DNA of 62,376 nt. Origin: Bacteroidota bacterium. GTDB lineage: Bacteria > Bacteroidota > Rhodothermia > Rhodothermales > UBA10348. The DNA is taken from the NCBI GenBank assembly GCA_029262835.1, contig JAJCYQ010000061.1, forward strand, positions 1 to 62,376, written 5' to 3'. A program made the position numbers and the translations under genes. Of this stretch, positions 1-62,376 are shown in pieces (within the stretch, counting starts at the first letter, position 1; every line of letters starts with the position of its first letter). Below the pieces are notes generated by a model, which did no database searches, had not been told where the DNA came from, and was given only the letters and a program-made list of their open reading frames with translations.

Positions 1-1
1 G

Positions 2-1684
2 GGGCGCTCCGGGCCCGCCCCCCCCCCGACCGGGACCGGTAAGACGGCGGCTTTCGCGCTGCCGCGGCTCTCGCGGATTGACATGAAAAGCCGCGACGTG
101 CAGCTACTCGTGCTTGCGCCGACGCGCGAACTCGCCATCCAGGTGGCCGAGGCGCTGCAGCGCTACGCGAGCCACATGTCCGGCTTCCACGTGCTGCCCG
201 TCTACGGCGGCCAGGCCTATGGCGGGCAAATTCGGCAGCTCAAGCGCGGTGTGCAGGCCATTGTCGGCACGCCCGGACGCGTCATGGACCATATGCGAAA
301 GGGGACGTTGAAGCTGGACGGCCTGAAGGCGCTCGTGCTCGACGAAGCCGACGAAATGCTGCGCATGGGGTTCATTGACGACGTCGAATGGATCCTGGAG
401 CAGACGCCCGCAAAGCGCCAGATTGCCCTGTTCTCGGCGACGATGCCGACGCAGATCGTCCGCATCGCCAAGAAACACCTGTCGAACGCCCACGAAATCG
501 CCATCAAGGCGGAAACGGCCACGGCTGCACTGATTGATCAGGTGTACTGGCTTGTGAGCGGCATGCACAAGCTCGACGCGCTGACCCGCATTCTGGAGGT
601 CGAGCCGTTCGAGGGGATGCTGATTTTCGTGCGCACCAAAATTGCCACGACCCAGCTGGCTGAAAAATTGGAAGCACGCGGCTATTCGGCCGCCGCGCTG
701 AACGGCGATATGGCGCAGCCCCACCGCGAGCAGATGGTAGAGCGCCTCAAGTCGGGTAGCCTCGACATCCTCGTAGCCACCGATGTGGCGGCGCGCGGGC
801 TCGACGTGGACCGCATTACGCACGTTGTGAATTACGACATTCCAAGCGGCACCGAGTCCTATGTTCACCGGATTGGCCGCACGGGCCGCGCAGGACGCGA
901 GGGCAAGGCTATCCTGTTTGTGGCCCCACGCGAGCGGCGCATGCTGGCCGCCATCGAGCGCGCGACGCGCCAGAAGGTCGAGCCCATGAAGCTGCCGACC
1001 GTTGAAATGGTCTCAAACAAGCGCATTGCCGACTTCAAGCAGCGTATTACCGATACGCTCGGCGCAGGAGAGCTCGACTTCCTGCAGCGCCTCGTGGAGC
1101 AGTACCAGGAAGATCACGACATCCCGGCCATTGAGATTGCCGCCGCGCTCGCCAAAATGACGCTCGGCGGTCGCGACCTCGTTCTCAAGCCCGATGCCAA
1201 GCGCGGCCGCTCGGACGATCGCATGGGGCGCCGCGAAAAGGAAACGAGCGACCAGGGCCGCTCCCGCGGGCGCAGCGACAGACAGGAGAAATCACACCGC
1301 AGCGAACCATCAGGGCGCGGTGAACCCTCAGAACGGGGCCAGGGCCGCGTGGGCATGCTCACCTACCGCGTTGAAGTCGGCAACGCACACGATGTCAAGC
1401 CCGGTAATCTGGTGGGCGCTATTGCCAACGAGACGGGACTCGATGCGCGCTACATTGGTCACATCGACATCCGCGATGACCACAGCCTTGTAGACATGCC
1501 CGCTGGTATGCCGAAAGATGTGTTCCTCGCGCTGAAAAACGTCTGGGTCTGCGGCCAGAAACTGAATATTTCTACGCCCGGCGAAACCGGTGGCACGAAG
1601 CCGCCCCGCAAGCGCGTACCCTCCAAGCACAAACCGGCGCCGGGCAAGAATGGCGCCCAGGCGCGCAAGCGGCGGTTGAAGTAG
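2..1684 (+). CDS. deaD: DEAD-box RNA helicase with C-terminal DbpA-type RNA-binding domain (5' truncated)
   Basis: ATP-dependent RNA helicase, probably cytoplasmic and acting on rRNA or structured mRNA. The frame is open from base 2 and has no start codon in the window, so the N terminus is missing. Motifs in order are TGTGKT (Walker A), PTREL, VGTPGRV, VLDEADEML (the DEAD box), FSATMP, VATDVAARGLDV and HRIGRTGRAG. A basic, Gly/Arg/Ser-rich hinge follows the helicase core, and then a compact domain starting at VGMLTYRVEVG that resembles the DbpA/CsdA RNA-binding fold. Family members have AQTGTGKT at motif I; here the residues before TGTGKT are a proline run encoded by a C homopolymer, so the first ~30 bases are probably unreliable. 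The first internal Met is at 83 but lies after Walker A and is not the real start. The alternative symbol would be csdA. Confidence 0.9.
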   Translation, partial: GRSGPAPPPTGTGKTAAFALPRLSRIDMKSRDVQLLVLAPTRELAIQVAEALQRYASHMSGFHVLPVYGGQAYGGQIRQLKRGVQAIVGTPGRVMDHMRKGTLKLDGLKALVLDEADEMLRMGFIDDVEWILEQTPAKRQIALFSATMPTQIVRIAKKHLSNAHEIAIKAETATAALIDQVYWLVSGMHKLDALTRILEVEPFEGMLIFVRTKIATTQLAEKLEARGYSAAALNGDMAQPHREQMVERLKSGSLDILVATDVAARGLDVDRITHVVNYDIPSGTESYVHRIGRTGRAGREGKAILFVAPRERRMLAAIERATRQKVEPMKLPTVEMVSNKRIADFKQRITDTLGAGELDFLQRLVEQYQEDHDIPAIEIAAALAKMTLGGRDLVLKPDAKRGRSDDRMGRREKETSDQGRSRGRSDRQEKSHRSEPSGRGEPSERGQGRVGMLTYRVEVGNAHDVKPGNLVGAIANETGLDARYIGHIDIRDDHSLVDMPAGMPKDVFLALKNVWVCGQKLNISTPGETGGTKPPRKRVPSKHKPAPGKNGAQARKRRLK

Positions 1685-1720
1685 GCGTCTCGGCCCCGCA
1701 GAGCCGCCCGTAGAGCCAGC

Positions 1721-2086
1721 CTACCGGCTGAATCCTTCAAACTGCGTGTAGTACGCCATCGGGAGGTCTTTCGTGGCCTCGCGGAATGCATCACTCACGC
1801 GGCCATAGCAGTCGAGCCGCACGGGCGTGACGAGCGCCATCAGGTCGCCGAGCACCGGGCCGACGTTCGCCAAATGCGCAAGCGCCGCCTCGCTGTCCGC
1901 GTAGCGCTCGTAGATGTGCAGGCGGTCGCCACGCTCGGAAAGCGACCACTCATAGGCGAGCGCTCCGGGCTCTGCCTTCGTTTTATCGGCAAACCGGGTG
2001 GCGAGCTGGCGCAGAGCGTCCTGCTGTCCCTCTTTTACATCGGCCACAAGGACCCAGTATACGTTCTCCGTCAGCGTGTCTGTCAT
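1721..2086 (-). CDS. Antibiotic biosynthesis monooxygenase (ABM)-domain protein, putative quinol monooxygenase
   Basis: A 121-residue protein with the size and layout of a single ferredoxin-like ABM domain. It opens with YWVLVADVKEGQQDALRQL, followed by a helix, the strand GALAYEWSLSERGDRLHIYERYAD and a terminal helix ending in DLMALVTP. The family includes YgiN-type quinol monooxygenases and small heme-degrading enzymes, usually dimeric and cytoplasmic. No catalytic residue can be assigned by eye, so the substrate is unknown. It is convergent with the helicase gene and lies downstream of hutF on the same strand with a 61-base gap, so co-transcription with hutF is possible. There is no signal peptide. 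Confidence 0.7.
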   Translation of the reverse strand: MTDTLTENVYWVLVADVKEGQQDALRQLATRFADKTKAEPGALAYEWSLSERGDRLHIYERYADSEAALAHLANVGPVLGDLMALVTPVRLDCYGRVSDAFREATKDLPMAYYTQFEGFSR

Positions 2087-2147
2087 GGCATGGGTTCGGT
2101 TTGTGTGTGCCTGGTTTCAATTTGTGTGTACTTGGAGCGCTGTCGCA

Positions 2148-3620
2148 TCAGGCATTGAGCGTTCCCATAATACGCGCAAATTCGGTTGCATGCCCACCGG
2201 GAAGGTGGCGGCACGCGCCACCCTGGACCGCGACCCGCCCGCCCGTCATGACGAAATCCGCACGAGGCGGCTCGGCGGAGAACACAAGCGCGGAGAGCCA
2301 CGTGTGCTCGGAGTGGCCCGCGAATCGCGCATCACCCAAGCCGAACGCCACCAGATCGGCCGGCGCGCCGACCGCGAGACCCGGTTCGTTCAGGCGGCCG
2401 CCCAGCAGGCCGGCTGCCTGGCAGCCACCCCGAAGTACGCGCGAGAAAAGCACATCGGCCGCCGCTTTGTTACCGTTCGCCACGTCGGCGACCGCTTTGT
2501 CGCCAGCTGCCGCGTTGCCGAACCCTGTCGCTGGCTGCACGGCGCCCGATGCCACGTTGCGTGCGCCCGTCAAGAGGCGCTGCCCGTACTCGAGCCAGCG
2601 CAGCTCCTCGTACGCATTCGTGCCCACCTGGCTGTCCGATCCGATAGCCAACGCGCCACCCGCCCGGAGCCAGGGCGCAAGGCTGAAAAACCCGTCGCCC
2701 AGATTGGCTTCCGTTGTCGGACATACGCAGACGACGGCCCCGGTCCGGGCCAGCGTCTCGGTCTCGTCTGCATCCATGTGCGTCGCGTGCACAAGACACC
2801 ACGCCGCATCCACATCCACTTCGCCAAGAAGCCACGCTACGGGTCGCTTTCCGGCCCAAGTCAGGCAATCGTCCACTTCCCGGGGCTGCTCGGCAATATG
2901 CAAGTGCATGGGCCGCTTGTGACGGCGCGCCCAGTCGGCCACGCGCCGCGTCATGTCCATCGATGCCGCGCGCAGGCTGTGCACGCCCGCTCCAACCCGG
3001 AAAAACGTCCCCTCCAGCCGCAGCGCGGCTTCCAGATGCGCCATATAGTCTTCCTCGGCCAGCACGAACGGACGCTGCCCAGCCGTGGGCGGCGCCCCAC
3101 CAAACCCTGAATAGGCGTAGAGCACGGGCACCCAGACGAGTCGGATACCCACGTCGCTGGCCGCGCCCGCGAGGGCCTGCAACATGGCATCGGGTGCGTC
3201 CGCGAACAGGTAATGGAATTCGACGACGCTTGTGTATCCACCCGCGAGCAGCTCCGCATACAGCTGCCGCGCCACGACGCGGAGCGCATCCGGCGAGATG
3301 CGCGCCGCCAGGCGGTACATCCCGTCGCGCCAGGACCAGAACGAATCGGTTACCGGCCCGGCACGGAGAGATGTCGCGCCCGCGCCACCCGGGCCCAATG
3401 ACGGCGCCTCGGTCTGCGCCACGAGCGCCCGCTGGAACGCATGGCTGTGTGCATTCACCAGGCCGGGAAGCGCCGCATCTACCCGAATATCCCCGCCGCC
3501 CGCCATCTGACCCGTCTCGATGGCCACAAAATGCCCGTCGCGCGCCGTAAGCCGCACATTCGGCGCCCAGCCGCGCTCGAGCCACGCGTGCTCTGCAAAA
3601 ATGGTTGCGTCCCGGTTCAT
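2148..3620 (-). CDS. hutF: Formimidoylglutamate deiminase
   Basis: Amidohydrolase that deiminates N-formimino-L-glutamate to N-formylglutamate plus ammonia, the branch of histidine degradation used instead of HutG formiminoglutamase. Visible metal-site motifs are NAHSHAFQRAL, HLHIAEQPREVDD, VHATHMDADE and IGSDSQVGTN. FWSWRDGMY and EFHYLF are typical of HutF. The ATG at 3620 is chosen; an in-frame GTG six bases upstream (3626) would add two residues. The gene is divergent from hutI with 127 bases between the starts, a natural shared control region. An unusual Ala/Asp/Lys-rich stretch carries a tandem 10-residue duplication (bases 2451-2510) and is probably a surface loop. Function is well supported; histidase and urocanase are not in the window. 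Confidence 0.9.
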   Translation of the reverse strand: MNRDATIFAEHAWLERGWAPNVRLTARDGHFVAIETGQMAGGGDIRVDAALPGLVNAHSHAFQRALVAQTEAPSLGPGGAGATSLRAGPVTDSFWSWRDGMYRLAARISPDALRVVARQLYAELLAGGYTSVVEFHYLFADAPDAMLQALAGAASDVGIRLVWVPVLYAYSGFGGAPPTAGQRPFVLAEEDYMAHLEAALRLEGTFFRVGAGVHSLRAASMDMTRRVADWARRHKRPMHLHIAEQPREVDDCLTWAGKRPVAWLLGEVDVDAAWCLVHATHMDADETETLARTGAVVCVCPTTEANLGDGFFSLAPWLRAGGALAIGSDSQVGTNAYEELRWLEYGQRLLTGARNVASGAVQPATGFGNAAAGDKAVADVANGNKAAADVLFSRVLRGGCQAAGLLGGRLNEPGLAVGAPADLVAFGLGDARFAGHSEHTWLSALVFSAEPPRADFVMTGGRVAVQGGACRHLPGGHATEFARIMGTLNA

Positions 3621-3747
3621 GGTCACAATATCGCGCGCGTTTTTTCCATGTGCCAGACGCGTCCCCTTTCGCCCGAACTGGAGACCCGCTACCTTGCGTC
3701 ACAAGCGTGTCGACGAATCACCACACAGCAAGCAGGACGAACGCACC

Positions 3748-4974
3748 ATGCCGGACTGGGATCTACTCATTACAGACGCACGCCTGGCGACGATGGCGAC
3801 AAGCGGGCGCTTCGCCGCCGTGCCGTATGGCGCCATCGACAGGGGAGCCGTCGCCCTCTCCGGCGGCCGCATTGCCTGGCTGGGCCCCGAGGCCGAGCTG
3901 CCCGGGGCTTCGGCCACGCGAACGCACAGCGCCGAAGGCCGCTGGATCACGCCCGCGCTCATTGACTGCCATACGCACCTCGTTTTTGGCGGCAGCCGCG
4001 CCGAGGAGTTCGAAGAGCGCCTCATGGGGGTGAGTTACGAAGAAATTTCCCGCCGTGGGGGCGGCATCATGTCGTCGGTCCGGGCCACGCGCGCCGCGAG
4101 TGAAGAGGCGCTCGTCGACGCCGCCCGGCATCGCCTTGACGCGTTTATTTCGGATGGATGCGCGACGGTCGAAATCAAATCCGGGTACGGGCTCGATCTC
4201 GACGCGGAGCTGCGCATGCTGCGCGCCGCGACGCGGCTTGGCCAGGAAGCGGGCATTACTGTCCGGCGCACGCTGCTCGCCGCGCACGCGCTGCCGCCCG
4301 AGTTCGAGGGCCGCAGGGATGCCTACGTCGATTTCATCGTGGACACCGTACTGCCCGCCGCCTACGAAGAAGGGCTCGTCGATATGGTCGATGCCTACCT
4401 CGAGCGCATTGCCTTCAGCGCGGACGACGTGGAGCGCATTTTCGGGCGCGCGCGCGGTTTGGGCCTTCCGGTGCGCCTGCACGCCGATCAGCTTACGGCA
4501 GGCGGCGGCGCGGAAGTAGCGGCGCGCCTCGGAGCACTCTCGGCCGATCACCTTGAGTACACATCGGAAGCGGGCGCGGCCGCCATGGCCGCTGCCGGCA
4601 CCGTCGCCGTGCTGCTACCGGGGGCCTACCTCATGCTCGGCGAAACGCAGTCGCCCCCCGTTGCGGCGCTCCGCGCGGCGGGCGTGCCCATGGCCGTCGC
4701 CACGGACTGCAATCCCGGCACGTCCCCCATGGCCTCGCTTCGCTCGGCCATGTCACTGGCGTCGGCGCTCTTTGGCCTGACGCCCGAGGAGTGCCTTCGC
4801 GGCGCGACGGTGCACGCCGCGCGCGCGCTCGGCCTCTCCGACCGCGGCGAGCTGGCGGTGGGCCTGCGCGGTGACCTCGCCTTCTGGGACGTGGACCATG
4901 TGCGCGATCTGACCTACTGGATGGGCACGCGCGACCTGGCCGCGCTCTGGGTGGGGGGCAAACGCCTGAAATAA
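3748..4974 (+). CDS. hutI: Imidazolonepropionase
   Basis: Zinc/iron amidohydrolase that opens 4-imidazolone-5-propanoate to N-formimino-L-glutamate, the third step of histidine degradation and the one that feeds HutF. The 408-residue protein has DCHTHLVFGGSR (metal ligands), KSGYGLD, LHADQLTAGGGAEVAA, ADHLEYTS and ATDCNPGTSPM, all characteristic of HutI, and its length is normal. The ATG at 3748 is chosen because homology begins at MPDWDLLI; the frame is open further upstream but runs into the antisense hutF start and has no family similarity there. A weak purine-rich AGGACGA lies before the start. It is transcribed divergently from hutF. Confidence 0.93.
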   Translation: MPDWDLLITDARLATMATSGRFAAVPYGAIDRGAVALSGGRIAWLGPEAELPGASATRTHSAEGRWITPALIDCHTHLVFGGSRAEEFEERLMGVSYEEISRRGGGIMSSVRATRAASEEALVDAARHRLDAFISDGCATVEIKSGYGLDLDAELRMLRAATRLGQEAGITVRRTLLAAHALPPEFEGRRDAYVDFIVDTVLPAAYEEGLVDMVDAYLERIAFSADDVERIFGRARGLGLPVRLHADQLTAGGGAEVAARLGALSADHLEYTSEAGAAAMAAAGTVAVLLPGAYLMLGETQSPPVAALRAAGVPMAVATDCNPGTSPMASLRSAMSLASALFGLTPEECLRGATVHAARALGLSDRGELAVGLRGDLAFWDVDHVRDLTYWMGTRDLAALWVGGKRLK

Positions 4975-4995
4975 ATGTAACAATAAAAGTTACAT
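4975..4995. repeat. Short inverted repeat ATGTAAC-N7-GTTACAT between hutI and an aldehyde dehydrogenase
   Basis: Perfect 7-base arms (4975-4981 and 4989-4995) flank an A-rich 7-base spacer, immediately after the hutI stop codon and about 185 bases before the next start. The stretch is conspicuously AT-rich for this contig. The symmetry and size suit a dimeric repressor operator. It has no GC-rich stem or U-tract as expected of a terminator. The cognate regulator is unknown. Confidence 0.35.
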
Positions 4996-5179
4996 ATGCA
5001 TTTTTCGACAAAAACAGCCTTCAGGGGCCCCGAGGCCTGGCAATGAGCTGACTTGGCGTGTAGTTTCATACCGCAGGTCGCTGACGCCAGTCCGGGCTTC
5101 CAGGCTGGACTTTATGGCCCGAGTTTCCCGCTCGACCCGCGCCCTGCATCCATCATTCAAGTACCTCTACCGATATACC

Positions 5180-6727
5180 ATGTCGACCTCCACCGTCCAA
5201 GCTGTCAATCCTGCCACCGGCAATGCACACGAAACCTCCTACGAGGTAGCAACGCCCGCCCAGATTTCCGCGGCAGCCGAGGCCGCCGGGCGCGCCTTTG
5301 GCCCCTACAGCGCACTCCCGGGCGCCGAGCGCGCCGCGTTCCTGCGCGCCATTGCCGACGAACTCGAGGCCGCACGCGAGGATATCGTGGCCATGGTTCC
5401 CGAGGAAACGGCGCTCCCCGAGGGCCGCGCGGGCGGCGAGCTGGGCCGTACGATGGGTCAGCTGCGCATGTTCGCCGCGCTCATTGAAGAGGGCTCCTGG
5501 GTCGATGCCCGGATAGAGAGCGCGCAGCCAGCGCGCGAACCGCTCCCCAAGCCGGATGTCCGCTCCATGCTGATCCCGCTCGGACCGGTAGCCGTCTTCG
5601 GCGCCAGCAACTTTCCGCTCGCCTTTTCAGTAGCCGGAGGCGACACGGCCTCGGCGCTCGCCGCCGGATGCCCGGTCGTAGCCGTCGCCCACTGGGCGCA
5701 CCCGGGCACAAGTCAGCTCGTCGCCAATGCCGTGCTCCGCGCCGCGCAGAAGACGAATATGCCGGACGGCGTGTTCGCGCTGCTGCAGGGCACCGGTCAG
5801 CAGGTGGGCGTACCGCTCGTCAAACACCCGGCCATCAAGGCAGTCGGCTTCACCGGTTCGCGCCGGGGCGGACATGCCCTTGCCGACGCAGCCCGGGCGC
5901 GGCCCGAGCCGATTCCGGTGTTCGCCGAAATGTCGAGCATCAATCCCGTTGTGATCCTTCCCGGCGCCGCCTCGGGCCGCGCCGCGGCCATTGCCCAGGG
6001 ACTCGCCGGCAGCGTCACGATGGGCGTCGGGCAGTTCTGTACGAATCCGGGTCTCGTGTTCGTACCCGAGGACTCGGCCGAGACGTTCGCCGGGGAACTG
6101 GCGGCAGCGCTTGCCGATGTCAAAGGAGGCACAGCGCTGCACCGCGGTATCGCGGAATCCTACGCGGCAAGTATCGGCGCCCGCACGGGCCAGGGCAACC
6201 TGGAAGTCGTCGTTGGCGGCTCCGGTGCCGCAGAGGGCACGGAGCAGGGCGACGGAGCCATGCATCCATTTGTCTTCAAAACGACGCTCGAAGCCTTCGC
6301 CGCCGACAGCCGCCTGGCCGAAGAAGCCTTCGGGCCGGCGACGACGCTCGTGACCTATGGGTCCGCTAAGCAGCTTGCCGACGTGATCCGCGGCCTCGAG
6401 GGCCAGCTTACCGGTACCATCCACTATGACGCATCAGACCGGCCGCTCAACAGCGACGTGGTCGACGCACTCCGGAGCCGTGTCGGACGCCTGCTCCTGA
6501 ACAGCTACCCGACGGGCGTCGAGGTCTGCAGCGCCATGGTCCACGGTGGCCCCTACCCGGCGACGAGCGACGGGCGCGAAACCGCCGTTGGAACACCCGC
6601 CATTTACCGCTGGACGCGCCGCTTCTGCTGGCAGGACATGGTCGAGGAAGCGCTACCCGCCGAGCTGCAGGACGAGAACCCGCACGGCATCCGGCGCATG
6701 GTCGACGGCAGCGTGGAAGGCGCCTGA
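5180..6727 (+). CDS. NADP-dependent aldehyde dehydrogenase, alpha-ketoglutarate semialdehyde (2,5-dioxovalerate) dehydrogenase type
   Basis: A 515-residue aldehyde dehydrogenase of the subfamily that oxidises 2,5-dioxopentanoate to 2-oxoglutarate in pentose, glucarate and hydroxyproline catabolism. Family signs are LGPVAVFGASNFPLAF (cofactor site), AHPGTSQL, VGFTGSRRGG, the general-base Glu at about residue 250 in FAEMSSINP, and the nucleophile Cys at about residue 287 in GVGQFCTNPG. The ATG at 5180 is chosen because family similarity starts at TVQAVNPATG; a longer frame from 5114 adds an unconserved leader. It stands alone between hutI and recJ. It could help funnel amino-acid or sugar-acid carbon to 2-oxoglutarate, but the substrate is inferred from the subfamily only. 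Confidence 0.85.
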   Translation: MSTSTVQAVNPATGNAHETSYEVATPAQISAAAEAAGRAFGPYSALPGAERAAFLRAIADELEAAREDIVAMVPEETALPEGRAGGELGRTMGQLRMFAALIEEGSWVDARIESAQPAREPLPKPDVRSMLIPLGPVAVFGASNFPLAFSVAGGDTASALAAGCPVVAVAHWAHPGTSQLVANAVLRAAQKTNMPDGVFALLQGTGQQVGVPLVKHPAIKAVGFTGSRRGGHALADAARARPEPIPVFAEMSSINPVVILPGAASGRAAAIAQGLAGSVTMGVGQFCTNPGLVFVPEDSAETFAGELAAALADVKGGTALHRGIAESYAASIGARTGQGNLEVVVGGSGAAEGTEQGDGAMHPFVFKTTLEAFAADSRLAEEAFGPATTLVTYGSAKQLADVIRGLEGQLTGTIHYDASDRPLNSDVVDALRSRVGRLLLNSYPTGVEVCSAMVHGGPYPATSDGRETAVGTPAIYRWTRRFCWQDMVEEALPAELQDENPHGIRRMVDGSVEGA

Positions 6728-6792
6728 GCCGTCGGACGTGGGCGTCCGGTAGAGGCGGTGATCTTTCGCGTCGTTTCGGTGTAACAGGCGGC

Positions 6793-8553
6793 ATGAAGAG
6801 CCGACACACCGCGGGCCCTGCCCGCACCTGGCAGCTGAAGGCTGCCGCACCCCAGGAGACCATAGCCGCCCTCGCCGAAGCGCTGAACAACCTGCCCGAG
6901 CCACTGGCCCGGACGCTGTGCGTGCGCGGTATTACAACGTTCGAGGCGGCCCGCGCGTGGTTTCGCGCCGGGCCGGCGGACCTGCACAGTCCCTGGCTTA
7001 TGCAGGACATGGACGTCGCCGTTGATCGGCTCCAGCAGGCCATTGACCGGAATGAACGGATCGTGGTCTATGGCGATTACGACGTGGATGGCACGACGGC
7101 GACGACGCTTCTTGTGCGCTACCTGCGCGATGTGGGCAACAAGGCGGCCTACTTTGTGCCGACCCGTTTCGAGCACGGCTACGGGCTCTCGAAAAAGGGC
7201 ATTGATGAAGCCGTTGCGGAAGGCGCCGATCTGATTGTGGCGCTTGACTGCGGCGTTACAGCCATTGCCGAGGCCGAGTACATCGGTAGCCTTGGGATCG
7301 ACCTCATTGTGTGTGACCACCACACGACGCTCGATGTGCTTCCACACGCGGTGGCTGTACTTAACCCGAAGCGCACCGACTGCGCCTATCCGTTCAAGGA
7401 CCTCTGCGCGGTGGGCCTCGCTTTCAAGCTGGTCGCCGCCATGGAAGAGCGGCAGAAGCGCAGGCGCGGAGATGTGCTCGAGTTTCTGGACCTGGTGGCG
7501 CTCGGAACGGCGGCCGATGTGGTTTCGGTGACCGACGAAAACCGGATCCTGCTGCGCGAAGGACTGGTACGACTGCGGCAGGGGGCGAGGGTGGGACTGC
7601 GTATGCTTGCCGAGGAAGCCGGACTTCGCCTGAGTTCGTGCACGGCATCCCAGATTATTTTTTCGATTGGCCCGAGGATCAACGCGGCCGGTCGTGTCGG
7701 TAACGCCGAGCGGGCCGTTGCGCTCATGCTCGCGGTGGACGAGGTCGAGGGGTCAGCGCGCGCGCGCCAGCTGGAGCGGCTCAACGACGAACGGCGTGAA
7801 CTTGACCGCGAGGCGCAGACCACCGCCTTCGAAGCGGCCGACCGCCTGCTGGCGCGCGGTCACCGCCATACGCTTGTCCTGCACAACGAAGACTGGCATA
7901 TGGGCGTGATCGGCATTGTAGCCAGTCGCCTCGTGGAGCGGCATTTTCGTCCGACGGTCATGATGACGACCGTGAATGGAATGGCCAAAGGCAGTGCGCG
8001 CTCGGTAGCCGGAATCAACATCTACCAGGCACTCGAAGCCTGCAGCGATATGCTGACAGAGTTTGGGGGACACGATTTTGCAGCGGGCGTGACGCTCCCC
8101 ATTGACCGCGTGGATGAATTTGCGCAGCGCTTCGAAGCCGCCGTAACGGGCGCCATCACAGCTGACGTACTGACCCCGGTCGTCGAAATGGATGCCGAAC
8201 TGCCGGTATCGATGATTGACCAGAAGCTCTGGAAGACATTGCGCCAGTTCGCGCCCTACGGCCCGGACAACGAGATGCCGGTCTTCCTGGCACGCGACCT
8301 CGTGGTGACCGGCCCGATATCGACCGTCGGCAAAGACCGCTCGCACCTGCGCTTCGCCGTGAGGGACGCCGGCGGAGGGCACAAGCGGAATGTGATTGGC
8401 TTCAAGCTGGCCAAGCATCTGGATATCGTGACCGAGAGTCAGGCAACAGGTGCGCCGCTTGAAATGCTCTATGCCGTGCAGGAAAACACCTGGAACGGGC
8501 GCACATCGCTGCAGCTCGAAGCAAAAGACATCCGACTCGGGGAACAGTTGTAA
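6793..8553 (+). CDS. recJ: Single-stranded-DNA-specific exonuclease RecJ
   Basis: 5'-3' exonuclease acting on single-stranded DNA in recombination and mismatch/base-excision repair. The 586-residue protein shows the DHH-phosphoesterase motifs: VVYGDYDVDGTTATTLL at residues 91-107, LDCGVTA, VCDHHTTLD with the DHH triplet at 175-177, and AVGLAFKL. The DHHA1 region follows with GRVGNAERAVAL, HMGVIGIVASRLVE, KGSARSVAGIN and FGGHDFAAG. The C-terminal OB-like part ends near VITLEAKDIR-type strands. Length is normal for the family. The ATG at 6793 is preceded by a weak GGCGG. There is a 65-base gap after the dehydrogenase gene and no sign of coupling. Confidence 0.95.
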   Translation: MKSRHTAGPARTWQLKAAAPQETIAALAEALNNLPEPLARTLCVRGITTFEAARAWFRAGPADLHSPWLMQDMDVAVDRLQQAIDRNERIVVYGDYDVDGTTATTLLVRYLRDVGNKAAYFVPTRFEHGYGLSKKGIDEAVAEGADLIVALDCGVTAIAEAEYIGSLGIDLIVCDHHTTLDVLPHAVAVLNPKRTDCAYPFKDLCAVGLAFKLVAAMEERQKRRRGDVLEFLDLVALGTAADVVSVTDENRILLREGLVRLRQGARVGLRMLAEEAGLRLSSCTASQIIFSIGPRINAAGRVGNAERAVALMLAVDEVEGSARARQLERLNDERRELDREAQTTAFEAADRLLARGHRHTLVLHNEDWHMGVIGIVASRLVERHFRPTVMMTTVNGMAKGSARSVAGINIYQALEACSDMLTEFGGHDFAAGVTLPIDRVDEFAQRFEAAVTGAITADVLTPVVEMDAELPVSMIDQKLWKTLRQFAPYGPDNEMPVFLARDLVVTGPISTVGKDRSHLRFAVRDAGGGHKRNVIGFKLAKHLDIVTESQATGAPLEMLYAVQENTWNGRTSLQLEAKDIRLGEQL

Positions 8554-8630
8554 TGACAGGTTAGTACAGGCAAGAATCCGTAGCGGCTGTGCCCGCGCGT
8601 TCCTGTACACGTTTTCCAAAGTTCTTCCCG

Positions 8631-9161
8631 ATGGATCTGCTTCACGCCCCCTGGCCCTGGTACGTCTCCGGCCCGCTGATCGGCCTCATTGTGCCCGCCC
8701 TGCTACTCGTAGGCAGCAAACGGTTCGATGTCTCCATGAACCTGCAGACCATGTGCGGTCAGCTCCGCTGGCGCGACCAGTCGTGGAATCTGGCCCTCCT
8801 CGTCGGCATATTCCTGGGCGGAGTACTCGTGGCCACGCTGCTACAGAATCCAGATCCCGTGGCTATTTCCGAGGCCACGCGCCAGGACCTCGCGCTACTT
8901 GGCATCACGGATTTTACCGGCCTGGTGCCGAAAGAAATCATCTCGTTCGGCAACCTCGGATCGGCCGCCGGCCTCATCATCATGATCGGTGGAGGGTTCC
9001 TGATTGGATTTGGAGCCCGCTACGCCGGTGGATGTACGTCCGGACACGCCATCACCGGCCTTGCCTCCCTGCAGCCGGCGAGCCTCGTTGCCATGGTCGG
9101 CTTCTTCACCGGCGGCCTCGTGGCGACGCATATTCTGCTCCCGCTGCTGCTCGCAGCGTAA
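8631..9161 (+). CDS. YeeE/YedE family transporter, half-size protein 1
   Basis: A polytopic inner-membrane protein of 176 residues with about four to five hydrophobic segments and the motif GFGARYAGGCTSGHAITGL near residue 130. The Cys-containing GGCxSGH signature is that of YeeE/YedE (sulfur transport, DUF395) proteins; full-size relatives such as TsuA import thiosulfate. The ATG at 8631 is chosen over a GTG at 8589 because the hydrophobic protein begins at MDLLHAPWPW. It is followed after 20 bases by a second half-size copy, so the two probably form one transporter. Its neighbours make a coherent sulfur operon. Substrate (thiosulfate or another reduced sulfur species) is inferred. Confidence 0.85.
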   Translation: MDLLHAPWPWYVSGPLIGLIVPALLLVGSKRFDVSMNLQTMCGQLRWRDQSWNLALLVGIFLGGVLVATLLQNPDPVAISEATRQDLALLGITDFTGLVPKEIISFGNLGSAAGLIIMIGGGFLIGFGARYAGGCTSGHAITGLASLQPASLVAMVGFFTGGLVATHILLPLLLAA

Positions 9162-9181
9162 ACGCATACCACCGCACACCC

Positions 9182-9610
9182 ATGAAGCTTCGCTCACTCT
9201 TTCCCTACCTCCTTATCGGCCTGGCTTTTGGCATCCTGGCCACCAAGGCCGAGGTCATTTCCTGGTTCAGGATCCAGGAAATGTTCCGTTTCCAGTCTTT
9301 CCACATGTACGGCATTATTGTGACAGCCATCGCGGTGAGCGCCGTATCGATCCAGATCATTCGCCGAAGCGGCCTTGTCGCGGCCTCCGGAGAACGCGTC
9401 GACATCCCGCGTATGCCGCTCAGCCGATTGGGCACACAATACTGGCTCGGAGGCACCATTTTTGGCCTCGGATGGGCGCTCACCGGCGCCTGCCCGGCGC
9501 CCATGTTCGCGCTGCTTGGGAACGGCATTGGCGTCATGGTGGTTCTGATCGCTTCCGCGCTGGCAGGCACCTATACCTACGGCCGGGTGCGGCGCTACCT
9601 GCCGCACTGA
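9182..9610 (+). CDS. YeeE/YedE family transporter, half-size protein 2
   Basis: A 142-residue membrane protein with three to four hydrophobic segments and the second characteristic Cys motif, GLGWALTGACPAPMFALLGNG, near residue 105. The pair of half-size DUF395 proteins is a common split arrangement next to persulfide dioxygenases and sulfide:quinone reductases. The start is the ATG at 9182 (MKLRSLFPYLL), 20 bases after its partner ends. It probably assembles with the preceding protein to carry a reduced sulfur compound across the inner membrane. The direction of transport and the substrate cannot be read from the sequence. Confidence 0.85.
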   Translation: MKLRSLFPYLLIGLAFGILATKAEVISWFRIQEMFRFQSFHMYGIIVTAIAVSAVSIQIIRRSGLVAASGERVDIPRMPLSRLGTQYWLGGTIFGLGWALTGACPAPMFALLGNGIGVMVVLIASALAGTYTYGRVRRYLPH

Positions 9611-9666
9611 CGCGTCGCTCGGGCCTGCCCTTCTTTACGAACTGATCTGGCCGCCCGGCCTTCCGC

Positions 9667-11124
9667 ATGCTTTTCAGACAGATTTTCGACGCCAAACTGG
9701 CCCAGTACGCCTATCTCATAGGCTGCCAGGCCACCCGCGAAGCCATTATTTTCGATCCTGAGCGCGACGTTGACCAGTACGTCGCGCTCGCCGAAAAGGA
9801 GGGCATGACCATTGTCGCAGCGGCCGACACGCACATTCACGCCGATTACCTGTCCGGGCTGCGGGAGTTCGCCGAGCGCGGTACGCGCGTCTATGCTTCC
9901 GACGAAGGGGATGCCGACTGGAAGTACGAATTTCTCCGCGGCTCCGCCTACGACCACGTCCTTCTCACCGATGGGGACACGTTCGACATCGGCAACATCC
10001 GCTTCAAGGCCGTGCACACGCCTGGCCATACGCCAGAACACCTGTCCTACCTCGTGACCGATCTGGGTGGCGGCGCCTCCGAGCCGATGGGGCTCATTTC
10101 CGGCGACTTCGTTTTCGTGGGTGATCTCGGGCGGCCCGACCTCCTGGAATCGGCCGCCGGCGTCGCGGGCGCCATGGAGCCCTCGGCGCACCGCCTTTAC
10201 GCGTCGGTCCTGCGCTTCCTGGGTCTCGATGACTACCTCCAGGTGTGGCCCGCGCACGGCGCAGGATCGGCCTGCGGCAAAGCGCTCGGCGCGGTCCCCG
10301 AGTCGACCGTGGGCTACGAGCGGCGCTTTAACGCGGCTATCCGGGCGGCAGACGCAGGCGAAGAGGCCTTCGTGCGCGCTATCCTCGACGGGCAGCCCGA
10401 GCCGCCCATGTACTTTGCCCGCATGAAGCGCGACAACCGCCAGGGCCCTCCGGTGCTCGGCACACTTCCGGCGCCGCGCCACGTGTTCGCAGGTGACGTC
10501 GAGGCGCTCATCGCCCGCGAGGATGTCGTTATTCTCGATACGCGCCTTGACAAAAGCGCCTTCATGGCGCATCATCTGCCCGGAGCGCTCTATGCGCCAC
10601 TCAATAAATCGTTCAACACCGCGGCCGGGAGCGTCGTCGAGGAAGGCCAGTCCATCGTACTCGTTGTGGATGCGGACAGCGTCGAGACGGCCGTCCGGGA
10701 TCTTGTCCGGATTGGCCTCGACGACATATCGGGCTACCTGACGCCCGATACGCTCGACGCCTACGTGGAGGCAGGGGGGCGCGTGGCCTCTATTCCCGAA
10801 ATGAACATACAGGACCTGCCCACGCGCGCCCGGGAGCGTCCCCTTCACGTGCTCGACGTGCGCGGCGCGACGGAATACGCCGAGGCGCACCTGCCCGGCG
10901 CCCAGAACGTGGCCTACACACGGCTCGTGCCCCGCCGCAACGAGATCACGACGACGCTGCCTGTCGCCGTCCACTGCAAGTCGGGCGCGCGCTCGGCCGT
11001 TGCAGCGGCGCTGCTGGCGCGCTGGGGGCATGAGGTCATCCACGTCGGAGGTGATTTTGATGCGTTTGCACGCGCCGAAGGGCTTGGCGCTGCCGACGGG
11101 CAGGCGACAGCGGCGACTCCCTGA
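9667..11124 (+). CDS. Persulfide dioxygenase-rhodanese fusion (CstB/Blh-like)
   Basis: A 485-residue cytoplasmic protein with an N-terminal metallo-beta-lactamase domain of the persulfide dioxygenase type (THIHADYLSGL at residues 55-65, HTPGHTPEHLSY, GDFVFVGDLGRPDL, VWPAHGAGSACG). Two rhodanese-like domains follow. The middle one (LDTRLDKSAFMAHHLPGAL) has VVDAD where the active Cys should be and is therefore probably inactive. The C-terminal one has HCKSGARS with the catalytic Cys at residue 437. This matches the architecture of CstB, which oxidises persulfides and moves sulfane sulfur to form sulfite/thiosulfate. It sits between YeeE-type transporters and two SulP transporters, fitting removal of reactive sulfur. 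No CstR-like repressor is present in the window. Confidence 0.87.
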   Translation: MLFRQIFDAKLAQYAYLIGCQATREAIIFDPERDVDQYVALAEKEGMTIVAAADTHIHADYLSGLREFAERGTRVYASDEGDADWKYEFLRGSAYDHVLLTDGDTFDIGNIRFKAVHTPGHTPEHLSYLVTDLGGGASEPMGLISGDFVFVGDLGRPDLLESAAGVAGAMEPSAHRLYASVLRFLGLDDYLQVWPAHGAGSACGKALGAVPESTVGYERRFNAAIRAADAGEEAFVRAILDGQPEPPMYFARMKRDNRQGPPVLGTLPAPRHVFAGDVEALIAREDVVILDTRLDKSAFMAHHLPGALYAPLNKSFNTAAGSVVEEGQSIVLVVDADSVETAVRDLVRIGLDDISGYLTPDTLDAYVEAGGRVASIPEMNIQDLPTRARERPLHVLDVRGATEYAEAHLPGAQNVAYTRLVPRRNEITTTLPVAVHCKSGARSAVAAALLARWGHEVIHVGGDFDAFARAEGLGAADGQATAATP

Positions 11125-11132
11125 AGCGCCCT

Positions 11133-12845
11133 GTGAAACCAGTGCCCCACAACGCGTCCTGGACCCGTTTTCTGCCAATTGTCCGTACGCTGGCCAGCTA
11201 TGACCGCGGCCGCATGCTGCAGGGCGACATCTTTGCCGGGGTTACGGTCGGCGTCATGCTCATTCCCCAGGGTATGGCCTACGCCCTGATCGCGGGCATG
11301 CCGCCTGTGTACGGCCTCTACGCTGCACTCGTGCCACTTGTCGTGTACGCCGTACTTGGCACATCCGGCCAACTCGCCGTGGGCCCTGTGGCGGTCGTAT
11401 CGCTCCTCGTGGCCTCGGCCGTCGGATCCATTGCGGCCACAGCATCGACCGAATACATACGCCTGGTACTCGTTCTCGCGCTGCTCACGGGCGCTTTCCA
11501 GATCGGGCTCGGGCTGGCAGGAATGGGCGCGATCACGGCGCTCCTGTCGCGGCCCGTGCTGAGCGGCTTCACGTCGGCCGCGGCGATCGTGATCGGAACG
11601 TCCCAGATGAAACACGTGCTCGGCGTTTCCATTCCGCGCGGCGATTTCCTCTCGACCCTTTCTGCGCTCTGGCAGGCACTCGGCGACGTGCACGGACCCA
11701 CCCTCGCGATGGGTCTCGGCGGCGTGGCCATCATGCTGGCCGCGCGACATGTCTCGCGCCAATCCGGCTGGAACATACCCGGCGCCATGCTGGCCGTAGC
11801 CATGGCAACCCTGATGACCTGGCTATTGAATCTTGACGACATGGGCATATCCATTGTCGGCGCCGTTCCGCGGGGACTGCCTTCGCCCGCCCTTCCCACG
11901 GCCTCCTGGAGCGAAGTCCGCACGCTCGCCCCGACCGCCGTCATTATCGGTCTCATCGGGTTTGTGCAGTCCGTGGCCGTTGGGCAGAGCTTTGCGACGC
12001 GCCGTGGCGCGCGTATCGATGCCTCACAGGAGCTGCGCGCTCTCGGCGCGGCGAACCTTCTGGGCAGCCTCTTCCAGTCCTTTCCTGGAGCGGGCGGCTT
12101 TGCGCGGTCGGCCGTGAACCACGATGCTGGAGCGCACACGACCCTTGCCAGTCTGATCAGCGCCCTGATCGTACTCATTACGCTGCTGCTTCTGACGCCG
12201 CTCTTTACCCACTTGCCGCATGCCCTGCTCGGCGCGATCATCCTTCTTGCCGTAAAAAATCTGATTTCCTGGGGAGAGTTCGCCCGCCTGGCCCGCACGA
12301 GCCGGCCCGACGCGGCGATCCTTGCGGCGACCTTTCTGGCGACCCTCTTCCTGGGGTTCGTCCTTGGAATCGGGCTGGGCGTGATACTTTCTCTCGCGCT
12401 GTTCACCTGGCAGGCGTCGCGCCCGCACACGGCCTGGCTGGGCCGGCTTCCGGGCACGAACAAGTACCGTAACGTGTTGCGCTACAATAATGTCGATATT
12501 CCGGATGGGCTCCTCATATTGCGAATCGATGCTTCGCTGTTTTTTGCCAACATGAACGTCGTGCGCGAGGAAGTGAACCGCGCGCTGGAGAAGCATGCGG
12601 CCACCCGCATCGTGCTCATCGACATGTATCCAGTCAACCGAATCGATGCCTCAGCACTCCATGAACTCAACGTGCTCCTCAGCGATCTGGCCGAACGCGG
12701 CATTGACCTCCGTTTTGCGGCCGTAAAGGGACCCGTTCGCGACAAAATGGAAAAAAGCGCCCTCGGACGGCGTATTCCGGCCGAAGCGCTGCAGATGGAT
12801 CTGCATGAAGCAGTCCTGTGCGCGGAAGGGTATCTTGCAGCATGA
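11133..12845 (+). CDS. SulP family anion transporter with STAS domain (copy 1)
   Basis: An inner-membrane transporter of 570 residues. The N-terminal SulP motif GVTVGVMLIPQGMAYALIAG is followed by PPVYGLYAALVP, about 12 membrane segments, and a cytoplasmic STAS domain (last ~120 residues, VVLIDMYPVNRIDASAL-like core). The GTG start at 11133 lies eight bases after the persulfide dioxygenase stop, indicating an operon. SulP proteins carry sulfate, bicarbonate or other anions; with these neighbours, sulfate or sulfite is the natural guess. A second, divergent SulP gene overlaps its stop codon by four bases. Confidence 0.88.
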   Translation: MKPVPHNASWTRFLPIVRTLASYDRGRMLQGDIFAGVTVGVMLIPQGMAYALIAGMPPVYGLYAALVPLVVYAVLGTSGQLAVGPVAVVSLLVASAVGSIAATASTEYIRLVLVLALLTGAFQIGLGLAGMGAITALLSRPVLSGFTSAAAIVIGTSQMKHVLGVSIPRGDFLSTLSALWQALGDVHGPTLAMGLGGVAIMLAARHVSRQSGWNIPGAMLAVAMATLMTWLLNLDDMGISIVGAVPRGLPSPALPTASWSEVRTLAPTAVIIGLIGFVQSVAVGQSFATRRGARIDASQELRALGAANLLGSLFQSFPGAGGFARSAVNHDAGAHTTLASLISALIVLITLLLLTPLFTHLPHALLGAIILLAVKNLISWGEFARLARTSRPDAAILAATFLATLFLGFVLGIGLGVILSLALFTWQASRPHTAWLGRLPGTNKYRNVLRYNNVDIPDGLLILRIDASLFFANMNVVREEVNRALEKHAATRIVLIDMYPVNRIDASALHELNVLLSDLAERGIDLRFAAVKGPVRDKMEKSALGRRIPAEALQMDLHEAVLCAEGYLAA

Positions 12846-14539
12846 AGTCACTGTTCCCATCGCTCGCGGGCTACACGCGGCAGGCGCTCCGGGGCGATGC
12901 CATATCAGGACTGACCGTTGGCGTGGTGCTCGTCCCGCAGGGAATGGCCTACGCCCTGCTGGCCGGTCTGCCAGCCGCCTACGGGCTGTATGCCGGTCTC
13001 GTGCCTCTTCTCATCTACGCACTGCTCGGTACGGGCCGCCACGTCGCCTTTGGTATCGTGGCCGTGGACTGCCTCATCATTGCCGCCGCTGTGGCGCCAC
13101 TTGCCCAGCCAGGGAGCCCTGAGTACACGGCGCTCGTGCTGCTCGTTACGCTGCTTGTCGGTCTTTTCCAGCTGGCTCTCGGCCTTCTGCGCGTTGGATT
13201 CGTGGTCAACCTGCTTTCGCGCCCCGTGTTGACAGGGTTTGTTTCGGCGGCGGCCATCCTCGTCGTTCTGAGCCAGATCAAGGGCCTCATGGGCCTTCCA
13301 GTGCCCATGCAGACCAACGCCGTCGCGCTCTTCAGCACGGCGGCCGCGGCCGTCTTCGCCTTCAACGGGCCGACATTCGCCATCGGCGCGGGCAGCCTCG
13401 CGCTGCTTGTCGGGCTGCGCCGGTTCTACCCCCGCGTTCCGGGTGCGCTCTTGGCTGTTCTCTTCACGGGCCTTCTGGTCTGGCTCTTCGGACTCGATGC
13501 CCGCGGCGTGGAAACGGTCGGCGTCGTGCCGAGCGGCCTGCCCAGTCCAGCCGTGCCCGCCGTAACCCTTGACACCGTCCGCGCGCTGCTGCCCACCGTC
13601 GCCACGCTCTCACTCATCCAGTTTGTCAACACGATTTCGATCGGCAAACTGTTCGCCTCCCGCTACGGATACCGAATTGATGCCAATCGCGAGTTCGTGG
13701 CCGTGGGCCTGGCCAATGTCCTGGGCAGTATGTTCCTCTCGCCACCGACGTCTGCGAGCTATTCGCGCTCGGCCGTCGCCGCCGAAACGGGGGCAAAGAC
13801 CACGCTGTCAAACGCCGTGGCGGCCACCGTCGTTCTCATCAGTATCCTGTTCCTGACGCCGCTCCTCACGCACCTGCCCATTGCCGCCTTCTCGGCCATC
13901 ATCATCGTTGCCGTCGCGACGCTCGTCGATGTGCGCGAGCTGCGCTACCTCCTGCGCACGAAACGCACCGACGGCCTGGTGGCGCTCGTGACTTTCCTGG
14001 CGACGCTTCTCATCGGTATCCAGCAGGGTATTCTGGTCGGCATCGCGCTGTCCATCCTGGCGGTCATGGCGCGGAAAAGCAGGCCCAATATCTCCGTGCT
14101 GGGCCTCATGCCCGGCACGCAGATGTTCAAGGAACTCGAACACCACCAGGACGCGCGGCCGCTCGCCGATATCCTGGCGCTCCGGATGGATGCGTCCTTC
14201 ACGTTCATAAACTCCGAGCGCCTGCGCGATGCCATCCTCGAGCTGACCGCGACGACGCCCTGCCGGGCGATCATCATTGACGCGCAGCCCATCAATGACA
14301 TGGACACGACAGCGCTCGCCGTGCTCAGCGAACTGCACGAGAGCCTTGCATCGCGCCACATTGCCTTTGTCTTCGGCGGCGTAAAGCCCCCGGTCATGGC
14401 GCTCATCAGGCAGTCCGGCCTGATCAATGAACTCGGCGATGCCTGCTTTTTCATGAGCCCCTACCAGGCGGCCGAAAACCTGATGCACATGTGGGGCCGC
14501 GAAATACACACTTCAACGTCGGCGCGCTCTGCGCCGTGA
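12842..14539 (+). CDS. SulP family anion transporter with STAS domain (copy 2)
   Basis: A second SulP transporter of 565 residues, with VGVVLVPQGMAYALLAGLP at the N terminus, PAAYGLYAGLVPLLIYALLG, multiple membrane spans and a C-terminal STAS domain around AIIIDAQPINDMDTTALAVL. The start ATG at 12842 overlaps the stop of the first SulP gene (ATGA), so the two are translationally coupled. They differ throughout, so this is an old duplication or two distinct specificities rather than a recent copy; they might form a hetero-oligomer. It is the last gene of the sulfur module; a Nudix gene follows after 26 bases. Confidence 0.88.
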   Translation: MKSLFPSLAGYTRQALRGDAISGLTVGVVLVPQGMAYALLAGLPAAYGLYAGLVPLLIYALLGTGRHVAFGIVAVDCLIIAAAVAPLAQPGSPEYTALVLLVTLLVGLFQLALGLLRVGFVVNLLSRPVLTGFVSAAAILVVLSQIKGLMGLPVPMQTNAVALFSTAAAAVFAFNGPTFAIGAGSLALLVGLRRFYPRVPGALLAVLFTGLLVWLFGLDARGVETVGVVPSGLPSPAVPAVTLDTVRALLPTVATLSLIQFVNTISIGKLFASRYGYRIDANREFVAVGLANVLGSMFLSPPTSASYSRSAVAAETGAKTTLSNAVAATVVLISILFLTPLLTHLPIAAFSAIIIVAVATLVDVRELRYLLRTKRTDGLVALVTFLATLLIGIQQGILVGIALSILAVMARKSRPNISVLGLMPGTQMFKELEHHQDARPLADILALRMDASFTFINSERLRDAILELTATTPCRAIIIDAQPINDMDTTALAVLSELHESLASRHIAFVFGGVKPPVMALIRQSGLINELGDACFFMSPYQAAENLMHMWGREIHTSTSARSAP

Positions 14540-14565
14540 ACGCGAACTGCCGTATCTTTGCCCAC

Positions 14566-15249
14566 ATGTACTACTTCTACGTCGACCAGGTCCGAAAAGC
14601 CAAGAAAGGCGTTCCGCCCGAGCGCTTTTCCCGGAAACGGCTCTATCGGTTGCACCGGGAGGCAGAGAAGGACGCCGTTAAAACAGCCCGGAGGGAAGTG
14701 CTTGTGGTCGATACGTCGCGGCTCGAAGCACCGGTTGACGAGGCCGGAAAGCTGCCGAAAGAAGCCCTGGTCAACGTCGGTCCCTACCTGCCCACGCGCG
14801 AAGTCATCGCTGGCGGCGGCATTATTACGCGCATGGGCAAAAAGAAGATGAAGGTGCTGCTCATTTTCCGCAAGGGGAAGTGGGACATTGCCAAGGGAAA
14901 GCTCGACCCGGGCGAGACCATCAAGCAGTGTGCGCGGAGGGAAGTGTGCGAGGAGCTGGGTATCCAGAACGTGCAGGTTCTCGATTTTCTGGATACGACG
15001 GTCCACGGCTACGCGGAGGACGGCTCCTTCATTGTAAAGACCACGTACTGGTACCACATGCTGACTTCAGAGCGTGATTTTACGCCGCAGCTCGAGGAAA
15101 AAATCACCGACGTGAAGTGGTTTTCGTTCGAGAAAGCCCTCACCGTACTCGGGCATACGACGCTGATTCACCTCCTGCAGCGCGTCGAGGATAAACTGCG
15201 CGCCGCGACACCTCCCCGGAATCCGAAAACGCGCCGAGTGCCAAAGTAG
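14566..15249 (+). CDS. Nudix hydrolase family protein
   Basis: A 227-residue protein with a Nudix box at about residues 109-131 (GKLDPGET followed by REVCEELGI), so it should hydrolyse a nucleoside diphosphate linked to another group. The N-terminal ~85 residues (YYFYVDQVRKAKKG onward) are basic and not part of the Nudix fold; similar N-terminal extensions occur in Bacteroidota Nudix proteins. A TATCTTTG, matching the Bacteroidota -7 element, lies at 14553-14560 just before the ATG. If it is used, the message would be nearly leaderless; no -33 TTG was seen at the right distance. The substrate is unknown. Confidence 0.85.
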   Translation: MYYFYVDQVRKAKKGVPPERFSRKRLYRLHREAEKDAVKTARREVLVVDTSRLEAPVDEAGKLPKEALVNVGPYLPTREVIAGGGIITRMGKKKMKVLLIFRKGKWDIAKGKLDPGETIKQCARREVCEELGIQNVQVLDFLDTTVHGYAEDGSFIVKTTYWYHMLTSERDFTPQLEEKITDVKWFSFEKALTVLGHTTLIHLLQRVEDKLRAATPPRNPKTRRVPK

Positions 15250-15355
15250 CGCCGCGCCGGACGCCTGACGTATATTCACAGGGTCTGCCCGCCCACCCGC
15301 ACGCTGGTCCCTACGAACAGAGGGCGCTCTGCGTGCCCAACCCAACCCACCCGCC

Positions 15356-15736
15356 GTGAATCTGAAAACGCTGGATCTGAACGTGAAACGCAGACGCACC
15401 GTCCGTACCAAGAAACACCACGACCTGGGCGACCGCAAGGTCGGCCTCCCGGCTGTCGTTGTGTTCTGGCTCGTTGCACCTGTCGGCGCTGCTGGCGCTG
15501 TGCTGCCGTTTGCCATGGACCTCGGATGGGCCTGGATGACCTTTTCAGCCATCTTCGTGCAGGTCGCCATTCTAATGACGAACGACCGCCGCGGGTTTAT
15601 CAGAAGCCGTGAAGTCCGGCGCGCCTACGAGGCCCGGCGCCACTTCTCCATGTTTGAGACGATCGTCCTCTTTCTGCTCATCATGGTCGACATCCTGGTC
15701 GTGGCCTTCGCCTTCCTGACAGCCACCTCGCCCTGA
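15356..15736 (+). CDS. Small membrane protein of unknown function
   Basis: A 126-residue protein not recognised as any family. After a very basic N-terminal tail (KRRRTVRTKKHH) come three hydrophobic stretches: AVVVFWLVAPVGAAGAVLPF, WMTFSAIFVQVAILM, and FETIVLFLLIMVDILVVAFAF. A charged loop (NDRRGFIRSREVRRAYEARR) separates the second and third. It is therefore an inner-membrane protein with its basic tail probably in the cytoplasm. GTG at 15356 is the likely start. Upstream 106 bases hold no other gene. Its end is 39 bases from the convergent peptidase gene. It is real by its clear topology, but the function is unknown. Confidence 0.6.
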   Translation: MNLKTLDLNVKRRRTVRTKKHHDLGDRKVGLPAVVVFWLVAPVGAAGAVLPFAMDLGWAWMTFSAIFVQVAILMTNDRRGFIRSREVRRAYEARRHFSMFETIVLFLLIMVDILVVAFAFLTATSP

Positions 15737-15775
15737 CGTCCGGCAATTGTCGCCGCTCCGCCCGGTGTCGCGGCA

Positions 15776-18478
15776 TTACTGCCCGACAAGAAACACGGCA
15801 TTGGCCACGAGGCGGCGTCCGCTGTACCAGAAGGCCCTGTAGAGCGGATCGTCCATGAAGTAGACGACGCTCCCGCGCCCCATGGATTCGGCCCCGAACG
15901 AGAGCGTCCCGTCTATCCGGTCTTCGGCCTCGTAGCCCGTGTGCCCTGACACCCGGCGGCCCAGGACGCCGACATTCCAGGCCGAACCGTCCAGCATGAC
16001 TGCATGACCGGCGCCCCGGCGCGAGAGCATCCAAGAGGACGCGCCAAAGCCGTATCCGAGCGGATGCGTCCCGTCTACAGCCACCTCAAAAATGGCCCCC
16101 GGATTGTCTGTCGTGAGGCCATCCCGCTCGCGCTCGGCGTACCGCTTCGTGCGGGCCTCCTCGGCGCGCACGCTGTCCGCGGGCACATCGGCCTTCTCGA
16201 TGTCCTTGAGCGCAAACCCCTCCTTTCCAGCCAGCCACGAGGCGGCGCTGCCAAAAACTACCAGGCGGCCGCCCGACCGCACCCAATCGCTGAGCGCACC
16301 GAGCCGTTCCTCGTTCCAGACCGAGGACCAGTTGCCAGATGGCAGCACCACTACGTCCCAGTCGCTGAGATCGGCGCGGGCAAGATCCTCGGGCTCCATC
16401 CGCGTGATGGGATACCCGATCACCTCATCGAAATAGTGCCACAACTGCCCCACCGATGCGCTCGACGCCGGACTGCCGTGCGGCATCACAATGCGCGGCG
16501 CCGCGATGTGGCGCACGTCACCCGAGCCCAGGTCGGGGCCTGCGTCGACCATGCCAGTAGGCGAAAATGCGGCCGTTTCTCCATGCGCCGCACCGATTTT
16601 CGAGAGCAGGACGCCGAGCCCATCGCCAAACTGTTCGTTTCCGCGCCGGGTTACAATCAGCGTACCCCGCGGAAATACATCACCGCCCTGCGTAATCGGC
16701 TCCGTGTTGTATCGCACGCGGATGCCCTGTTTGAGAAGCGCCGCCAGGAAAGCCGGGTCATCCCCCTCGAAGAACCACGCATATGTGCCGCCTGGCGCCA
16801 TGGCCTCACGCGGGGTCATACTGGATGCGCCGCTCGGCGTAAGCTCAATGGCCGGATCCTCAAGAAGCGAGAACGCGTCCAGGTCGTAGGCATACGGAAG
16901 CGCCCAGGCGGTGATGTCATACGTCAATGAATCGGGCAACGGAGAGGTGCGCTCAAACAGCACGCGTGCCAGCACGCTGCGCGGCTGTGCAGATGGCACA
17001 ATGATATCGTCCTCATGGGGTGTCACCCGCGTCGTGGCACCCGTGCGCCAGGCAACGGCTTCCATACGCGCTCCCGCGCGCGCCGGCCGGCCATAGCGTA
17101 TGCCAAGGCCATCGAGATGGCGCATGAGCGCACGCTGCGCCTCGAGGTTCTCTTCGCCCCGGATCAGCCAGGCACGGGCCGGATCGCCCTGTTCCCGTCG
17201 GGAGGCAGCCGACGGCGAGGTGCCATCGAAGAAGGCCGAGAACTGCTCAATGAGCTCTCTGGCGTGCTTCGATGCCACTTCAACAGTCGACATGCCTGTC
17301 GTATAGTGCCCCGCAATGCGGTTCGAGAGGCGGAGCGTATCGCCCTCGGCGGTTTCAATAGCGAGCCCGGCACGGCCCGATCCGCCCTGCTCGTAGGTCA
17401 TCCCGATAGCGCCGTTATAGATCGGAAAGGTGTCGCCGTAGCCCGGGTAGTAGAGGTCAAAAACCTGACGCGTGAAGTAGAGCCATCCGTTGGCGTCGAA
17501 ATAGGACGCGTGGTTGCGCCCAATGGTCTGCTGGAAAGCGCGCTGCCAGTCGGTAATCACCGGGTGATAGGGCTCGGCGGCTGGCGCGAAGTAGTACGGG
17601 CTGTCCACACCCTGCTCGTGAAAGTCCACATGGATCTGCGGCAGCCAGCGCCGGTAGCGGGCCATGCGCTGGCGCGTTTCGGTCTGCGTCATCCACGACC
17701 AGTCCCGATTGAGATCAAAATAGTAATGGTTCGTGCGCCCACCCGGCCAGGGCTCATTGTGCTCAATGGCACCGGGCGTGGCATCGGCCTGCATGCCCAC
17801 CGTGCGGTTATACCAGTTCACGTAGCGGTCACGCCCGTCCGGATTGATCATGGGGTCCATGATGACCAGCGTGTTCTCGAGCCACGACCCGGACTCGGGG
17901 TGCGTCGTGCGCGCCAGATCATAGAGCGTCTGCATGGAAGCTTCGCTGCTGACCGATTCGTTGCCGTGTACGTTGTAGCTGAGCCAGACAATGGCGACGC
18001 CGCGTTGCTCTCCTGCTCCCGAAGATGCGCTTTCCACTCGCGCCGCGCCGCCAAGCAGCGTCATCCCGTCTGGAGCAAGGCCCGCCCTGCGCAGATTCGC
18101 TTCCCGGATGGCCTCGCGGCGGGCCAGGTTGTCTGGCGTGGATACATAGACGAGCACGAGATCGCGCCCTTCATAGCTTTTCCCGTACGGCTCCATGTCG
18201 ACACGGTCGCTGTGCGCGGCCACATGCTCGGCATAGGCCAGGACCTGTTCGTGCCGCGTGAAGCGATCGCCGAGCCCGTATCCCAGGAAGTCGGCGGGCG
18301 AGCGCAGCTCCCCGGTTCCGGCCTGCGGCACATCCTGGCCAGCCTGCGGCAGATCCTGCGCCGACACGACCGGCGACGCGACGAGTCCGGCTGCCAGGAG
18401 CATCCACGCCGCCATACCGTGCCAGCCAGATGGACGCTGAATGGGATGCGTGCGGCCGGTCAGAGTAAGCTGTATCAT
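15776..18478 (-). CDS. Secreted M14 family zinc carboxypeptidase
   Basis: A 900-residue exported protein. The N-terminal hydrophobic stretch MAAWMLLAAGLVASPVVSAQ is a signal peptide preceded by a 21-residue basic extension, so translation may instead start at the internal Met about residue 22. Zn ligands of the M14 fold are visible: NVHGNES (His and Glu), IHVDFHEQG (third His), and TYEQGG with the likely catalytic Glu. Substrate-binding motifs MDPMINPDGRDRYVNWYN and DLNRDW also fit. The C-terminal half includes a glutamine-amidotransferase-like segment (DLSDWDVVVLPSGNW), as in large Bacteroidota M14 peptidases. No sorting domain is present. It is divergent from the Asp-box propeller gene with 65 bases between starts. 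Confidence 0.87.
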   Translation of the reverse strand: MIQLTLTGRTHPIQRPSGWHGMAAWMLLAAGLVASPVVSAQDLPQAGQDVPQAGTGELRSPADFLGYGLGDRFTRHEQVLAYAEHVAAHSDRVDMEPYGKSYEGRDLVLVYVSTPDNLARREAIREANLRRAGLAPDGMTLLGGAARVESASSGAGEQRGVAIVWLSYNVHGNESVSSEASMQTLYDLARTTHPESGSWLENTLVIMDPMINPDGRDRYVNWYNRTVGMQADATPGAIEHNEPWPGGRTNHYYFDLNRDWSWMTQTETRQRMARYRRWLPQIHVDFHEQGVDSPYYFAPAAEPYHPVITDWQRAFQQTIGRNHASYFDANGWLYFTRQVFDLYYPGYGDTFPIYNGAIGMTYEQGGSGRAGLAIETAEGDTLRLSNRIAGHYTTGMSTVEVASKHARELIEQFSAFFDGTSPSAASRREQGDPARAWLIRGEENLEAQRALMRHLDGLGIRYGRPARAGARMEAVAWRTGATTRVTPHEDDIIVPSAQPRSVLARVLFERTSPLPDSLTYDITAWALPYAYDLDAFSLLEDPAIELTPSGASSMTPREAMAPGGTYAWFFEGDDPAFLAALLKQGIRVRYNTEPITQGGDVFPRGTLIVTRRGNEQFGDGLGVLLSKIGAAHGETAAFSPTGMVDAGPDLGSGDVRHIAAPRIVMPHGSPASSASVGQLWHYFDEVIGYPITRMEPEDLARADLSDWDVVVLPSGNWSSVWNEERLGALSDWVRSGGRLVVFGSAASWLAGKEGFALKDIEKADVPADSVRAEEARTKRYAERERDGLTTDNPGAIFEVAVDGTHPLGYGFGASSWMLSRRGAGHAVMLDGSAWNVGVLGRRVSGHTGYEAEDRIDGTLSFGAESMGRGSVVYFMDDPLYRAFWYSGRRLVANAVFLVGQ

Positions 18479-18543
18479 AAATGCGCCTTTTGCCGTTTAT
18501 TTCTGCTTGTTGAATTCGTTTACCCGAAACATAGGACGCTATC

Positions 18544-21500
18544 GTGAGCCCTGCCACCAAAAAACGTACTTCACTGCGCGCCGCGCTTTCTCTTGTCACT
18601 GCGGGCCTGGTGGTAGGACTCTTCATCTACGGCCTGCCTGCACCTTCGTCGGACGCGGACCGCGCCCTCGATCGCGGCGCTGAACCCAAGTCCACCAAAG
18701 CAGAAAAGGGGCATCCGGACCGCTTCCAACAGATGCAGGCGCATATCCGCACGGCAGAGGGCGAGAGCAAGCAGGGCTACACGCCGTCCTATCGCATTGA
18801 GGCGCTCCGCGCGGCTCGCGCGGCCCGAAAAGGCGCCGCTGCACTGCTTCCCTGGGAGGAGCGCGGCCCGTCAAATGTGGGGGGGCGTACGCGCACCATC
18901 GTCGTCGACATGCGTGACCCATCGGGCGACACCTGGCTGGCCGGGAGCGTGGGTGGTGGTATCTGGCGCACAACAACGGCCGGACAGGACTGGGAGCCGC
19001 TCACGGACGACTGGCCCACGCTGTCCATATCATCCATTGTCCAGGCGCCATCCAACCCGGATATCGTCTATGCCGGCACGGGAGAAGGTTTTTTCAATGT
19101 CGACGCCATTATTGGCACCGGCATTTTCAAGTCGCTCGATGGGGGGCTCACGTGGTCGCAGCTCACATCGACCTTCGGCCTGGCCGATTTTAATTTCGTG
19201 AACCGGCTGATCGTAGATCCGCAGGACGAAAATATCGTTGTCGCCGCCACCAATACGGGCCTGTTCAGGACGGCCGATGGCGGCGCTTCCTGGGCGCTGG
19301 TCGCCGACCCGGGAGGCCGTGTTGCGCAGGTGGTCCATGAGCCCGGGGATTTCAACATCCAGTATGCCGCCGTAACGGGCGTAGGGGTCTGGAAATCCCT
19401 GGATGCGGGGCAGTCCTGGAGCGCTTCGAGCGACGGGCTCTCTCTCGAACCCGGTGCACGTGTTGAGCTTGGCGTATCGCCCGTCCGGCCGGGTCGTGTC
19501 ATTGCCATGGCTGAAGTCACCGAGGGGCAGGAAACCATCCATGTATCGGACAACCGGGGCGCGCTCTGGGGAACGCTCGCGCAGTCGGGTACAACCGATA
19601 TTGCACGCGACCAGGGCTGGTACGACATGGCCGTAACGCCGCACCCGTTCAATGAGGACGTGGTTTTCGTGGGCGGCGTGAACATGCACCGCGTCACGCT
19701 CAGCGGGGAAGGCACCTTTTTCAGCGCCGAGGTCGAGGAAAACGGAACGCGCTCCTTCCTGACAAAAGTCAATTTCGGTGGCGAATTCTGGGATGGTGGC
19801 ATGCGCCTCGGAACGGCGGACGATGAAGCCGTGATCGCTCCTGAAGATATCGTATCGGCCGAAATCCGTTTCGGTCCCGGGCGCTCCCAGAAGGCCCACC
19901 GCTTCACACCTCCCGACGGCCCGGGCATCGCGTTCTCTTCATACCCATTCGCGGACTATGTGGACGTGCCCTTCGAGGTATGGGATATCGAGAACAACCG
20001 GCAGCTGCACGTCTCTTTCCGGGACCGTCTCGGAGACGGCGCCTTCAACCTGATTCCGCGGGACGACAACAACCTGGGCCGCGAGTACATCCTGATTCAC
20101 GCCAAAACCTATACCCCGTCGGCACCGGACCCACAGATTTCGGCGAGCGGCGGCCTGGTGCAGGATCTGATGTATTTCATCTGGCCCATGCTCCAGGATG
20201 AGGTGGAATGGACGCCCGAAAACCTGCCTGAATCCTCACTTCGATTCACGCTGACATCGGGCACGGCTCCGGCGGCTTTTGCCGAGACGCAGATGGGCGC
20301 TGCCGTTCACGTGGACCATCACATCCTGCTACCGCACATCACAGACGCGGCGGCCGAGCAATTTGAGCTCATTTCGGGGAACGATGGCGGCGTATGGCAT
20401 TCGCCCGACGGCGGCGCGACGTGGAACGAGCGCAGCCGTTTTTACAACACGAGCCAGTTCTACGGTCTGGACCGGAAGCCAGGGGGTGCACAGCTCTACG
20501 TGGGCGGCATGCAGGACAACGGAACGTTCCGCTCGTTCGCGCCCTTCATGGGCAACGTGCCGGGCTGGACGCCGGCTATTGGAGGCGATGGATTTGACGC
20601 CGTTTGGCACCAGGAAAACGACACCTGGATGATCGGCGGATTCCAGTTCAACGGATTCCAACGATCGCTCGACGGCGGTGTGAACTGGTCTTCTGCTACC
20701 AGTGGACTCACCGATACCGGCGAGAGCCCCAACGCACCGTTCATCAACTCGCTCGAACGCAATGTCTTCGACTCGGATATTCTGTTCGCCATTGGTGGAT
20801 CGGGGGTCTGGAAGAGCACAGATTTCGGGGCGTCGTGGCAATTGAAACCGATCGCCGCCTCGGCGTGGGGCTTCCGCTCGTCATCGCGCGGCGTCGTACG
20901 GCCGTCGCTCGCCTCGGGCGACGTGGTCTGGGCCGGCTTTGAAATGGATCCGGTTGACAATGGCGGCGGCGACATCCTCGGCCAGATCCACGTATCGACC
21001 GACGGTGGGGAAACGTTCTCGGCCACGACGCCATCCCCACTGTCTCCAGCGCCGCTTTCGGGACTGGCTACGCATCCATCCGACCCGAACACCGCCTATG
21101 CCCTGTTTTCCGTATCAGAACAGCCGAAAATTCTACGCACACGTGACCTTGGCCAGACGTGGGAGGATATCTCCGGGTTTGACGAGGGGTCAAGTGGTGT
21201 GCTGAGTGCGCGAGGCTTCCCCAATGTCGCCGTCTACGACCTGCTTGTCATTCCGGACTTTCCGCACATCCTGTGGGCCGGAACGGAGGTTGGCCTGTTC
21301 GTGAGCGAGGACGGTGGCGCATCATGGCAACTCTCAGACAGTGGACTGCCGTCCGTATCCATATGGCGCATGAAGGCGCTTGGAGACGAAATTGTGATGG
21401 CAACGCACGGCCGCGGCGTGTGGGTCGTACCCATTGATGCCGTGACGCCGCTCACCACGGACGTTTCGGACGCCAACGACGCGCTTCCGCGCGCGCTGGC

Positions 21501-21762
21501 TCTGACAAGCGTCTACCCGAATCCGCTCGGCCGTGAGGCAACCATTACCTTCGAACTGCCAGCCACCGAGCAGGTGCGCCTCGAAGTGGTGGATCTCAGT
21601 GGCCGACGCGTCGCCGTGCTGGACGATGCCGTGCGCGTCGCCGGGCGCCACACGGTCCAGTGGAGACCGGGACCGCTTGCCGCTGGCACATACTTCATCC
21701 GAATTACGACGCCCTCGGGGAGCGAGACACGTACCGTCGTGAAATCCGGACGCGTGGAATGA
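18544..21762 (+). CDS. Secreted Asp-box (BNR/sortilin-like) propeller protein with T9SS sorting domain
   Basis: A 1072-residue exported protein starting at a GTG. A basic N terminus and hydrophobic stretch (LVTAGLVVGLFIYGLPAP) form a signal peptide. At least nine Asp-box repeats of the type G-(I/L/V)-(W/F)-x-S-x-D-G-G-x-x-W can be seen, e.g. GIFKSLDGGLTWSQ, GLFRTADGGASWAL, GVWHSPDGGATWNE, GLFVSEDGGASWQL, indicating one or two beta-propellers like VPS10/sortilin or exo-sialidase blades. A non-propeller insert lies between about residues 390 and 590. The last ~80 residues (SVYPNPLGREATITFELP to the end) are a Por-type sorting domain, so the protein is probably exported by the type IX system and anchored or released at the surface. 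No catalytic residues were identified. Confidence 0.8.
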   Translation: MSPATKKRTSLRAALSLVTAGLVVGLFIYGLPAPSSDADRALDRGAEPKSTKAEKGHPDRFQQMQAHIRTAEGESKQGYTPSYRIEALRAARAARKGAAALLPWEERGPSNVGGRTRTIVVDMRDPSGDTWLAGSVGGGIWRTTTAGQDWEPLTDDWPTLSISSIVQAPSNPDIVYAGTGEGFFNVDAIIGTGIFKSLDGGLTWSQLTSTFGLADFNFVNRLIVDPQDENIVVAATNTGLFRTADGGASWALVADPGGRVAQVVHEPGDFNIQYAAVTGVGVWKSLDAGQSWSASSDGLSLEPGARVELGVSPVRPGRVIAMAEVTEGQETIHVSDNRGALWGTLAQSGTTDIARDQGWYDMAVTPHPFNEDVVFVGGVNMHRVTLSGEGTFFSAEVEENGTRSFLTKVNFGGEFWDGGMRLGTADDEAVIAPEDIVSAEIRFGPGRSQKAHRFTPPDGPGIAFSSYPFADYVDVPFEVWDIENNRQLHVSFRDRLGDGAFNLIPRDDNNLGREYILIHAKTYTPSAPDPQISASGGLVQDLMYFIWPMLQDEVEWTPENLPESSLRFTLTSGTAPAAFAETQMGAAVHVDHHILLPHITDAAAEQFELISGNDGGVWHSPDGGATWNERSRFYNTSQFYGLDRKPGGAQLYVGGMQDNGTFRSFAPFMGNVPGWTPAIGGDGFDAVWHQENDTWMIGGFQFNGFQRSLDGGVNWSSATSGLTDTGESPNAPFINSLERNVFDSDILFAIGGSGVWKSTDFGASWQLKPIAASAWGFRSSSRGVVRPSLASGDVVWAGFEMDPVDNGGGDILGQIHVSTDGGETFSATTPSPLSPAPLSGLATHPSDPNTAYALFSVSEQPKILRTRDLGQTWEDISGFDEGSSGVLSARGFPNVAVYDLLVIPDFPHILWAGTEVGLFVSEDGGASWQLSDSGLPSVSIWRMKALGDEIVMATHGRGVWVVPIDAVTPLTTDVSDANDALPRALALTSVYPNPLGREATITFELPATEQVRLEVVDLSGRRVAVLDDAVRVAGRHTVQWRPGPLAAGTYFIRITTPSGSETRTVVKSGRVE

Positions 21763-21857
21763 TCTGCGAGTCTTCTTATCGCAAATAATACGTTTCTGGA
21801 CGTACTCTCACAGCGGACGAACCGCCGCTTTTTCCTCGTCCACGAATTTTGCAGATC

Positions 21858-23834
21858 ATGTCCTTTTCCCGAGTCCGTGCCACGTGCGTGCGCTGGACGC
21901 TTCTCCTTGCCGGTGTGCTGCTTGCGTCCGCACTCCTGCCCGACGCCTCCGTTGCCCGCCAGGCCAACGTGCGTGTGGTTTACCAGGTGGAAGAGGTTCG
22001 CAGTGGACGGTTTACAGCCAATGTGTTCCTGACCAATGTGACGCCAGCACCCATCGCGTCCTGGTCCCTGGCGTTCGAGTTCCCATCGCCTATTGATCAG
22101 ATGGACAACGTCACCTGGACGCAGACCGGCGGACTCTTCCGCGTGCAGGGCGCCGGGTGGACACACCGCATTGATCCCGGCGAGGTGGTATGGTTCACCA
22201 TTCATGGCGTCGCGAGCGGACCCCTGGCGCCACAACCGGCCTCCTGTGCCTTCAACGGGGCCGCATGCACCATCGAGGACGCCAACGAGCCGGATCCAGC
22301 TGAAACCGATCTTTCTCGGCTGCGCGTGGCGGCCTGGATTGCCGAAGAAGACCAGACGACCTACACGGGACACATTTTCATCCGCAACCCGACGGAAGTG
22401 GATCTCGAGCCGTGGCGTATGACGTTCTCCACCTCGTCCCTCATTACCGGTATGGAAGGGGTCGATTGGACGCGTAGCGGTTCGTCCTACGAAGTGCGCG
22501 GAACAGGTGCTACAAGTACCATCCGCGGACAGGATTTCATCTTTTTTACCTTCTCAGGCGTGCATTCCGGGAGCGCTCAGCTGCCCACATCGTGCCAGAT
22601 AAACGGCGTTGCCTGTACGTTTGTGGAGCCGGATGAGCTCATTGAAACGCCGCGTATGAACCTGTTTTTCAAGGTCGAGAAAATTACAGGATCGATTTTC
22701 GAGGGATTCATCGAGCTGATCAACCCGGCGGCCGAGGACCTGTCTTCCTGGACGCTGCGCTTCAATCTGGAGGACCGGATTACGTTTGTGGGCGGCGACG
22801 TGTCGTGGTCGCGGGCCGGTGACCTGTATACGCTGCACGGGGTCAACGGCAAGCGGCGCGTCCGCGGAGGCGGATCGGTCTTTTTCCCCATCGCGGGTAC
22901 GTTCGAGGACGATATTGAGCCGCCAAGCGACTGCACCGTCAATGGGGTCGTGTGCCTGATTGAAGCCGAGGGCACGACCGTGCAGCCGGGCGAAACCGAT
23001 CCCGGGACGGGCGGCGGCGACACGGGCGGCGGTGACACGGGCGGCGGCGACACAGGCGGCGGTGACACAGGCGGCGGCGACACGGGCGGCGGCGATACGG
23101 GCGGCGGCGACACGGGTGGCGGCGATACGGGCGGCGGCGATACGGGTGGCGGCGATACGGGCGGCGCGTGCCCGGATGGGGTAGCGCCCACCTCTGAACT
23201 TCCAGACATTGATTTCCGCTTTTTGAGCCTGACCTCGTCGCAATACGTTGCGCTCGTTCGTATTACGAACAACACGAGCGGATTCATCCGTGGCTGGAGT
23301 CTGCAGTTTTCCCTCATTGAAAATATGAGCGTTGGACGGCACTGGGAAAGCGTGTTCACCCAGAACGCAGACGGATCTTACCTGGTCACGAACATCGAGT
23401 CGAATGCCTGCATTCCTGCAGGTGAAAACATCACGTTCGGATTCGACGGCAGTCACGACGGCACGTTCGCCGAGCCCCTGGGCTGTGCTTTTGACAGCCG
23501 CTCGTGCACGTTCCTGCGCATGGTCCAGGTCTCCAATGAATCGGAAGTGGGCCGTGAGCTTCCAGGCGGTATCCAGTTGGGTACGGCCTACCCCAATCCG
23601 TTCCATGACGAGGCGAGAATCGACGTCAGCCTCGGACAGACAAGCCACGTCCGCGCCACGCTGTGGGACGTATCGGGGCGTATGGTGCGCGTCCTGCACG
23701 AGGGCGTGCTCGCGGCAGGCAGCCACCACGCGCTGCGCATTGAAGCCGGTGCGCTGCCCGCGGGCCTGTATCTGGTGCGCGTCGAAAGTGGGCAAAGACA
23801 CGCTGAAACACAAAAAATCCTCCTTGGACGCTGA
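21858..23834 (+). CDS. Secreted four-domain CBM2-like protein with GGGDT linker and T9SS sorting domain
   Basis: A 658-residue exported protein with a clear signal peptide ending near ASVARQ. It carries three consecutive ~110-residue beta domains with the CBM2 pattern (VYQVEEVRSGRFTANVFLTN, SWSLAFEFPS, WTQTGGLFRV, then a Cys-x-Asn-Gly-x-x-Cys end). A (GGGDT)x10 linker and a fourth domain (DFRFLSLTSSQYVALVRITN) follow, then a C-terminal T9SS sorting domain (GTAYPNPFHDEARIDVSLGQ onward). No catalytic domain is present, so it probably binds a polysaccharide or acts as an adhesin/scaffold. The ATG at 21858 begins the signal peptide. It follows the propeller gene on the same strand after 95 bases. 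Confidence 0.75.
   Translation: MSFSRVRATCVRWTLLLAGVLLASALLPDASVARQANVRVVYQVEEVRSGRFTANVFLTNVTPAPIASWSLAFEFPSPIDQMDNVTWTQTGGLFRVQGAGWTHRIDPGEVVWFTIHGVASGPLAPQPASCAFNGAACTIEDANEPDPAETDLSRLRVAAWIAEEDQTTYTGHIFIRNPTEVDLEPWRMTFSTSSLITGMEGVDWTRSGSSYEVRGTGATSTIRGQDFIFFTFSGVHSGSAQLPTSCQINGVACTFVEPDELIETPRMNLFFKVEKITGSIFEGFIELINPAAEDLSSWTLRFNLEDRITFVGGDVSWSRAGDLYTLHGVNGKRRVRGGGSVFFPIAGTFEDDIEPPSDCTVNGVVCLIEAEGTTVQPGETDPGTGGGDTGGGDTGGGDTGGGDTGGGDTGGGDTGGGDTGGGDTGGGDTGGGDTGGACPDGVAPTSELPDIDFRFLSLTSSQYVALVRITNNTSGFIRGWSLQFSLIENMSVGRHWESVFTQNADGSYLVTNIESNACIPAGENITFGFDGSHDGTFAEPLGCAFDSRSCTFLRMVQVSNESEVGRELPGGIQLGTAYPNPFHDEARIDVSLGQTSHVRATLWDVSGRMVRVLHEGVLAAGSHHALRIEAGALPAGLYLVRVESGQRHAETQKILLGR
23010..23159 (+). 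repeat. 15-base coding tandem repeat, ten copies (GGGDT)
   Basis: Ten uninterrupted 15-base units encode Gly-Gly-Gly-Asp-Thr. Units differ only at third codon positions (GGC/GGT, GAC/GAT, ACG/ACA), so the array is selected at the protein level while remaining a substrate for slippage. It forms the linker between the third and fourth CBM2-like domains. Copy number may be collapsed or variable in an assembly. Confidence 0.95.
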
Positions 23835-23927
23835 TTCTTCACACTTCCTCTGACCACACCGCTTGAAATCACCTGTGCCGCAGCCGAGTATATGAAAGAA
23901 GTTGTTTGCCACTTATTGGTGTCCGTC

Positions 23928-24512
23928 ATGGACAGGTCCCGGCGCGCGTATGCCCCTCTCGCCGCCACAGCACTCCTCATGGTGCTGGTGGCCGGGACGG
24001 CTGCGTCCCAATCCGCACCGGGCTCCAGGGTGCTTGCGACGGGGTCCCACACGGTCCGGCTCGGCGTCGCTCCCATCATGGTCATGGCGGTCAGTGGCAA
24101 TCCGATGCCTCTCCTTCTGGACCGCAATATGGTCGCAGGTCGCACCACGGTCAGCGATGAAAGCACATTTTACAATCTGACGTCCAACGTAGACAACGTG
24201 CTGATTGAAGTCAGTCTGGACCGGCCCATGCCGCGCGGCACGCGCCTATCGGTATCGCTCGCCAGCACGCTTGGGCGGTCAAGTGGATGGGTCAACGTCA
24301 CACGCGGGGGCCGAGAGGTAGCTGCCGTTACAGGCATGTCCCGGGGGCTTGAGAACGGACAGACCATCTCCTTTAAACTGGAAGTCGGCCCCCAGGTGAA
24401 GGAGCTTGATTTCGAGGATCGACTGCTGACCATCACGCTGACCGATCCCGTCTCGCGCCAATCGCACACGGCCTATCAGAGCGTACAGTTCGGCGTCATG
24501 TCCGCGCTTTGA
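23928..24512 (+). CDS. Secreted beta-rich protein, possible fibre subunit
   Basis: A 194-residue protein of no recognised family. MDRSRRAYAPLAATALLMVLVAGTAASQ is a good signal peptide, which decides the ATG at 23928 over an in-frame ATG at 23892. The mature part is beta-rich and ends in alternating strands (LLTITLTDP, YQSVQFGVMSAL). A stretch beginning DESTFYNLTSN and continuing to GTRLSVSLAS is reminiscent of DESTRILWNRT to QTYRLYAEAV in the secreted protein at 29370-29831, including spacing. It converges with the sigma factor gene 49 bases away. A sequence resembling a sigma-28 promoter (GAAA-N14-GCCGAGTA) lies just upstream. A structural subunit role is inferred. Confidence 0.6.
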   Translation: MDRSRRAYAPLAATALLMVLVAGTAASQSAPGSRVLATGSHTVRLGVAPIMVMAVSGNPMPLLLDRNMVAGRTTVSDESTFYNLTSNVDNVLIEVSLDRPMPRGTRLSVSLASTLGRSSGWVNVTRGGREVAAVTGMSRGLENGQTISFKLEVGPQVKELDFEDRLLTITLTDPVSRQSHTAYQSVQFGVMSAL

Positions 24513-24561
24513 TTACGAATGCCGCAGCGCCCGTGACGCCAAAAGCGTGCTGAATACGCTC

Positions 24562-25329
24562 TCAGGCCGCCTGGCGCAGTGATACCTCGACCGAAGGGCG
24601 CATTTTTTCGAGCGCCCGCCGGCGAATCTGCGACACGCGGGCTTCGGATATCCCGTAGAGCGCACCGATTTCGACCTGCGTGCATCCCTCCCTGAAAAAC
24701 AGGTCCAGAATGTCCTTTTCGCGCTCGCTGAGCCCCTTGCCCGCCCGCGCGAGGTGACGCGATACGTCGGCCCATTCGGCATCCTCGAAGGCTTCCGACG
24801 CCATCGTGTTTTCGAGCATTTCGACGAGTTCGGTTTCGGATGAGTCGCCGACCGGAGCGTGGAGCGAGAGGCGCTCCCGCCGTCTGGCATCGAGCCGCGT
24901 CGCTTCCACATGGGAAACGTCCACATCGAGCGCCGAGGCCACGTCCTGCACGGTCGGCCACGCCCCGTGCTGCTGCGCCAACTCGTTTTCCACGCGGTAC
25001 ATACCCGCCACCTTCGCACGACGGCGCCTTGGAAGGGAATCCACGCGCCGCATGAGGTCAATGATTTCTCCGCGGATGCGCACCCACGAAAACGTCACAA
25101 ACCGGACATCCCGTTCGGAGCGGTACTGGTCAAGAGCCTGCAATACGCCCACAACACCCGCCTGGAACAGATCGTCGAAGGACAGGATATCGCCCACGGG
25201 CGCCCGGAGCCCGGATATGATATGCCGGATGATGGGGTCCATGGAGGAGACCACCCTGTCGCGATTTGCCTGCGTGGGATGGGCGAGCCAGGCGCGGACG
25301 TGGTCCTCGGTCTTGTACGTAGATGACAT
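24562..25329 (-). CDS. RNA polymerase sigma factor, FliA/WhiG (sigma-28-like) type
   Basis: A 255-residue sigma-70 family factor lacking region 1. Region 2 spans about residues 25-100 (DPIIRHIISG, FDDLFQAGVVGVLQALDQY, FVTFSWVRIRGEIIDLMRR). Region 3 is around WPTVQDVASALDVDVSHVEA. Region 4 contains the helix-turn-helix (LSEREKDILDLFFREGCTQ, then GISEARVSQIRRRALEKM). The size and the IRGEIIDLMR motif place it with FliA/WhiG/SigB-like factors rather than ECF or RpoD. No flagellar gene is nearby; instead it lies on the same strand 192 bases downstream of the usher-like operon, suggesting it may control surface structures. No anti-sigma factor is evident. Confidence 0.88.
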   Translation of the reverse strand: MSSTYKTEDHVRAWLAHPTQANRDRVVSSMDPIIRHIISGLRAPVGDILSFDDLFQAGVVGVLQALDQYRSERDVRFVTFSWVRIRGEIIDLMRRVDSLPRRRRAKVAGMYRVENELAQQHGAWPTVQDVASALDVDVSHVEATRLDARRRERLSLHAPVGDSSETELVEMLENTMASEAFEDAEWADVSRHLARAGKGLSEREKDILDLFFREGCTQVEIGALYGISEARVSQIRRRALEKMRPSVEVSLRQAA

Positions 25330-25521
25330 GGCGGCAGTCGGTTGGGTTTGCTGCCTGTTTCCATGTCAATTCGAGTGCCGGAAGCGGCTATGCACGCTTC
25401 ATGGGCTTGGGGAGCCGTTTTAAGGGGACCGGAAAACCCCGCCTGTTTCGCTGCCGGTACACGCGCGCTGCGCTCGCGCAACAGAAGAACGGTTCGGACA
25501 AGTCCCATACGCGCCGGAAAC

Positions 25522-28500
25522 CTATTGTCCGGCAAGGCGCCGGATGGCCTCCCACTCGGCCCCCGATAGCGGGCCGCGGGCCGGCAGGACGAGCCGCGCA
25601 CCGAGTGGCAACACGTCTGGCGAGCGGAGGACGTCACGATTGGCCTGCCAGATCCGGATCCAATGCCACTGACTGGCATAGTGCCGGCGTGCCAGCACAA
25701 AGAGCGTATCACCTTCTTTGACGCGGACCGCTTCCTGGTCGGCTACCTCTGGCGTCGCGGCCGTACTATCTTCCGCGGCGGCGCCCGGCCGCGCGGCCGC
25801 ACCGGGCTCGCCCGATGCCGACACGCTCACCGCAACACCCGCACCGGACGTTACAAAGCGAATACGCCGCTCGGTCGGTTCCAGGCGCAGAACGGCCTCG
25901 CCGACACCCCCGGGAATAAGCGTAACGGTCTTCACGGCAGGATCCGTCCGATACTCGTCGGGGAGTGTCCTCTCGAGCACAGACACCTCCCAGGTCCCGG
26001 GTACGAGTGGGGGAAACTGTGCGCGGCCAGCGCCGTCTGTCAGGCGGCGGAATCGCATGTCTCCCGAGCGCGCTTCAACCACCAGGCCAGACAGGGCAGA
26101 CCCATCCAGGCCGCGCCCGAGCGCCGCATTGAGCGCCGCATTTTCCCTTCCGGTCGTAATCGTCGCCGTCAGGCGTGCCGCCTGCACGATGCCGACATCT
26201 ACCCTGCGCGGCGAAGCCTCATCAACCTCAAGCGGAAACGGCAACGTCGGCATCCGGCTCAGCCCTATGCTTTCCTGGTCGAGGAGGATGAACCGCTCCT
26301 CGCCCGGCATGATGAGCTCGGCGCGTCCTTCACTGTCGGTTTCCGCCCGGACGCGTCCTGCCGAAAAAACGACGCCCTCAAGAGGCTCGCCCGTTTCTTC
26401 GTCGCGCACACGGAGCGATATCACAGTATCAGGATCGGGGCCGGTGAACGGCGCCCTGACCGTAAACGGTATCCTGTAGGCCAGGCTGAAGGTTCCTGTG
26501 CGCACGTCGGAAGAAAAGCTGGTCTGCGACCCGCGGGCGCGGAATTCCAGTTCGTGCGAGGACCAGAGATCGGCCGCGATGCGCGCATCAAAAAGTGTGA
26601 ATGTCTGCGAAAACGTACCCGACTCCCGGCTCTGGAAGGCCGACGCCGATGCGCTCAGGCCGCGGCCTGCGTCATAGGAAAGCGTGGAGCCGATGGTTAC
26701 GCGCTCCTGATTGGTTGGGCTGAAAAAAGTAACTCCTTCCAGATACGACGCCGTAAGGCTGAGTGACCAGGACCCGAGCACTTTGAACGCCGAACCACGA
26801 ACGGACGAGAACGTGCCCTCGGCAAAGCCTGCGTCGTCAATTCGGCCCGCCTCGCCTGCTGCATTGATCCCGAACCCGCGGCGATTGAAGTTCACACGCA
26901 GCATAACGCTCTCCTCGGCCCGGTCCAGCCCCGTCTGCTGCACGCGCCGGTCCTGGAACTGGCCGAGCAGCATGGCCTGGAGGCGGGCTCCGCCGACGGC
27001 AAAAGACGCCCCGGCACCGCCGCGGAAAAGCCGGTTCTCGAGTGCGCGATCCGCACTCCTCTCCGCATCGAAAAACCGGCGCTCCGCGCGGCCCAATCCC
27101 TCGAGCCGGATCCAGTGGCTGCCACGCACGGCAAAACTGCCCTGTACGCGCTCGGAATTCTGGATCCCTCCGAGGAAAAACGGGTCGGCCGCCTCGGCGC
27201 GTCCCGAGAAAACAATCCATGGAAGCGATCCCTGCGCCGAAATCTGCACGGCGTTTCCTTTCCCGACGTCATATTGTCCGTGCGCCACCTCGGCCGAGAG
27301 CTCCGTGCCATCGACAGCAAGCCACCGGGCCGCCACGGACGCGGCCTCACCCGGTTCGAATTCACCACGGGCGAGGGCGCTCACCCCAACGGCAAACCGG
27401 CGATGGGGCCATACCTGCACGCCTCCACCGGCACGCTCTGTCTCCGGAAACACATGCCGTGTGCGCGAAACAAAGGCCGTGCCCTGCAATCGCTCACGGT
27501 CGTAGGACACTTCACTCCCAAACCCGAAAAATGACGTGTCGAGCAGGTCGGACACCTGGTAATTCTGGTCCCCCATCCGCAAGCCAACGCGCTCTCCTTC
27601 TACGGACGCTGCATACTCGTCCCGCTCCCCGAACGAAGCCGAGGAGCGCATGTCCGGTCCGCGAAGTCGGGCGGCAACAACCCGGCCCCCGATCCTGGTG
27701 GCGGGAAGGTCAAGCTCGGCCTGGAAATCGGCGACGCCAGATTCCGTGGTCGCGCGCGACGTAAAAAGCACAGGCAGTCGCCCTTCTTCCAGTTGTCGGG
27801 CCTGTCGCCTGACGGGCACGATCTGCGTTGTGACACGGGCTTCGCCTGCCGCGGTGTCGCCTCCCGGAGGCTGCGCGGTGACCCGGAGCACGTGCTCCAA
27901 CTCATTGACCAGATCGTCCCGCGAGCGGGCTGAAACGCTGATTTCAGCGCGTGCCGCCGGGGCAAGCTCCACACTCCCACTCGACACGCGGACGTCGTAG
28001 CCGAGCGAACTCTCGGCGATGATCTGAAACGTCGCCGTGTGATTACCGGTGTTCTCGACAGCGAGCGTTGCCGCGATGGGCGCGCCCGCACGCACGCGCG
28101 ACACCGCCTCGACAAGCGAAACGTCGACTTCCGTCTGCTCGGCTACCTCTATGACGGTTTCGGCGCCAGCCAGTACGCCCTCGTCCTCAGACTGCGCTTG
28201 GCGCAGACGGAACGACACGCGCCATGCACCCGCCGCGGCAGACGCGGGAATCTGAATCGATACAATGCGCGTGGCGGGACGGCCAGGTCCGGCCCGCATT
28301 GCGGCCGGCGGTATGAGGATACTCCAGCCGGGAGGCAGTGCAGGATCTATCCGAAGCATCCGCGGCGCGCCCGACAGCACGCGGACAGGCAAACTGACCA
28401 CCGACCCGGGGTCGGCCTCGCGACGCTCGGGGACCGACATGGAGACATCCTGCGCCCGGGCGGCCTGCGGCGCAACCACACAGGAAAGCGCCAGGCCAAG

Positions 28501-28539
28501 AAGCAGGAGGGCGGTCTGTGTGCCCCTCATACCGGACAT
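25522..28539 (-). CDS. Usher-like outer-membrane beta-barrel protein with Ig-like N terminus and C-terminal LysM
   Basis: A 1005-residue exported protein (signal peptide LLLLGLALSCVVAPQAARAQ). Residues ~25-230 form two Ig-like domains; the second (VENTGNHTATFQIIAESS) resembles NEW3. Residues ~250-720 alternate hydrophobic and polar positions with many aromatic strand ends (FAVGVSALARGEF, SWSLSLTASYLEGVTFF, TGTFSLAYRIPF), as in a large barrel. A carboxypeptidase-regulatory-like domain (ETGEPLEGVVFSAGRVRAET) and a linker follow, then a LysM domain from about 938 (VKEGDTLFVLARRHYASQWH). The gene starts two bases after the chaperone-like gene ends. The layout suggests an outer-membrane assembly/translocation pore tied to peptidoglycan, analogous to a chaperone-usher system. 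Homology to classical FimD ushers is not demonstrated. Confidence 0.65.
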   Translation of the reverse strand: MSGMRGTQTALLLLGLALSCVVAPQAARAQDVSMSVPERREADPGSVVSLPVRVLSGAPRMLRIDPALPPGWSILIPPAAMRAGPGRPATRIVSIQIPASAAAGAWRVSFRLRQAQSEDEGVLAGAETVIEVAEQTEVDVSLVEAVSRVRAGAPIAATLAVENTGNHTATFQIIAESSLGYDVRVSSGSVELAPAARAEISVSARSRDDLVNELEHVLRVTAQPPGGDTAAGEARVTTQIVPVRRQARQLEEGRLPVLFTSRATTESGVADFQAELDLPATRIGGRVVAARLRGPDMRSSASFGERDEYAASVEGERVGLRMGDQNYQVSDLLDTSFFGFGSEVSYDRERLQGTAFVSRTRHVFPETERAGGGVQVWPHRRFAVGVSALARGEFEPGEAASVAARWLAVDGTELSAEVAHGQYDVGKGNAVQISAQGSLPWIVFSGRAEAADPFFLGGIQNSERVQGSFAVRGSHWIRLEGLGRAERRFFDAERSADRALENRLFRGGAGASFAVGGARLQAMLLGQFQDRRVQQTGLDRAEESVMLRVNFNRRGFGINAAGEAGRIDDAGFAEGTFSSVRGSAFKVLGSWSLSLTASYLEGVTFFSPTNQERVTIGSTLSYDAGRGLSASASAFQSRESGTFSQTFTLFDARIAADLWSSHELEFRARGSQTSFSSDVRTGTFSLAYRIPFTVRAPFTGPDPDTVISLRVRDEETGEPLEGVVFSAGRVRAETDSEGRAELIMPGEERFILLDQESIGLSRMPTLPFPLEVDEASPRRVDVGIVQAARLTATITTGRENAALNAALGRGLDGSALSGLVVEARSGDMRFRRLTDGAGRAQFPPLVPGTWEVSVLERTLPDEYRTDPAVKTVTLIPGGVGEAVLRLEPTERRIRFVTSGAGVAVSVSASGEPGAAARPGAAAEDSTAATPEVADQEAVRVKEGDTLFVLARRHYASQWHWIRIWQANRDVLRSPDVLPLGARLVLPARGPLSGAEWEAIRRLAGQ

Positions 28540-28541
28540 GG

Positions 28542-29366
28542 TCAGAGGGTCAATTCAAACTGACCACCGAACACCGCATCGCTGCCGGCATCGACCACAA
28601 AAATGGCCTGGTAGGTACCGGCAGGAAGGCCTTCAAGTTCAATGCGCTGCCGGGTGGACGTATTGGGGTAGAGTCGGTACTGGACTCCGGGAAAGGGCCC
28701 GAACTCGGCACCATCGGCATCAAAAAGGCGCATGTAGACGTCGGGGCGCATCATGACCTGGCCCACATTGAGCACATCGATCTGGAACACCGTGCGTCCG
28801 TCCTCGAGCGCCTGGAGACTGACATTTTCAAGCTCCACTCCCGGCTCCGCGCTTGCCGAACGGACGTGCGTAGCCAGTTGCACGCCGTAGCGCGTGACCT
28901 GCCGAAACCCGACTTCCCGCTCTGCGGGAGGATCCTCGCCGAGCGTCGATTCGGCCGACTCCCGGTCAATCGCCTCCACCATCAGCATGCTCCACCAGGA
29001 GCCGACGCCGGCGCTGTCAGGCACATTGATCTGGTAGGAAACAGTGACCGAACCGTTCGGCGGCACGGTCGCCTGCTCCGGCGAAAACGTAATCCAGGGA
29101 GCGTTCGAGCGCGCCGTCGTTCCGGGCTCATCGTACACGTTCGTGCCATCGGCAAAAAACAGATAGTCCCGCTGATACACGCGCGCCTGCTGCAATTCAT
29201 TCGTCTCGTTGTCAATCGTAACCGACCCGGTGAGCGTAGCGCCGGGTTCGGTTTCCAGATCATGGGCCAGCTGGCCACGCACCGTAATCTGCGCCGTGGC
29301 CACTAAAGGCGCGGCCAGGGTCAGAATAGACAGGACCAGGAGCCGGTAGAAGCAGGCATGCGCCAT
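28542..29366 (-). CDS. Periplasmic chaperone-like protein with two Ig-like domains
   Basis: A 274-residue exported protein (signal ends near VATAQ). The first Ig-like domain has ETEPGATLTGSVTIDNETNE, the strand QARVYQRDYLF and WITFSPEQATVPPNGSVTVS, a pattern shared by pilus chaperones and by DUF916-type domains. The second domain (VELENVSLQALEDGRTVFQI to GGQFELTL) completes a two-domain layout of PapD-like size. The canonical Arg/Lys pair of PapD cannot be assigned with certainty. Only three bases separate it from the upstream subunit-like gene and two from the usher-like gene, so the three are one operon. Alternative: a peptidoglycan- or host-binding DUF916 protein. Confidence 0.6.
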   Translation of the reverse strand: MAHACFYRLLVLSILTLAAPLVATAQITVRGQLAHDLETEPGATLTGSVTIDNETNELQQARVYQRDYLFFADGTNVYDEPGTTARSNAPWITFSPEQATVPPNGSVTVSYQINVPDSAGVGSWWSMLMVEAIDRESAESTLGEDPPAEREVGFRQVTRYGVQLATHVRSASAEPGVELENVSLQALEDGRTVFQIDVLNVGQVMMRPDVYMRLFDADGAEFGPFPGVQYRLYPNTSTRQRIELEGLPAGTYQAIFVVDAGSDAVFGGQFELTL

Positions 29367-29369
29367 GGG

Positions 29370-29831
29370 TTACTGCTCGGTAAGGGTGAACGTCACTGTA
29401 TGCTGGTCGCTCAGACCGGTTTCACTGGATGCGTCGCCAATCGTCGCCTCCGCAATGTAGCGGATGTTGGCAAAGCCTGCTTTCTTCTTCTGGATATTCA
29501 CGATCAGATCCGTGTCGTGCATGCCATCGCGAAGCTCGACGCGGCCGGCCGGCGTGCCGCGTTTGACGCGCACGGCCTCGGCGTAGAGCCTATAGGTCTG
29601 GCCAGGCGCAAACGTCGAGACGGTTACTTTCGAGCGCGCCTCGGTCCGATTCCAGAGAATGCGCGTCGACTCGTCCGTGTCCTGGAACGCATCGCCGCCA
29701 TAGGGCGAGGGTTCGACACTCAGCTGTACGGCGCCTCCGCCAAGCATCATCAGGCGCTGGGCCGACGCTGGTGCGGCCAGTACGCCGAGCAGCGCGCCGA
29801 GGGCAAGGATATGTAGGAGTCGGTGGTTCAC
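29370..29831 (-). CDS. Small secreted beta-rich protein, possible fibre subunit
   Basis: A 153-residue protein with a clear signal peptide (MNHRLLHILALGALLGVLAA, cleavage after ASAQ). A GTG at 29831 best fits the signal peptide; an in-frame GTG at 29864 would add 11 residues and overlaps the stop codon of the upstream small gene (GTGA). The mature protein of ~125 residues is beta-rich, starts with a hydrophobic strand (AVQLSVEPS) and ends in TVTFTLTEQ, as structural subunits often do. It is the first secreted product of the subunit-chaperone-usher-like operon. No family was recognised. Confidence 0.6.
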   Translation of the reverse strand: MNHRLLHILALGALLGVLAAPASAQRLMMLGGGAVQLSVEPSPYGGDAFQDTDESTRILWNRTEARSKVTVSTFAPGQTYRLYAEAVRVKRGTPAGRVELRDGMHDTDLIVNIQKKKAGFANIRYIAEATIGDASSETGLSDQHTVTFTLTEQ

Positions 29832-29860
29832 AATCTGTAACTGTACAAATACCGTGCCGG

Positions 29861-30064
29861 TCACAATTCCCAGGATGGAAGATCGTTTCTCTCGGGGTTC
29901 ATCCGGTAGACAGGGCAGGCGGCACGCGCGGCGGCGTCGAGCCGGATCCAGTCCGGACGCTCACCGACCTGGCGCGCCGAAACGAAGCGGTGCATACGCG
30001 CGACGCGCAGCGGATCGGGGGTAATCTGGTAGAGGGGCTTCCAGGTTGTCTGGGCAGATGTCAT
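29861..30064 (-). CDS. Small cytoplasmic protein of unknown function
   Basis: A 67-residue reading frame (TSAQTTWKPLYQITPDPLRV at the N terminus, ending ERNDLPSWEL). It has high-GC third positions like its neighbours, is rich in Trp/Tyr/Arg, and has no signal peptide. Its TGA overlaps the upstream GTG of the secreted-subunit gene, the kind of arrangement seen with translational coupling. It would be the first gene of the surface-fibre-like operon. The ATG at 30064 is chosen; a longer frame to 30133 looks non-coding. No function can be proposed. Confidence 0.45.
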   Translation of the reverse strand: MTSAQTTWKPLYQITPDPLRVARMHRFVSARQVGERPDWIRLDAAARAACPVYRMNPERNDLPSWEL

Positions 30065-30294
30065 GGTCGTGGCGGTTGGTGTTGGCCAGAAAGAGGGCAA
30101 ACCCCGTACCAGACCGGTCGCCATGCGCTGCATCCATCAGAAACAGGCGCGAGGAGCACCTTGCGAGACCGGTAGGCCTGCGCTGTGTTTCGATTCCGAA
30201 ACAGTCCTGGGGCAATGGCGACACGGTGCGTATACTTGTATGCTCGTGGGCCGAGGGTCCGCGATTCGGGCAAACGTATCAAAACCGTGTTTCC

Positions 30295-31383
30295 GTGAGC
30301 AGTCAGCAGGCACCGTCCACGTCCGCCACTATTCTCGTTGTCGATGACAGCAAATTGAACCGGGATCTGCTCGGGGAATACCTCGATGCACTCGGCTACG
30401 CGTCTGAGGCCTGCCAGAACGGGGAGGAGGCGGTCACGCGGCTTGAAGAGCGCCCTTTCGATGCGGTTCTTCTCGACATCGATATGCCCGAGCTCGACGG
30501 ATATGGCGTGCTGGAATTCATGCGCACGCGCGACGAGCTGCAATTCATCCCGGTCATCATGATTTCCGGCCGGGACGACGTTGCGAGCATTGCCCGCTGC
30601 CTGGAGTTGGGGGCAACCGACTTTCTGTCCAAGCCATTCAACCCGAAGATCCTGGAGGCGAGGCTCTCTGGAAGCCTCGAGAAGAAGCGGCTTCGCGAAG
30701 CCGAGCAGGACCTGATACGAATGCGCGACGCCCTCACCCATATGATCGTGCATGATCTGGGTAACCCACTGTCGGTCATACAGATGAACCTCCAAATGAT
30801 GCGCATGCTCGGCGAGGGAGACACGGAGCGGCTGGGGCATCTGGATCGGGCGGCCTCGGCCATGGGAACCATGATCGAGTCCATGCTCGATCTGTCCAAA
30901 CTGGAATCGGGAACGATGCCCGTTCATCCGACCGACGTCGACATGGCCGCTTTCCTGGATCAGGTGGAGGCGGAATACGCGCCGTTTGCCTCGGACCGCG
31001 AGCTGTCACTCGTCGTGGACGTGGAAGAAGGCCTGCGGGCGAGGGCCGATGCACTGCTCCTTGGACGCGTCGTCGCCAACCTTCTGGCCAATGCGCTCAA
31101 ATATGCGCGGCCGGCCACACGCCTGCAGATTGCCGCCACCCGTCGTGATGGAAGCATACGACTGCTCGTCGAGGATGACGGCCCGGGTATACCCGACGAA
31201 CTGCATGAGCGCATTTTCGACCGGTACTACCAGGTGGAGTCGGCCGACTCAGGCATCCGGGCAGGCGTTGGTCTGGGGCTGGCCTTCTGTCGACTGGCCA
31301 TGGACGCGATGAATGGCGCAATCCGGGCGGAATCGGCCGAGCCGCACGGAACGAGATTTATCGTTACGCTTTCGGCGGCCTGA
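30295..31383 (+). CDS. Response-regulator/histidine-kinase fusion (REC-HK)
   Basis: A 362-residue soluble protein. A receiver domain comes first (ILVVDDSKLNRDLL, phospho-acceptor Asp 61 in LLDIDMPELDG, Lys in FLSKPFNP). A histidine kinase core follows: His 153 in MIVHDLGNPLSV, N-box NLLANALKYA, DDGPGIPDE and GVGLGLAFC. There is no membrane segment or sensor domain, so the kinase activity is presumably controlled by phosphorylation of its own receiver. GTG at 30295 gives the natural N terminus; upstream sequence is open but has no domain character. It is convergent with the sigma-54 regulator. A paralogue-like protein with the same layout sits at 37033-38199. Confidence 0.9.
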   Translation: MSSQQAPSTSATILVVDDSKLNRDLLGEYLDALGYASEACQNGEEAVTRLEERPFDAVLLDIDMPELDGYGVLEFMRTRDELQFIPVIMISGRDDVASIARCLELGATDFLSKPFNPKILEARLSGSLEKKRLREAEQDLIRMRDALTHMIVHDLGNPLSVIQMNLQMMRMLGEGDTERLGHLDRAASAMGTMIESMLDLSKLESGTMPVHPTDVDMAAFLDQVEAEYAPFASDRELSLVVDVEEGLRARADALLLGRVVANLLANALKYARPATRLQIAATRRDGSIRLLVEDDGPGIPDELHERIFDRYYQVESADSGIRAGVGLGLAFCRLAMDAMNGAIRAESAEPHGTRFIVTLSAA

Positions 31384-31401
31384 GCACAAGCACCCTGCGC
31401 C

Positions 31402-32772
31402 TCAGTACGGGATGCCGAACTTCTTGAGCTTGGCGTAGATATTTGAGCGCTGCAATTCGATCTCGTCAGAGAGCCGGGAAATGTTGCCCTCACATTCGGC
31501 AAGCCGGCGGCGAAGAAAGGCGGCCTCGGCCGCGTCACGGAAGTCGGCGATTTTTGGATGCTGCCCGGCCAGGTAGGCGATGGAGTCCTGCGGCGCCTTG
31601 CCCGGGTTGGCGAAGAGCTCCACGTCTTCGGCGCCTATCTCATCCTCGTCACTGAGCACAATCAGGCGCTCGACCGCATTGTGCAGTTCGCGCACGTTGC
31701 CACGCCACGGAAATGTGCGCAGGAGCTGCAATGCGCCCTTGGAAAAGTGTTTGCCGGGCATGCCATTGCGCACACTGAGCTGCTCACAGAAATGTGTAGC
31801 CAGGAGATCAATATCTTCCGTGCGCTCGCGAAGCGGAGGGGACTCAATGCGGATCACGGCCAGCCGGTGGAACAGGTCATCGCGGAAGGCGCCCGTCTCA
31901 ATGGCCTCTTCCAGGTTCTTGTTCGTCGCCGCTACGACACGCACATCGATGTTGATCGCCTTGTCGCCTCCTACGCGCCGCAGCTGGCTCTCCTGCAGCA
32001 CGCGCAGCACCTTGGCCTGCGCGGTCGACGACATGTCGCCCACCTCGTCGAGGAAGAGCGTCCCTCCATCTGCCTGCTCGAACGAGCCGATGTGTTGCTT
32101 GTGTGCGCCCGTGAAGGCACCTTTTTCGTGGCCGAACAACTCGCTTTCAATCAGTTCTCCGGGAATGGCGGCGCAGTTCAGCGCAATGAACGGGCCCTCT
32201 CGCCGATCGGACAGGTGGTGCACCCACTGGGCAATGAGTTCCTTGCCGCTGCCCGCCTCGCCTGTAACAAGCACGCGCGCTTCCGACGGCGCGGCCTTCT
32301 CGAGCAGCTTCTTGATACGCTTCATGGCCGCGCTTTCGCCGAGCAGCGGCGCAATGGAGGTATCAATTTTTTCGAGACGCGCCTTCATACGCGAATGCTC
32401 GCGCTGCAGCTTATCGGCATTGAGCGCGTTGCGGACGGTCACAAGGAAGCGCTGCAGGTTGGGTGGCTTGGGCACGAAGTCGTACGCCCCCTCCTTGATC
32501 GCCTCTACCGCCAACTCAATCGTGGCATTTGCCGTGAGCATGACGAAAGGAAGTTCTGGCCAGCGCGATTTGGCCGCCTTGAGCAGCTCCATACCATTCA
32601 TTTCGGGCATCATCATGTCCGAGAGAACGAGGTCGAAGGTGTCTTCTTCGATCTTCCGTAGTCCTTCCGCTCCATTTCCGGCTTCGACCACTTCGTACTC
32701 CTGGATGGTCATCAGCTCCTTCAGCGTGCGGCGAATGGAGGGTTCGTCATCGACAATCAGAAGACGTGGCAT
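31402..32772 (-). CDS. Sigma-54-dependent response regulator (NtrC family)
   Basis: A 456-residue activator with a complete three-domain layout. Receiver: LLIVDDEPSIRRTL, phospho-Asp 52 in LSDMMMPEMNG. AAA+ domain: Walker A GEAGSGKEL, sigma-54 contact loop GAFTGA, Walker B GGTLFLDEVGDM, and arginine-finger region FRDDLFHRLAV. A Fis-type DNA-binding helix-turn-helix lies at the C terminus (CEGNISRLSDEIELQRSNIY). It activates RpoN promoters when phosphorylated. It lies between two plus-strand kinases and is divergent from the propeller hybrid kinase (94 bases between starts), so the partner kinase is probably one of these neighbours. No RpoN-type -24/-12 site was identified nearby. Confidence 0.93.
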   Translation of the reverse strand: MPRLLIVDDEPSIRRTLKELMTIQEYEVVEAGNGAEGLRKIEEDTFDLVLSDMMMPEMNGMELLKAAKSRWPELPFVMLTANATIELAVEAIKEGAYDFVPKPPNLQRFLVTVRNALNADKLQREHSRMKARLEKIDTSIAPLLGESAAMKRIKKLLEKAAPSEARVLVTGEAGSGKELIAQWVHHLSDRREGPFIALNCAAIPGELIESELFGHEKGAFTGAHKQHIGSFEQADGGTLFLDEVGDMSSTAQAKVLRVLQESQLRRVGGDKAINIDVRVVAATNKNLEEAIETGAFRDDLFHRLAVIRIESPPLRERTEDIDLLATHFCEQLSVRNGMPGKHFSKGALQLLRTFPWRGNVRELHNAVERLIVLSDEDEIGAEDVELFANPGKAPQDSIAYLAGQHPKIADFRDAAEAAFLRRRLAECEGNISRLSDEIELQRSNIYAKLKKFGIPY

Positions 32773-32866
32773 GAGCGTTCGGAGTAGAAGATTCAGGACC
32801 GGCGGACGTTGAGGGGAGCAATATACTGTGCTCTGGCGTGTACCTTTATGTTTTCAACGCGGCAGC

Positions 32867-35800
32867 ATGACCCGACTTGTACCTATCCGACATCTGTGCC
32901 GGCTCTTCGTGATTGCAGCCGCACTTGGCGCATCGGCGCCTGCGCGTGGCCAGACGCTGGAGTTTCCGCATGTACGACATTTTTCGCCCGCCGAGTATGG
33001 GTATCATCCGGGAAACCATGATATCGCCGTTCTCGATCAGGGCCTCGTCTACGTGGCCAATGAGGAGGGGCTTCTCGAATACGATGGACTGACGTGGCGA
33101 CTCTTGCCGCTACCCGGACGCCGGACGCCGCAAAATCTGGCTGTGTACGAAAACACCGTTTATGTAGGGGCAACAGCAGAACTCGGACGGCTGGCTCCCG
33201 ACTCGCTCTACAGGCCCGGCTTTACATCGCTTCTCGGCGCGGCCAGTGAGGCCCGCGGCCGCTTCGATGACGTGATCGCCGTCATACCCCACGGGGAGGG
33301 GGTATACTTCGTAACCGCCAACAGACTCTTCGATGCCCGGCGCGACACGCTCCTGACGGCCGCAACCGACGCTCCCGTCCAGCACGCTTTCCCGGCCGAG
33401 GGTACGCTCTGGGTGTCGCAGTGGGGTCGCGGACTCAGCCGTTTCGATAATGGAAATTTTTCGCTGGCCGGAGGGGCAGCGGCCACGTTCGCCCGCGATG
33501 CTCTCACGCTCTCGGTAGCCACGTCCGATTCGACCCACCTCCTTGTATCCGAGTCAGGCGCATTCATGCACTTCCAGAACGGACGGGTTACGCCCTGGGA
33601 TGCCTTTCTCGCCGAGCGACTCGCAGGCTACACCCTGCTCTCGGGCGTTCGGCTGCTCGATGGCCGGCTCGCGCTTGGAACGCGTGCCAGCGGGCTCCTT
33701 GTCCTGGATCAGAAAACATCTTCCGTAACCAGACTTGACCATACAGCCGGCCTGCCATTCGGCGAAATCCGGTCGCTGACCCTGGACAGTGCCGGCCGCG
33801 TCTGGCTCTCGACCAGCGACGGCCTGGCCGTCGTCGAGTTCGGAAATGCCCTCTCCGAGCTGCCTGAGAATGCCAGGCCAGCTGGGGCCGTGCGGGCGCT
33901 CGAAGCGCACGGCGGTCAACTGTGGGCGGGCACGGAACGCGGGCTGTTCGCCGCCGTCCTGCCCACAGCCCCGGATCCTGCCCAGGCCGGTACCCCAGCT
34001 CCGATCCGATTCGATGCCATGGCCGGCTTGACGGTACCCGTTTTCGATCTGCTTTCCACGCCCGAAGGGCTCCTTGTCGCCGCCGGGGACGGGATACATA
34101 TCTGGCGGGGTGCGGGCCGTCCGGTGGTGCGCGTGCCGCTTCCTGGTGTGCCGCGGACCATCGAGCCGTACGCGATTGCTACGGATTCAGCCCAGGTAAA
34201 TACGTGGCTTGTCGGACACACGAAGGGCCTCACGCTGCTCGAACTGGACGCGGGTACAGGCCGGTGGACAGCTACGCAGGACACGCCCGAAAACTTTGGG
34301 TTCGTATCTCATGTGGCGACCGAACCAGACGGAACCATCTGGGCTGGGCTTTCTCCATCCGGGCTTGTTATGACACATTATGACAGTACGTTTGCCCGCC
34401 CGACCCGGTACGATGAACGAAGTGGCCTCAGCGCGGGCCTGACCCGGCCCATCACGATCGAAAATCAGCTCCTGTTCCTTGGCCGATCGGGGCTTAAGCG
34501 CTACGACGCCGATGCCAACCGATTCAAGAGCGATGCCACACTCATCCGACTCGTCGACGGCCCTCCTGACCGGGTGTCCTGGGTCGGAGAGGATGGCCTG
34601 GGCCGCGCGTGGATGTTTGCTCCTTCGCTGTCGGGCCGTATCCGGACGGATGACGACGCCGACGGAGCCATCGAACGGTTTGAAGACCTGGAGAGACTTT
34701 CGGGCGCGCGGCTTGCCGACTTTCTTTGCACGTCGCAATCGTCCTGCTGGCTGGGGACGGACCGCGGCCTCTTCCTTTTCGATGAGTCGCGCGTCCGCGA
34801 GCGGCGCCAGACGCCGGCTCCGCTCATTCGCCAGGTGCGTACACGTGGACGTCTTCTTTTCGGAGGACTGGCTCCTGGCGACCTGCCATCGTTCACCCTT
34901 CCTTTTGATGAAAACGGCTTCAGCATCGCCTTTGCTGTTCCAGATTTCGACCAGATAGGATCCATCCGCTATCAAACCCGCCTTCTCGGGGCGGACGACT
35001 CGTGGTCCGAATGGTCGCTCAATCCGGCCGCCTCCTGGGCTGGCCTCATGGAGGGCGCGTACACCTTCGAGGTCAGGGCCCGCGGCACAATGGGCCGCCT
35101 CAGCCCGGAAACCCGCATGACGTTCGTCGTCCGGCCACCATGGCATCGAACGTGGTGGGTATATCTGCTCTACGCTCTGTTTCTGACGACATCCATCTTC
35201 CTTGCCGGACGCGCCCTCTCCCGCTTTCATGTTTCGCGCCTGGAGGCATCGAACCGCCGCCTTGAAGAGCGCCTCGGTGCGCAGACCGCTGCCCTCGAAG
35301 TACAGCGCCGTGAGCTGGCAGAGCGCAACAACGAGCTCACGGGTCGAAACCGTCAGATCCAGCAGGCCCAGAGGCAACTCCAGATCCAGATCGACGAGTT
35401 GCGCATGACCAAAAACCGTATCGAAGAGCAGGCTCGCCAGCTCTCTGCACAAAACACAGAAATGGATATCCAGCGGCGCGAAGTGGACCGACAGAAACGG
35501 CTGCTTTCAAAAGCCAATGAAGCGCTCGAGTTCAGCAGCGAACGCGCCGAGCGCTTTGCCGAGGATGCCGATCGGGCCAACCAGGCCAAGTCCACCTTCC
35601 TGGCGAACATGAGTCATGAGATCCGTACACCCATGAATGCCATTCTCGGGTTCACCGACCTGTTGGCGCAGCGCGTCGTTGACACGGAACAGCGACGCTG
35701 GACCGGCCACATCCAGACATCGGCGCGCAGTCTGCTCACGCTCATCAATGACATTCTGGACCTCTCGAAGGTGGAAGCAGGAAAGCTTGACCTGGAACCC

Positions 35801-37036
35801 CGCCTGGCCGACATGCATCAGCTCGTGCATGACATGGGTGTCGTATTTCGTCAGAAAGCTGACGAGAAGGGAGTTGAAATGCGAACCGAAGTGGCCGATG
35901 ACGTGCCGCGTATGGTCACGCTCGATGACCACCGGCTGCGACAGGTCCTGCTCAACCTGGTGGGCAATGCCGTCAAGTTTACGTCTTCTGGACATGTTGT
36001 ACTGCGCTGCCGACTCGACGCGCCCGTGTCTGGCGGCACGGCAACGCTCCGCATTGAGGTCGAAGACACGGGCATTGGCATAGCACCTGACCAGCTCGAA
36101 ACCGTTTTTGGGGCCTTCGACCAGGCGGCCGGCCAGACGGCTGCCGAGTATGGCGGCACGGGCCTCGGACTGGCCATTTCAAAACGTATTGTGGAGCTCA
36201 TGGGGGGCACCATTTCCGTCCGCAGCGCGCCTGGCCGGGGCTCCACCTTCGAGGTCATGCTTGAGAATATACCCGTCAGTTCTGACTCGGATTCGGCGCA
36301 GCAGCAGCAGGACACCCATCAGCAACAGGACCAGCACTTCCTTCCGGCGCGCATTCTGGTAGCAGATGACAACGCACGCAACCGCGAACTTCTGCGTGCC
36401 ATGCTCGAACCGCTCGGACTGACTGTCGAGGAAGTCACAAACGGTGTCGGCGTACTTGAAAAACTGGCCGACTACCCGCCCGACCTGCTGCTTCTCGATG
36501 CCAAGATGCCCGTCATGGACGGGCTCGAGACCGCGCGGCGCATTCGATCGGCGCGCGCGCTGGCCGACCTGCCCATCATCGTCGTCAGCGCCGCCGTCAT
36601 GAGTAGCGATGTGGCCGAGCTGCGCCGCCTTGCCGATGCCTACATCCCCAAGCCGATTTCGCGCAAGGACCTCGTTCATGCACTCGCCCGGTTTCTGGCG
36701 CAGGACGTTACACAGGAGCACCTCCCGCATCCACCCGGAAGCCAAAACGACACGGCAGCACCCGCCGCAGGCGGCATGAACATCACCAGCGAACCACTGC
36801 GCGCTGCGCTTGACGCGCTTGCGCCAAGCTGGGAAGAAGCCAGGCGGCGCCTCGTTGTGGGAGATATTGAATCGCTCGCACATTCGCTGGATGATCTCGC
36901 ACGGCAGCATGAGCACACCGATCTTGCCCACATGGCCCGCCACCTGTCAGATGCCGCGTCATCGTTTGATCCGGACCAGATGGAGCGCGCACTGGATGCC
37001 GTCCGCCCGCTTGTACATCCGCCAAAGAACACATGA
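32867..37036 (+). CDS. Propeller-type hybrid histidine kinase (Reg_prop/Y_Y_Y-HisKA-HATPase-REC)
   Basis: A 1389-residue membrane sensor. After a signal peptide ([19 protein letters not shown]) come ~650 residues of periplasmic two-component-propeller repeats ([40 protein letters not shown]), a Y_Y_Y domain, a membrane segment near residues 760-785 and a long coiled coil. The kinase core has His 917 in [29 protein letters not shown] and [10 protein letters not shown] receiver follows (Asp 1211 in [13 protein letters not shown]), then an ~85-residue HPt-like tail. It resembles HTCS polysaccharide sensors but lacks the AraC output domain. Its stop overlaps the next REC-HK start (ATGA). The ATG at 32867 is chosen for the signal peptide. 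Confidence 0.9.
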
Positions 37037-38199
37037 CCGAGACCCCTCTCCCTGCCGCACATGTACTCATTGTCGACGATACGCCGAAAAATCTCCAGGT
37101 TCTCGGAAGCGTCCTCCGGCAGGCCGGCTACGAAATCAGCGTGGCCGTCAATGGGCTGAAGGCGATTGAAGCCGTTGAGCGGGCCCGTCCGGACCTTGTC
37201 CTGCTCGATGTGATCATGCCCGTTATGGATGGTTTTGAAGCCTGTCGTCGGCTCAAGGAAAAGCCTGAAACGAGCAACATACCCGTCATATTCCTGACGG
37301 CCAAAGTCGAAACGGACGACATCGTGCGGGGCTTCGAGCTCGGGGCGGTCGACTACGTGACGAAACCCTTCCAGTCCGAGGAGCTGCTCCAGCGTGTCGA
37401 TACACACGTGACACTGGCGCGCCTGCAGGCCGAGCGCGAAGTTCGGATCGGCGAGCTGCAGCGTGCACTTGCTGACATCCAGCGGCTTCATCGCGAGCAG
37501 GATGCCTTCCTGCGACACGAGGTAAATAATGCGCTCGGACCTATTTCCGGGTATGCCGAACTGCTCGCAGGAGCCGCCAGTGACTGTCTTACAGAGCGCC
37601 AGATGACATGGCTTGCGCAGATCCGGGATGGAACGCGCATGGTGGAAAACCTGCTGGGGGCGATGAAGCGCCTGCAGTCATTCGAGCAGGAAGATGTAGT
37701 GCTCAACAAGCGCCCGTTGGACCTCCGTGTGCTCCTTGAGGAGGTAATGCACAGTGGCCTGCAGTCAGATAAAGATAAACCGGGACAAGTGGTGCTCGAC
37801 GTGGCCTCTGGCGGGCCGTTCCTGGTCGAGGCCGATGCCGATTTCCTGCCCGGTGTATTCACGAATCTGACCAAGAACGCGCTCGAGCACGTGGTGGACC
37901 AGAGCGACGAGAGCGCGCGGCGCGTTCGCATCAAGCTCGTGCGCGAAGACAACAACGCGCGCGTTGACATCCACAATGGCGGCGCAGAAATCCCGCCTCA
38001 TCGACTGGAGACCTTCTTTGAAAAATTCAACTCCACGAAAACAGATCGCGGAGGCACGGGTCTTGGAACGACGTACGCCGCCGTGGTCACGCGTGCCCAC
38101 GGCGGCGACATCTCGGTCCGCTCCTTACCGGGCGAAGGGACGACCGTTACGGTTCGGCTACCATGTGGTGTGCAGACCGGTCAGAACCATGAGCGTTGA
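37033..38199 (+). CDS. Response-regulator/histidine-kinase fusion (REC-HK), coupled to hybrid kinase
   Basis: A 388-residue soluble protein: receiver domain ([14 protein letters not shown], Asp 59 in [12 protein letters not shown], Lys in YVTKPFQS), then a kinase core with an unusual His box (His 162 in [15 protein letters not shown]), N-box [10 protein letters not shown] and a GTGLGTTYA lid. The start codon overlaps the hybrid kinase stop (ATGA), so the two are made together. The tail of the hybrid kinase may pass phosphate to this receiver. Its 3' end overlaps the convergent porin pseudogene by 42 bases. No DNA-binding output is present, so the chain must continue to a separate regulator, possibly the adjacent sigma-54 activator. 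Confidence 0.88.
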
Positions 38200-39492
38200 C
38201 AGGCTGTGCGTGACGTTTGTGCCAGGAACGGCCTGACCTGGAAACATGGGGCTCTGCCAGACGCCGGATACGGTATCTTCAAAACCGTATTGAACGGCGC
38301 TCGAAAGCGCGATGCGCTCAGACAGTTTCCACGTGAAGCCGCCCGAAATACGCTGGGTCACGAGGGCCGGTGACGGCGAATTGAAAAAGGCCGTCTCCGA
38401 TGTAATGGGACTTTCATTCCATCCATATCCGGCGCGCAGCGTGAGGCGTTCACTTGTCGGGTACTCGGCGCCAACAGCCACGACCATGATGGACTTCCAT
38501 CCAAAACCCTGGACGGCCCCTGTCTGGTCGAAACCCGACTGCTCAAACCCTTCTGTTCCGGAAAAATCTATCCAGCGCACATCACTGGCCAGTCGAAGGC
38601 CCGAAGAATGGGCATAGGCCAGACCGCCGGAGACAATCATCGGATAGTCCAGATCGAACGAAAAGTCCGCTGCCCCTGCCAGTTCCGGATTGAACTGGAA
38701 AGACTCGAACTGCTGCCGGCTCTTGAACGACACCGCTGCATCGAGGCGGCTTGTCACGCGCGCCGACACGGAGGCCTGGAATCCAAAACCCATGGCCCAA
38801 TCCGCCGGTGCGTCGGGATACTTGGCAAGCGGCGTACCGTCGGGAAGTTGCCCGAATGCCGTCGGGGTCGTTGCCGGGAAAACTGACAGCTAAAGGGATG
38901 CCATGTTCAGTACCGGAGCAACACCCACGTGCACGCGATCGCTGACCTCAAAAGCAACGGTTGGCGATACCTGCATGAGAGCGAATTCGGAGAACATGTC
39001 TCCAAAACCCATGCCACCATCCGGCATCTGCGGCGTCAGAATGGGGTTCGTCGGGGACGTGTCATAATCCACACCAAAACCGCCAACCCCGAAGAAGCTG
39101 ATTCCTGCCGCCCACGGCCTGCCTGTGGGATTGAATACGTATCCCAGCGATGGGATGGGGAAGGGACCCGCCCCGCTGTCGGACGTGCCCCGAAGCGATT
39201 GTCCGGGTCCCATAGCACCGAATGCGCCCGCATCCACGGCCGACGTCATGCTCGCCGTCGGCATGAGCAATTGCAGACTCACGTCGAGCTGTTGTCCCTG
39301 TGCGCTCATGATACCCGCCGGATTCCAGTGCAGCGCTGACAGCACATTTCCAGGCGCTGCCATTCCTGCTCCGGACATGGCCTGGTCCACGGGACCGACT
39401 CCGTTCATGACATGTCCGCTCTGACTCCAAACGGGAGCGGCGGTGAAGAGGAAGAGAAGTGTGGCTGCGGCGAAGTACCATATACGTTTCAT
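38158..39492 (-). pseudogene. FadL/OmpP1-type outer-membrane protein gene interrupted by an in-frame amber codon
   Basis: Two segments in the same frame together encode a ~444-residue FadL-like porin for hydrophobic compounds. The N-terminal part (38890-39492) has a signal peptide (LLFLFTAAPVWSQ), the NPAG motif (ALHWNPAGIMS) and FADL-like strands up to VAPVLNMASL. It then meets a single TAG at 38890-38892. The same frame continues with LSVFPATTPTAFGQLPDG, GFGFQASVSARVTSRLDAAV, FESFQFNPELAG and strands to a C-terminal Trp (LHTTW). There is no frameshift. A good AGGAGG Shine-Dalgarno precedes the ATG at 39492. Either a recent nonsense mutation, read-through, or a one-base sequencing error explains it. 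Confidence 0.8.
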
Positions 39493-39645
39493 GACCTGCC
39501 TCCTGGTTGTTGTCGCGGTTTGGCCGGACGACCGGCGTTACTTTCTTCCCGTAAGTACGCAGCGGCAGCCAGAGTCTGTGACATAAAATCAACCACCGGA
39601 CTACGAGGTAAACCTGTCTCCATGCGCCGGAATAAACCTTACAGC

Positions 39646-39666
39646 ACGTGGATCATTGCTCCACGT
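39646..39666. promoter_or_regulatory. Inverted repeat ACGTGGA-N7-TCCACGT upstream of gntR-pgi
   Basis: Perfect 7-base arms (39646-39652 and 39660-39666) lie 35 bases before the gntR start. Size and position suit a dimeric regulator such as the adjacent GntR-family protein, which would make it an autoregulatory operator. The core does not match the usual GntR/HutC GT-N(1)-TA-N(1)-AC pattern, so another regulator is equally possible. Confidence 0.35.
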
Positions 39667-39700
39667 CGGCATGTTTGACAACGTGTAATAACAGGTAGCC

Positions 39701-40492
39701 ATGTCCTACGAACATCCCGGAAAACCGCGACACGAACAGGTTTCTGACTGGCTCAGAAACCAGATTGAAGAAGGCGCGCTCGCGGAAAACCAGAAATTGC
39801 CCAGCGAGAGTGCCCTCGGGTCCCGTTTTGGCGTCAGCCGCATCACGGTGAGGCGCGCACTGCAGACGCTCGAGTCCGAGGATCTCATTTATCGGCGCCA
39901 GGGTCTCGGCTCCTTCGTGCAGGACAGGCGCCTCCGACAGGGTCTCATCCGGCTAACTGATTTCATTGAAGACATGCAGATGGCTGGCCTCAGGCCAGCC
40001 TCGCGCGTGCTGCACAGCGCTGAAGAAGAGGCGCCGTCCCATGTTGCCCACCGTCTCGGTTTGGCGATTGGTAGTCCCGTTTTGCGTCTCGACCGCCTTC
40101 GACTGGGCAATGGGGACCCGATCGCCATGGACAGGACATGGCTTCCCCTGAACTATGCGTCACTTCTCGCCGCACACGACCTGGAAGACGACACCATTTT
40201 TTCCATTCTCGAGCGTGAGTATGGTATCTGTGTCTGTCGAGGCCGATTCCGGATCGAGTCGGTGAATGCGCCGAACGATGTGGCCCAGTTCATTGATGTC
40301 CCCTGGGGGCGCGCGCTGCTGCTCATTGAGCGCACCTCCTTTGCCGAGGGAGACCGTCCCATTTATTACCAGCAACGGTGGTATCGCAGTGATCGCGTTG
40401 CCTATGAAATCGAGTTGCGCCGGCGTGACAACACTCCGCCCGGCGCACCCCTCCCCCTCGCCGAGTTCGAACCCGTCTTCAAACGCTCCTGA
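39701..40492 (+). CDS. GntR family transcriptional regulator with UTRA domain (HutC/NagR subfamily)
   Basis: A 263-residue DNA-binding regulator. The winged helix-turn-helix at residues ~15-75 shows KLPSESALGSRFGVSRITVR and ALQTLESEDLIYRRQGLGSF. The C-terminal UTRA effector-binding domain (LTDFIEDMQMAGLRPASRVL, FSILEREYGICV, DRPIYYQQRWYRSDR) should bind a sugar phosphate, amino sugar or urocanate-like ligand. The pgi gene follows after 14 bases, so the two are probably one operon and the ligand could be a hexose- or amino-sugar phosphate. An inverted repeat 35 bases upstream may be its own operator. Confidence 0.9.
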   Translation: MSYEHPGKPRHEQVSDWLRNQIEEGALAENQKLPSESALGSRFGVSRITVRRALQTLESEDLIYRRQGLGSFVQDRRLRQGLIRLTDFIEDMQMAGLRPASRVLHSAEEEAPSHVAHRLGLAIGSPVLRLDRLRLGNGDPIAMDRTWLPLNYASLLAAHDLEDDTIFSILEREYGICVCRGRFRIESVNAPNDVAQFIDVPWGRALLLIERTSFAEGDRPIYYQQRWYRSDRVAYEIELRRRDNTPPGAPLPLAEFEPVFKRS

Positions 40493-40506
40493 ATCCAGAT
40501 TATACC

Positions 40507-41793
40507 ATGCTTTCTATCGATTTTTCAGGTGTAGACGCCCTCATTCCGGACAACACGCTCCAGGATGTTCTCCTTCGCGCCGCTTCCGCACACAACCTGC
40601 TCGCGACGGGCACCGGACCTGGGTCCGAGTGGCTTGGATGGCGAACCATGCTCGACAGCCCGAACGATGCCCTGCTGGAGCGGATTGACCGGCTCGCCAT
40701 CGAAATCCGGGAGGAAGCCGATGTGCTCGTCTGTATCGGTATCGGCGGCTCGTATCTGGGCGCCGACGCTGTTATTTCGGCGCTTGCTCCCGCATTCCAG
40801 GCCCACGGCGTGGAGGTCATTTTTGCCGGACATCACCTCTCGGGCGCCTACCTCTCTTCGCTCATCCGCCACCTTGAAGGAAAGTCGGTCTACCTGAACG
40901 TTATATCGAAGAGCGGCACCACACTCGAACCGGCACTCGCTTTCCGCGTGCTCGGCGCGTTCATAGAACGCTCATTCGACAACCCGGAGGAGCGCATTGT
41001 GGCCACAACGAGCCGGGACAGCGGAGCGCTGCAGCATCTTGCAGCCGACAGAGGATACCGGCAATTCGTCATTCCAGACGACGTGGGCGGTCGTTTTTCC
41101 GTTCTCACGCCCGTCGGACTGCTGCCCATCGCCGTCGCCGGCAATGACATCCGCTCTCTTTTCTACGGAGCGGTCGGCATGCACACGACGACGGGACGTG
41201 CGCCCCACGTCGACCCACACACGCTACCCGATGCAGCGCAATACGCCGCGCGTCGCATTGCGCTCTACGAGATGGGATTTAAGACGGAAATACTGGCCAC
41301 GATGGCTCCTGAACTCACCCGCTTTGGCGCCTGGTGGCAACAGCTCTTTGGAGAATCCGAGGGAAAAAACCACAAAGGCCTTTTTCCAGCTGTCTGTACC
41401 TACACGACAGACCTTCATTCACTTGGTCAGTTTGTCCAGGACGGCGACCGATCGGTTGTGGAAACCTTTTTAACCGTCGAGAACGAAGCTGACCAGCTTT
41501 CCATTCCCGCCTCGGACCACAACCTGGATGGGCTCGACTACCTGGCCTGTCGTTCCTTCAACGACGTCAACCGTGCGGCGTTTGAAGGCACGCTCGAGGC
41601 CCACGGCTCCGGCGGCACGCCTGTCATGCATATAGAGTTGGCTCGCAGGACGGCAGAAAACCTGGGAGCGCTCATCTACTTTTTTGAGCACGCTGTGGCG
41701 ACGGGAGCCTATATGCTGGATGTCAACCCATTCGATCAGCCGGGCGTAGAGGCATACAAAAAAGGGATGCTCTCACGGCTCAAGGCGGGATGA
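40507..41793 (+). CDS. pgi: Glucose-6-phosphate isomerase
   Basis: Interconverts glucose 6-phosphate and fructose 6-phosphate in glycolysis and gluconeogenesis. The 428-residue protein is the shorter bacterial type (as in Bacillus and Thermus). It has VLVCIGIGGSYLGADAV near residue 75, KSGTTLEPALAFR (phosphate binding), TVGMHTTTG-like NAD-independent active-site strands, GESEGKNHKGLFPA with the catalytic Glu, and a C terminus in FDQPGVEAYKK. The ATG at 40507 follows gntR by 14 bases. The gene ends just before a 323-base gene-free region. Confidence 0.95.
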   Translation: MLSIDFSGVDALIPDNTLQDVLLRAASAHNLLATGTGPGSEWLGWRTMLDSPNDALLERIDRLAIEIREEADVLVCIGIGGSYLGADAVISALAPAFQAHGVEVIFAGHHLSGAYLSSLIRHLEGKSVYLNVISKSGTTLEPALAFRVLGAFIERSFDNPEERIVATTSRDSGALQHLAADRGYRQFVIPDDVGGRFSVLTPVGLLPIAVAGNDIRSLFYGAVGMHTTTGRAPHVDPHTLPDAAQYAARRIALYEMGFKTEILATMAPELTRFGAWWQQLFGESEGKNHKGLFPAVCTYTTDLHSLGQFVQDGDRSVVETFLTVENEADQLSIPASDHNLDGLDYLACRSFNDVNRAAFEGTLEAHGSGGTPVMHIELARRTAENLGALIYFFEHAVATGAYMLDVNPFDQPGVEAYKKGMLSRLKAG

Positions 41794-42116
41794 GGGCTGT
41801 TGACAGGTCCCTTTCCCGTTGTTGGCAGGCTGTGGGTATGTTGTCTGAACTTCGCTGACAGGCCTATTTCATCATGCGCCCCACAAAGCACCACCAACTT
41901 TCGCACAGACAGTCCCACGTGGAAAAGCGTCTCGAATCCACCATCACGGGTAGACCCTGGCCGGTTTCCGGCTTTCTTTCCACATATCCACACCGCCTAC
42001 TACTACTTCCTCTTCAAATTATTTCAAAAGATTAAGAAAGAGGCGTGTGGACAACGGCCTTGCTGACTCCCATCGCGTATCATACTTTCGAACAGGACAT
42101 TACTTCGTACGGCCCC
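41794..42116. other. Gene-free region with replication-origin-like architecture (candidate oriC)
   Basis: No coding frame is supported here. Two tandem DnaA-box-like sites, CTTTCCACA (41976-41984, 7/9 to TTATCCACA) and ATATCCACA (41984-41992, 8/9), are followed by a short GC spacer and the trinucleotide run TACTACTACTTCCTCTTC (41998-42015). On the other strand this run reads 3'-GAT-GAT-GAT-GAA, matching DnaA-trios. An AT-rich stretch (42016-42042) comes next, then an inverted box TGTGGACAA (42046-42054, 8/9). Another weak inverted box, TGTGGGTAT, lies at 41831-41839. The order box-GC-trio-AT is that of the Bacillus subtilis basal unwinding element. dnaA and dnaN are not adjacent, which is not unusual in Bacteroidota. 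It may also hold the uspA promoter. Confidence 0.5.
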
Positions 42117-42956
42117 ATGATCAAGCGCATTCTGGTTGCTCTCGACACTGATTCTGACACCCCGGTAGCTACCCGGTATGGGATAGACTTGGCCAGGCGT
42201 TCGAATGCCCGTCTGACGGGACTGGCTGTCGTTGACATGGGCAGTATTGAGTCTAGCGCGCGTGGCGGCGGCATAGGTTCCATGTATTATGCGGAAAAGC
42301 TGCGCGAGAAACTGACTGAGGAGACGCGCGAAAGGGCGCGCCAGTTGATTGCCGAGTTCAAACAGATCGCCGACAAGTCAGAATGTGATCATATCGAACT
42401 TGTGGAAGAGGGCGTTCCCTTCGAACGTATCGTGGAAGACATGAAGTACCACGATATACTCGTAATAGGTCAGGATCCGCATTTCTTCTATGCACATCCC
42501 AAGAAGGAAACAGAAACGCTCGCACGCGTCATTGCGCAGACCATAGGTCCCAGTCTGGTCGTGCCCGGATCCTACCGCCCGGTGGGGAGGGTGCTGTTTG
42601 CGACCGATGGCGGCGAGCCCGGTGCCAGGGCGCTCAGGAGGTTCATCCAGATGTTGCCGTTTGGGTCGGATTTTGAGCTCGACGTGCTTCATGTAGAGTC
42701 GAAAGACTCGGCCGAAAGCGCACTCTACCTCGAACTCACGCGCGACTATCTCGCCGACCATGGGTTTACGCCCAACATTATCCACATGAAGGACACCAAT
42801 GTAGAGGCCTGCATTCTGAGTGAGGTGGAAAAAAGGAACGCCGACCTGATCGTGGCCGGTGCGAAAACGAAGTCAGGAATGCGTCATATGCATCTGGGAA
42901 AGTCTACCAAGGTGCTCTTGACGAAGGCTACCGTTCCGGTATTCATAGATCACTGA
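42117..42956 (+). CDS. Tandem universal stress protein (two UspA domains)
   Basis: A 279-residue cytoplasmic protein with two Usp folds. The first starts at IKRILVALDTDSDTPVATRY and the second at GRVLFATDGGEPGARALRRF. The second ends with DLIVAGAKTKSGMRHMHLGK and STKVLLTKATVPVFI, which is like the ATP-binding G-x2-G-x9-G-(S/T) motif, suggesting nucleotide binding. Such tandem proteins are common in Bacteroidota and respond to starvation or oxidative stress. The ATG at 42117 is chosen because the beta1 strand begins there; an upstream extension to 42045 is not similar to Usp. Its last seven bases overlap the end of the convergent comEC gene. Confidence 0.88.
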   Translation: MIKRILVALDTDSDTPVATRYGIDLARRSNARLTGLAVVDMGSIESSARGGGIGSMYYAEKLREKLTEETRERARQLIAEFKQIADKSECDHIELVEEGVPFERIVEDMKYHDILVIGQDPHFFYAHPKKETETLARVIAQTIGPSLVVPGSYRPVGRVLFATDGGEPGARALRRFIQMLPFGSDFELDVLHVESKDSAESALYLELTRDYLADHGFTPNIIHMKDTNVEACILSEVEKRNADLIVAGAKTKSGMRHMHLGKSTKVLLTKATVPVFIDH

Positions 42957-45094
42957 TTTCCTGCCGTCATCTGGAACGCGCCGTGCTGCGCTGTTACGTG
43001 GACGCTGTCGGCATAGGTGCGCCAGCGGGCCACGATTTCCTCATCCGGGTGTCCAAAGCGGTTCCGGCGCCCCGCGCTGACGATTGCGACATCGGGTCTT
43101 GTTCGCGATATGAAAGGGACCGAACTGCTGGAGCGGGATCCGTGATGGGCTACTTTGACGATATCCGCATCGAGCATGGGTCCGAAAGCTGTGGTGACAG
43201 CGTGTTCAGCGCCGCGCTCCGCATCGCCAGTTAGAAGAAAGGACGTCGATTCCGCCTGCAGGCGCAGGACAAGCGACGCTTCGTTGGTGGGCAACAGGTT
43301 TTTTTCTGGTGGATGCAGCACATAGAGCCTACCCAGTCCGCCGAGATCGAGCGTGTCGCCGCGGTGCGAGCGCGTGTTATCCACGAATCGTTCGATGGGC
43401 ATGGTCGTGGCAAGGTAGCGACTTCCCCCCGTGTGATCGGCGTGTGGATGCGAGTGGATAAGCAGGTCAATCCGGCGCTGGCCACGTGCGCGCAGATGGC
43501 GTTCGATGGCGCGGCCATTGAACTCGGAGGCGCCTGTATCGATCACAACTGAGAACCTTCCGGAAAGAATGATAACGGTTGCATCTCCCTGTCCCACATC
43601 CAATTGTGTGTATTCCATACTGGCTGGGACAGGCCAGCTCGCAATGCCGATAGCGGCCACGACGAGCGCCAACGTAGCGCGTCGCACGCGTCGGCGACGC
43701 GGGGCAGGAGCCAGTATCAGCAGAATAAGCCAGGGCCAGAGTATGACATGCAGTCCCACCAGGCGCGTCCAGTCCGGGAGCTGACTTCCCCAGAGTGCGG
43801 CGTGCTGGAGGAGGGTAACGAGCAGATCGGTTACCCACGCAGAAAAAGGGCCAGGATCCACAAGAATCATGGCGCCCATGACCAGAATGGGAGCCATGAT
43901 GGGGACGACGAGAGGACTGGTGAGAGCTCCTGATACAGGTACCTGACCCATGTGCACAGCGAGAAGGGGAGCTGTTCCCAGCGTGGCGACAGCCGAGACC
44001 AGGATGCTGGCCAGAAAAGGACGACTGCGCAGTCGTGAGAGGGTCGGCAGAAAAACCAGTATAGCCGCAACAGCGGCAAAAGACAGCGAAAAACCCGCCG
44101 TCATAAGGCGTTCGGGGGCCGCGATGGTTCCAGCCGCAAGCGCCCACCACCACGCAACCCAGGGCGAGTAGGGCCGGCGCCGCGCGAACGCCCCGAAAAG
44201 GACAATACCCATGAGGGCAGCCCGGGAAACAGACGGCGATGTGCCCATCCAGACGGCGATACATGTGATACCTATCATTGAAAAGGAGCCGGAGAGGGCG
44301 CGCCGAACTTCCTCGCTCACGGGTAGACGTCGGAACAGGGACCTTGAAAAAGTGAGAACAAGAAGCGCGAGCAGGCCGATATGAAGTCCCGATACGGCCA
44401 GGACATGGGACAGTCCGGATGCGGAAAATTGCGCGCGGACGCTGCCGTCCAGTGCTGTCCGACTGCCTGTCAGCAAGGCGGTTACGATCGAGGCGGAGCG
44501 CGGATCAGGCAGGCGTTCGTGTATGCGGTGTGCAACCAGTCGGCGGGCGAGCGCAACGCGGTGGGTGAGCCGGTTCGGGCGATGGTCAATGCCTATCCAG
44601 AGGGGATGCTCCACGAAGGTGGCGACTCCGAGCGATCGGGCGAGCTGCCGCTCGTCGAGATCGTACGGGTTTCGTGGGGGGTGTGGCAAGCGCATTGTCC
44701 CGCGAACCATGACGTCATCACCAACGTGGACAGGCGCTGGACTTTCCAGCGGAGTGGTCACCTGGACGCACCCGCTCGGCTGACACACAGTAAAACGGTG
44801 ATTGTGGATGGCGGTGACAGTTCCCTTGACGAGACCTACCGGGACCGGAGGGGGGCGGTGTATGAATAGAAACCCGGTCGCGATGGCAAGCGCAAGGAGG
44901 AGCCATGTCCGCGCCGTGCGATGGCGGCGCAGCGCGATGAGCGCGGCGGCCAGCGTGGCCCAGGCCGGCAGCACAACCCACGCAAGAGGCGAAAGGTCTT
45001 CAATCAGGCCTGTCCAGCCTGTAAGGATGGGTCCCGTGAGGAGCAATATCGCGACGCTGATCCGCGGGTCGAAGCGGGAAATGAGCCGAGCCAT
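42950..45094 (-). CDS. comEC: ComEC/Rec2 DNA internalisation channel
   Basis: An inner-membrane protein of 714 residues for uptake of single-stranded DNA in natural competence. The N terminus has membrane segments and an OB-like domain (GTVTAIHNHRFTVCQPSG). The central competence domain includes ALLTGSRTALDGSVRAQFSA and GLSHVLAVSGLHIGLLALL, with further spans. The C terminus is a metallo-beta-lactamase-like domain: QLDVGQGDATVI, HSHPHADHTGGS, LLTGDAERGAE, KVAHHGSRSS. All three parts are present, so the protein appears complete. It is convergent with the Usp gene and divergent from nusB (158 bases between). Confidence 0.93.
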   Translation of the reverse strand: MARLISRFDPRISVAILLLTGPILTGWTGLIEDLSPLAWVVLPAWATLAAALIALRRHRTARTWLLLALAIATGFLFIHRPPPVPVGLVKGTVTAIHNHRFTVCQPSGCVQVTTPLESPAPVHVGDDVMVRGTMRLPHPPRNPYDLDERQLARSLGVATFVEHPLWIGIDHRPNRLTHRVALARRLVAHRIHERLPDPRSASIVTALLTGSRTALDGSVRAQFSASGLSHVLAVSGLHIGLLALLVLTFSRSLFRRLPVSEEVRRALSGSFSMIGITCIAVWMGTSPSVSRAALMGIVLFGAFARRRPYSPWVAWWWALAAGTIAAPERLMTAGFSLSFAAVAAILVFLPTLSRLRSRPFLASILVSAVATLGTAPLLAVHMGQVPVSGALTSPLVVPIMAPILVMGAMILVDPGPFSAWVTDLLVTLLQHAALWGSQLPDWTRLVGLHVILWPWLILLILAPAPRRRRVRRATLALVVAAIGIASWPVPASMEYTQLDVGQGDATVIILSGRFSVVIDTGASEFNGRAIERHLRARGQRRIDLLIHSHPHADHTGGSRYLATTMPIERFVDNTRSHRGDTLDLGGLGRLYVLHPPEKNLLPTNEASLVLRLQAESTSFLLTGDAERGAEHAVTTAFGPMLDADIVKVAHHGSRSSSSVPFISRTRPDVAIVSAGRRNRFGHPDEEIVARWRTYADSVHVTAQHGAFQMTAGNQ

Positions 45095-45252
45095 GATAGT
45101 AAGACACGGCTACGACACGGAAATAACTCCCGGTGCGGCGGACCCTTCAGCACGCTTTTTATACTTCTTTGGTGAATTGATGCTTCCTGATTGCCTATGT
45201 GGGAAGATGCTGTCTATTCTTACGGCATTCATCCATCGTTATTTGAAAGGTC

Positions 45253-45720
45253 ATGAGCACCCGTAGAGAGGCCAGAGAGCGCGCCATGCAGGCCTTGTAT
45301 GCGTTTACTGTCGGCATGGACAGCGCTGAACACGTGCTCGAGACCATTATTGATGAGCAGATGGAGGACCGGGAGGGTCGCGCGTTTGCCAAACGGCTTT
45401 TCCTGCGTGTGCTGGACATGCAGACGGAGGCTGAACGCCTCGTTTCCGAGTATACCCAGAACTGGGAGTTGTCCAGGATTGCCCTGATTGATCGCCTGGT
45501 GCTGCGTATGGCCATTGCCGAACTGATGCATTTTGAGGACATACCGCCAAAGGTGACGATCAACGAAGCCATTGAGGTGGTCAAAAAGTATTCGACCGAG
45601 CGTTCCGGGCAGTTCGTAAACGGCGTGCTCGATGCCATACTCGATGATCTCAAAAAAGCGGGCTCGCTGAAGAAGAAAGGGCGTGGACTTATCGATACGG
45701 ACGCTAACGTAAAAAAATGA
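45253..45720 (+). CDS. nusB: Transcription antitermination factor NusB
   Basis: A 155-residue all-helical RNA-binding protein that works with NusE (S10) at boxA sites to prevent premature termination in rRNA operons. Characteristic features are TRREARERAMQALYAF at the N terminus, NWELSRIALIDRLVLRMAI, EDIPPKVTINEAIEVVKKY and GQFVNGVLDAIL. A GAAAGG precedes the ATG at 45253. The next gene begins one base after its stop codon, so they are probably co-transcribed. Confidence 0.95.
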   Translation: MSTRREARERAMQALYAFTVGMDSAEHVLETIIDEQMEDREGRAFAKRLFLRVLDMQTEAERLVSEYTQNWELSRIALIDRLVLRMAIAELMHFEDIPPKVTINEAIEVVKKYSTERSGQFVNGVLDAILDDLKKAGSLKKKGRGLIDTDANVKK

Positions 45721-45721
45721 T

Positions 45722-46378
45722 ATGGGACTTGTAGTGGTAGGAGACATTCACGGCTGCGCCCGAAGTCTCGACGACCTGTTGGCTGTGCTTCACCCCGGAG
45801 CGAACGATCACATCGTTTTCGTCGGGGACTACATGGATCGGGGTCCGGACTCGAAAGGGGTCATTGATAGGTTGCTTGCCCTTCGCGAGACCGTTTCGTG
45901 CACGTTCCTGCGCGGCAACCATGAGAAACTCTTCCTCGACTATCTCGACAGGGATGAATATGAGCTTTTTGCTGTTAATGGCGGCATTACGACGCTCGAG
46001 AGCTACCGCGACGAGGATGGCGTGATTTCCATTCCGAAGGAGCACATTGATTTCGTTCGCGCCACCGAAATGTGGTATGAAACCGAAGACGTAGTAATTG
46101 TGCACGCCGGGTTTGACCCCGGGCTGAGTATTGCCGAGAATCTGGAGCGGGCCGACCCGGAGGTTCTTCTCTGGGAGCGCAGTCACCTGAAGGAGCCTAC
46201 GCTGAACTGGGAAAAAACGGTAATCTGTGGGCACACGCCTGTTTCAAAGCCCATCAACAAGCGAAATCTGATCAATATCGATACCGGGTGCGTGTTTCAC
46301 GGCAACCCGTCGCTCGGAACGCTGACAGCGGTTCGTCTTCCGCAACGCACGTTTATTTCCGTGCCGTATTCGGGCTAG
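45722..46378 (+). CDS. Metallophosphoesterase, PPP-type protein phosphatase / diadenosine tetraphosphatase-like
   Basis: A 218-residue cytoplasmic phosphoesterase with the PPP signature motifs GDIHG at residues 7-11, GDYMDRGPDSKG, RGNHEK and the downstream CGHTPV. This set fits bacterial serine/threonine phosphatases of the PrpA/ApaH-like group with two metal ions. It starts one base after the nusB stop, indicating an operon. Substrate (phosphoprotein or Ap4A) cannot be decided from the motifs. Confidence 0.9.
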   Translation: MGLVVVGDIHGCARSLDDLLAVLHPGANDHIVFVGDYMDRGPDSKGVIDRLLALRETVSCTFLRGNHEKLFLDYLDRDEYELFAVNGGITTLESYRDEDGVISIPKEHIDFVRATEMWYETEDVVIVHAGFDPGLSIAENLERADPEVLLWERSHLKEPTLNWEKTVICGHTPVSKPINKRNLINIDTGCVFHGNPSLGTLTAVRLPQRTFISVPYSG

Positions 46379-46400
46379 CAGCCAAGCCGCCTCGGAGCTC

Positions 46401-46967
46401 TCAGGGACGTAGCCAGAGCCCGATCCGGATGGCAGGTTTGATCGTGCCCAGGTCTACGTACCATACGCGACCCTCCGGTCGTCGGTGAGATATCCGCACG
46501 GAAGGCTCTATGAGAAGGGAAAATCGGCTGTTCCGGGCTACTGTATTGTCACGTGTTGAGAAGGAAAGAGCCGGGCCGGCCCGGACACCAAGATCCACAT
46601 CGTACCCACGATAGGCTACGTTTCCAACCGTTCGCTCGACACCGAAGAGTCGCAGTGAGGCGCCAAGCAGAAGCGCCAGACGGATCTGCTCGGTACTTTT
46701 TCGGAGCAGAGGATCGAGTTCTGCCACCAGATGCGCTTCTCGCGTGTGCATGCGGCGGGCGCCAACAAGCCCGATCGCGGCGCCATAGCCTCCCGCGCCC
46801 GCCAGGCCTGCCTGCACAAAGATCCCTTCAGGCGCCTGCTGGCGCGCGTCAGCGCCGGGAACGGCAAGGGTAATAAAGGCCACGCCGAGGGCGACGCCGA
46901 GCACGCATTTTCCATGCAGACGAAACAAAAGGCCGTCTGTTTGCTTGATGCGGGCAACTTCTCGCAC
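46401..46967 (-). CDS. Exported protein of unknown function, probable outer-membrane-associated
   Basis: A 188-residue protein with no recognised family. The N terminus is basic, followed by a hydrophobic stretch ([20 protein letters not shown]) that looks like a signal peptide. The mature part has alternating strands and Gly/Ala-rich segments ([37 protein letters not shown]) and ends in [13 protein letters not shown], suggesting a small beta-barrel. GTG at 46967 is supported by an unusually strong AAGGAGG five to six bases upstream. The ychF start lies only 14 bases away on the other strand. Confidence 0.55.
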
Positions 46968-46981
46968 GACACCCTCCTTTT

Positions 46982-48076
46982 ATGGCTCTTCGATGTGGAA
47001 TAGTGGGATTGCCGAATGTGGGCAAATCCACCCTGTTCAATGCACTCAGTCAGGCTGGTGCGGAATCTGCAAATTACCCGTTCTGCACCATTGAACCCAA
47101 TGTAGGCATGGTTCCCGTTCCCGACGAGCGGCTGGTGGAACTTGGACGCCTCAATAACTCGAAGAAAGTGGTACCCGCCACGATCGAGTTTGTGGATATT
47201 GCCGGCCTCGTTGCAGGCGCTTCAAAAGGCGAGGGACTTGGTAACAAATTTCTGGCCCATATTCGAGAGGTCGATGCCATTGTACACGTCGTGCGTTGTT
47301 TCGACGATGAGGACGTGGTGCATGTCTCCGGGCGGGTCGATCCCGTTTCGGACATCGAGGTGATTGAAACCGAACTGCTGCTCAAGGACCTGGAGGCGGT
47401 TGAGAAACGGATGGAGCGCACCACGAAAACAGCCAGGAGCGGTGACAAAGTGGCGCGGGAGGAGCTGGCGTTCTATGAACGCCTGCTGGCCCATCTCTCC
47501 GATGGCGGCGTGGTCCGGGCGTTGTCGGTCTCCGAAAAAGAGGAGGCCTGGCTGCGGTCTCTCTTCCTGTTGTCTGGAAAGCCGGTGCTCTATGCGGCCA
47601 ATGTCTCCGAAAGCGATCTTCCCGATGGCAATGCCCATGTCGAGGCGGTGCGTGTGCGCGCGGAGCAGGAAGGTGCCGGTGTCGTCGTGGTTTCGGCCGA
47701 GCTCGAAGCCCAGGTGGCCGAGCTCGAAGCGGACGAGCGCGCAGAGTTCCTGTCGGAGCTCGGCCTGGCCTCTGGAGGCCTGGAGCGGCTCATCCAGTCT
47801 GCCTACGCCCTGCTTGATCTGATTACGTTTTTCACATCGGGGCCGACGGAAAGCCGGGCCTGGACCATATCGCGTGGCCTCAAGGCGCCCCAGGCCGCCG
47901 GGCAGATCCACTCTGATTTCGAGCGGGGCTTTATCCGGGCAGAAACCATTGCCTACGAGGACTATGCGCGCCTGGGCAGCGAGTCAAAAGCCCGTGACGC
48001 CGGTGTCATGCGCAGCGAAGGCAAGGAATACACAGTGCGAGACGGAGACGTACTGCTGTTTCGCTTCAACGTCTGA
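46982..48076 (+). CDS. ychF: Redox-regulated ribosome-associated ATPase YchF (Obg family)
   Basis: A 364-residue P-loop protein of the normal YchF length. [14 protein letters not shown] (G1) opens the G domain, followed by the [11 protein letters not shown] switch region, [19 protein letters not shown] (G3) and NVSE in place of the usual NKxD, which is why YchF prefers ATP. A coiled-coil insertion ([18 protein letters not shown]) and the C-terminal TGS domain ([17 protein letters not shown] to [16 protein letters not shown]) complete it. YchF binds ribosomes and modulates translation and oxidative-stress responses. It starts 14 bases from a divergent GTG. Confidence 0.95.
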
Positions 48077-48101
48077 CAGCAGTTCGCGGCGAAGGCGCCA
48101 G

Positions 48102-48809
48102 TCAGCGCTGCCGGCCGAAGTGAAACATGATGAAGGGCGTCGTGAGCACGTTGTCAGCTGCCTTGACCGAGGGCTCGAGCAGTTCGATGGGCTCGTTGTA
48201 GACATTCATCCGGAAACCGAGTCGAACGCCCTGGGTGAGGCCCTCCAACTCGCCAAAATTGGCGCCGATACTGATTGAAAGCCCGAGGCCCGGCACCAGG
48301 TTGCCCCTGAACAGGCCGCTTACGACGCCGAACGTGCGCTCTCCTTCATCGAACGTGTCGTTGCCATTCTCATCCCGGAAATAGGGGTAGTTCCATCCCA
48401 GTACAGGCCCCCCGGCTATGTGAAAATAGGGCCGGAAGTTGTCCTCGATGAACGGCCGGAAGAGGCGCCGCTCAAGTCCGATGTAGACGGGTATTTCCAG
48501 CAGGTAGGTTCGCTTGTTGGGGACATCCCTGTCGCCGAATCGGTCGAAGAAACTGACCTCGCGCTCGTCCTCTGCAGCAGAAAGACTGATTTCAAGGGTG
48601 GCCGTCTGGTCATCCCTCAACAGTTTTCGAGCATATCCACCCAGCCCGAAACCGGAGTTCGTGAGCAGTACCTGGGCGCCCAGACCACGCGGCGCCTCCT
48701 GCTTGCCTGGCTCGCGAAGCGGCTCGGCGGACTGGGCTTGGGCCGTGCGCGGCAGACTCCACGCACTGGCGGCGAGCAGGAGCGCTATGCAGGCAGTGAT
48801 TTTCGGCAT
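48102..48809 (-). CDS. Exported outer-membrane beta-barrel protein of unknown function
   Basis: A 235-residue protein with a clear signal peptide (MPKITACIALLLAASAWSLP, cleavage near AQAQ). The mature part shows barrel-like strands (QVLLTNSGFGLGGYARKLL, ATLEISLSAAEDE, YLLEIPVYIGLERRLF, YFHIAGGPVLGWN, GLGLSISIGANFG) and a turn rich in Asp/Asn (FRDENGNDTFDEGE) that could bind calcium. No family was recognised. It converges with ychF (25-base gap) and is divergent from a lipoprotein gene (113 bases between starts). Confidence 0.6.
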   Translation of the reverse strand: MPKITACIALLLAASAWSLPRTAQAQSAEPLREPGKQEAPRGLGAQVLLTNSGFGLGGYARKLLRDDQTATLEISLSAAEDEREVSFFDRFGDRDVPNKRTYLLEIPVYIGLERRLFRPFIEDNFRPYFHIAGGPVLGWNYPYFRDENGNDTFDEGERTFGVVSGLFRGNLVPGLGLSISIGANFGELEGLTQGVRLGFRMNVYNEPIELLEPSVKAADNVLTTPFIMFHFGRQR

Positions 48810-48922
48810 CGCAAATCAAAACAACCCATCCGTGCGTATTGTTCGTCTGTGGATGCACTTTTACCCCGTGTTTCCCCATGATAGTACCAACCGGCCATTA
48901 CGAAAACGAACCTGTGCCCACC

Positions 48923-49747
48923 ATGAGATACCTTCCACTGCTGCTCCTTTTGATCCTGGCAGCATGCGCGCCCGAAGCACCACACGAGCAATCGGCCGAC
49001 CCCGTCGTATCTGTAGCGCTTCCACCCCTCGAAACGCATGCTGACACGCTGGCCATGCGATCTTTCAACGCTGTAGGAGGGCCGGAAGCCTGGGCGCGCG
49101 TCCGCTATCTCAAATTTGATTTCGGACGTGAAGCCGGAACCGACAAGACGGTATTCCGCACGCACCTGTGGGACCGCACCACGGGTGATTACCGCCTGGA
49201 ATGGGATCAGGACGAGGACCGGATCGTCGTGGTATTCAATGTAAACACGCGCCAGGGAACGGCGGCCGCGAACGGGGAGGTGTTGCCCGGCGCCGAACAG
49301 GAAGATCTCCTGGCGCGCGCCTACCGCGCGTACATCAACGATACCTACTGGCTGCTGGCCCCCATCAAACTGCTCGACCAGGGCGTTTCCCGGACTCTGG
49401 TTCCCGATTCGTCTACGGCCGAACAGGAAGTGATCAAACTGACGTACGACAACGTCGGGCTCACGCCGGGAGACCAGTTCTGGTTCTGGCTCAACCGCAA
49501 GACAGGCCAGTTGCAGACGTGGGGCTATATTCTCGAAGGGCGTGAGGAGGCGCCCATCACCAAGTGGGATTGGCTGGGATACAGGCCATACGAGGCCGGA
49601 GACGTGACGGTCCGTCTCTCGAGTCGTAAGACCGATATGGCGGGCACGACGCACCTGATGACAGACAATATCTCGCTCCCGGAGTCGGTCGACGTACGGG
49701 CTTTCTCCAGCTTTGAGCCCCTCTTTGAGGAGGAGGCGTCCCACTGA
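48923..49747 (+). CDS. Lipoprotein of unknown function, partner of a LolC/E-type permease
   Basis: A 274-residue lipoprotein. The signal peptide MRYLPLLLLLILAAC ends in the lipobox L-A-A-C, so acylation should occur at Cys 15; this fixes the ATG at 48923 rather than upstream in-frame ATGs. The mature domain has strands resembling LolA/outer-membrane lipoprotein-sorting folds (VRYLKFDFGREAGTDKTVFR, GDYRLEWDQDEDRIVVVFN, KLTYDNVGLTPGDQFWFWLN), but it is not classed with certainty. Its TGA overlaps the ATG of the permease gene (TGATG), strongly suggesting one operon. A role in lipoprotein or lipid trafficking is inferred. Confidence 0.65.
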   Translation: MRYLPLLLLLILAACAPEAPHEQSADPVVSVALPPLETHADTLAMRSFNAVGGPEAWARVRYLKFDFGREAGTDKTVFRTHLWDRTTGDYRLEWDQDEDRIVVVFNVNTRQGTAAANGEVLPGAEQEDLLARAYRAYINDTYWLLAPIKLLDQGVSRTLVPDSSTAEQEVIKLTYDNVGLTPGDQFWFWLNRKTGQLQTWGYILEGREEAPITKWDWLGYRPYEAGDVTVRLSSRKTDMAGTTHLMTDNISLPESVDVRAFSSFEPLFEEEASH

Positions 49748-51012
49748 TGGATTATCGGCTGGCCATCGCGCAGCGCTACCTGTCGGGACGGCGCTCGATG
49801 CCTTTGATTTCCAGAATCACGGCGATCTCGGCAATTGGTGTTGCGCTCGGTGTGGCAGCCCTCATCGTGGTCCTCTCGGTGCTGAACGGGTTCTTTGATT
49901 TTGTGCGTGACATGCTCGTTTCGCATGACCCCCACGTACGGATTGTACAGGTCGATGCGACGCGTGCCATGGATGAGGAAGCGCTTGTGGCGCTCTCGAC
50001 CCGGCACGCGTCGGTCGTGAGCGCCGTGCCCTACATCGAAGGAAAGGCGCTCGTCATGCACGATGCGTCTGCGGACGTGAACAAGATCGTGCGCGTTCGT
50101 GGAGTAGATCCGGCGCGCGTACCGACGAATTCGGGCGTTGCAAGTGCAATTTCATTCGGAAATTACGCGCTCGCAAGGCAGAACCAGCGGCCAGGCATTG
50201 TGATCGGAAAACGGCTCGGTGAGCGGCTGCTACTTACGCCCGCCAGTCCGGGCCAGCCGGCCTCGCGTATTGCCCTCGTTTCGGCACCGGCCATTGAGCG
50301 CATGTTTACTCGCGTGCTCTCCGGAAGCCCGTTGCAGCAGTTCGAGGTCCGGGGACTGTTCGAACTGCAGACGGTTTTTGACGAGAGTTACGTAGAGATA
50401 CACATCGATGAGGCGCGGCGGCTGTTCGACAGGCCCGATGGACTGAGCGGCGTGGATGTGCGACTCGCCTCGCTGGAGGATGCCGACCGCGTGAAGGCGT
50501 TTCTCGAGCAGCACCTCGACCCGGAGCAGTTCACCGTTCAGACCTGGTATGACCTGCAGCGCCCGCTCTACGACGTCATGCAGCTCGAAAAGTATGGAGC
50601 ACTCATTGTGCTGATGCTGATCGTTCTGGTAGCTGCCTTCAACATTGTTGGATCGCTGACAATGATCGTGATCGAAAAACGGCGCGATGTGGGGGCGCTG
50701 CGCGCCATGGGTGTCACAAAGCGCGATATCAAACGGATATTCCTGATTGAGGGGCTGTTGATTGGCGTGGCAGGCAGCGGTGCGGGCGTGTTGCTTGGCG
50801 TCGCCGTTTCTTTGGCGCAGAAACAGTTCGGCATTGTGAAGCTGGCCGACGCAGGGTCTTTTCTTATCGATGCGTATCCGGTTGCCGTGCGCGCTACCGA
50901 TGTCACGCTCATTGGGATCCTGGCGCTGGGCCTGTGTGTACTTGCCGCATGGTATCCGGCGGCGCGTGCGGCGGCCATCCATCCAGCCGAGGCGGTGGCC
51001 ATGTCGGGCTGA
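49747..51012 (+). CDS. ABC transporter permease of the LolC/LolE (FtsX-MacB) family
   Basis: A 421-residue inner-membrane protein. An N-terminal membrane segment (ITAISAIGVALGVAALIVVL) is followed by a ~220-residue MacB-like periplasmic domain and three C-terminal spans (LIVLMLIVLVAAFNIVGSLT, LLIGVAGSGAGVLLGVAVSL, LIGILALGLCVLAAWYPA). The coupling-helix motif EKRRDVGALRAMGVTKRDI contacts the ATPase. This is the layout of LolC/E, which extracts lipoproteins from the inner membrane. The ATPase subunit (LolD) is not in the window. It is translationally coupled to the upstream lipoprotein gene. Confidence 0.88.
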   Translation: MDYRLAIAQRYLSGRRSMPLISRITAISAIGVALGVAALIVVLSVLNGFFDFVRDMLVSHDPHVRIVQVDATRAMDEEALVALSTRHASVVSAVPYIEGKALVMHDASADVNKIVRVRGVDPARVPTNSGVASAISFGNYALARQNQRPGIVIGKRLGERLLLTPASPGQPASRIALVSAPAIERMFTRVLSGSPLQQFEVRGLFELQTVFDESYVEIHIDEARRLFDRPDGLSGVDVRLASLEDADRVKAFLEQHLDPEQFTVQTWYDLQRPLYDVMQLEKYGALIVLMLIVLVAAFNIVGSLTMIVIEKRRDVGALRAMGVTKRDIKRIFLIEGLLIGVAGSGAGVLLGVAVSLAQKQFGIVKLADAGSFLIDAYPVAVRATDVTLIGILALGLCVLAAWYPAARAAAIHPAEAVAMSG

Positions 51013-51090
51013 ACAGGCTGTTTCCAGGCGGCGCGCCTCCGGCTTCACGAAAATTAGGCGGAACTGGCCCGAATGAGGACGGTTGCGAGG

Positions 51091-51122
51091 TTGCTTCGAT
51101 ACGGTTCGGAGCAGTATATTTT
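51091..51122 (+). promoter_or_regulatory. Candidate Bacteroidota-type promoter for rpmB
   Basis: TTG at 51091-51093 and TATATTTT at 51115-51122, separated by 21 bases, match the Bacteroidota TTG / TAnnTTTG promoter at 10 of 11 positions. It lies 52 bases before the rpmB start codon, leaving a short leader, and would drive rpmB-rpmG-DUF4295 and possibly the tRNAs. Confidence 0.5.
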
Positions 51123-51174
51123 CCAGTCTGTGCCGTTTGTGCGGCCGAGAATCGGGAAACAAGCTTATAATCAC

Positions 51175-51411
51175 ATGGCAAAGAAAGATCAGCTTACAGG
51201 GAAGGGTCCAGTGGCCGGCAACCACGTTTCCCATGCACACAACAAGGCCAAGCGGCGTTTTGAGCTCAACCTGCAGAAGAAACGCTTCTTCGTGCCGGAA
51301 GAGGACCGCTGGGTGACGCTCCGTGTGTCGGCCAAAACCATCAAGACCATCAACAAGAACGGCATTACGGCTGTACTCAAGGATGCCCGTGCCAACGGCA
51401 TCAACGTCTGA
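51175..51411 (+). CDS. rpmB: 50S ribosomal protein L28 (bL28)
   Basis: A 78-residue basic ribosomal protein. It begins [20 protein letters not shown] and contains [20 protein letters not shown] and [16 protein letters not shown], as in bL28. The Cys residues of the zinc-binding form are absent, so this is the Cys-minus variant. The ATG at 51175 is chosen by family length. rpmG follows after 20 bases. Confidence 0.95.
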
Positions 51412-51431
51412 GCTGACTCGAGGTAACTACT

Positions 51432-51602
51432 ATGGCAAAAGCGAAAGATGTCCGCCACAAGGTGATCCTGGACTGCACGGAGGCTCCGGGCTCGTCGCGG
51501 TATTCCACGATGAAAAACCGGCGCAACACGCCAGGCCGGCTTGAACTCAAGAAGTACAACCCCGTACTGCGTAAGTACACGTTGCACCGGGAAACGAAGT
51601 AA
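51432..51602 (+). CDS. rpmG: 50S ribosomal protein L33 (bL33)
   Basis: A 56-residue protein beginning [20 protein letters not shown] and ending [17 protein letters not shown], which is bL33. Only one Cys is present, so this is the zinc-independent form. It lies between rpmB and the DUF4295 gene with gaps of 20 and 11 bases. Confidence 0.95.
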
Positions 51603-51613
51603 GGACGTAAACC

Positions 51614-51790
51614 ATGGCAAAGAAACAATCGTTCGGTGACAAGGTCCTCCGCCAGAAGGCAGAAGCCAAGAAAATGGCCAAGGTGGTCCTCGCCGAAAAG
51701 AAAACAAATGGACAGTATTCCTTCCGGCACAAGATGGTGCACGTGGATAATGTCCAGGATGAACTCAAAGAAGCCAAGACGAAGCTCTAG
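51614..51790 (+). CDS. DUF4295 family protein, Bacteroidota ribosome-associated small protein
   Basis: A 58-residue very basic protein (MAKKQSFGDKVLRQKAEAKK, then MAKVVLAEKKTNGQYSFRHK). The DUF4295 family is confined to Bacteroidota relatives and almost always follows rpmG, as here. From memory, the structure of the Flavobacterium ribosome assigned a protein of this kind as a lineage-specific large-subunit protein (bL38); that identification was not checked. It is a strong taxonomic marker for this contig. An AGGACG precedes the ATG at 51614. Confidence 0.85.
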   Translation: MAKKQSFGDKVLRQKAEAKKMAKVVLAEKKTNGQYSFRHKMVHVDNVQDELKEAKTKL

Positions 51791-51802
51791 GCTGTCCATA
51801 TT

Positions 51803-51877
51803 CGGGGTGTAGCGCAGCCCGGTTAGCGCATCTGCTTTGGGAGCAGAGGGTCGCAGGTTCGAATCCTGCCACCCCGA
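51803..51877 (+). tRNA. tRNA-Pro (UGG)
   Basis: Acceptor arms CGGGGTG/CACCCCG pair perfectly. The anticodon loop TTTGGGA contains TGG, and the T arm reads GGTTCGAATCC. Discriminator A at 51877; CCA is not encoded. It starts 12 bases after the DUF4295 stop. Confidence 0.95.
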
Positions 51878-51909
51878 CACATATTTTTTCCGGCGGGTCC
51901 GACGTTCCT

Positions 51910-51986
51910 GCGCCCGTAGCTCAACCGGATAGAGCAGCGGTCTTCTAAACCGCAGGTTGCAGGTTCGAGTCCTGCCGGGCGCGCCA
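51910..51986 (+). tRNA. tRNA-Arg (UCU)
   Basis: Acceptor arms GCGCCCG/CGGGCGC. The anticodon loop CTTCTAA carries TCT, the T arm contains GGTTCGAGTCC, the discriminator is G and CCA is encoded (51984-51986). Confidence 0.95.
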
Positions 51987-51995
51987 CACCATTAT

Positions 51996-52069
51996 GGTGA
52001 CGTGGCCGAGTGGCTAGGCAAGGGTCTGCAAAACCCTGTACGGCGGTTCGAATCCGCCCGTCACCTCCA
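51996..52069 (+). tRNA. tRNA-Cys (GCA)
   Basis: Acceptor arms GGTGACG/CGTCACC. The anticodon loop CTGCAAA carries GCA, the T arm has GGTTCGAATCC, the discriminator is U (T52066) and CCA is encoded at 52067-52069. The CCA is also the first three bases of the terminator stem that follows. Confidence 0.95.
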
Positions 52070-52105
52070 ACAGAAAAGGCCCCTTCGTGGGGCCTTTTCT
52101 GTTGG
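52067..52105 (+). terminator. Strong intrinsic terminator hairpin after the tRNA cluster
   Basis: A perfect 17-base-pair stem (52067-52083 with 52089-52105) closes a TTCGT loop. The GGCCCC/GGGGCC core is followed by TTTTCTGTT on the 3' side. Symmetry and the A-rich 5' arm make it potentially bidirectional. It starts inside the tRNA-Cys CCA end. Confidence 0.85.
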
Positions 52106-52185
52106 ATTGATGCGGCAGGAGTCGAACCGCCGCGCGGTTCAAAGAGGAGAGTGCGATATTGGGAGCCAACCGACTCCGATGCCTC

Positions 52186-52590
52186 ATGAAACTCTTCCTG
52201 CTTTCTTTCGCCTCTTCCATAGCGGCCATGCTGGCCATTGATTCGGTATGGCTTCGCAGCATGTACTCGCGTTTCTACGAGCCGAACATTGGGCATCTGC
52301 TGGCGGAAAACGTCAAATACGGGCCCGCGGCTGCTTTTTACGTTGTCTACGGCGTCGGCTTGACGCTGCTCGTGCTGCTCCCAGCACTGGAGGCCGGATC
52401 CAACCTGTTGCGTGTATTCCTGTACGGCGCCGTATACGGTTTCGTCGCCTATGGCACGTATGACCTGACAAATCATGCAACGCTCCGCGACTGGCCGCTC
52501 ATGGTGACGGTCGTTGACATGGCCTGGGGGGCCGTACTGACGGGCACGATAAGTGTAGTCTCCAACGTTGTCACTCGCCACCTCGGCTGA
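52186..52590 (+). CDS. DUF2177 family membrane protein
   Basis: A 134-residue inner-membrane protein with four hydrophobic segments. The motifs FASSIAAMLAIDSVWLRSMY, YGAVYGFVAYGTYDLTNHAT and DMAWGAVLTGTIS match the DUF2177 family, whose function is unknown. The ATG at 52186 starts the first membrane segment. The DUF1295 gene follows after six bases; the two are frequently linked and may act together on a lipid. Confidence 0.85.
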   Translation: MKLFLLSFASSIAAMLAIDSVWLRSMYSRFYEPNIGHLLAENVKYGPAAAFYVVYGVGLTLLVLLPALEAGSNLLRVFLYGAVYGFVAYGTYDLTNHATLRDWPLMVTVVDMAWGAVLTGTISVVSNVVTRHLG

Positions 52591-52596
52591 ATCCCG

Positions 52597-53367
52597 ATGT
52601 CGAACTCGACCCTCATTCTATCAGCATTCCTGCTGGCCTGGACGCTGCTCTGGTACACACTGTCCCGGCTGCTGCAACGGATGGATATCGCAGACATTGC
52701 CTGGGGAATGGGTGTGGCCGTGATGGCCATGCTTTCACTGGCGCTCTCCTCTGATCTGTCGACGCCCCGGATCGTTGTGAGTACGGCTGGTCTCGTCTGG
52801 GGCCTTCGACTCGCCTGGCACATTTACCGGCGCAGCCACGGCCGGCCGGAAGATGCGCGCTACCGCGCCTGGCGCGCGGAGTGGGGCTCGCGTGTTCATG
52901 TCCGCAGCTTTTTCCAGGTGTTCGTGCTACAAACGCTACTCATGGCAGTCGTTTCGCTGCCCATCATCGTGCCCAATCTCCGGTCCCCGCCCACCGATGG
53001 GGAGGTTAATATGGTGCTCTTGACCGTGGGCGGCCTGCTCTATGTCACCGGGTTGCTGTTTGAAAGTATCGCCGACTGGCAACTGGCTCGTTTTCTCTCT
53101 GACGCGTCGAACACAGGCAAGGTCATGCGCGTAGGTCTGTGGCGGCGCTCGCGGCACCCGAACTACTTCGGCGAAGTCGTCCTTTGGTGGGGTATCGCAG
53201 CGATGGCTCTTGCCCAAGGCGCACCGGCCGTGGTGCTCGTCAGTCCGGTGCTGGTAACGCTGCTTATTTTCAAGGTATCCGGTATTCCGATGCTGGAAGA
53301 GAAGATGGCGCGAGACCCCAAGTATGCCGATTATATTGCCAATACCAATGTGTTCTGGCCTTTCTGA
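52597..53367 (+). CDS. DUF1295 family membrane protein (steroid 5-alpha-reductase-like)
   Basis: A 256-residue polytopic inner-membrane protein. The DUF1295 signature is visible: WHIYRRSHGRPEDARY, LARFLSDASNTGKVMRVGLW and RSRHPNYFGEVVLWWGI, resembling the NADPH-binding C terminus of steroid 5-alpha-reductases and isoprenylcysteine methyltransferases. A reductase or methyltransferase acting on membrane lipids is likely but unproven. Its stop overlaps the start of the HTH gene (TGATG). Confidence 0.85.
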   Translation: MSNSTLILSAFLLAWTLLWYTLSRLLQRMDIADIAWGMGVAVMAMLSLALSSDLSTPRIVVSTAGLVWGLRLAWHIYRRSHGRPEDARYRAWRAEWGSRVHVRSFFQVFVLQTLLMAVVSLPIIVPNLRSPPTDGEVNMVLLTVGGLLYVTGLLFESIADWQLARFLSDASNTGKVMRVGLWRRSRHPNYFGEVVLWWGIAAMALAQGAPAVVLVSPVLVTLLIFKVSGIPMLEEKMARDPKYADYIANTNVFWPF

Positions 53368-53747
53368 TGTCCCTGCCCGGTGAACAAATCATAGCCGCAT
53401 ACCGCGAAGGCCTGCGTGTGGGCGAAATTGCCACAGCCTTCGGCGTTACCCCGTCCCGCGTTCACCGTATCCTGGAACAGGCTGGCATGCCGTCACGCGA
53501 GCAGGAGAAGAAGGCCAGGGAAGAAGAGCGCCGACAAATACGTCAGCGCATTATGTCCATGGCGCGCAAAGGGTTTCGCACGGTCACCATTTCCACGATG
53601 ACCGGTGTGGCCCACGCCGACGTACGCCGCATGGTGTCCGCCGCATACATCGTATCGCGAGATCATACCGGCGCAGAAGTGCTGCTACCGAGGCACGAGA
53701 AAAACCGGATAGAGCGCCCGCGCAAGGAGCATTTCCGATCTGGCTGA
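53367..53747 (+). CDS. Small helix-turn-helix DNA-binding protein
   Basis: A 126-residue basic protein. An N-terminal Hin/resolvase-like HTH (EQIIAAYREGLRVGEIATAF, VTPSRVHRILEQ at residues ~6-40) is followed by a basic coiled stretch (REQEKKAREEERRQIRQRI) and a second HTH-like segment (ARKGFRTVTISTMTGVAHAD). No effector domain is present. The ATG at 53367 overlaps the DUF1295 stop by one base, so the three genes from DUF2177 form one operon that may carry its own regulator. Family not identified. Confidence 0.6.
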   Translation: MSLPGEQIIAAYREGLRVGEIATAFGVTPSRVHRILEQAGMPSREQEKKAREEERRQIRQRIMSMARKGFRTVTISTMTGVAHADVRRMVSAAYIVSRDHTGAEVLLPRHEKNRIERPRKEHFRSG

Positions 53748-53878
53748 ACGCGGTCTGTCTCGGTGCGTCATGTTCATGGACGGTGGCCTCAGCGGGCTTC
53801 TGGATGCGACCTCCACGTCGGGAGGCAGCACGGAGAGCATCTCGCCATCCAGAAGGCTGTGATACAGGGTGCGATGAA

Positions 53879-55069
53879 CTACCGGACCCGTGTAATGAGC
53901 ACCTGTGCACGGCGGCTCCGGCCCGTGAAGACCGCCTGGTAGGGCCCGGGCGGCAGCAAGGAGAGGTCGACCACGCGCTCGCCCGCCGGAAGATCGAACG
54001 CGCGCACACGGCGACCGGCGGCGTCGAACAGATCGACCCGTCCAGGCTCCGAAAGGCGCATTGTGAGACGATCCCGCACGGGGTTCGGAAAAAGGGTGAT
54101 CGCGGCCGGTCGCTCGGCGGACTGCGGCCCGTCCTCGATGCCGACGTCCGTGACGACCGTGACCTGGGCGCTCGAGAGCGCCGACGAAATGCCATCGCTC
54201 ACAAGCACACGGATGGGGTGGGTACCGATCTGGCCGCCGACGGGTGTCCATGTGAATAGCCCGGTCGTCGGCGACAGGAACGCGCCCGCCGGAAGATCAT
54301 CGGCCGCAAAAAGCAGGAATTGGCCATCGGGGTCTGTGGCCTCGTAGTCAAATTCCAGCCGCTCTCCAACGCCAATGCTGGTATCCGGGAGCGCCGCCGT
54401 GAACGTTGGAATGGCGTTCAATACGCCCGTTACATCGAACGGATTGAGCTGCAGGTTGAGATGGAACGCATTCTGACAAATCCACCCCGAAGGATCTGAA
54501 ATGAGCGCAAGCAGCTCCGACTGGCGCCCATTCGCGACGCCGATATAGACCACATTGTCGCAATGGGGCAGTGATACGGCTGTAAATCCGTCCGCGAGCT
54601 GCGTGGGAAGCGCCGTATCGAGGTCGCTGACGGCATCCAGCTGCCAGGCATCTTCGAGCGGGGTGTTGTTGATCCCGTACAGAAACCGGATGGTACCACT
54701 GGCGGACACCTGGTAGGCAAAGAGCTGATCGCCAGCTGTGCCAAGACCCGGCACGCGCCCCACGGTTCCATTGACCACGACGACCGTACCTCGGGTAATC
54801 AGCCCGGGTGCCACGTATCGCATCGTGTCTTCTTCCTCGCGAAATGTGCCAGCGGCCGTCCACCCGTTGTCGGAGAAGAAAATCTCCGTGCCTTCCGGAA
54901 TGTCGACGAGCGCAACGAATGCAAATTCGTTGGGATCGGTCATGTTCATGCCGGTAATGGCGATGTCGCCCGTCGAGAGCAGTTGGGCGCTGGCGCGAAG
55001 GGGAGCAAGAAGCACTGCGGAGGCGAGCACCGCGAGCACTGTGCGTACGACTTTCAGTGAGACGTTCAT
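53879..55069 (-). CDS. Secreted T9SS cargo protein with putative-Ig domain
   Basis: A 396-residue exported protein. The signal peptide VRTVLAVLASAVLLAPLRAS (cleavage near ASAQ) fixes the ATG at 55069 although the frame is open upstream. The first ~200 residues (GDIAITGMNMTDPNEFAFVA, IPEGTEIFFSDNGW) form a beta domain resembling the lamin-tail-like modules found on Bacteroidota surface proteins. A putative-Ig domain follows (RLEFDYEATDPDGQFLLFAA, GLFTWTPVGGQIGTHPIRVL). The last ~70 residues (ITLFPNPVRDRLTMRLSEPG onward) are a T9SS sorting domain. No catalytic motif was found. It is divergent from the SDR gene. Confidence 0.75.
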   Translation of the reverse strand: MNVSLKVVRTVLAVLASAVLLAPLRASAQLLSTGDIAITGMNMTDPNEFAFVALVDIPEGTEIFFSDNGWTAAGTFREEEDTMRYVAPGLITRGTVVVVNGTVGRVPGLGTAGDQLFAYQVSASGTIRFLYGINNTPLEDAWQLDAVSDLDTALPTQLADGFTAVSLPHCDNVVYIGVANGRQSELLALISDPSGWICQNAFHLNLQLNPFDVTGVLNAIPTFTAALPDTSIGVGERLEFDYEATDPDGQFLLFAADDLPAGAFLSPTTGLFTWTPVGGQIGTHPIRVLVSDGISSALSSAQVTVVTDVGIEDGPQSAERPAAITLFPNPVRDRLTMRLSEPGRVDLFDAAGRRVRAFDLPAGERVVDLSLLPPGPYQAVFTGRSRRAQVLITRVR

Positions 55070-55133
55070 CCTATACCGTTCAGGGGGCGCTTTCGCGCCG
55101 GATCGTCGCTCCCGCTGGTGCATTGAACGAATC

Positions 55134-55865
55134 ATGAAACACTTGAAAACCATCTGGATAGTCGGAGCAACAGGCGGTATTGGTCGTGAACTCACACGCC
55201 GACTGTCGGATTCCGGATACCATCTCGTACTCTCGGCCCGCTCAGCGGGTCCACTCTCGGAGCTCGCTGCAACATACGACGCATCGGCCATCCAGCTCAA
55301 CGCTTCAGATTTTGATGCTACGATGGATGCAGCGCAGGAGGCATCCCGGGACGGTCTGCACGCCGTCGTCCACTTGCCCGGGTCCATACACCTGCGCCCG
55401 GAGCATCTGACGAAGGAGTCTGATTTCGATGCCGTCCTCTCACAGAACCTGAAGACGGCCTTCTCGCTCGTGAGGGCGGCGTCGAAGGTCATGTACAAGG
55501 ACGGAGGCCGCATTGTGCTGGTATCGACGGCCGCCGCGTCGATCGGGATGAAGAACCACGGCGCGATTGCCGCGGCGAAAGCCGGCGTGGAGGGCCTCGT
55601 GCGCTCGGCGGCGGCCAGCTACGCTGCGCGCGGTATCTGCGTGAATGCCGTGGCGCCAGGCATGGTCGACACGCCCCTTTCTGCACCGATTCTGGCCAGC
55701 CCTGAAAACCGCAAGGTGACCGAGAGCATGCATCCGCTGGGTCGCGTCGGCCTGCCGGCTGACGTTGCAGCCGCCATCGAGTGGCTCATCGGCGCGGATG
55801 GGGGCTGGGTCACGGGCGCTGTCATTCCGGTCGATGGAGGGCTGGCCAACGTACTGCCCCGATGA
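55134..55865 (+). CDS. Short-chain dehydrogenase/reductase family protein lacking the catalytic Tyr
   Basis: A 243-residue Rossmann-fold protein. The cofactor motif GATGGIGREL (residues 11-20), VVHLPGSI, and the C-terminal ICVNAVAPGMVDTPLSAPIL and GAVIPVDGG are standard SDR. The YxxxK motif reads IAAAK (145-149), with Ile in place of the catalytic Tyr; Lys 149 and a Ser/Thr at 131-132 remain. It may therefore be a non-redox member or use a different proton donor; a sequencing error would need more than one base. The ATG at 55134 is 64 bases from a divergent gene. Its stop overlaps the photolyase start (ATGA). Confidence 0.85.
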   Translation: MKHLKTIWIVGATGGIGRELTRRLSDSGYHLVLSARSAGPLSELAATYDASAIQLNASDFDATMDAAQEASRDGLHAVVHLPGSIHLRPEHLTKESDFDAVLSQNLKTAFSLVRAASKVMYKDGGRIVLVSTAAASIGMKNHGAIAAAKAGVEGLVRSAAASYAARGICVNAVAPGMVDTPLSAPILASPENRKVTESMHPLGRVGLPADVAAAIEWLIGADGGWVTGAVIPVDGGLANVLPR

Positions 55866-57289
55866 AAGCGCTCGTATGGATGCACCGCGACCTGCGGCAG
55901 GCCGATCACCCTGCCCTCGACGGGGCACTTGCTGCCGTTGAGCGCGGCGACGCGACGCACGTTGATGTCATCTACGCGTGGAGCCAGGCTGTGTATGGTA
56001 ACTGGATGCCAGGCCAGGCACAGCAATGGTGGATACACGAGCACCTGAAGGATTTGCTGCGCCGGCTGGCCCGATGCGGTGTCCGGCTGGTGGTGACCCG
56101 GCAGTCGCCCTCGGCATACCTGGCCGCGGAGACAGGCGTTCACTCGGTGCATTTCAACGACCCACTCCTGCCGGCCGCGCGTCGCGAGGCCAAGCGTCTA
56201 TGCAAGGAGGCCGATCGGCGCGGCATGGCGGCGTTCGAGTATCCGGGCGATCTCCTGCACGACCCGGACGAAATCCGAACAGGAAACGGCGACCCCTACC
56301 GGGTTTTTACGCCCTTTTCCCGCCGTTTCCACGAACGGGTCGCGCCCGAGCGGTGCGAGCCGCTGGCCGCCGCATGGATTGACGGCGCATCGCGTGGCCG
56401 CACAGGTACAGGAGGGCCCATTTCCTCGGACGACGTATGCGAGGCGTTCGCGCGCCTCGATCGGCTCGGCCTGCATCCGCGTCACGCGTGGGTTGCGCCG
56501 CTCGCGTCCGCCTGGGCGGTGGGCGAAGCCGCGGCGCACGATCGGCTGGCCGCATTCACGAGCGGCCCTATCACACAGTACGCCGAGGGGCGCGACCGAC
56601 CGGATGAGGATGGCACGAGCCGCCTCTCGCCCTACCTGGCAATTGGCGTCCTCAGTCCGCGACAGGTTTTCGCCGCCGTTCGGAGCGTGCGCGCGGCGGC
56701 GGCTGCGGGTGGAGCCACCGACACGGAGACATACCTTCGTGAGCTCATCTGGAGAGAGTTCGGCTACCACCTCCTTCTCCACTTTCCAGAAACGGCAAGC
56801 ACGCCGCTCAGGCCCGAATGGAGCCGCTTTCCGTGGCGCGAGGACGCCGCGGCGCTTGCCGCCTGGAAGCAGGGCCGCACCGGGTTTCCGATCGTAGATG
56901 CAGGCATGCGTCAGCTCTGGCAATCCGGCTGGATGCATAACCGCGTCCGCATGATTACGGCATCGTTCCTCACGAAGGACCTCATGATTTCCTGGCAGGA
57001 GGGCGCGGCCTGGTTCTGGGATACGCTGATCGATGCCGATCTGGCGTCCAACACGCTGGGCTGGCAGTGGGCCGCTGGAAGCGGGGCCGATGCGCAGCCG
57101 TACTTCCGCATTTTCAACCCGGAGTCGCAGCTCAAGAAGCACGATCCTCGCGGCGCGTATGTGCGCGCGTGGATACCCGAATTGGACGACCTCTCCTATG
57201 CTGCGCCGATCGTAGATCACGCCGCAGCGCGCAAACGGGCGCTCGCCGCCTACGAAACGTTCCGCAAGGCAACGAAGAAGGACGGCTGA
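55862..57289 (+). CDS. phrB: Deoxyribodipyrimidine photolyase / cryptochrome family
   Basis: A 475-residue flavoprotein for light-driven repair of pyrimidine dimers. The N-terminal antenna domain starts ALVWMHRDLRQADHPAL. The FAD domain shows SRLSPYLAIGVLSPRQVF, FPIVDAGMRQLWQSGWMHNR and DLASNTLGWQWAAGSGADAQ followed by PYFRIFNP, a class I/CPD photolyase-like set. The Trp residues expected for electron transfer are present in these segments. It is translationally coupled to the upstream SDR gene, a pairing also seen in other Bacteroidota. Confidence 0.93.
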   Translation: MKALVWMHRDLRQADHPALDGALAAVERGDATHVDVIYAWSQAVYGNWMPGQAQQWWIHEHLKDLLRRLARCGVRLVVTRQSPSAYLAAETGVHSVHFNDPLLPAARREAKRLCKEADRRGMAAFEYPGDLLHDPDEIRTGNGDPYRVFTPFSRRFHERVAPERCEPLAAAWIDGASRGRTGTGGPISSDDVCEAFARLDRLGLHPRHAWVAPLASAWAVGEAAAHDRLAAFTSGPITQYAEGRDRPDEDGTSRLSPYLAIGVLSPRQVFAAVRSVRAAAAAGGATDTETYLRELIWREFGYHLLLHFPETASTPLRPEWSRFPWREDAAALAAWKQGRTGFPIVDAGMRQLWQSGWMHNRVRMITASFLTKDLMISWQEGAAWFWDTLIDADLASNTLGWQWAAGSGADAQPYFRIFNPESQLKKHDPRGAYVRAWIPELDDLSYAAPIVDHAAARKRALAAYETFRKATKKDG

Positions 57290-57301
57290 CGTCCGCGCCT
57301 G

Positions 57302-57319
57302 AGGGCCGATCCGGGCCCT
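57302..57319. terminator. Weak hairpin between convergent phrB and subtilase genes
   Basis: AGGGCC (57302-57307) and GGCCCT (57314-57319) can pair around a six-base loop in the 39-base convergent intergenic space. There is no U-tract, so termination is a guess from position. Confidence 0.25.
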
Positions 57320-57328
57320 GATATGCTA

Positions 57329-60300
57329 TCAGAAGCGGCTCCTGATGAGGGAGGCGCGGGCAGAGTGGCCACCAGGAGCGGTCAGGACGACGACGTACAC
57401 GCCGGGAGCCAGGTGGCCGACGGGCAGCCCAATCCGGTTCTGCCCGGCATGGAGCGTGCGGCGCTCGGCGCGCCCTACCTCCTGTCCAAGAATGGAATAC
57501 AGACGCACGTCGAGCCACCCGGAAACGGGGCTCTCCACGACGAGCGTCGCCGCCTGCGCGGCCGGTTGCGGATAGATGCTGCTCACATACAGCGTGACAG
57601 CGCCGGGCGGCGACGCGGGTTCGATAGGCGTCGCCGTCGGGTTCAGGGAGAAGGCGGCCCAAGCGCTCGTGTCGGTCGGTGTAAGCGACCGGATGCGGGC
57701 GCTCGCGGCCAGGTCGGCGATAGAAATGGCCATCGCGAGCACGGTATCGGCCGTCGCAAAGGTGGCAATTTCCTCAGCGGCGGCATTTTCGAGTGCGATT
57801 TCATAGCGGGCTACGGGGCGCGCGGGCCACCGGATGAAAACGGAGTCGGGACTGGCTGCCGCGCGCGCCCCGACAAGAAGCGTGTCGGGCGCCAACGCGG
57901 GAATGCGGATTGGCACGTCGCCACCGGCGGCGGCCAGGACGAGTCGCGCCAGGAGTCCTGCCCGCTGGGCGCTGCCGCCGACATGTTCGGCCCGCAGCGT
58001 GGTAACCAGCGCGCCGCCCGAGAGGACAGCGATCGGGCGGCTGCCCATGAGGAGCACCCGCGCGTCATTGGAAACGGGGCGGAGCGCGGCCATGCGTTCG
58101 CGGGCCAGCGAACGGGGCAACCACCCGGCGAAGAACGCCTCCTCGTCGCCTTCGGCGCGAAGCACCGCGGAAAGAGGACGCGTCCGGTCCTCGCCCGTGA
58201 AGGCGCTGCCCGAAGCAGTCGCATCAAGAGCAACCCCGAAGGCGCTTTGCAGCCAGGCTGCAGCCGCGGCGGGAACGTTTTCGGGAAGCATGACGACGAG
58301 GCGCGTGCCGCCGCCAAGCAGGGCGGAGACTTCGGCCTGCACGTCGGAGCGGGCGATATCTGTGGACGACGGCGCCCAGGCCAGCAGATCGTGGCCTGCG
58401 AAGGCTCCGGGCGCCGGCGCCCCGCGCACGAACGTATCCCACGTGGCCACGTCCAGACCCGCCTGGCCAAGGCTGCTCCAGAGAAGCGCCGTGCTGCTTT
58501 CGAAATAGGACGATGTCCACAGGCCGACAGAAAATGCGTGCCGGTAGGGGCGCGAGGAGTAGACGACGCGCGTCATGCGTCGCGTGCGGTTACCACGTGC
58601 ATCCTCGCCGATGAGGACAAGGCGAAAGTCGTCCTCCACGCGGGGTGCGAACTCGCCTGAGTAGACGCCGTCTCCCGGCACGAAATCCTGAAAGGCCGGA
58701 AGGTCGCCGTTGTCGGCGAGCGTAATGCGCGATATGAATGCCGTTGTGTCCGCGGCGCGCACCATGACGGCTTCGGTTCGAACGAGCGGCGAGCCATCCC
58801 AGAACGTCGCCTCAACCGGCGCATCCTGTCCGAGAGCTGAAAACGCAAGACCAGGCAACCGGGCCCGGAAGCGGGGCAGGGGCGCCTGTGTATCCGGCTC
58901 CTGGACCGGGATGCGCAGCGTATCGACGCTGAGAAGCGCGCCCGACGTGGCATCGCGAAGCGCGACGCCAAATGACACCGTGTCTCCCTGGCGCGCCTCG
59001 CCCGAGATCCAGATGAGTGGGAGGCGCGCCCGCCAGCGCGTGCCCGAACCGCCCTGGACGGGCGAGGCGCGCCAGGCCGAGAGATCAGCGACCCACTCGC
59101 TCGCCCGCTCGCCGATCCACGGCGCTGCAAGAGGATCCATGTCCGCGTCGAGCGCGACAAGAGCCGACGTGGCCGTCAGCGCCTGGTCGGCCTCGAAAAA
59201 CAGCTCGGCGCCGTAGACACCGCCGGCTTCGGCCGACTGCCTCCGCTCGGCGGCCGATTCTCCGGCCTCGAGAAGGTGCGGCGTTCGAAGCAGCTCGTAC
59301 GACGCGATACGAAGAAGCGGCGGCACCGACACGTCAAGCGGCTCGTGGCGCGGAATATCCACGGAATCGGCGTCGACCGCCGCCCGCTCCCCTGCCGGAA
59401 ACGATACGCGGACCGCATAGCGACCCGCAGGCAGCGCTTCAAGGCGGTAGGCGCCGTCGCGCCCGCTGGTGGTCGCGGCCTTGATTGGCCCCGAGAGCCG
59501 GATGCCTATACCCGGCAGGCCGGCGCTGCCCATCTCGATACGCCCCGCAAGCTGATGCCGCGCGCCGCTGCCCGCTGTGGGCAACGGCGCGCGGCCGACC
59601 AGCAGGGAAAAAGCCTGAACGCCGCCCGACAGCGAGCCGGTGTGCGCGACGTGTACGAGGAAGCGGCCGCTGCCGGGCGCATCCATGCTGACCTGCTCGA
59701 CGTTATCCACGCTGTTGGGAGCGCGCCGCGCCGGTGCCGCCGGATTGTCCGGCGAGAGCGTCCAGGGCCGGATGATGTCGCCGCCAGGCGTCTCCACCCA
59801 AAGATCCAGATTGTTCACGAGCACGGGCACCCGGCTGTTGAGAAGGCGCTCCGAGGGCGCGCCAGGCGGATCGGTCCAGGCCACGGTCACGTGCAGTGGC
59901 TCCCCGTCGGCCAGTTCGACAGCGTGCGTGAATGTCTCGCCGGACGAGAGCACCTCTTCCAGGATCTGGCCTGCGGCCACATGCGCGGCCGCCTCCGGTA
60001 CGCGCACGAGTCCCCATCCGAAGCCATAGTCCGGTCCTTCCGAGTCCCCGACATCGAGCGCCGTGTGGATGAGCAGTGCTTTCATGGTGGCCGCTGCAAG
60101 GGGGGCGCCGCGCAGGCGGCGCTGGAGCTCCTGCAGCAGAAGTGTGGCGCCGGCGACAGCCGGCGCCGCGTGCGAGGTCCCTGTCGACGTGCCATAGGCA
60201 TCGTCCGAAAACGTGAAGGAGGACTCGACATATTCGCCGGATGCCACGACGTCCGGCTTGATGCGGCCGTCATCGGCCGGACCCATTGACGAGAAGGAAG

Positions 60301-61423
60301 AAAGGCGGACATCGGCGGCCGAGAAACCATCCCAGCCCACGTCCCCGACCGAGCCGACCGTGAGCACGTTTTTGGCGAGCGAGGCGTCGAGAATGGTATC
60401 AAATCCCTCCTCGCCCCCGTCGGCGGGCCGCGGCGCGACCGCGCGGACCCATTCTGTAGTGAACATATCGTAGGGCTCGCCCGGCGCCGGACCGCGGTCG
60501 GCGCGCTCGTTTCCGGCCGATTTCACGATCAGATAGTCGGGGGCGGCGGCTGCGACCTCGTCCCAGGACGCCGCCTGTGCGTCGTAGCGCCCAAACCGGG
60601 CGTCTTCGAAAGCACTCACCGATGCATCGCCGAGCCAGGCCCAGCGTCCGTCCGTGCGGCCACTCTGCACCCAACCACCGGCGGTGCCATAGGAATGATT
60701 CGACACCAGGCCCCCGTCGAGCGCCCATGCGGCCATCTCAGTGGCGTCGTTGTTCCAGTCGTGGGCAACGAGCCGGGCGCCGGGCGCGGCCCCCCGGGCC
60801 TCTGGGCGACGTCCTGCGGCGACGAGCGTGCCGGCAACGTGAGACGCGTGGTTACGGCGCTCAAAGGGCGCGTCGCGCTGCTCGGCGCGCCCCGCCCACT
60901 CGCGGTGGGAGAGGCGCACGCCCGAGGCATCCCACAGGCCCACGTGTTCACCGGAGCCGTCCACATTGATGCCCAGCGCACCGCCCGGAAGCACGAGGTG
61001 GGCGCCAATCGTGGCAAGGGCTGCCGCGTTGCGTAATGGGGTCGGTGCGCTGCGTAATGAGGCCGACGCGCCGCGCGACGGGCCCGGATCGGAGTGCGAA
61101 ATACGCCACGTCGGTCGCCCGGAGGGCAGGAGCCGGAGCTGCCGCCGCCCGCCCCTGTCGTCAAGAAGATGGACTGGATCCGAAAAAACGCCCTGAAAAT
61201 CGGCCAAACGGCGCTCCGAAGCGCGCTCTTCCTGGGCGAGGCGCAGCAGCGCGCGCTCAAGCCGCGTGCTGTCGGGCGACACCGTTTGGTGCTGCGCCGT
61301 GCGGTGTTGCGCCGCCGCCCCCTGCGTCAGAAAACCACTCCACATGGCGCCTTGAACGAGGCACAGAGCGAACGTCAGCGCCGCCCTTCGCAAAAAAACA
61401 CGCCGCCCGGCATGCGGCCACAT
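57329..61423 (-). CDS. Large secreted subtilisin-like (S8) protease with T9SS sorting domain
   Basis: A 1364-residue exported serine protease. The signal region is RRVFLRRAALTFALCLVQGA. The catalytic triad is visible: Asp 165 in GLWDASGVR, His 195 in RNHASHVAGT, Ser 417 in TGTSHAAPAVAG, with oxyanion Asn 305 in VKSAGNE. A jelly-roll/P-domain-like region follows (FLVHVAHTGSLSGGVQ), then a carboxypeptidase-regulatory-like repeat (GRDGAYRLEALPAGRYAVRV) and long beta domains. The last ~80 residues (SIYPQPAAQAATLVVESPVS) are a T9SS sorting domain. The ATG at 61423 is preferred over 61468 because the latter leaves only 25 bases before the divergent terC start. Confidence 0.85.
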   Translation of the reverse strand: MWPHAGRRVFLRRAALTFALCLVQGAMWSGFLTQGAAAQHRTAQHQTVSPDSTRLERALLRLAQEERASERRLADFQGVFSDPVHLLDDRGGRRQLRLLPSGRPTWRISHSDPGPSRGASASLRSAPTPLRNAAALATIGAHLVLPGGALGINVDGSGEHVGLWDASGVRLSHREWAGRAEQRDAPFERRNHASHVAGTLVAAGRRPEARGAAPGARLVAHDWNNDATEMAAWALDGGLVSNHSYGTAGGWVQSGRTDGRWAWLGDASVSAFEDARFGRYDAQAASWDEVAAAAPDYLIVKSAGNERADRGPAPGEPYDMFTTEWVRAVAPRPADGGEEGFDTILDASLAKNVLTVGSVGDVGWDGFSAADVRLSSFSSMGPADDGRIKPDVVASGEYVESSFTFSDDAYGTSTGTSHAAPAVAGATLLLQELQRRLRGAPLAAATMKALLIHTALDVGDSEGPDYGFGWGLVRVPEAAAHVAAGQILEEVLSSGETFTHAVELADGEPLHVTVAWTDPPGAPSERLLNSRVPVLVNNLDLWVETPGGDIIRPWTLSPDNPAAPARRAPNSVDNVEQVSMDAPGSGRFLVHVAHTGSLSGGVQAFSLLVGRAPLPTAGSGARHQLAGRIEMGSAGLPGIGIRLSGPIKAATTSGRDGAYRLEALPAGRYAVRVSFPAGERAAVDADSVDIPRHEPLDVSVPPLLRIASYELLRTPHLLEAGESAAERRQSAEAGGVYGAELFFEADQALTATSALVALDADMDPLAAPWIGERASEWVADLSAWRASPVQGGSGTRWRARLPLIWISGEARQGDTVSFGVALRDATSGALLSVDTLRIPVQEPDTQAPLPRFRARLPGLAFSALGQDAPVEATFWDGSPLVRTEAVMVRAADTTAFISRITLADNGDLPAFQDFVPGDGVYSGEFAPRVEDDFRLVLIGEDARGNRTRRMTRVVYSSRPYRHAFSVGLWTSSYFESSTALLWSSLGQAGLDVATWDTFVRGAPAPGAFAGHDLLAWAPSSTDIARSDVQAEVSALLGGGTRLVVMLPENVPAAAAAWLQSAFGVALDATASGSAFTGEDRTRPLSAVLRAEGDEEAFFAGWLPRSLARERMAALRPVSNDARVLLMGSRPIAVLSGGALVTTLRAEHVGGSAQRAGLLARLVLAAAGGDVPIRIPALAPDTLLVGARAAASPDSVFIRWPARPVARYEIALENAAAEEIATFATADTVLAMAISIADLAASARIRSLTPTDTSAWAAFSLNPTATPIEPASPPGAVTLYVSSIYPQPAAQAATLVVESPVSGWLDVRLYSILGQEVGRAERRTLHAGQNRIGLPVGHLAPGVYVVVLTAPGGHSARASLIRSRF

Positions 61424-61493
61424 GTCTGCGTGCCGCAACCTATACTGCAGTCTCTTCCAGATCCTCATTTGCCCCAAAACCCGATCGCCTCCC

Positions 61494-62198
61494 ATGTTTG
61501 ACTGGCTGGCCGACCCGAACGCCTGGATTGCCCTCGCCACGCTGACCGCCCTCGAAGTGGTGCTCGGCATAGACAACATCATTTTCATTTCCATCCTGAG
61601 CGGGCGCCTGCCGGCGCACCAGCAGGCACGGGCGCGCTTCATCGGGCTCGTATTGGCGCTTGTCGGCCGGATAGCGCTCCTGCTATCGCTGGCCTGGATC
61701 ATGCGCCTCACAGAGCCGGTTTTTACCGTCCTCGGAGCGGCCATATCGGGGCGCGACATCATTCTGCTTCTCGGGGGGCTGTTTCTTTTGGCCAAGAGTA
61801 CGCATGAGATCCACAACAAGATAGAGCATACCACGGGAAGCGTGCCCGCCACGAAGGCCGCCACCTTCCAGAGCGTGCTCGTTCAGATCTTCCTGCTGGA
61901 CCTCGTCTTTTCGCTCGATTCCGTGATCACGGCGGTCGGCATGGTCGACATCGTACCGGTCATGATCACGGCTATTGTTATCGCCATCCTGTTCATGATG
62001 GTCTCGGCAGGTGCCGTATCGCGCTTCATCGAAAAAAATCCCACCATCAAAATGCTGGCCCTCTCGTTCCTGCTCATGGTCGGTGTGGCGCTCATTGCCG
62101 AGGGCCTCGACTTCCATATCCCGCGCGGCTATATCTACTTCGCGATGGCCTTCTCCATCTTCGTCGAAATGCTCAACCTGCGTATCCGTAAATCGTAA
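61494..62198 (+). CDS. TerC family integral membrane protein
   Basis: A 234-residue polytopic membrane protein with about seven spans. EVVLGIDNIIFISILSGRLP and LVQIFLLDLVFSLDSVITAV, each with conserved acidic residues inside a span, are the TerC metal-transport signatures; relatives export manganese or participate in tellurite resistance. The ATG at 61494 begins the family N terminus. Its last ~40 bases form the left arm of the terminal inverted repeat. The ending RIRKS is family-like, so the gene appears complete. Confidence 0.9.
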   Translation: MFDWLADPNAWIALATLTALEVVLGIDNIIFISILSGRLPAHQQARARFIGLVLALVGRIALLLSLAWIMRLTEPVFTVLGAAISGRDIILLLGGLFLLAKSTHEIHNKIEHTTGSVPATKAATFQSVLVQIFLLDLVFSLDSVITAVGMVDIVPVMITAIVIAILFMMVSAGAVSRFIEKNPTIKMLALSFLLMVGVALIAEGLDFHIPRGYIYFAMAFSIFVEMLNLRIRKS

Positions 62199-62376
62199 CG
62201 GTGCGCGCCCGGGCCCCGCATCCGCTGGCCAGGCACCCGCTTCTAGAAGCCCGTTGAAGAAGTAGCGGGCCTCTAGAAGCGTTTGGGCACGCGCAGGGCG
62301 GGTGCCTGGCTAGCGGGTGCGGGGCCCGGGCGCACCGTTACGATTTACGGATACGCAGGTTGAGCATTTCGACGAA
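62160..62376. repeat. Imperfect inverted repeat at the end of the sequence
   Basis: The left arm 62160-62240 (terC 3' end plus 42 downstream bases) reappears in reverse complement at 62298-62376. The arms match except for a GC dinucleotide gain in the left arm and two substitutions. Between them is a nested inverted repeat (62238-62253 with 62266-62281, one mismatch) built on TTCTAGAAG/TCTAGAAG. The sequence stops inside the second copy. It is most simply a fold-back artefact at a contig end. Confidence 0.85.

Follow-up and report, generated by a model that had tools for sequence, protein, structure and literature searches.

A candidate subunit-chaperone-usher-like fibre locus, with relatives in many diderm phyla, in a Rhodothermota bacterium

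The 62,376-nucleotide stretch of Bacteroidota DNA analysed here (the window) carries a locus that is probably a chaperone-usher-like pathway, which would assemble a surface fibre by donor-strand exchange. The evidence favours a subunit-chaperone-usher-like system: as is characteristic of chaperone-usher operons, genes for subunits, a chaperone and an usher-like protein lie together, the chaperone is predicted to consist of two tandem Ig domains, and putative N-terminal donor extensions, together with an extension-less candidate first subunit, can be recognised in the protein sequences.

As the sequence-only reading of this DNA had reported, four tightly packed minus-strand genes, g1 to g4, run from 30061 to 25522 and are followed on the same strand by a sigma factor gene; all five open reading frames are present. 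The junctions, given as 0-3 bases, are gaps of 3 bases at g2/g3 and 2 at g3/g4, but the g1 and g2 ORFs overlap by 4 bases. g1 (29861-30061), taken for a 67-residue protein, is a 66-aa ORF without a signal peptide or Pfam match. g2 (29370-29864), which adjoins the chaperone gene, encodes a secreted Ig-like subunit of the F0 family without an N-terminal extension, a candidate tip or first subunit. Its ORF begins with GTG, and an alternative GTG at 29831 is the likely start, favoured because it better fits a signal peptide. g3 (28542-29366) encodes the predicted 274-aa periplasmic chaperone, whose family (F4) is conserved in more than 80 loci, and g4 (25522-28539) a 1005-aa usher-like outer-membrane protein. 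The sigma gene (24562-25329, minus strand; 255 aa) begins 192 bases downstream of g4 and is thus adjacent rather than tightly packed. The gene set first described holds for g1-g4 but was incomplete, having overlooked a second F0-family subunit on the plus strand (23892-24512), also found in six relatives. This candidate fibre subunit bears an N-terminal extension, GSHTVRLGVAPI.

Six relatives share the gene order and all genes except g1, with 29-91% protein identity as far as their contigs reach, so the locus is not a chance arrangement. BLAST detected g1 homologs in the two nearest of these (53-64% identity), and a similar small gene (F20) stands in its place in three further ones. Moreover, a second locus in the same genome also holds subunit(s), chaperone and barrel. 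Conserved co-occurrence in relatives, which the earlier reading had proposed to check, was found for the set without g1, and for subunit(s), chaperone and barrel it reaches far beyond Rhodothermota. The six relatives also share the wider synteny, including conserved neighbours at 18544-23834 and 30046-32772 that had escaped notice. On one side lie two plus-strand genes for putative surface cargo, one with BNR/Vps10 repeats and a T9SS sorting tail (18544-21762) and one with four CBM2 domains and the same kind of tail (21849-23834); on the other, translation and synteny identify a receiver-histidine kinase protein (30046-31383, plus strand; the ORF opens upstream of the likely start) and an NtrC-type response regulator (31402-32772, minus strand).

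The sigma protein clearly belongs to the sigma-70 family by Pfam and is FliA/WhiG-like, as had been claimed, although it scores below the cut-off of the FliA/WhiG model TIGR02479 (161.6 against 189.6 bits); the genome has three such FliA/WhiG-like genes. A flagellar role was set aside, since no flagellin N domain was found in the genome. Its conservation with the operon stood up within this Rhodothermota subgroup only; no such conserved adjacency was seen in other phyla. Whether it controls unrelated genes only, its position being incidental synteny of one family, is a side question on which we are nearly evenly divided, leaning slightly against. The distribution among phyla, the lack of a sigma match at the genome's own second locus and the lack of a sigma-28 consensus promoter in the window speak for such a bystander, and against it stand the missing flagellin and the fact that the gene keeps the same position in six relatives from several genera, though the protein diverges to 42%.

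Of 80 loci fetched from many diderm phyla, nearly all have the order subunit(s)-chaperone-barrel. A set assembled with an HMM, without selection by motif, shows it at 11 of 20 places, and it also occurs on a Deinococcus plasmid. The loci come from Bacteroidota, Ignavibacteria, Spirochaetes, Planctomycetes, Synergistota, Armatimonadota, Verrucomicrobia, Acidobacteria, Halanaerobiales and others; cultured carriers include Mariniphaga anaerophila, Thiohalocapsa marina and Deinococcus deserti. Archaic chaperone-usher systems have been described from Proteobacteria, Cyanobacteria and Deinococcus-Thermus (PMC4654587), and the present loci widen chaperone-usher logic to phyla past these. Fibres of the chaperone-usher type have a central role in bacterial attachment. 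The libraries searched contain no family model for this branch: Pfam and NCBIfam have no curated family for the subunits or the chaperone, and a PHROGs search gave no match. In the literature searched DUF4402 went unmentioned, and 'WxL domain' and 'chaperone-usher' were mentioned together only on another subject; as coverage was thin for subscription journals and preprints, an earlier description is possible.

The claim of a chaperone-like protein with two Ig domains was borne out by the structural model. g3 is predicted to fold as two Ig domains, nearest to the Enterococcus faecium WxLIP (9i25_C, Z 17.3) and then to chaperone-usher chaperones (Z 11-13 as a group), among them CfaA (Z 13.4), FimC (Z 12.7) and CsuC (Z 12.1). 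Its strands were read from a model of fused g2-g3, in which residues 158-168 (TRYGVQLATHV; 28863-28895, minus strand) form a strand with alternating hydrophobics in 80 homologs, the predicted donor strand G1. Domain 2 carries a pair, R231 and Y252, comparable to Arg148-Tyr169 of EcpB and Arg174-Tyr196 of CsuC (PMC4654587); in archaic and alternative chaperones such a pair anchors the C-terminus. R231 is present in 71 and Y252 in 77 of 80 homologs, and the spacing is 21 in 68 of the 69 sequences having both. In the HMM-found set Y252 recurs in 18 of 20 sequences but R231 in only 5. Alignment of the homologs showed that the classical Arg8 is not conserved. Neither is the archaic Arg89, in F1 of CsuC, at whose position, aligned by eye, all 80 homologs have tryptophan; an arginine occurs in G1 instead (Arg159), its invariance being partly biased by the search pattern. 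Classical chaperone and usher membership by sequence was rejected, as there was no match: no sequence relation to FimC was detectable for g3, nor to FimD for g4, and a PDB sequence search with the chaperone profile returned chance matches only.

The WxLIP likeness raises an alternative, namely that the locus is the diderm equivalent of the WxL/WxLIP surface cluster of Gram-positive bacteria, in which g3 would stay bound as a stabilising partner, the subunits would coat the surface unpolymerised and g4 would only anchor or export. WxLIP has been reported, as an AlphaFold2 prediction, to donate a strand completing the WxL sandwich (PMC10599100). Besides the best fold match, sequence comparison is consistent with this reading: the F4 profile finds a DUF916 protein of Cohnella (50.9 bits; hhalign 97%), and g3 is the only match to PF06030 (WxLIP) in the whole genome, at 17.5 bits below the cut-off of 27.3. 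We nevertheless consider it unlikely. g3 has no C-terminal transmembrane helix and ends with the final strand of its second domain, and the annotations of the DUF916 loci examined show no barrel partner. An N-terminal extension of alternating pattern is present on most subunits and absent from one, a combination that fits polymerisation, not coating.

That combination provides strong sequence evidence for the proposed donor-strand exchange. Among 137 extended subunits, large hydrophobic residues alternate strictly with others over five consecutive columns (95/3/99/7/99%); in the second subunit of the window this places the predicted N-terminal donor strand at residues 52-62 (SHTVRLGVAPI; 24045-24077, plus strand). 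Of 49 subunits adjoining the chaperone, 35 have fewer than 13 mature residues ahead of the first conserved strand, as do 2 of 124 elsewhere; a g2 ortholog (L045) has about four residues there. An extended and an extension-less subunit, the latter of F0 or c0 type, occur together in 61 of the 80 loci, and no locus has both extension-less types. In 200 of 217 subunits the C-terminus lies 1-3 residues past the last strand, as would be expected if the chaperone holds the C-terminus. A PDB sequence search with the subunit profile gave chance matches only.

The AlphaFold2 model of g4 (pLDDT 86) comprises two N-terminal Ig-like domains (residues 31-245; 27805-28449), a beta-barrel of about 26 strands (residues 250-696; 26452-27792), two beta-sandwich domains behind the barrel (residues 703-888; 25876-26433) and a LysM domain (residues 936-986; 25582-25734), all on the minus strand. 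The first Ig-like domain is weakly similar to domain 1 of the chaperone. The LysM that had been called is secure (PF01476, residues 939-986 in the Pfam match; 26.8 against 20.9 bits), while the NEW3-like domains called with it stay below cut-off (17.6 against 24.4 bits); in some lineages the tails of g4 homologs are LysM, SPOR or transmembrane. The usher assignment stands in part. FimD and PapC are the top Foldseek matches in the PDB (E 6.6e-13), with alignments extending through the C-terminal domains, and these domains match those of a Polaromonas usher-like protein (hhalign probability 95%). However, a canonical usher has 24 strands and an inserted plug; the barrels of 68 homologs are 421-488 residues long with no insertion of more than 26 residues, and g4 does not match the usher family PF00577. 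With no plug inserted, a result that the earlier reading had counted as refuting, g4 is an usher-like outer-membrane barrel and not a canonical usher. That g4 is some other barrel (a porin, an MtrB-like sheath or a capsule-type export pore) with which subunit and chaperone genes merely travel is very unlikely. For it speak the highest VIA match, to MtrB (Z 20.0 over 408 residues at 4.9 A, against Z 14-17 for ushers), a strand count closer to 26 than to 24 and the missing plug. Against it, the three genes stay linked over many phyla, ushers come first in Foldseek, the VIA rows cover the C-terminal domains too, and these match their counterparts in the usher-like protein encoded by a DUF4402-PapD_N operon. 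An MtrB-type electron conduit, considered for its high Z, was set aside as no gene for a cytochrome was noticed among the neighbouring genes of the window.

For the favoured chaperone-usher-like pathway we infer the following course. Both subunits, g2 and the 23892-24512 product, would reach the periplasm via their signal peptides, where g3 would bind each, completing its Ig fold with strand G1 and gripping its C-terminus between the two chaperone domains. g3 would then hand the subunits to g4, with its barrel and two pairs of Ig-like domains. The extension-less g2 may enter first, as tip or cap, and the N-terminal extension of each next subunit would displace the chaperone strand on the preceding one, so that the fibre would grow outward through g4. 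The LysM tail may tie g4 to peptidoglycan. Against this course weigh the plugless barrel of about 26 strands with its best VIA match to MtrB, the lack of a detectable sequence relation to FimD or FimC, and the unconserved Arg8 and Arg89 and sparsely kept R231 of the chaperone; nor was an adhesin identified.

A wider reading, which we offer tentatively and hold slightly short of even, is that these loci form a separate and ancient donor-strand fibre branch distributed among many diderm phyla. Its assembly platform would be a plugless barrel, tethered in some lineages to the wall or the inner membrane, and its chaperone would link diderm chaperone-usher and monoderm WxL/WxLIP systems through descent from a common ancestor. 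Should the proposed pathway operate, fibres could be predicted from genes in many bacteria that are so far uncharacterised; the pathway would also provide a test case for plugless usher gating and wall anchoring and would connect WxL surface proteins with pili.

Type V pili (FimA/Mfa1) are Bacteroidota surface fibres built by strand exchange from lipoprotein precursors with proteolysis and, to our knowledge, use no chaperone or usher; unlike those precursors, the subunits here showed no noticeable lipobox. The DUF4402-PapD_N-'carboxypeptidase regulatory' operons, such as that on a Polaromonas plasmid (L130), share the subunits-chaperone-barrel order, and by hhalign their chaperone and C-terminal barrel domains are related to ours; they differ in having DUF4402 subunits, a chaperone that passes PapD_N and a barrel protein that appears to carry a plug-like segment. 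With monoderm WxL/WxLIP (DUF916-DUF3324) clusters the locus shares the chaperone's closest fold, a significant sequence relation and predicted strand donation to a partner, whereas WxLIP carries a membrane helix and is not accompanied by an outer-membrane barrel. From archaic and alternative chaperone-usher pili (Csu, ECP, CFA/I) the locus differs in lacking detectable FimD/FimC sequence matches, in the tryptophan aligned at the archaic Arg89, and in a barrel protein with about 26 predicted strands, no plug, Ig-like N-terminal domains and LysM, SPOR or TM tails. It has in common with them the operon logic, the two-Ig chaperone, the domain 2 Arg/Tyr pair (equally spaced in the closer homologs), extended subunits with one extension-less, and a large barrel in the outer membrane followed by C-terminal beta-sandwich domains.

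The genes described by the sequence-only reading were recovered by translation of the window at the positions it had given: on the minus strand, g1 (29861-30061), the subunit gene g2 (29370-29864), the chaperone gene g3 (28542-29366) and g4 (25522-28539), which encodes a 1005-residue usher-like barrel protein. The product of g1 has 66 residues, not the 67 claimed, and the start of g2 is probably at 29831. The FliA/WhiG-like sigma factor gene (24562-25329, minus strand) does adjoin g4, but starts 192 bases past it, in contrast to the tight packing of the operon. g2 and g3 share one reading frame, with TAA-CCC between them. In Pfam, g1 and g2 had no match, g3 only weak ones to Fn3, BACON and WxLIP domains, and g4 a LysM domain above the cut-off plus generic Ig/CarboxypepD_reg similarity; NCBIfam added nothing further for g2 and g3.

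A wide range of diderm phyla carries the system. A scan with the chaperone alignment yielded 80 loci, and profiles for the three families placed subunit(s), chaperone and barrel in this order in almost every locus whose length allowed a judgement. Because that scan relied on motif patterns within the chaperone, W125-E131 and R159-Q163 are invariant partly by construction. An HMM-only search found the chaperone, patchily, in 28 of 296 genomes of the phylum; the gene order was present at 11 of the 20 places read, and among the 14 strongest hits 13 retain R159. Four strong chaperone homologs from one family of the phylum (loci L137, L138, L139 and L140) lie where neither a subunit gene nor a barrel gene could be recognised. 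Another contig of the same genome carries a second locus, with three subunits, a chaperone and a 1239-residue barrel; an alpha-amylase/CBM48 protein (L039 5190-7556) adjoins this type of locus in three genomes, two from the genus and one from a different genus.

The subunits fall into two classes. Measured from the predicted signal-peptide cleavage site (placed by a simple rule of our own, with no trained predictor), the stretch before the first common strand has a bimodal length, below 13 residues in 35/49 subunits adjoining the chaperone and in 2/124 at other upstream or downstream positions. Within the extension (n=137), every second column is large hydrophobic in 95, 99 and 99% of sequences, and the columns between or before these in 3-14%. 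A second secreted family, divergent and about 165 residues long, takes the extension-less role in other phyla; judged by eye to have no extension, it never co-occurs with extension-less members of the main family. In the window, g2 is extension-less and the subunit encoded on the opposite strand (23892-24512) is extended. As read from sequence, this pattern is the one expected for donor-strand exchange in which the first subunit would have nothing to donate.

The chaperone was modelled with g2 as a single chain, the TAA being read as Gln (57 aligned rows; pLDDT 88). The g3 part matched Enterococcus faecium WxLIP (Z 17.3, 231 residues, 6.2 A), followed by the chaperones CfaA (13.4), FimC (12.7) and CsuC (12.1) of chaperone-usher systems. 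At the sequence level, the family profile reached a Cohnella DUF916 protein (50.9 bits; hhalign 97%) and, at 28.3 bits (hhalign 92%), a PapD_N chaperone of Polaromonas. The latter belongs to a plasmid system (L130 2995-8336) in which the subunits are DUF4402 and the barrel protein escaped the Pfam usher model, though a plug-like segment is readable in it; similar proteins occur on Novosphingobium, Sphingopyxis and Pseudoalteromonas plasmids.

The model of g4 (68 rows, pLDDT 86, pTM 0.56) starts at the N-terminus with two Ig-like domains, followed by a barrel of about 26 strands (254-695) and, towards the C-terminus, two sandwiches and LysM. Its first Ig domain (residues 10-130) resembles chaperone domain 1 (36 bits for the window pair), partly through the signal peptide. 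FimD and PapC led the Foldseek ranking (E 6.6e-13 downwards), which favours the proposed usher, but their low TM-scores mean that the proteins do not superpose over the whole length, the usher family profile did not match, and no plug-sized insertion was present across 68 homologs. In VIA the top match was MtrB (Z 20.0), with ushers scoring 14-17; some of the usher alignments reach residue 887 and so cover the C-terminal domains. Past the second sandwich, the window's group ends in LysM, six others in SPOR over the cut-off (L055, L058, L061 with two, L064, L086 and L120), the second-locus type and one other in hydrophobic helices, and most in none of these. LysM and SPOR bind peptidoglycan, which places this end of the protein in the periplasm and suggests that in some lineages the barrel is anchored to the wall or inner membrane. 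In second-locus barrels (L039 7607-11326; L032-L034, L036, L040) the helices replace LysM, which is odd for an outer-membrane protein.

Six relatives from several genera keep the wider order of the window: BNR-T9SS protein, CBM2-T9SS protein, the extended subunit, sigma, g4, g3, g2, receiver-kinase protein and NtrC-type regulator (in L030 the BNR-T9SS position lies beyond the contig end). Among the core proteins identity is highest for the chaperone (58-90%) and lowest for the barrel (29-74%). Outside these relatives, sigma was not seen to be conserved in place. No flagellin was found in the genome. A regulatory link between sigma and the operon is plausible. T9SS cargo proteins adjoin both loci and may be surface partners of the system; the one at 21849-23834 (plus strand) is secreted, combines four CBM2 domains with a long linker of GGDT repeats and a T9SS sorting tail, and in relatives invariably adjoins the fibre locus.

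Taken together, these data make it likely that the locus works like a chaperone-usher system. The features tested set it apart from the classical and archaic families, to which we therefore do not assign it: their ushers have a plug and match the usher family profile, whereas g4 lacks the plug, does not match the profile and differs in strand number, and where archaic and alternative chaperones have Arg89 in domain 1, this family, aligned by eye, has Trp. Those chaperones grip the subunit C-terminus with Arg89 and a domain 2 Arg/Tyr pair (PMC4654587). A pair at a spacing of 21 residues is kept in the 80-locus set, and the strand order of the model puts its Tyr in the equivalent strand of domain 2, strand F; in the HMM-found set Tyr is kept in 18/20 and Arg in 5/20. 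Any of these residues, or Arg159, located in strand G1, may anchor a subunit. The best fold match of g3, above the chaperones of chaperone-usher systems, is WxLIP, a strand of which, in an AlphaFold2-based report, fits the gap of WxL and completes its sandwich (PMC10599100).
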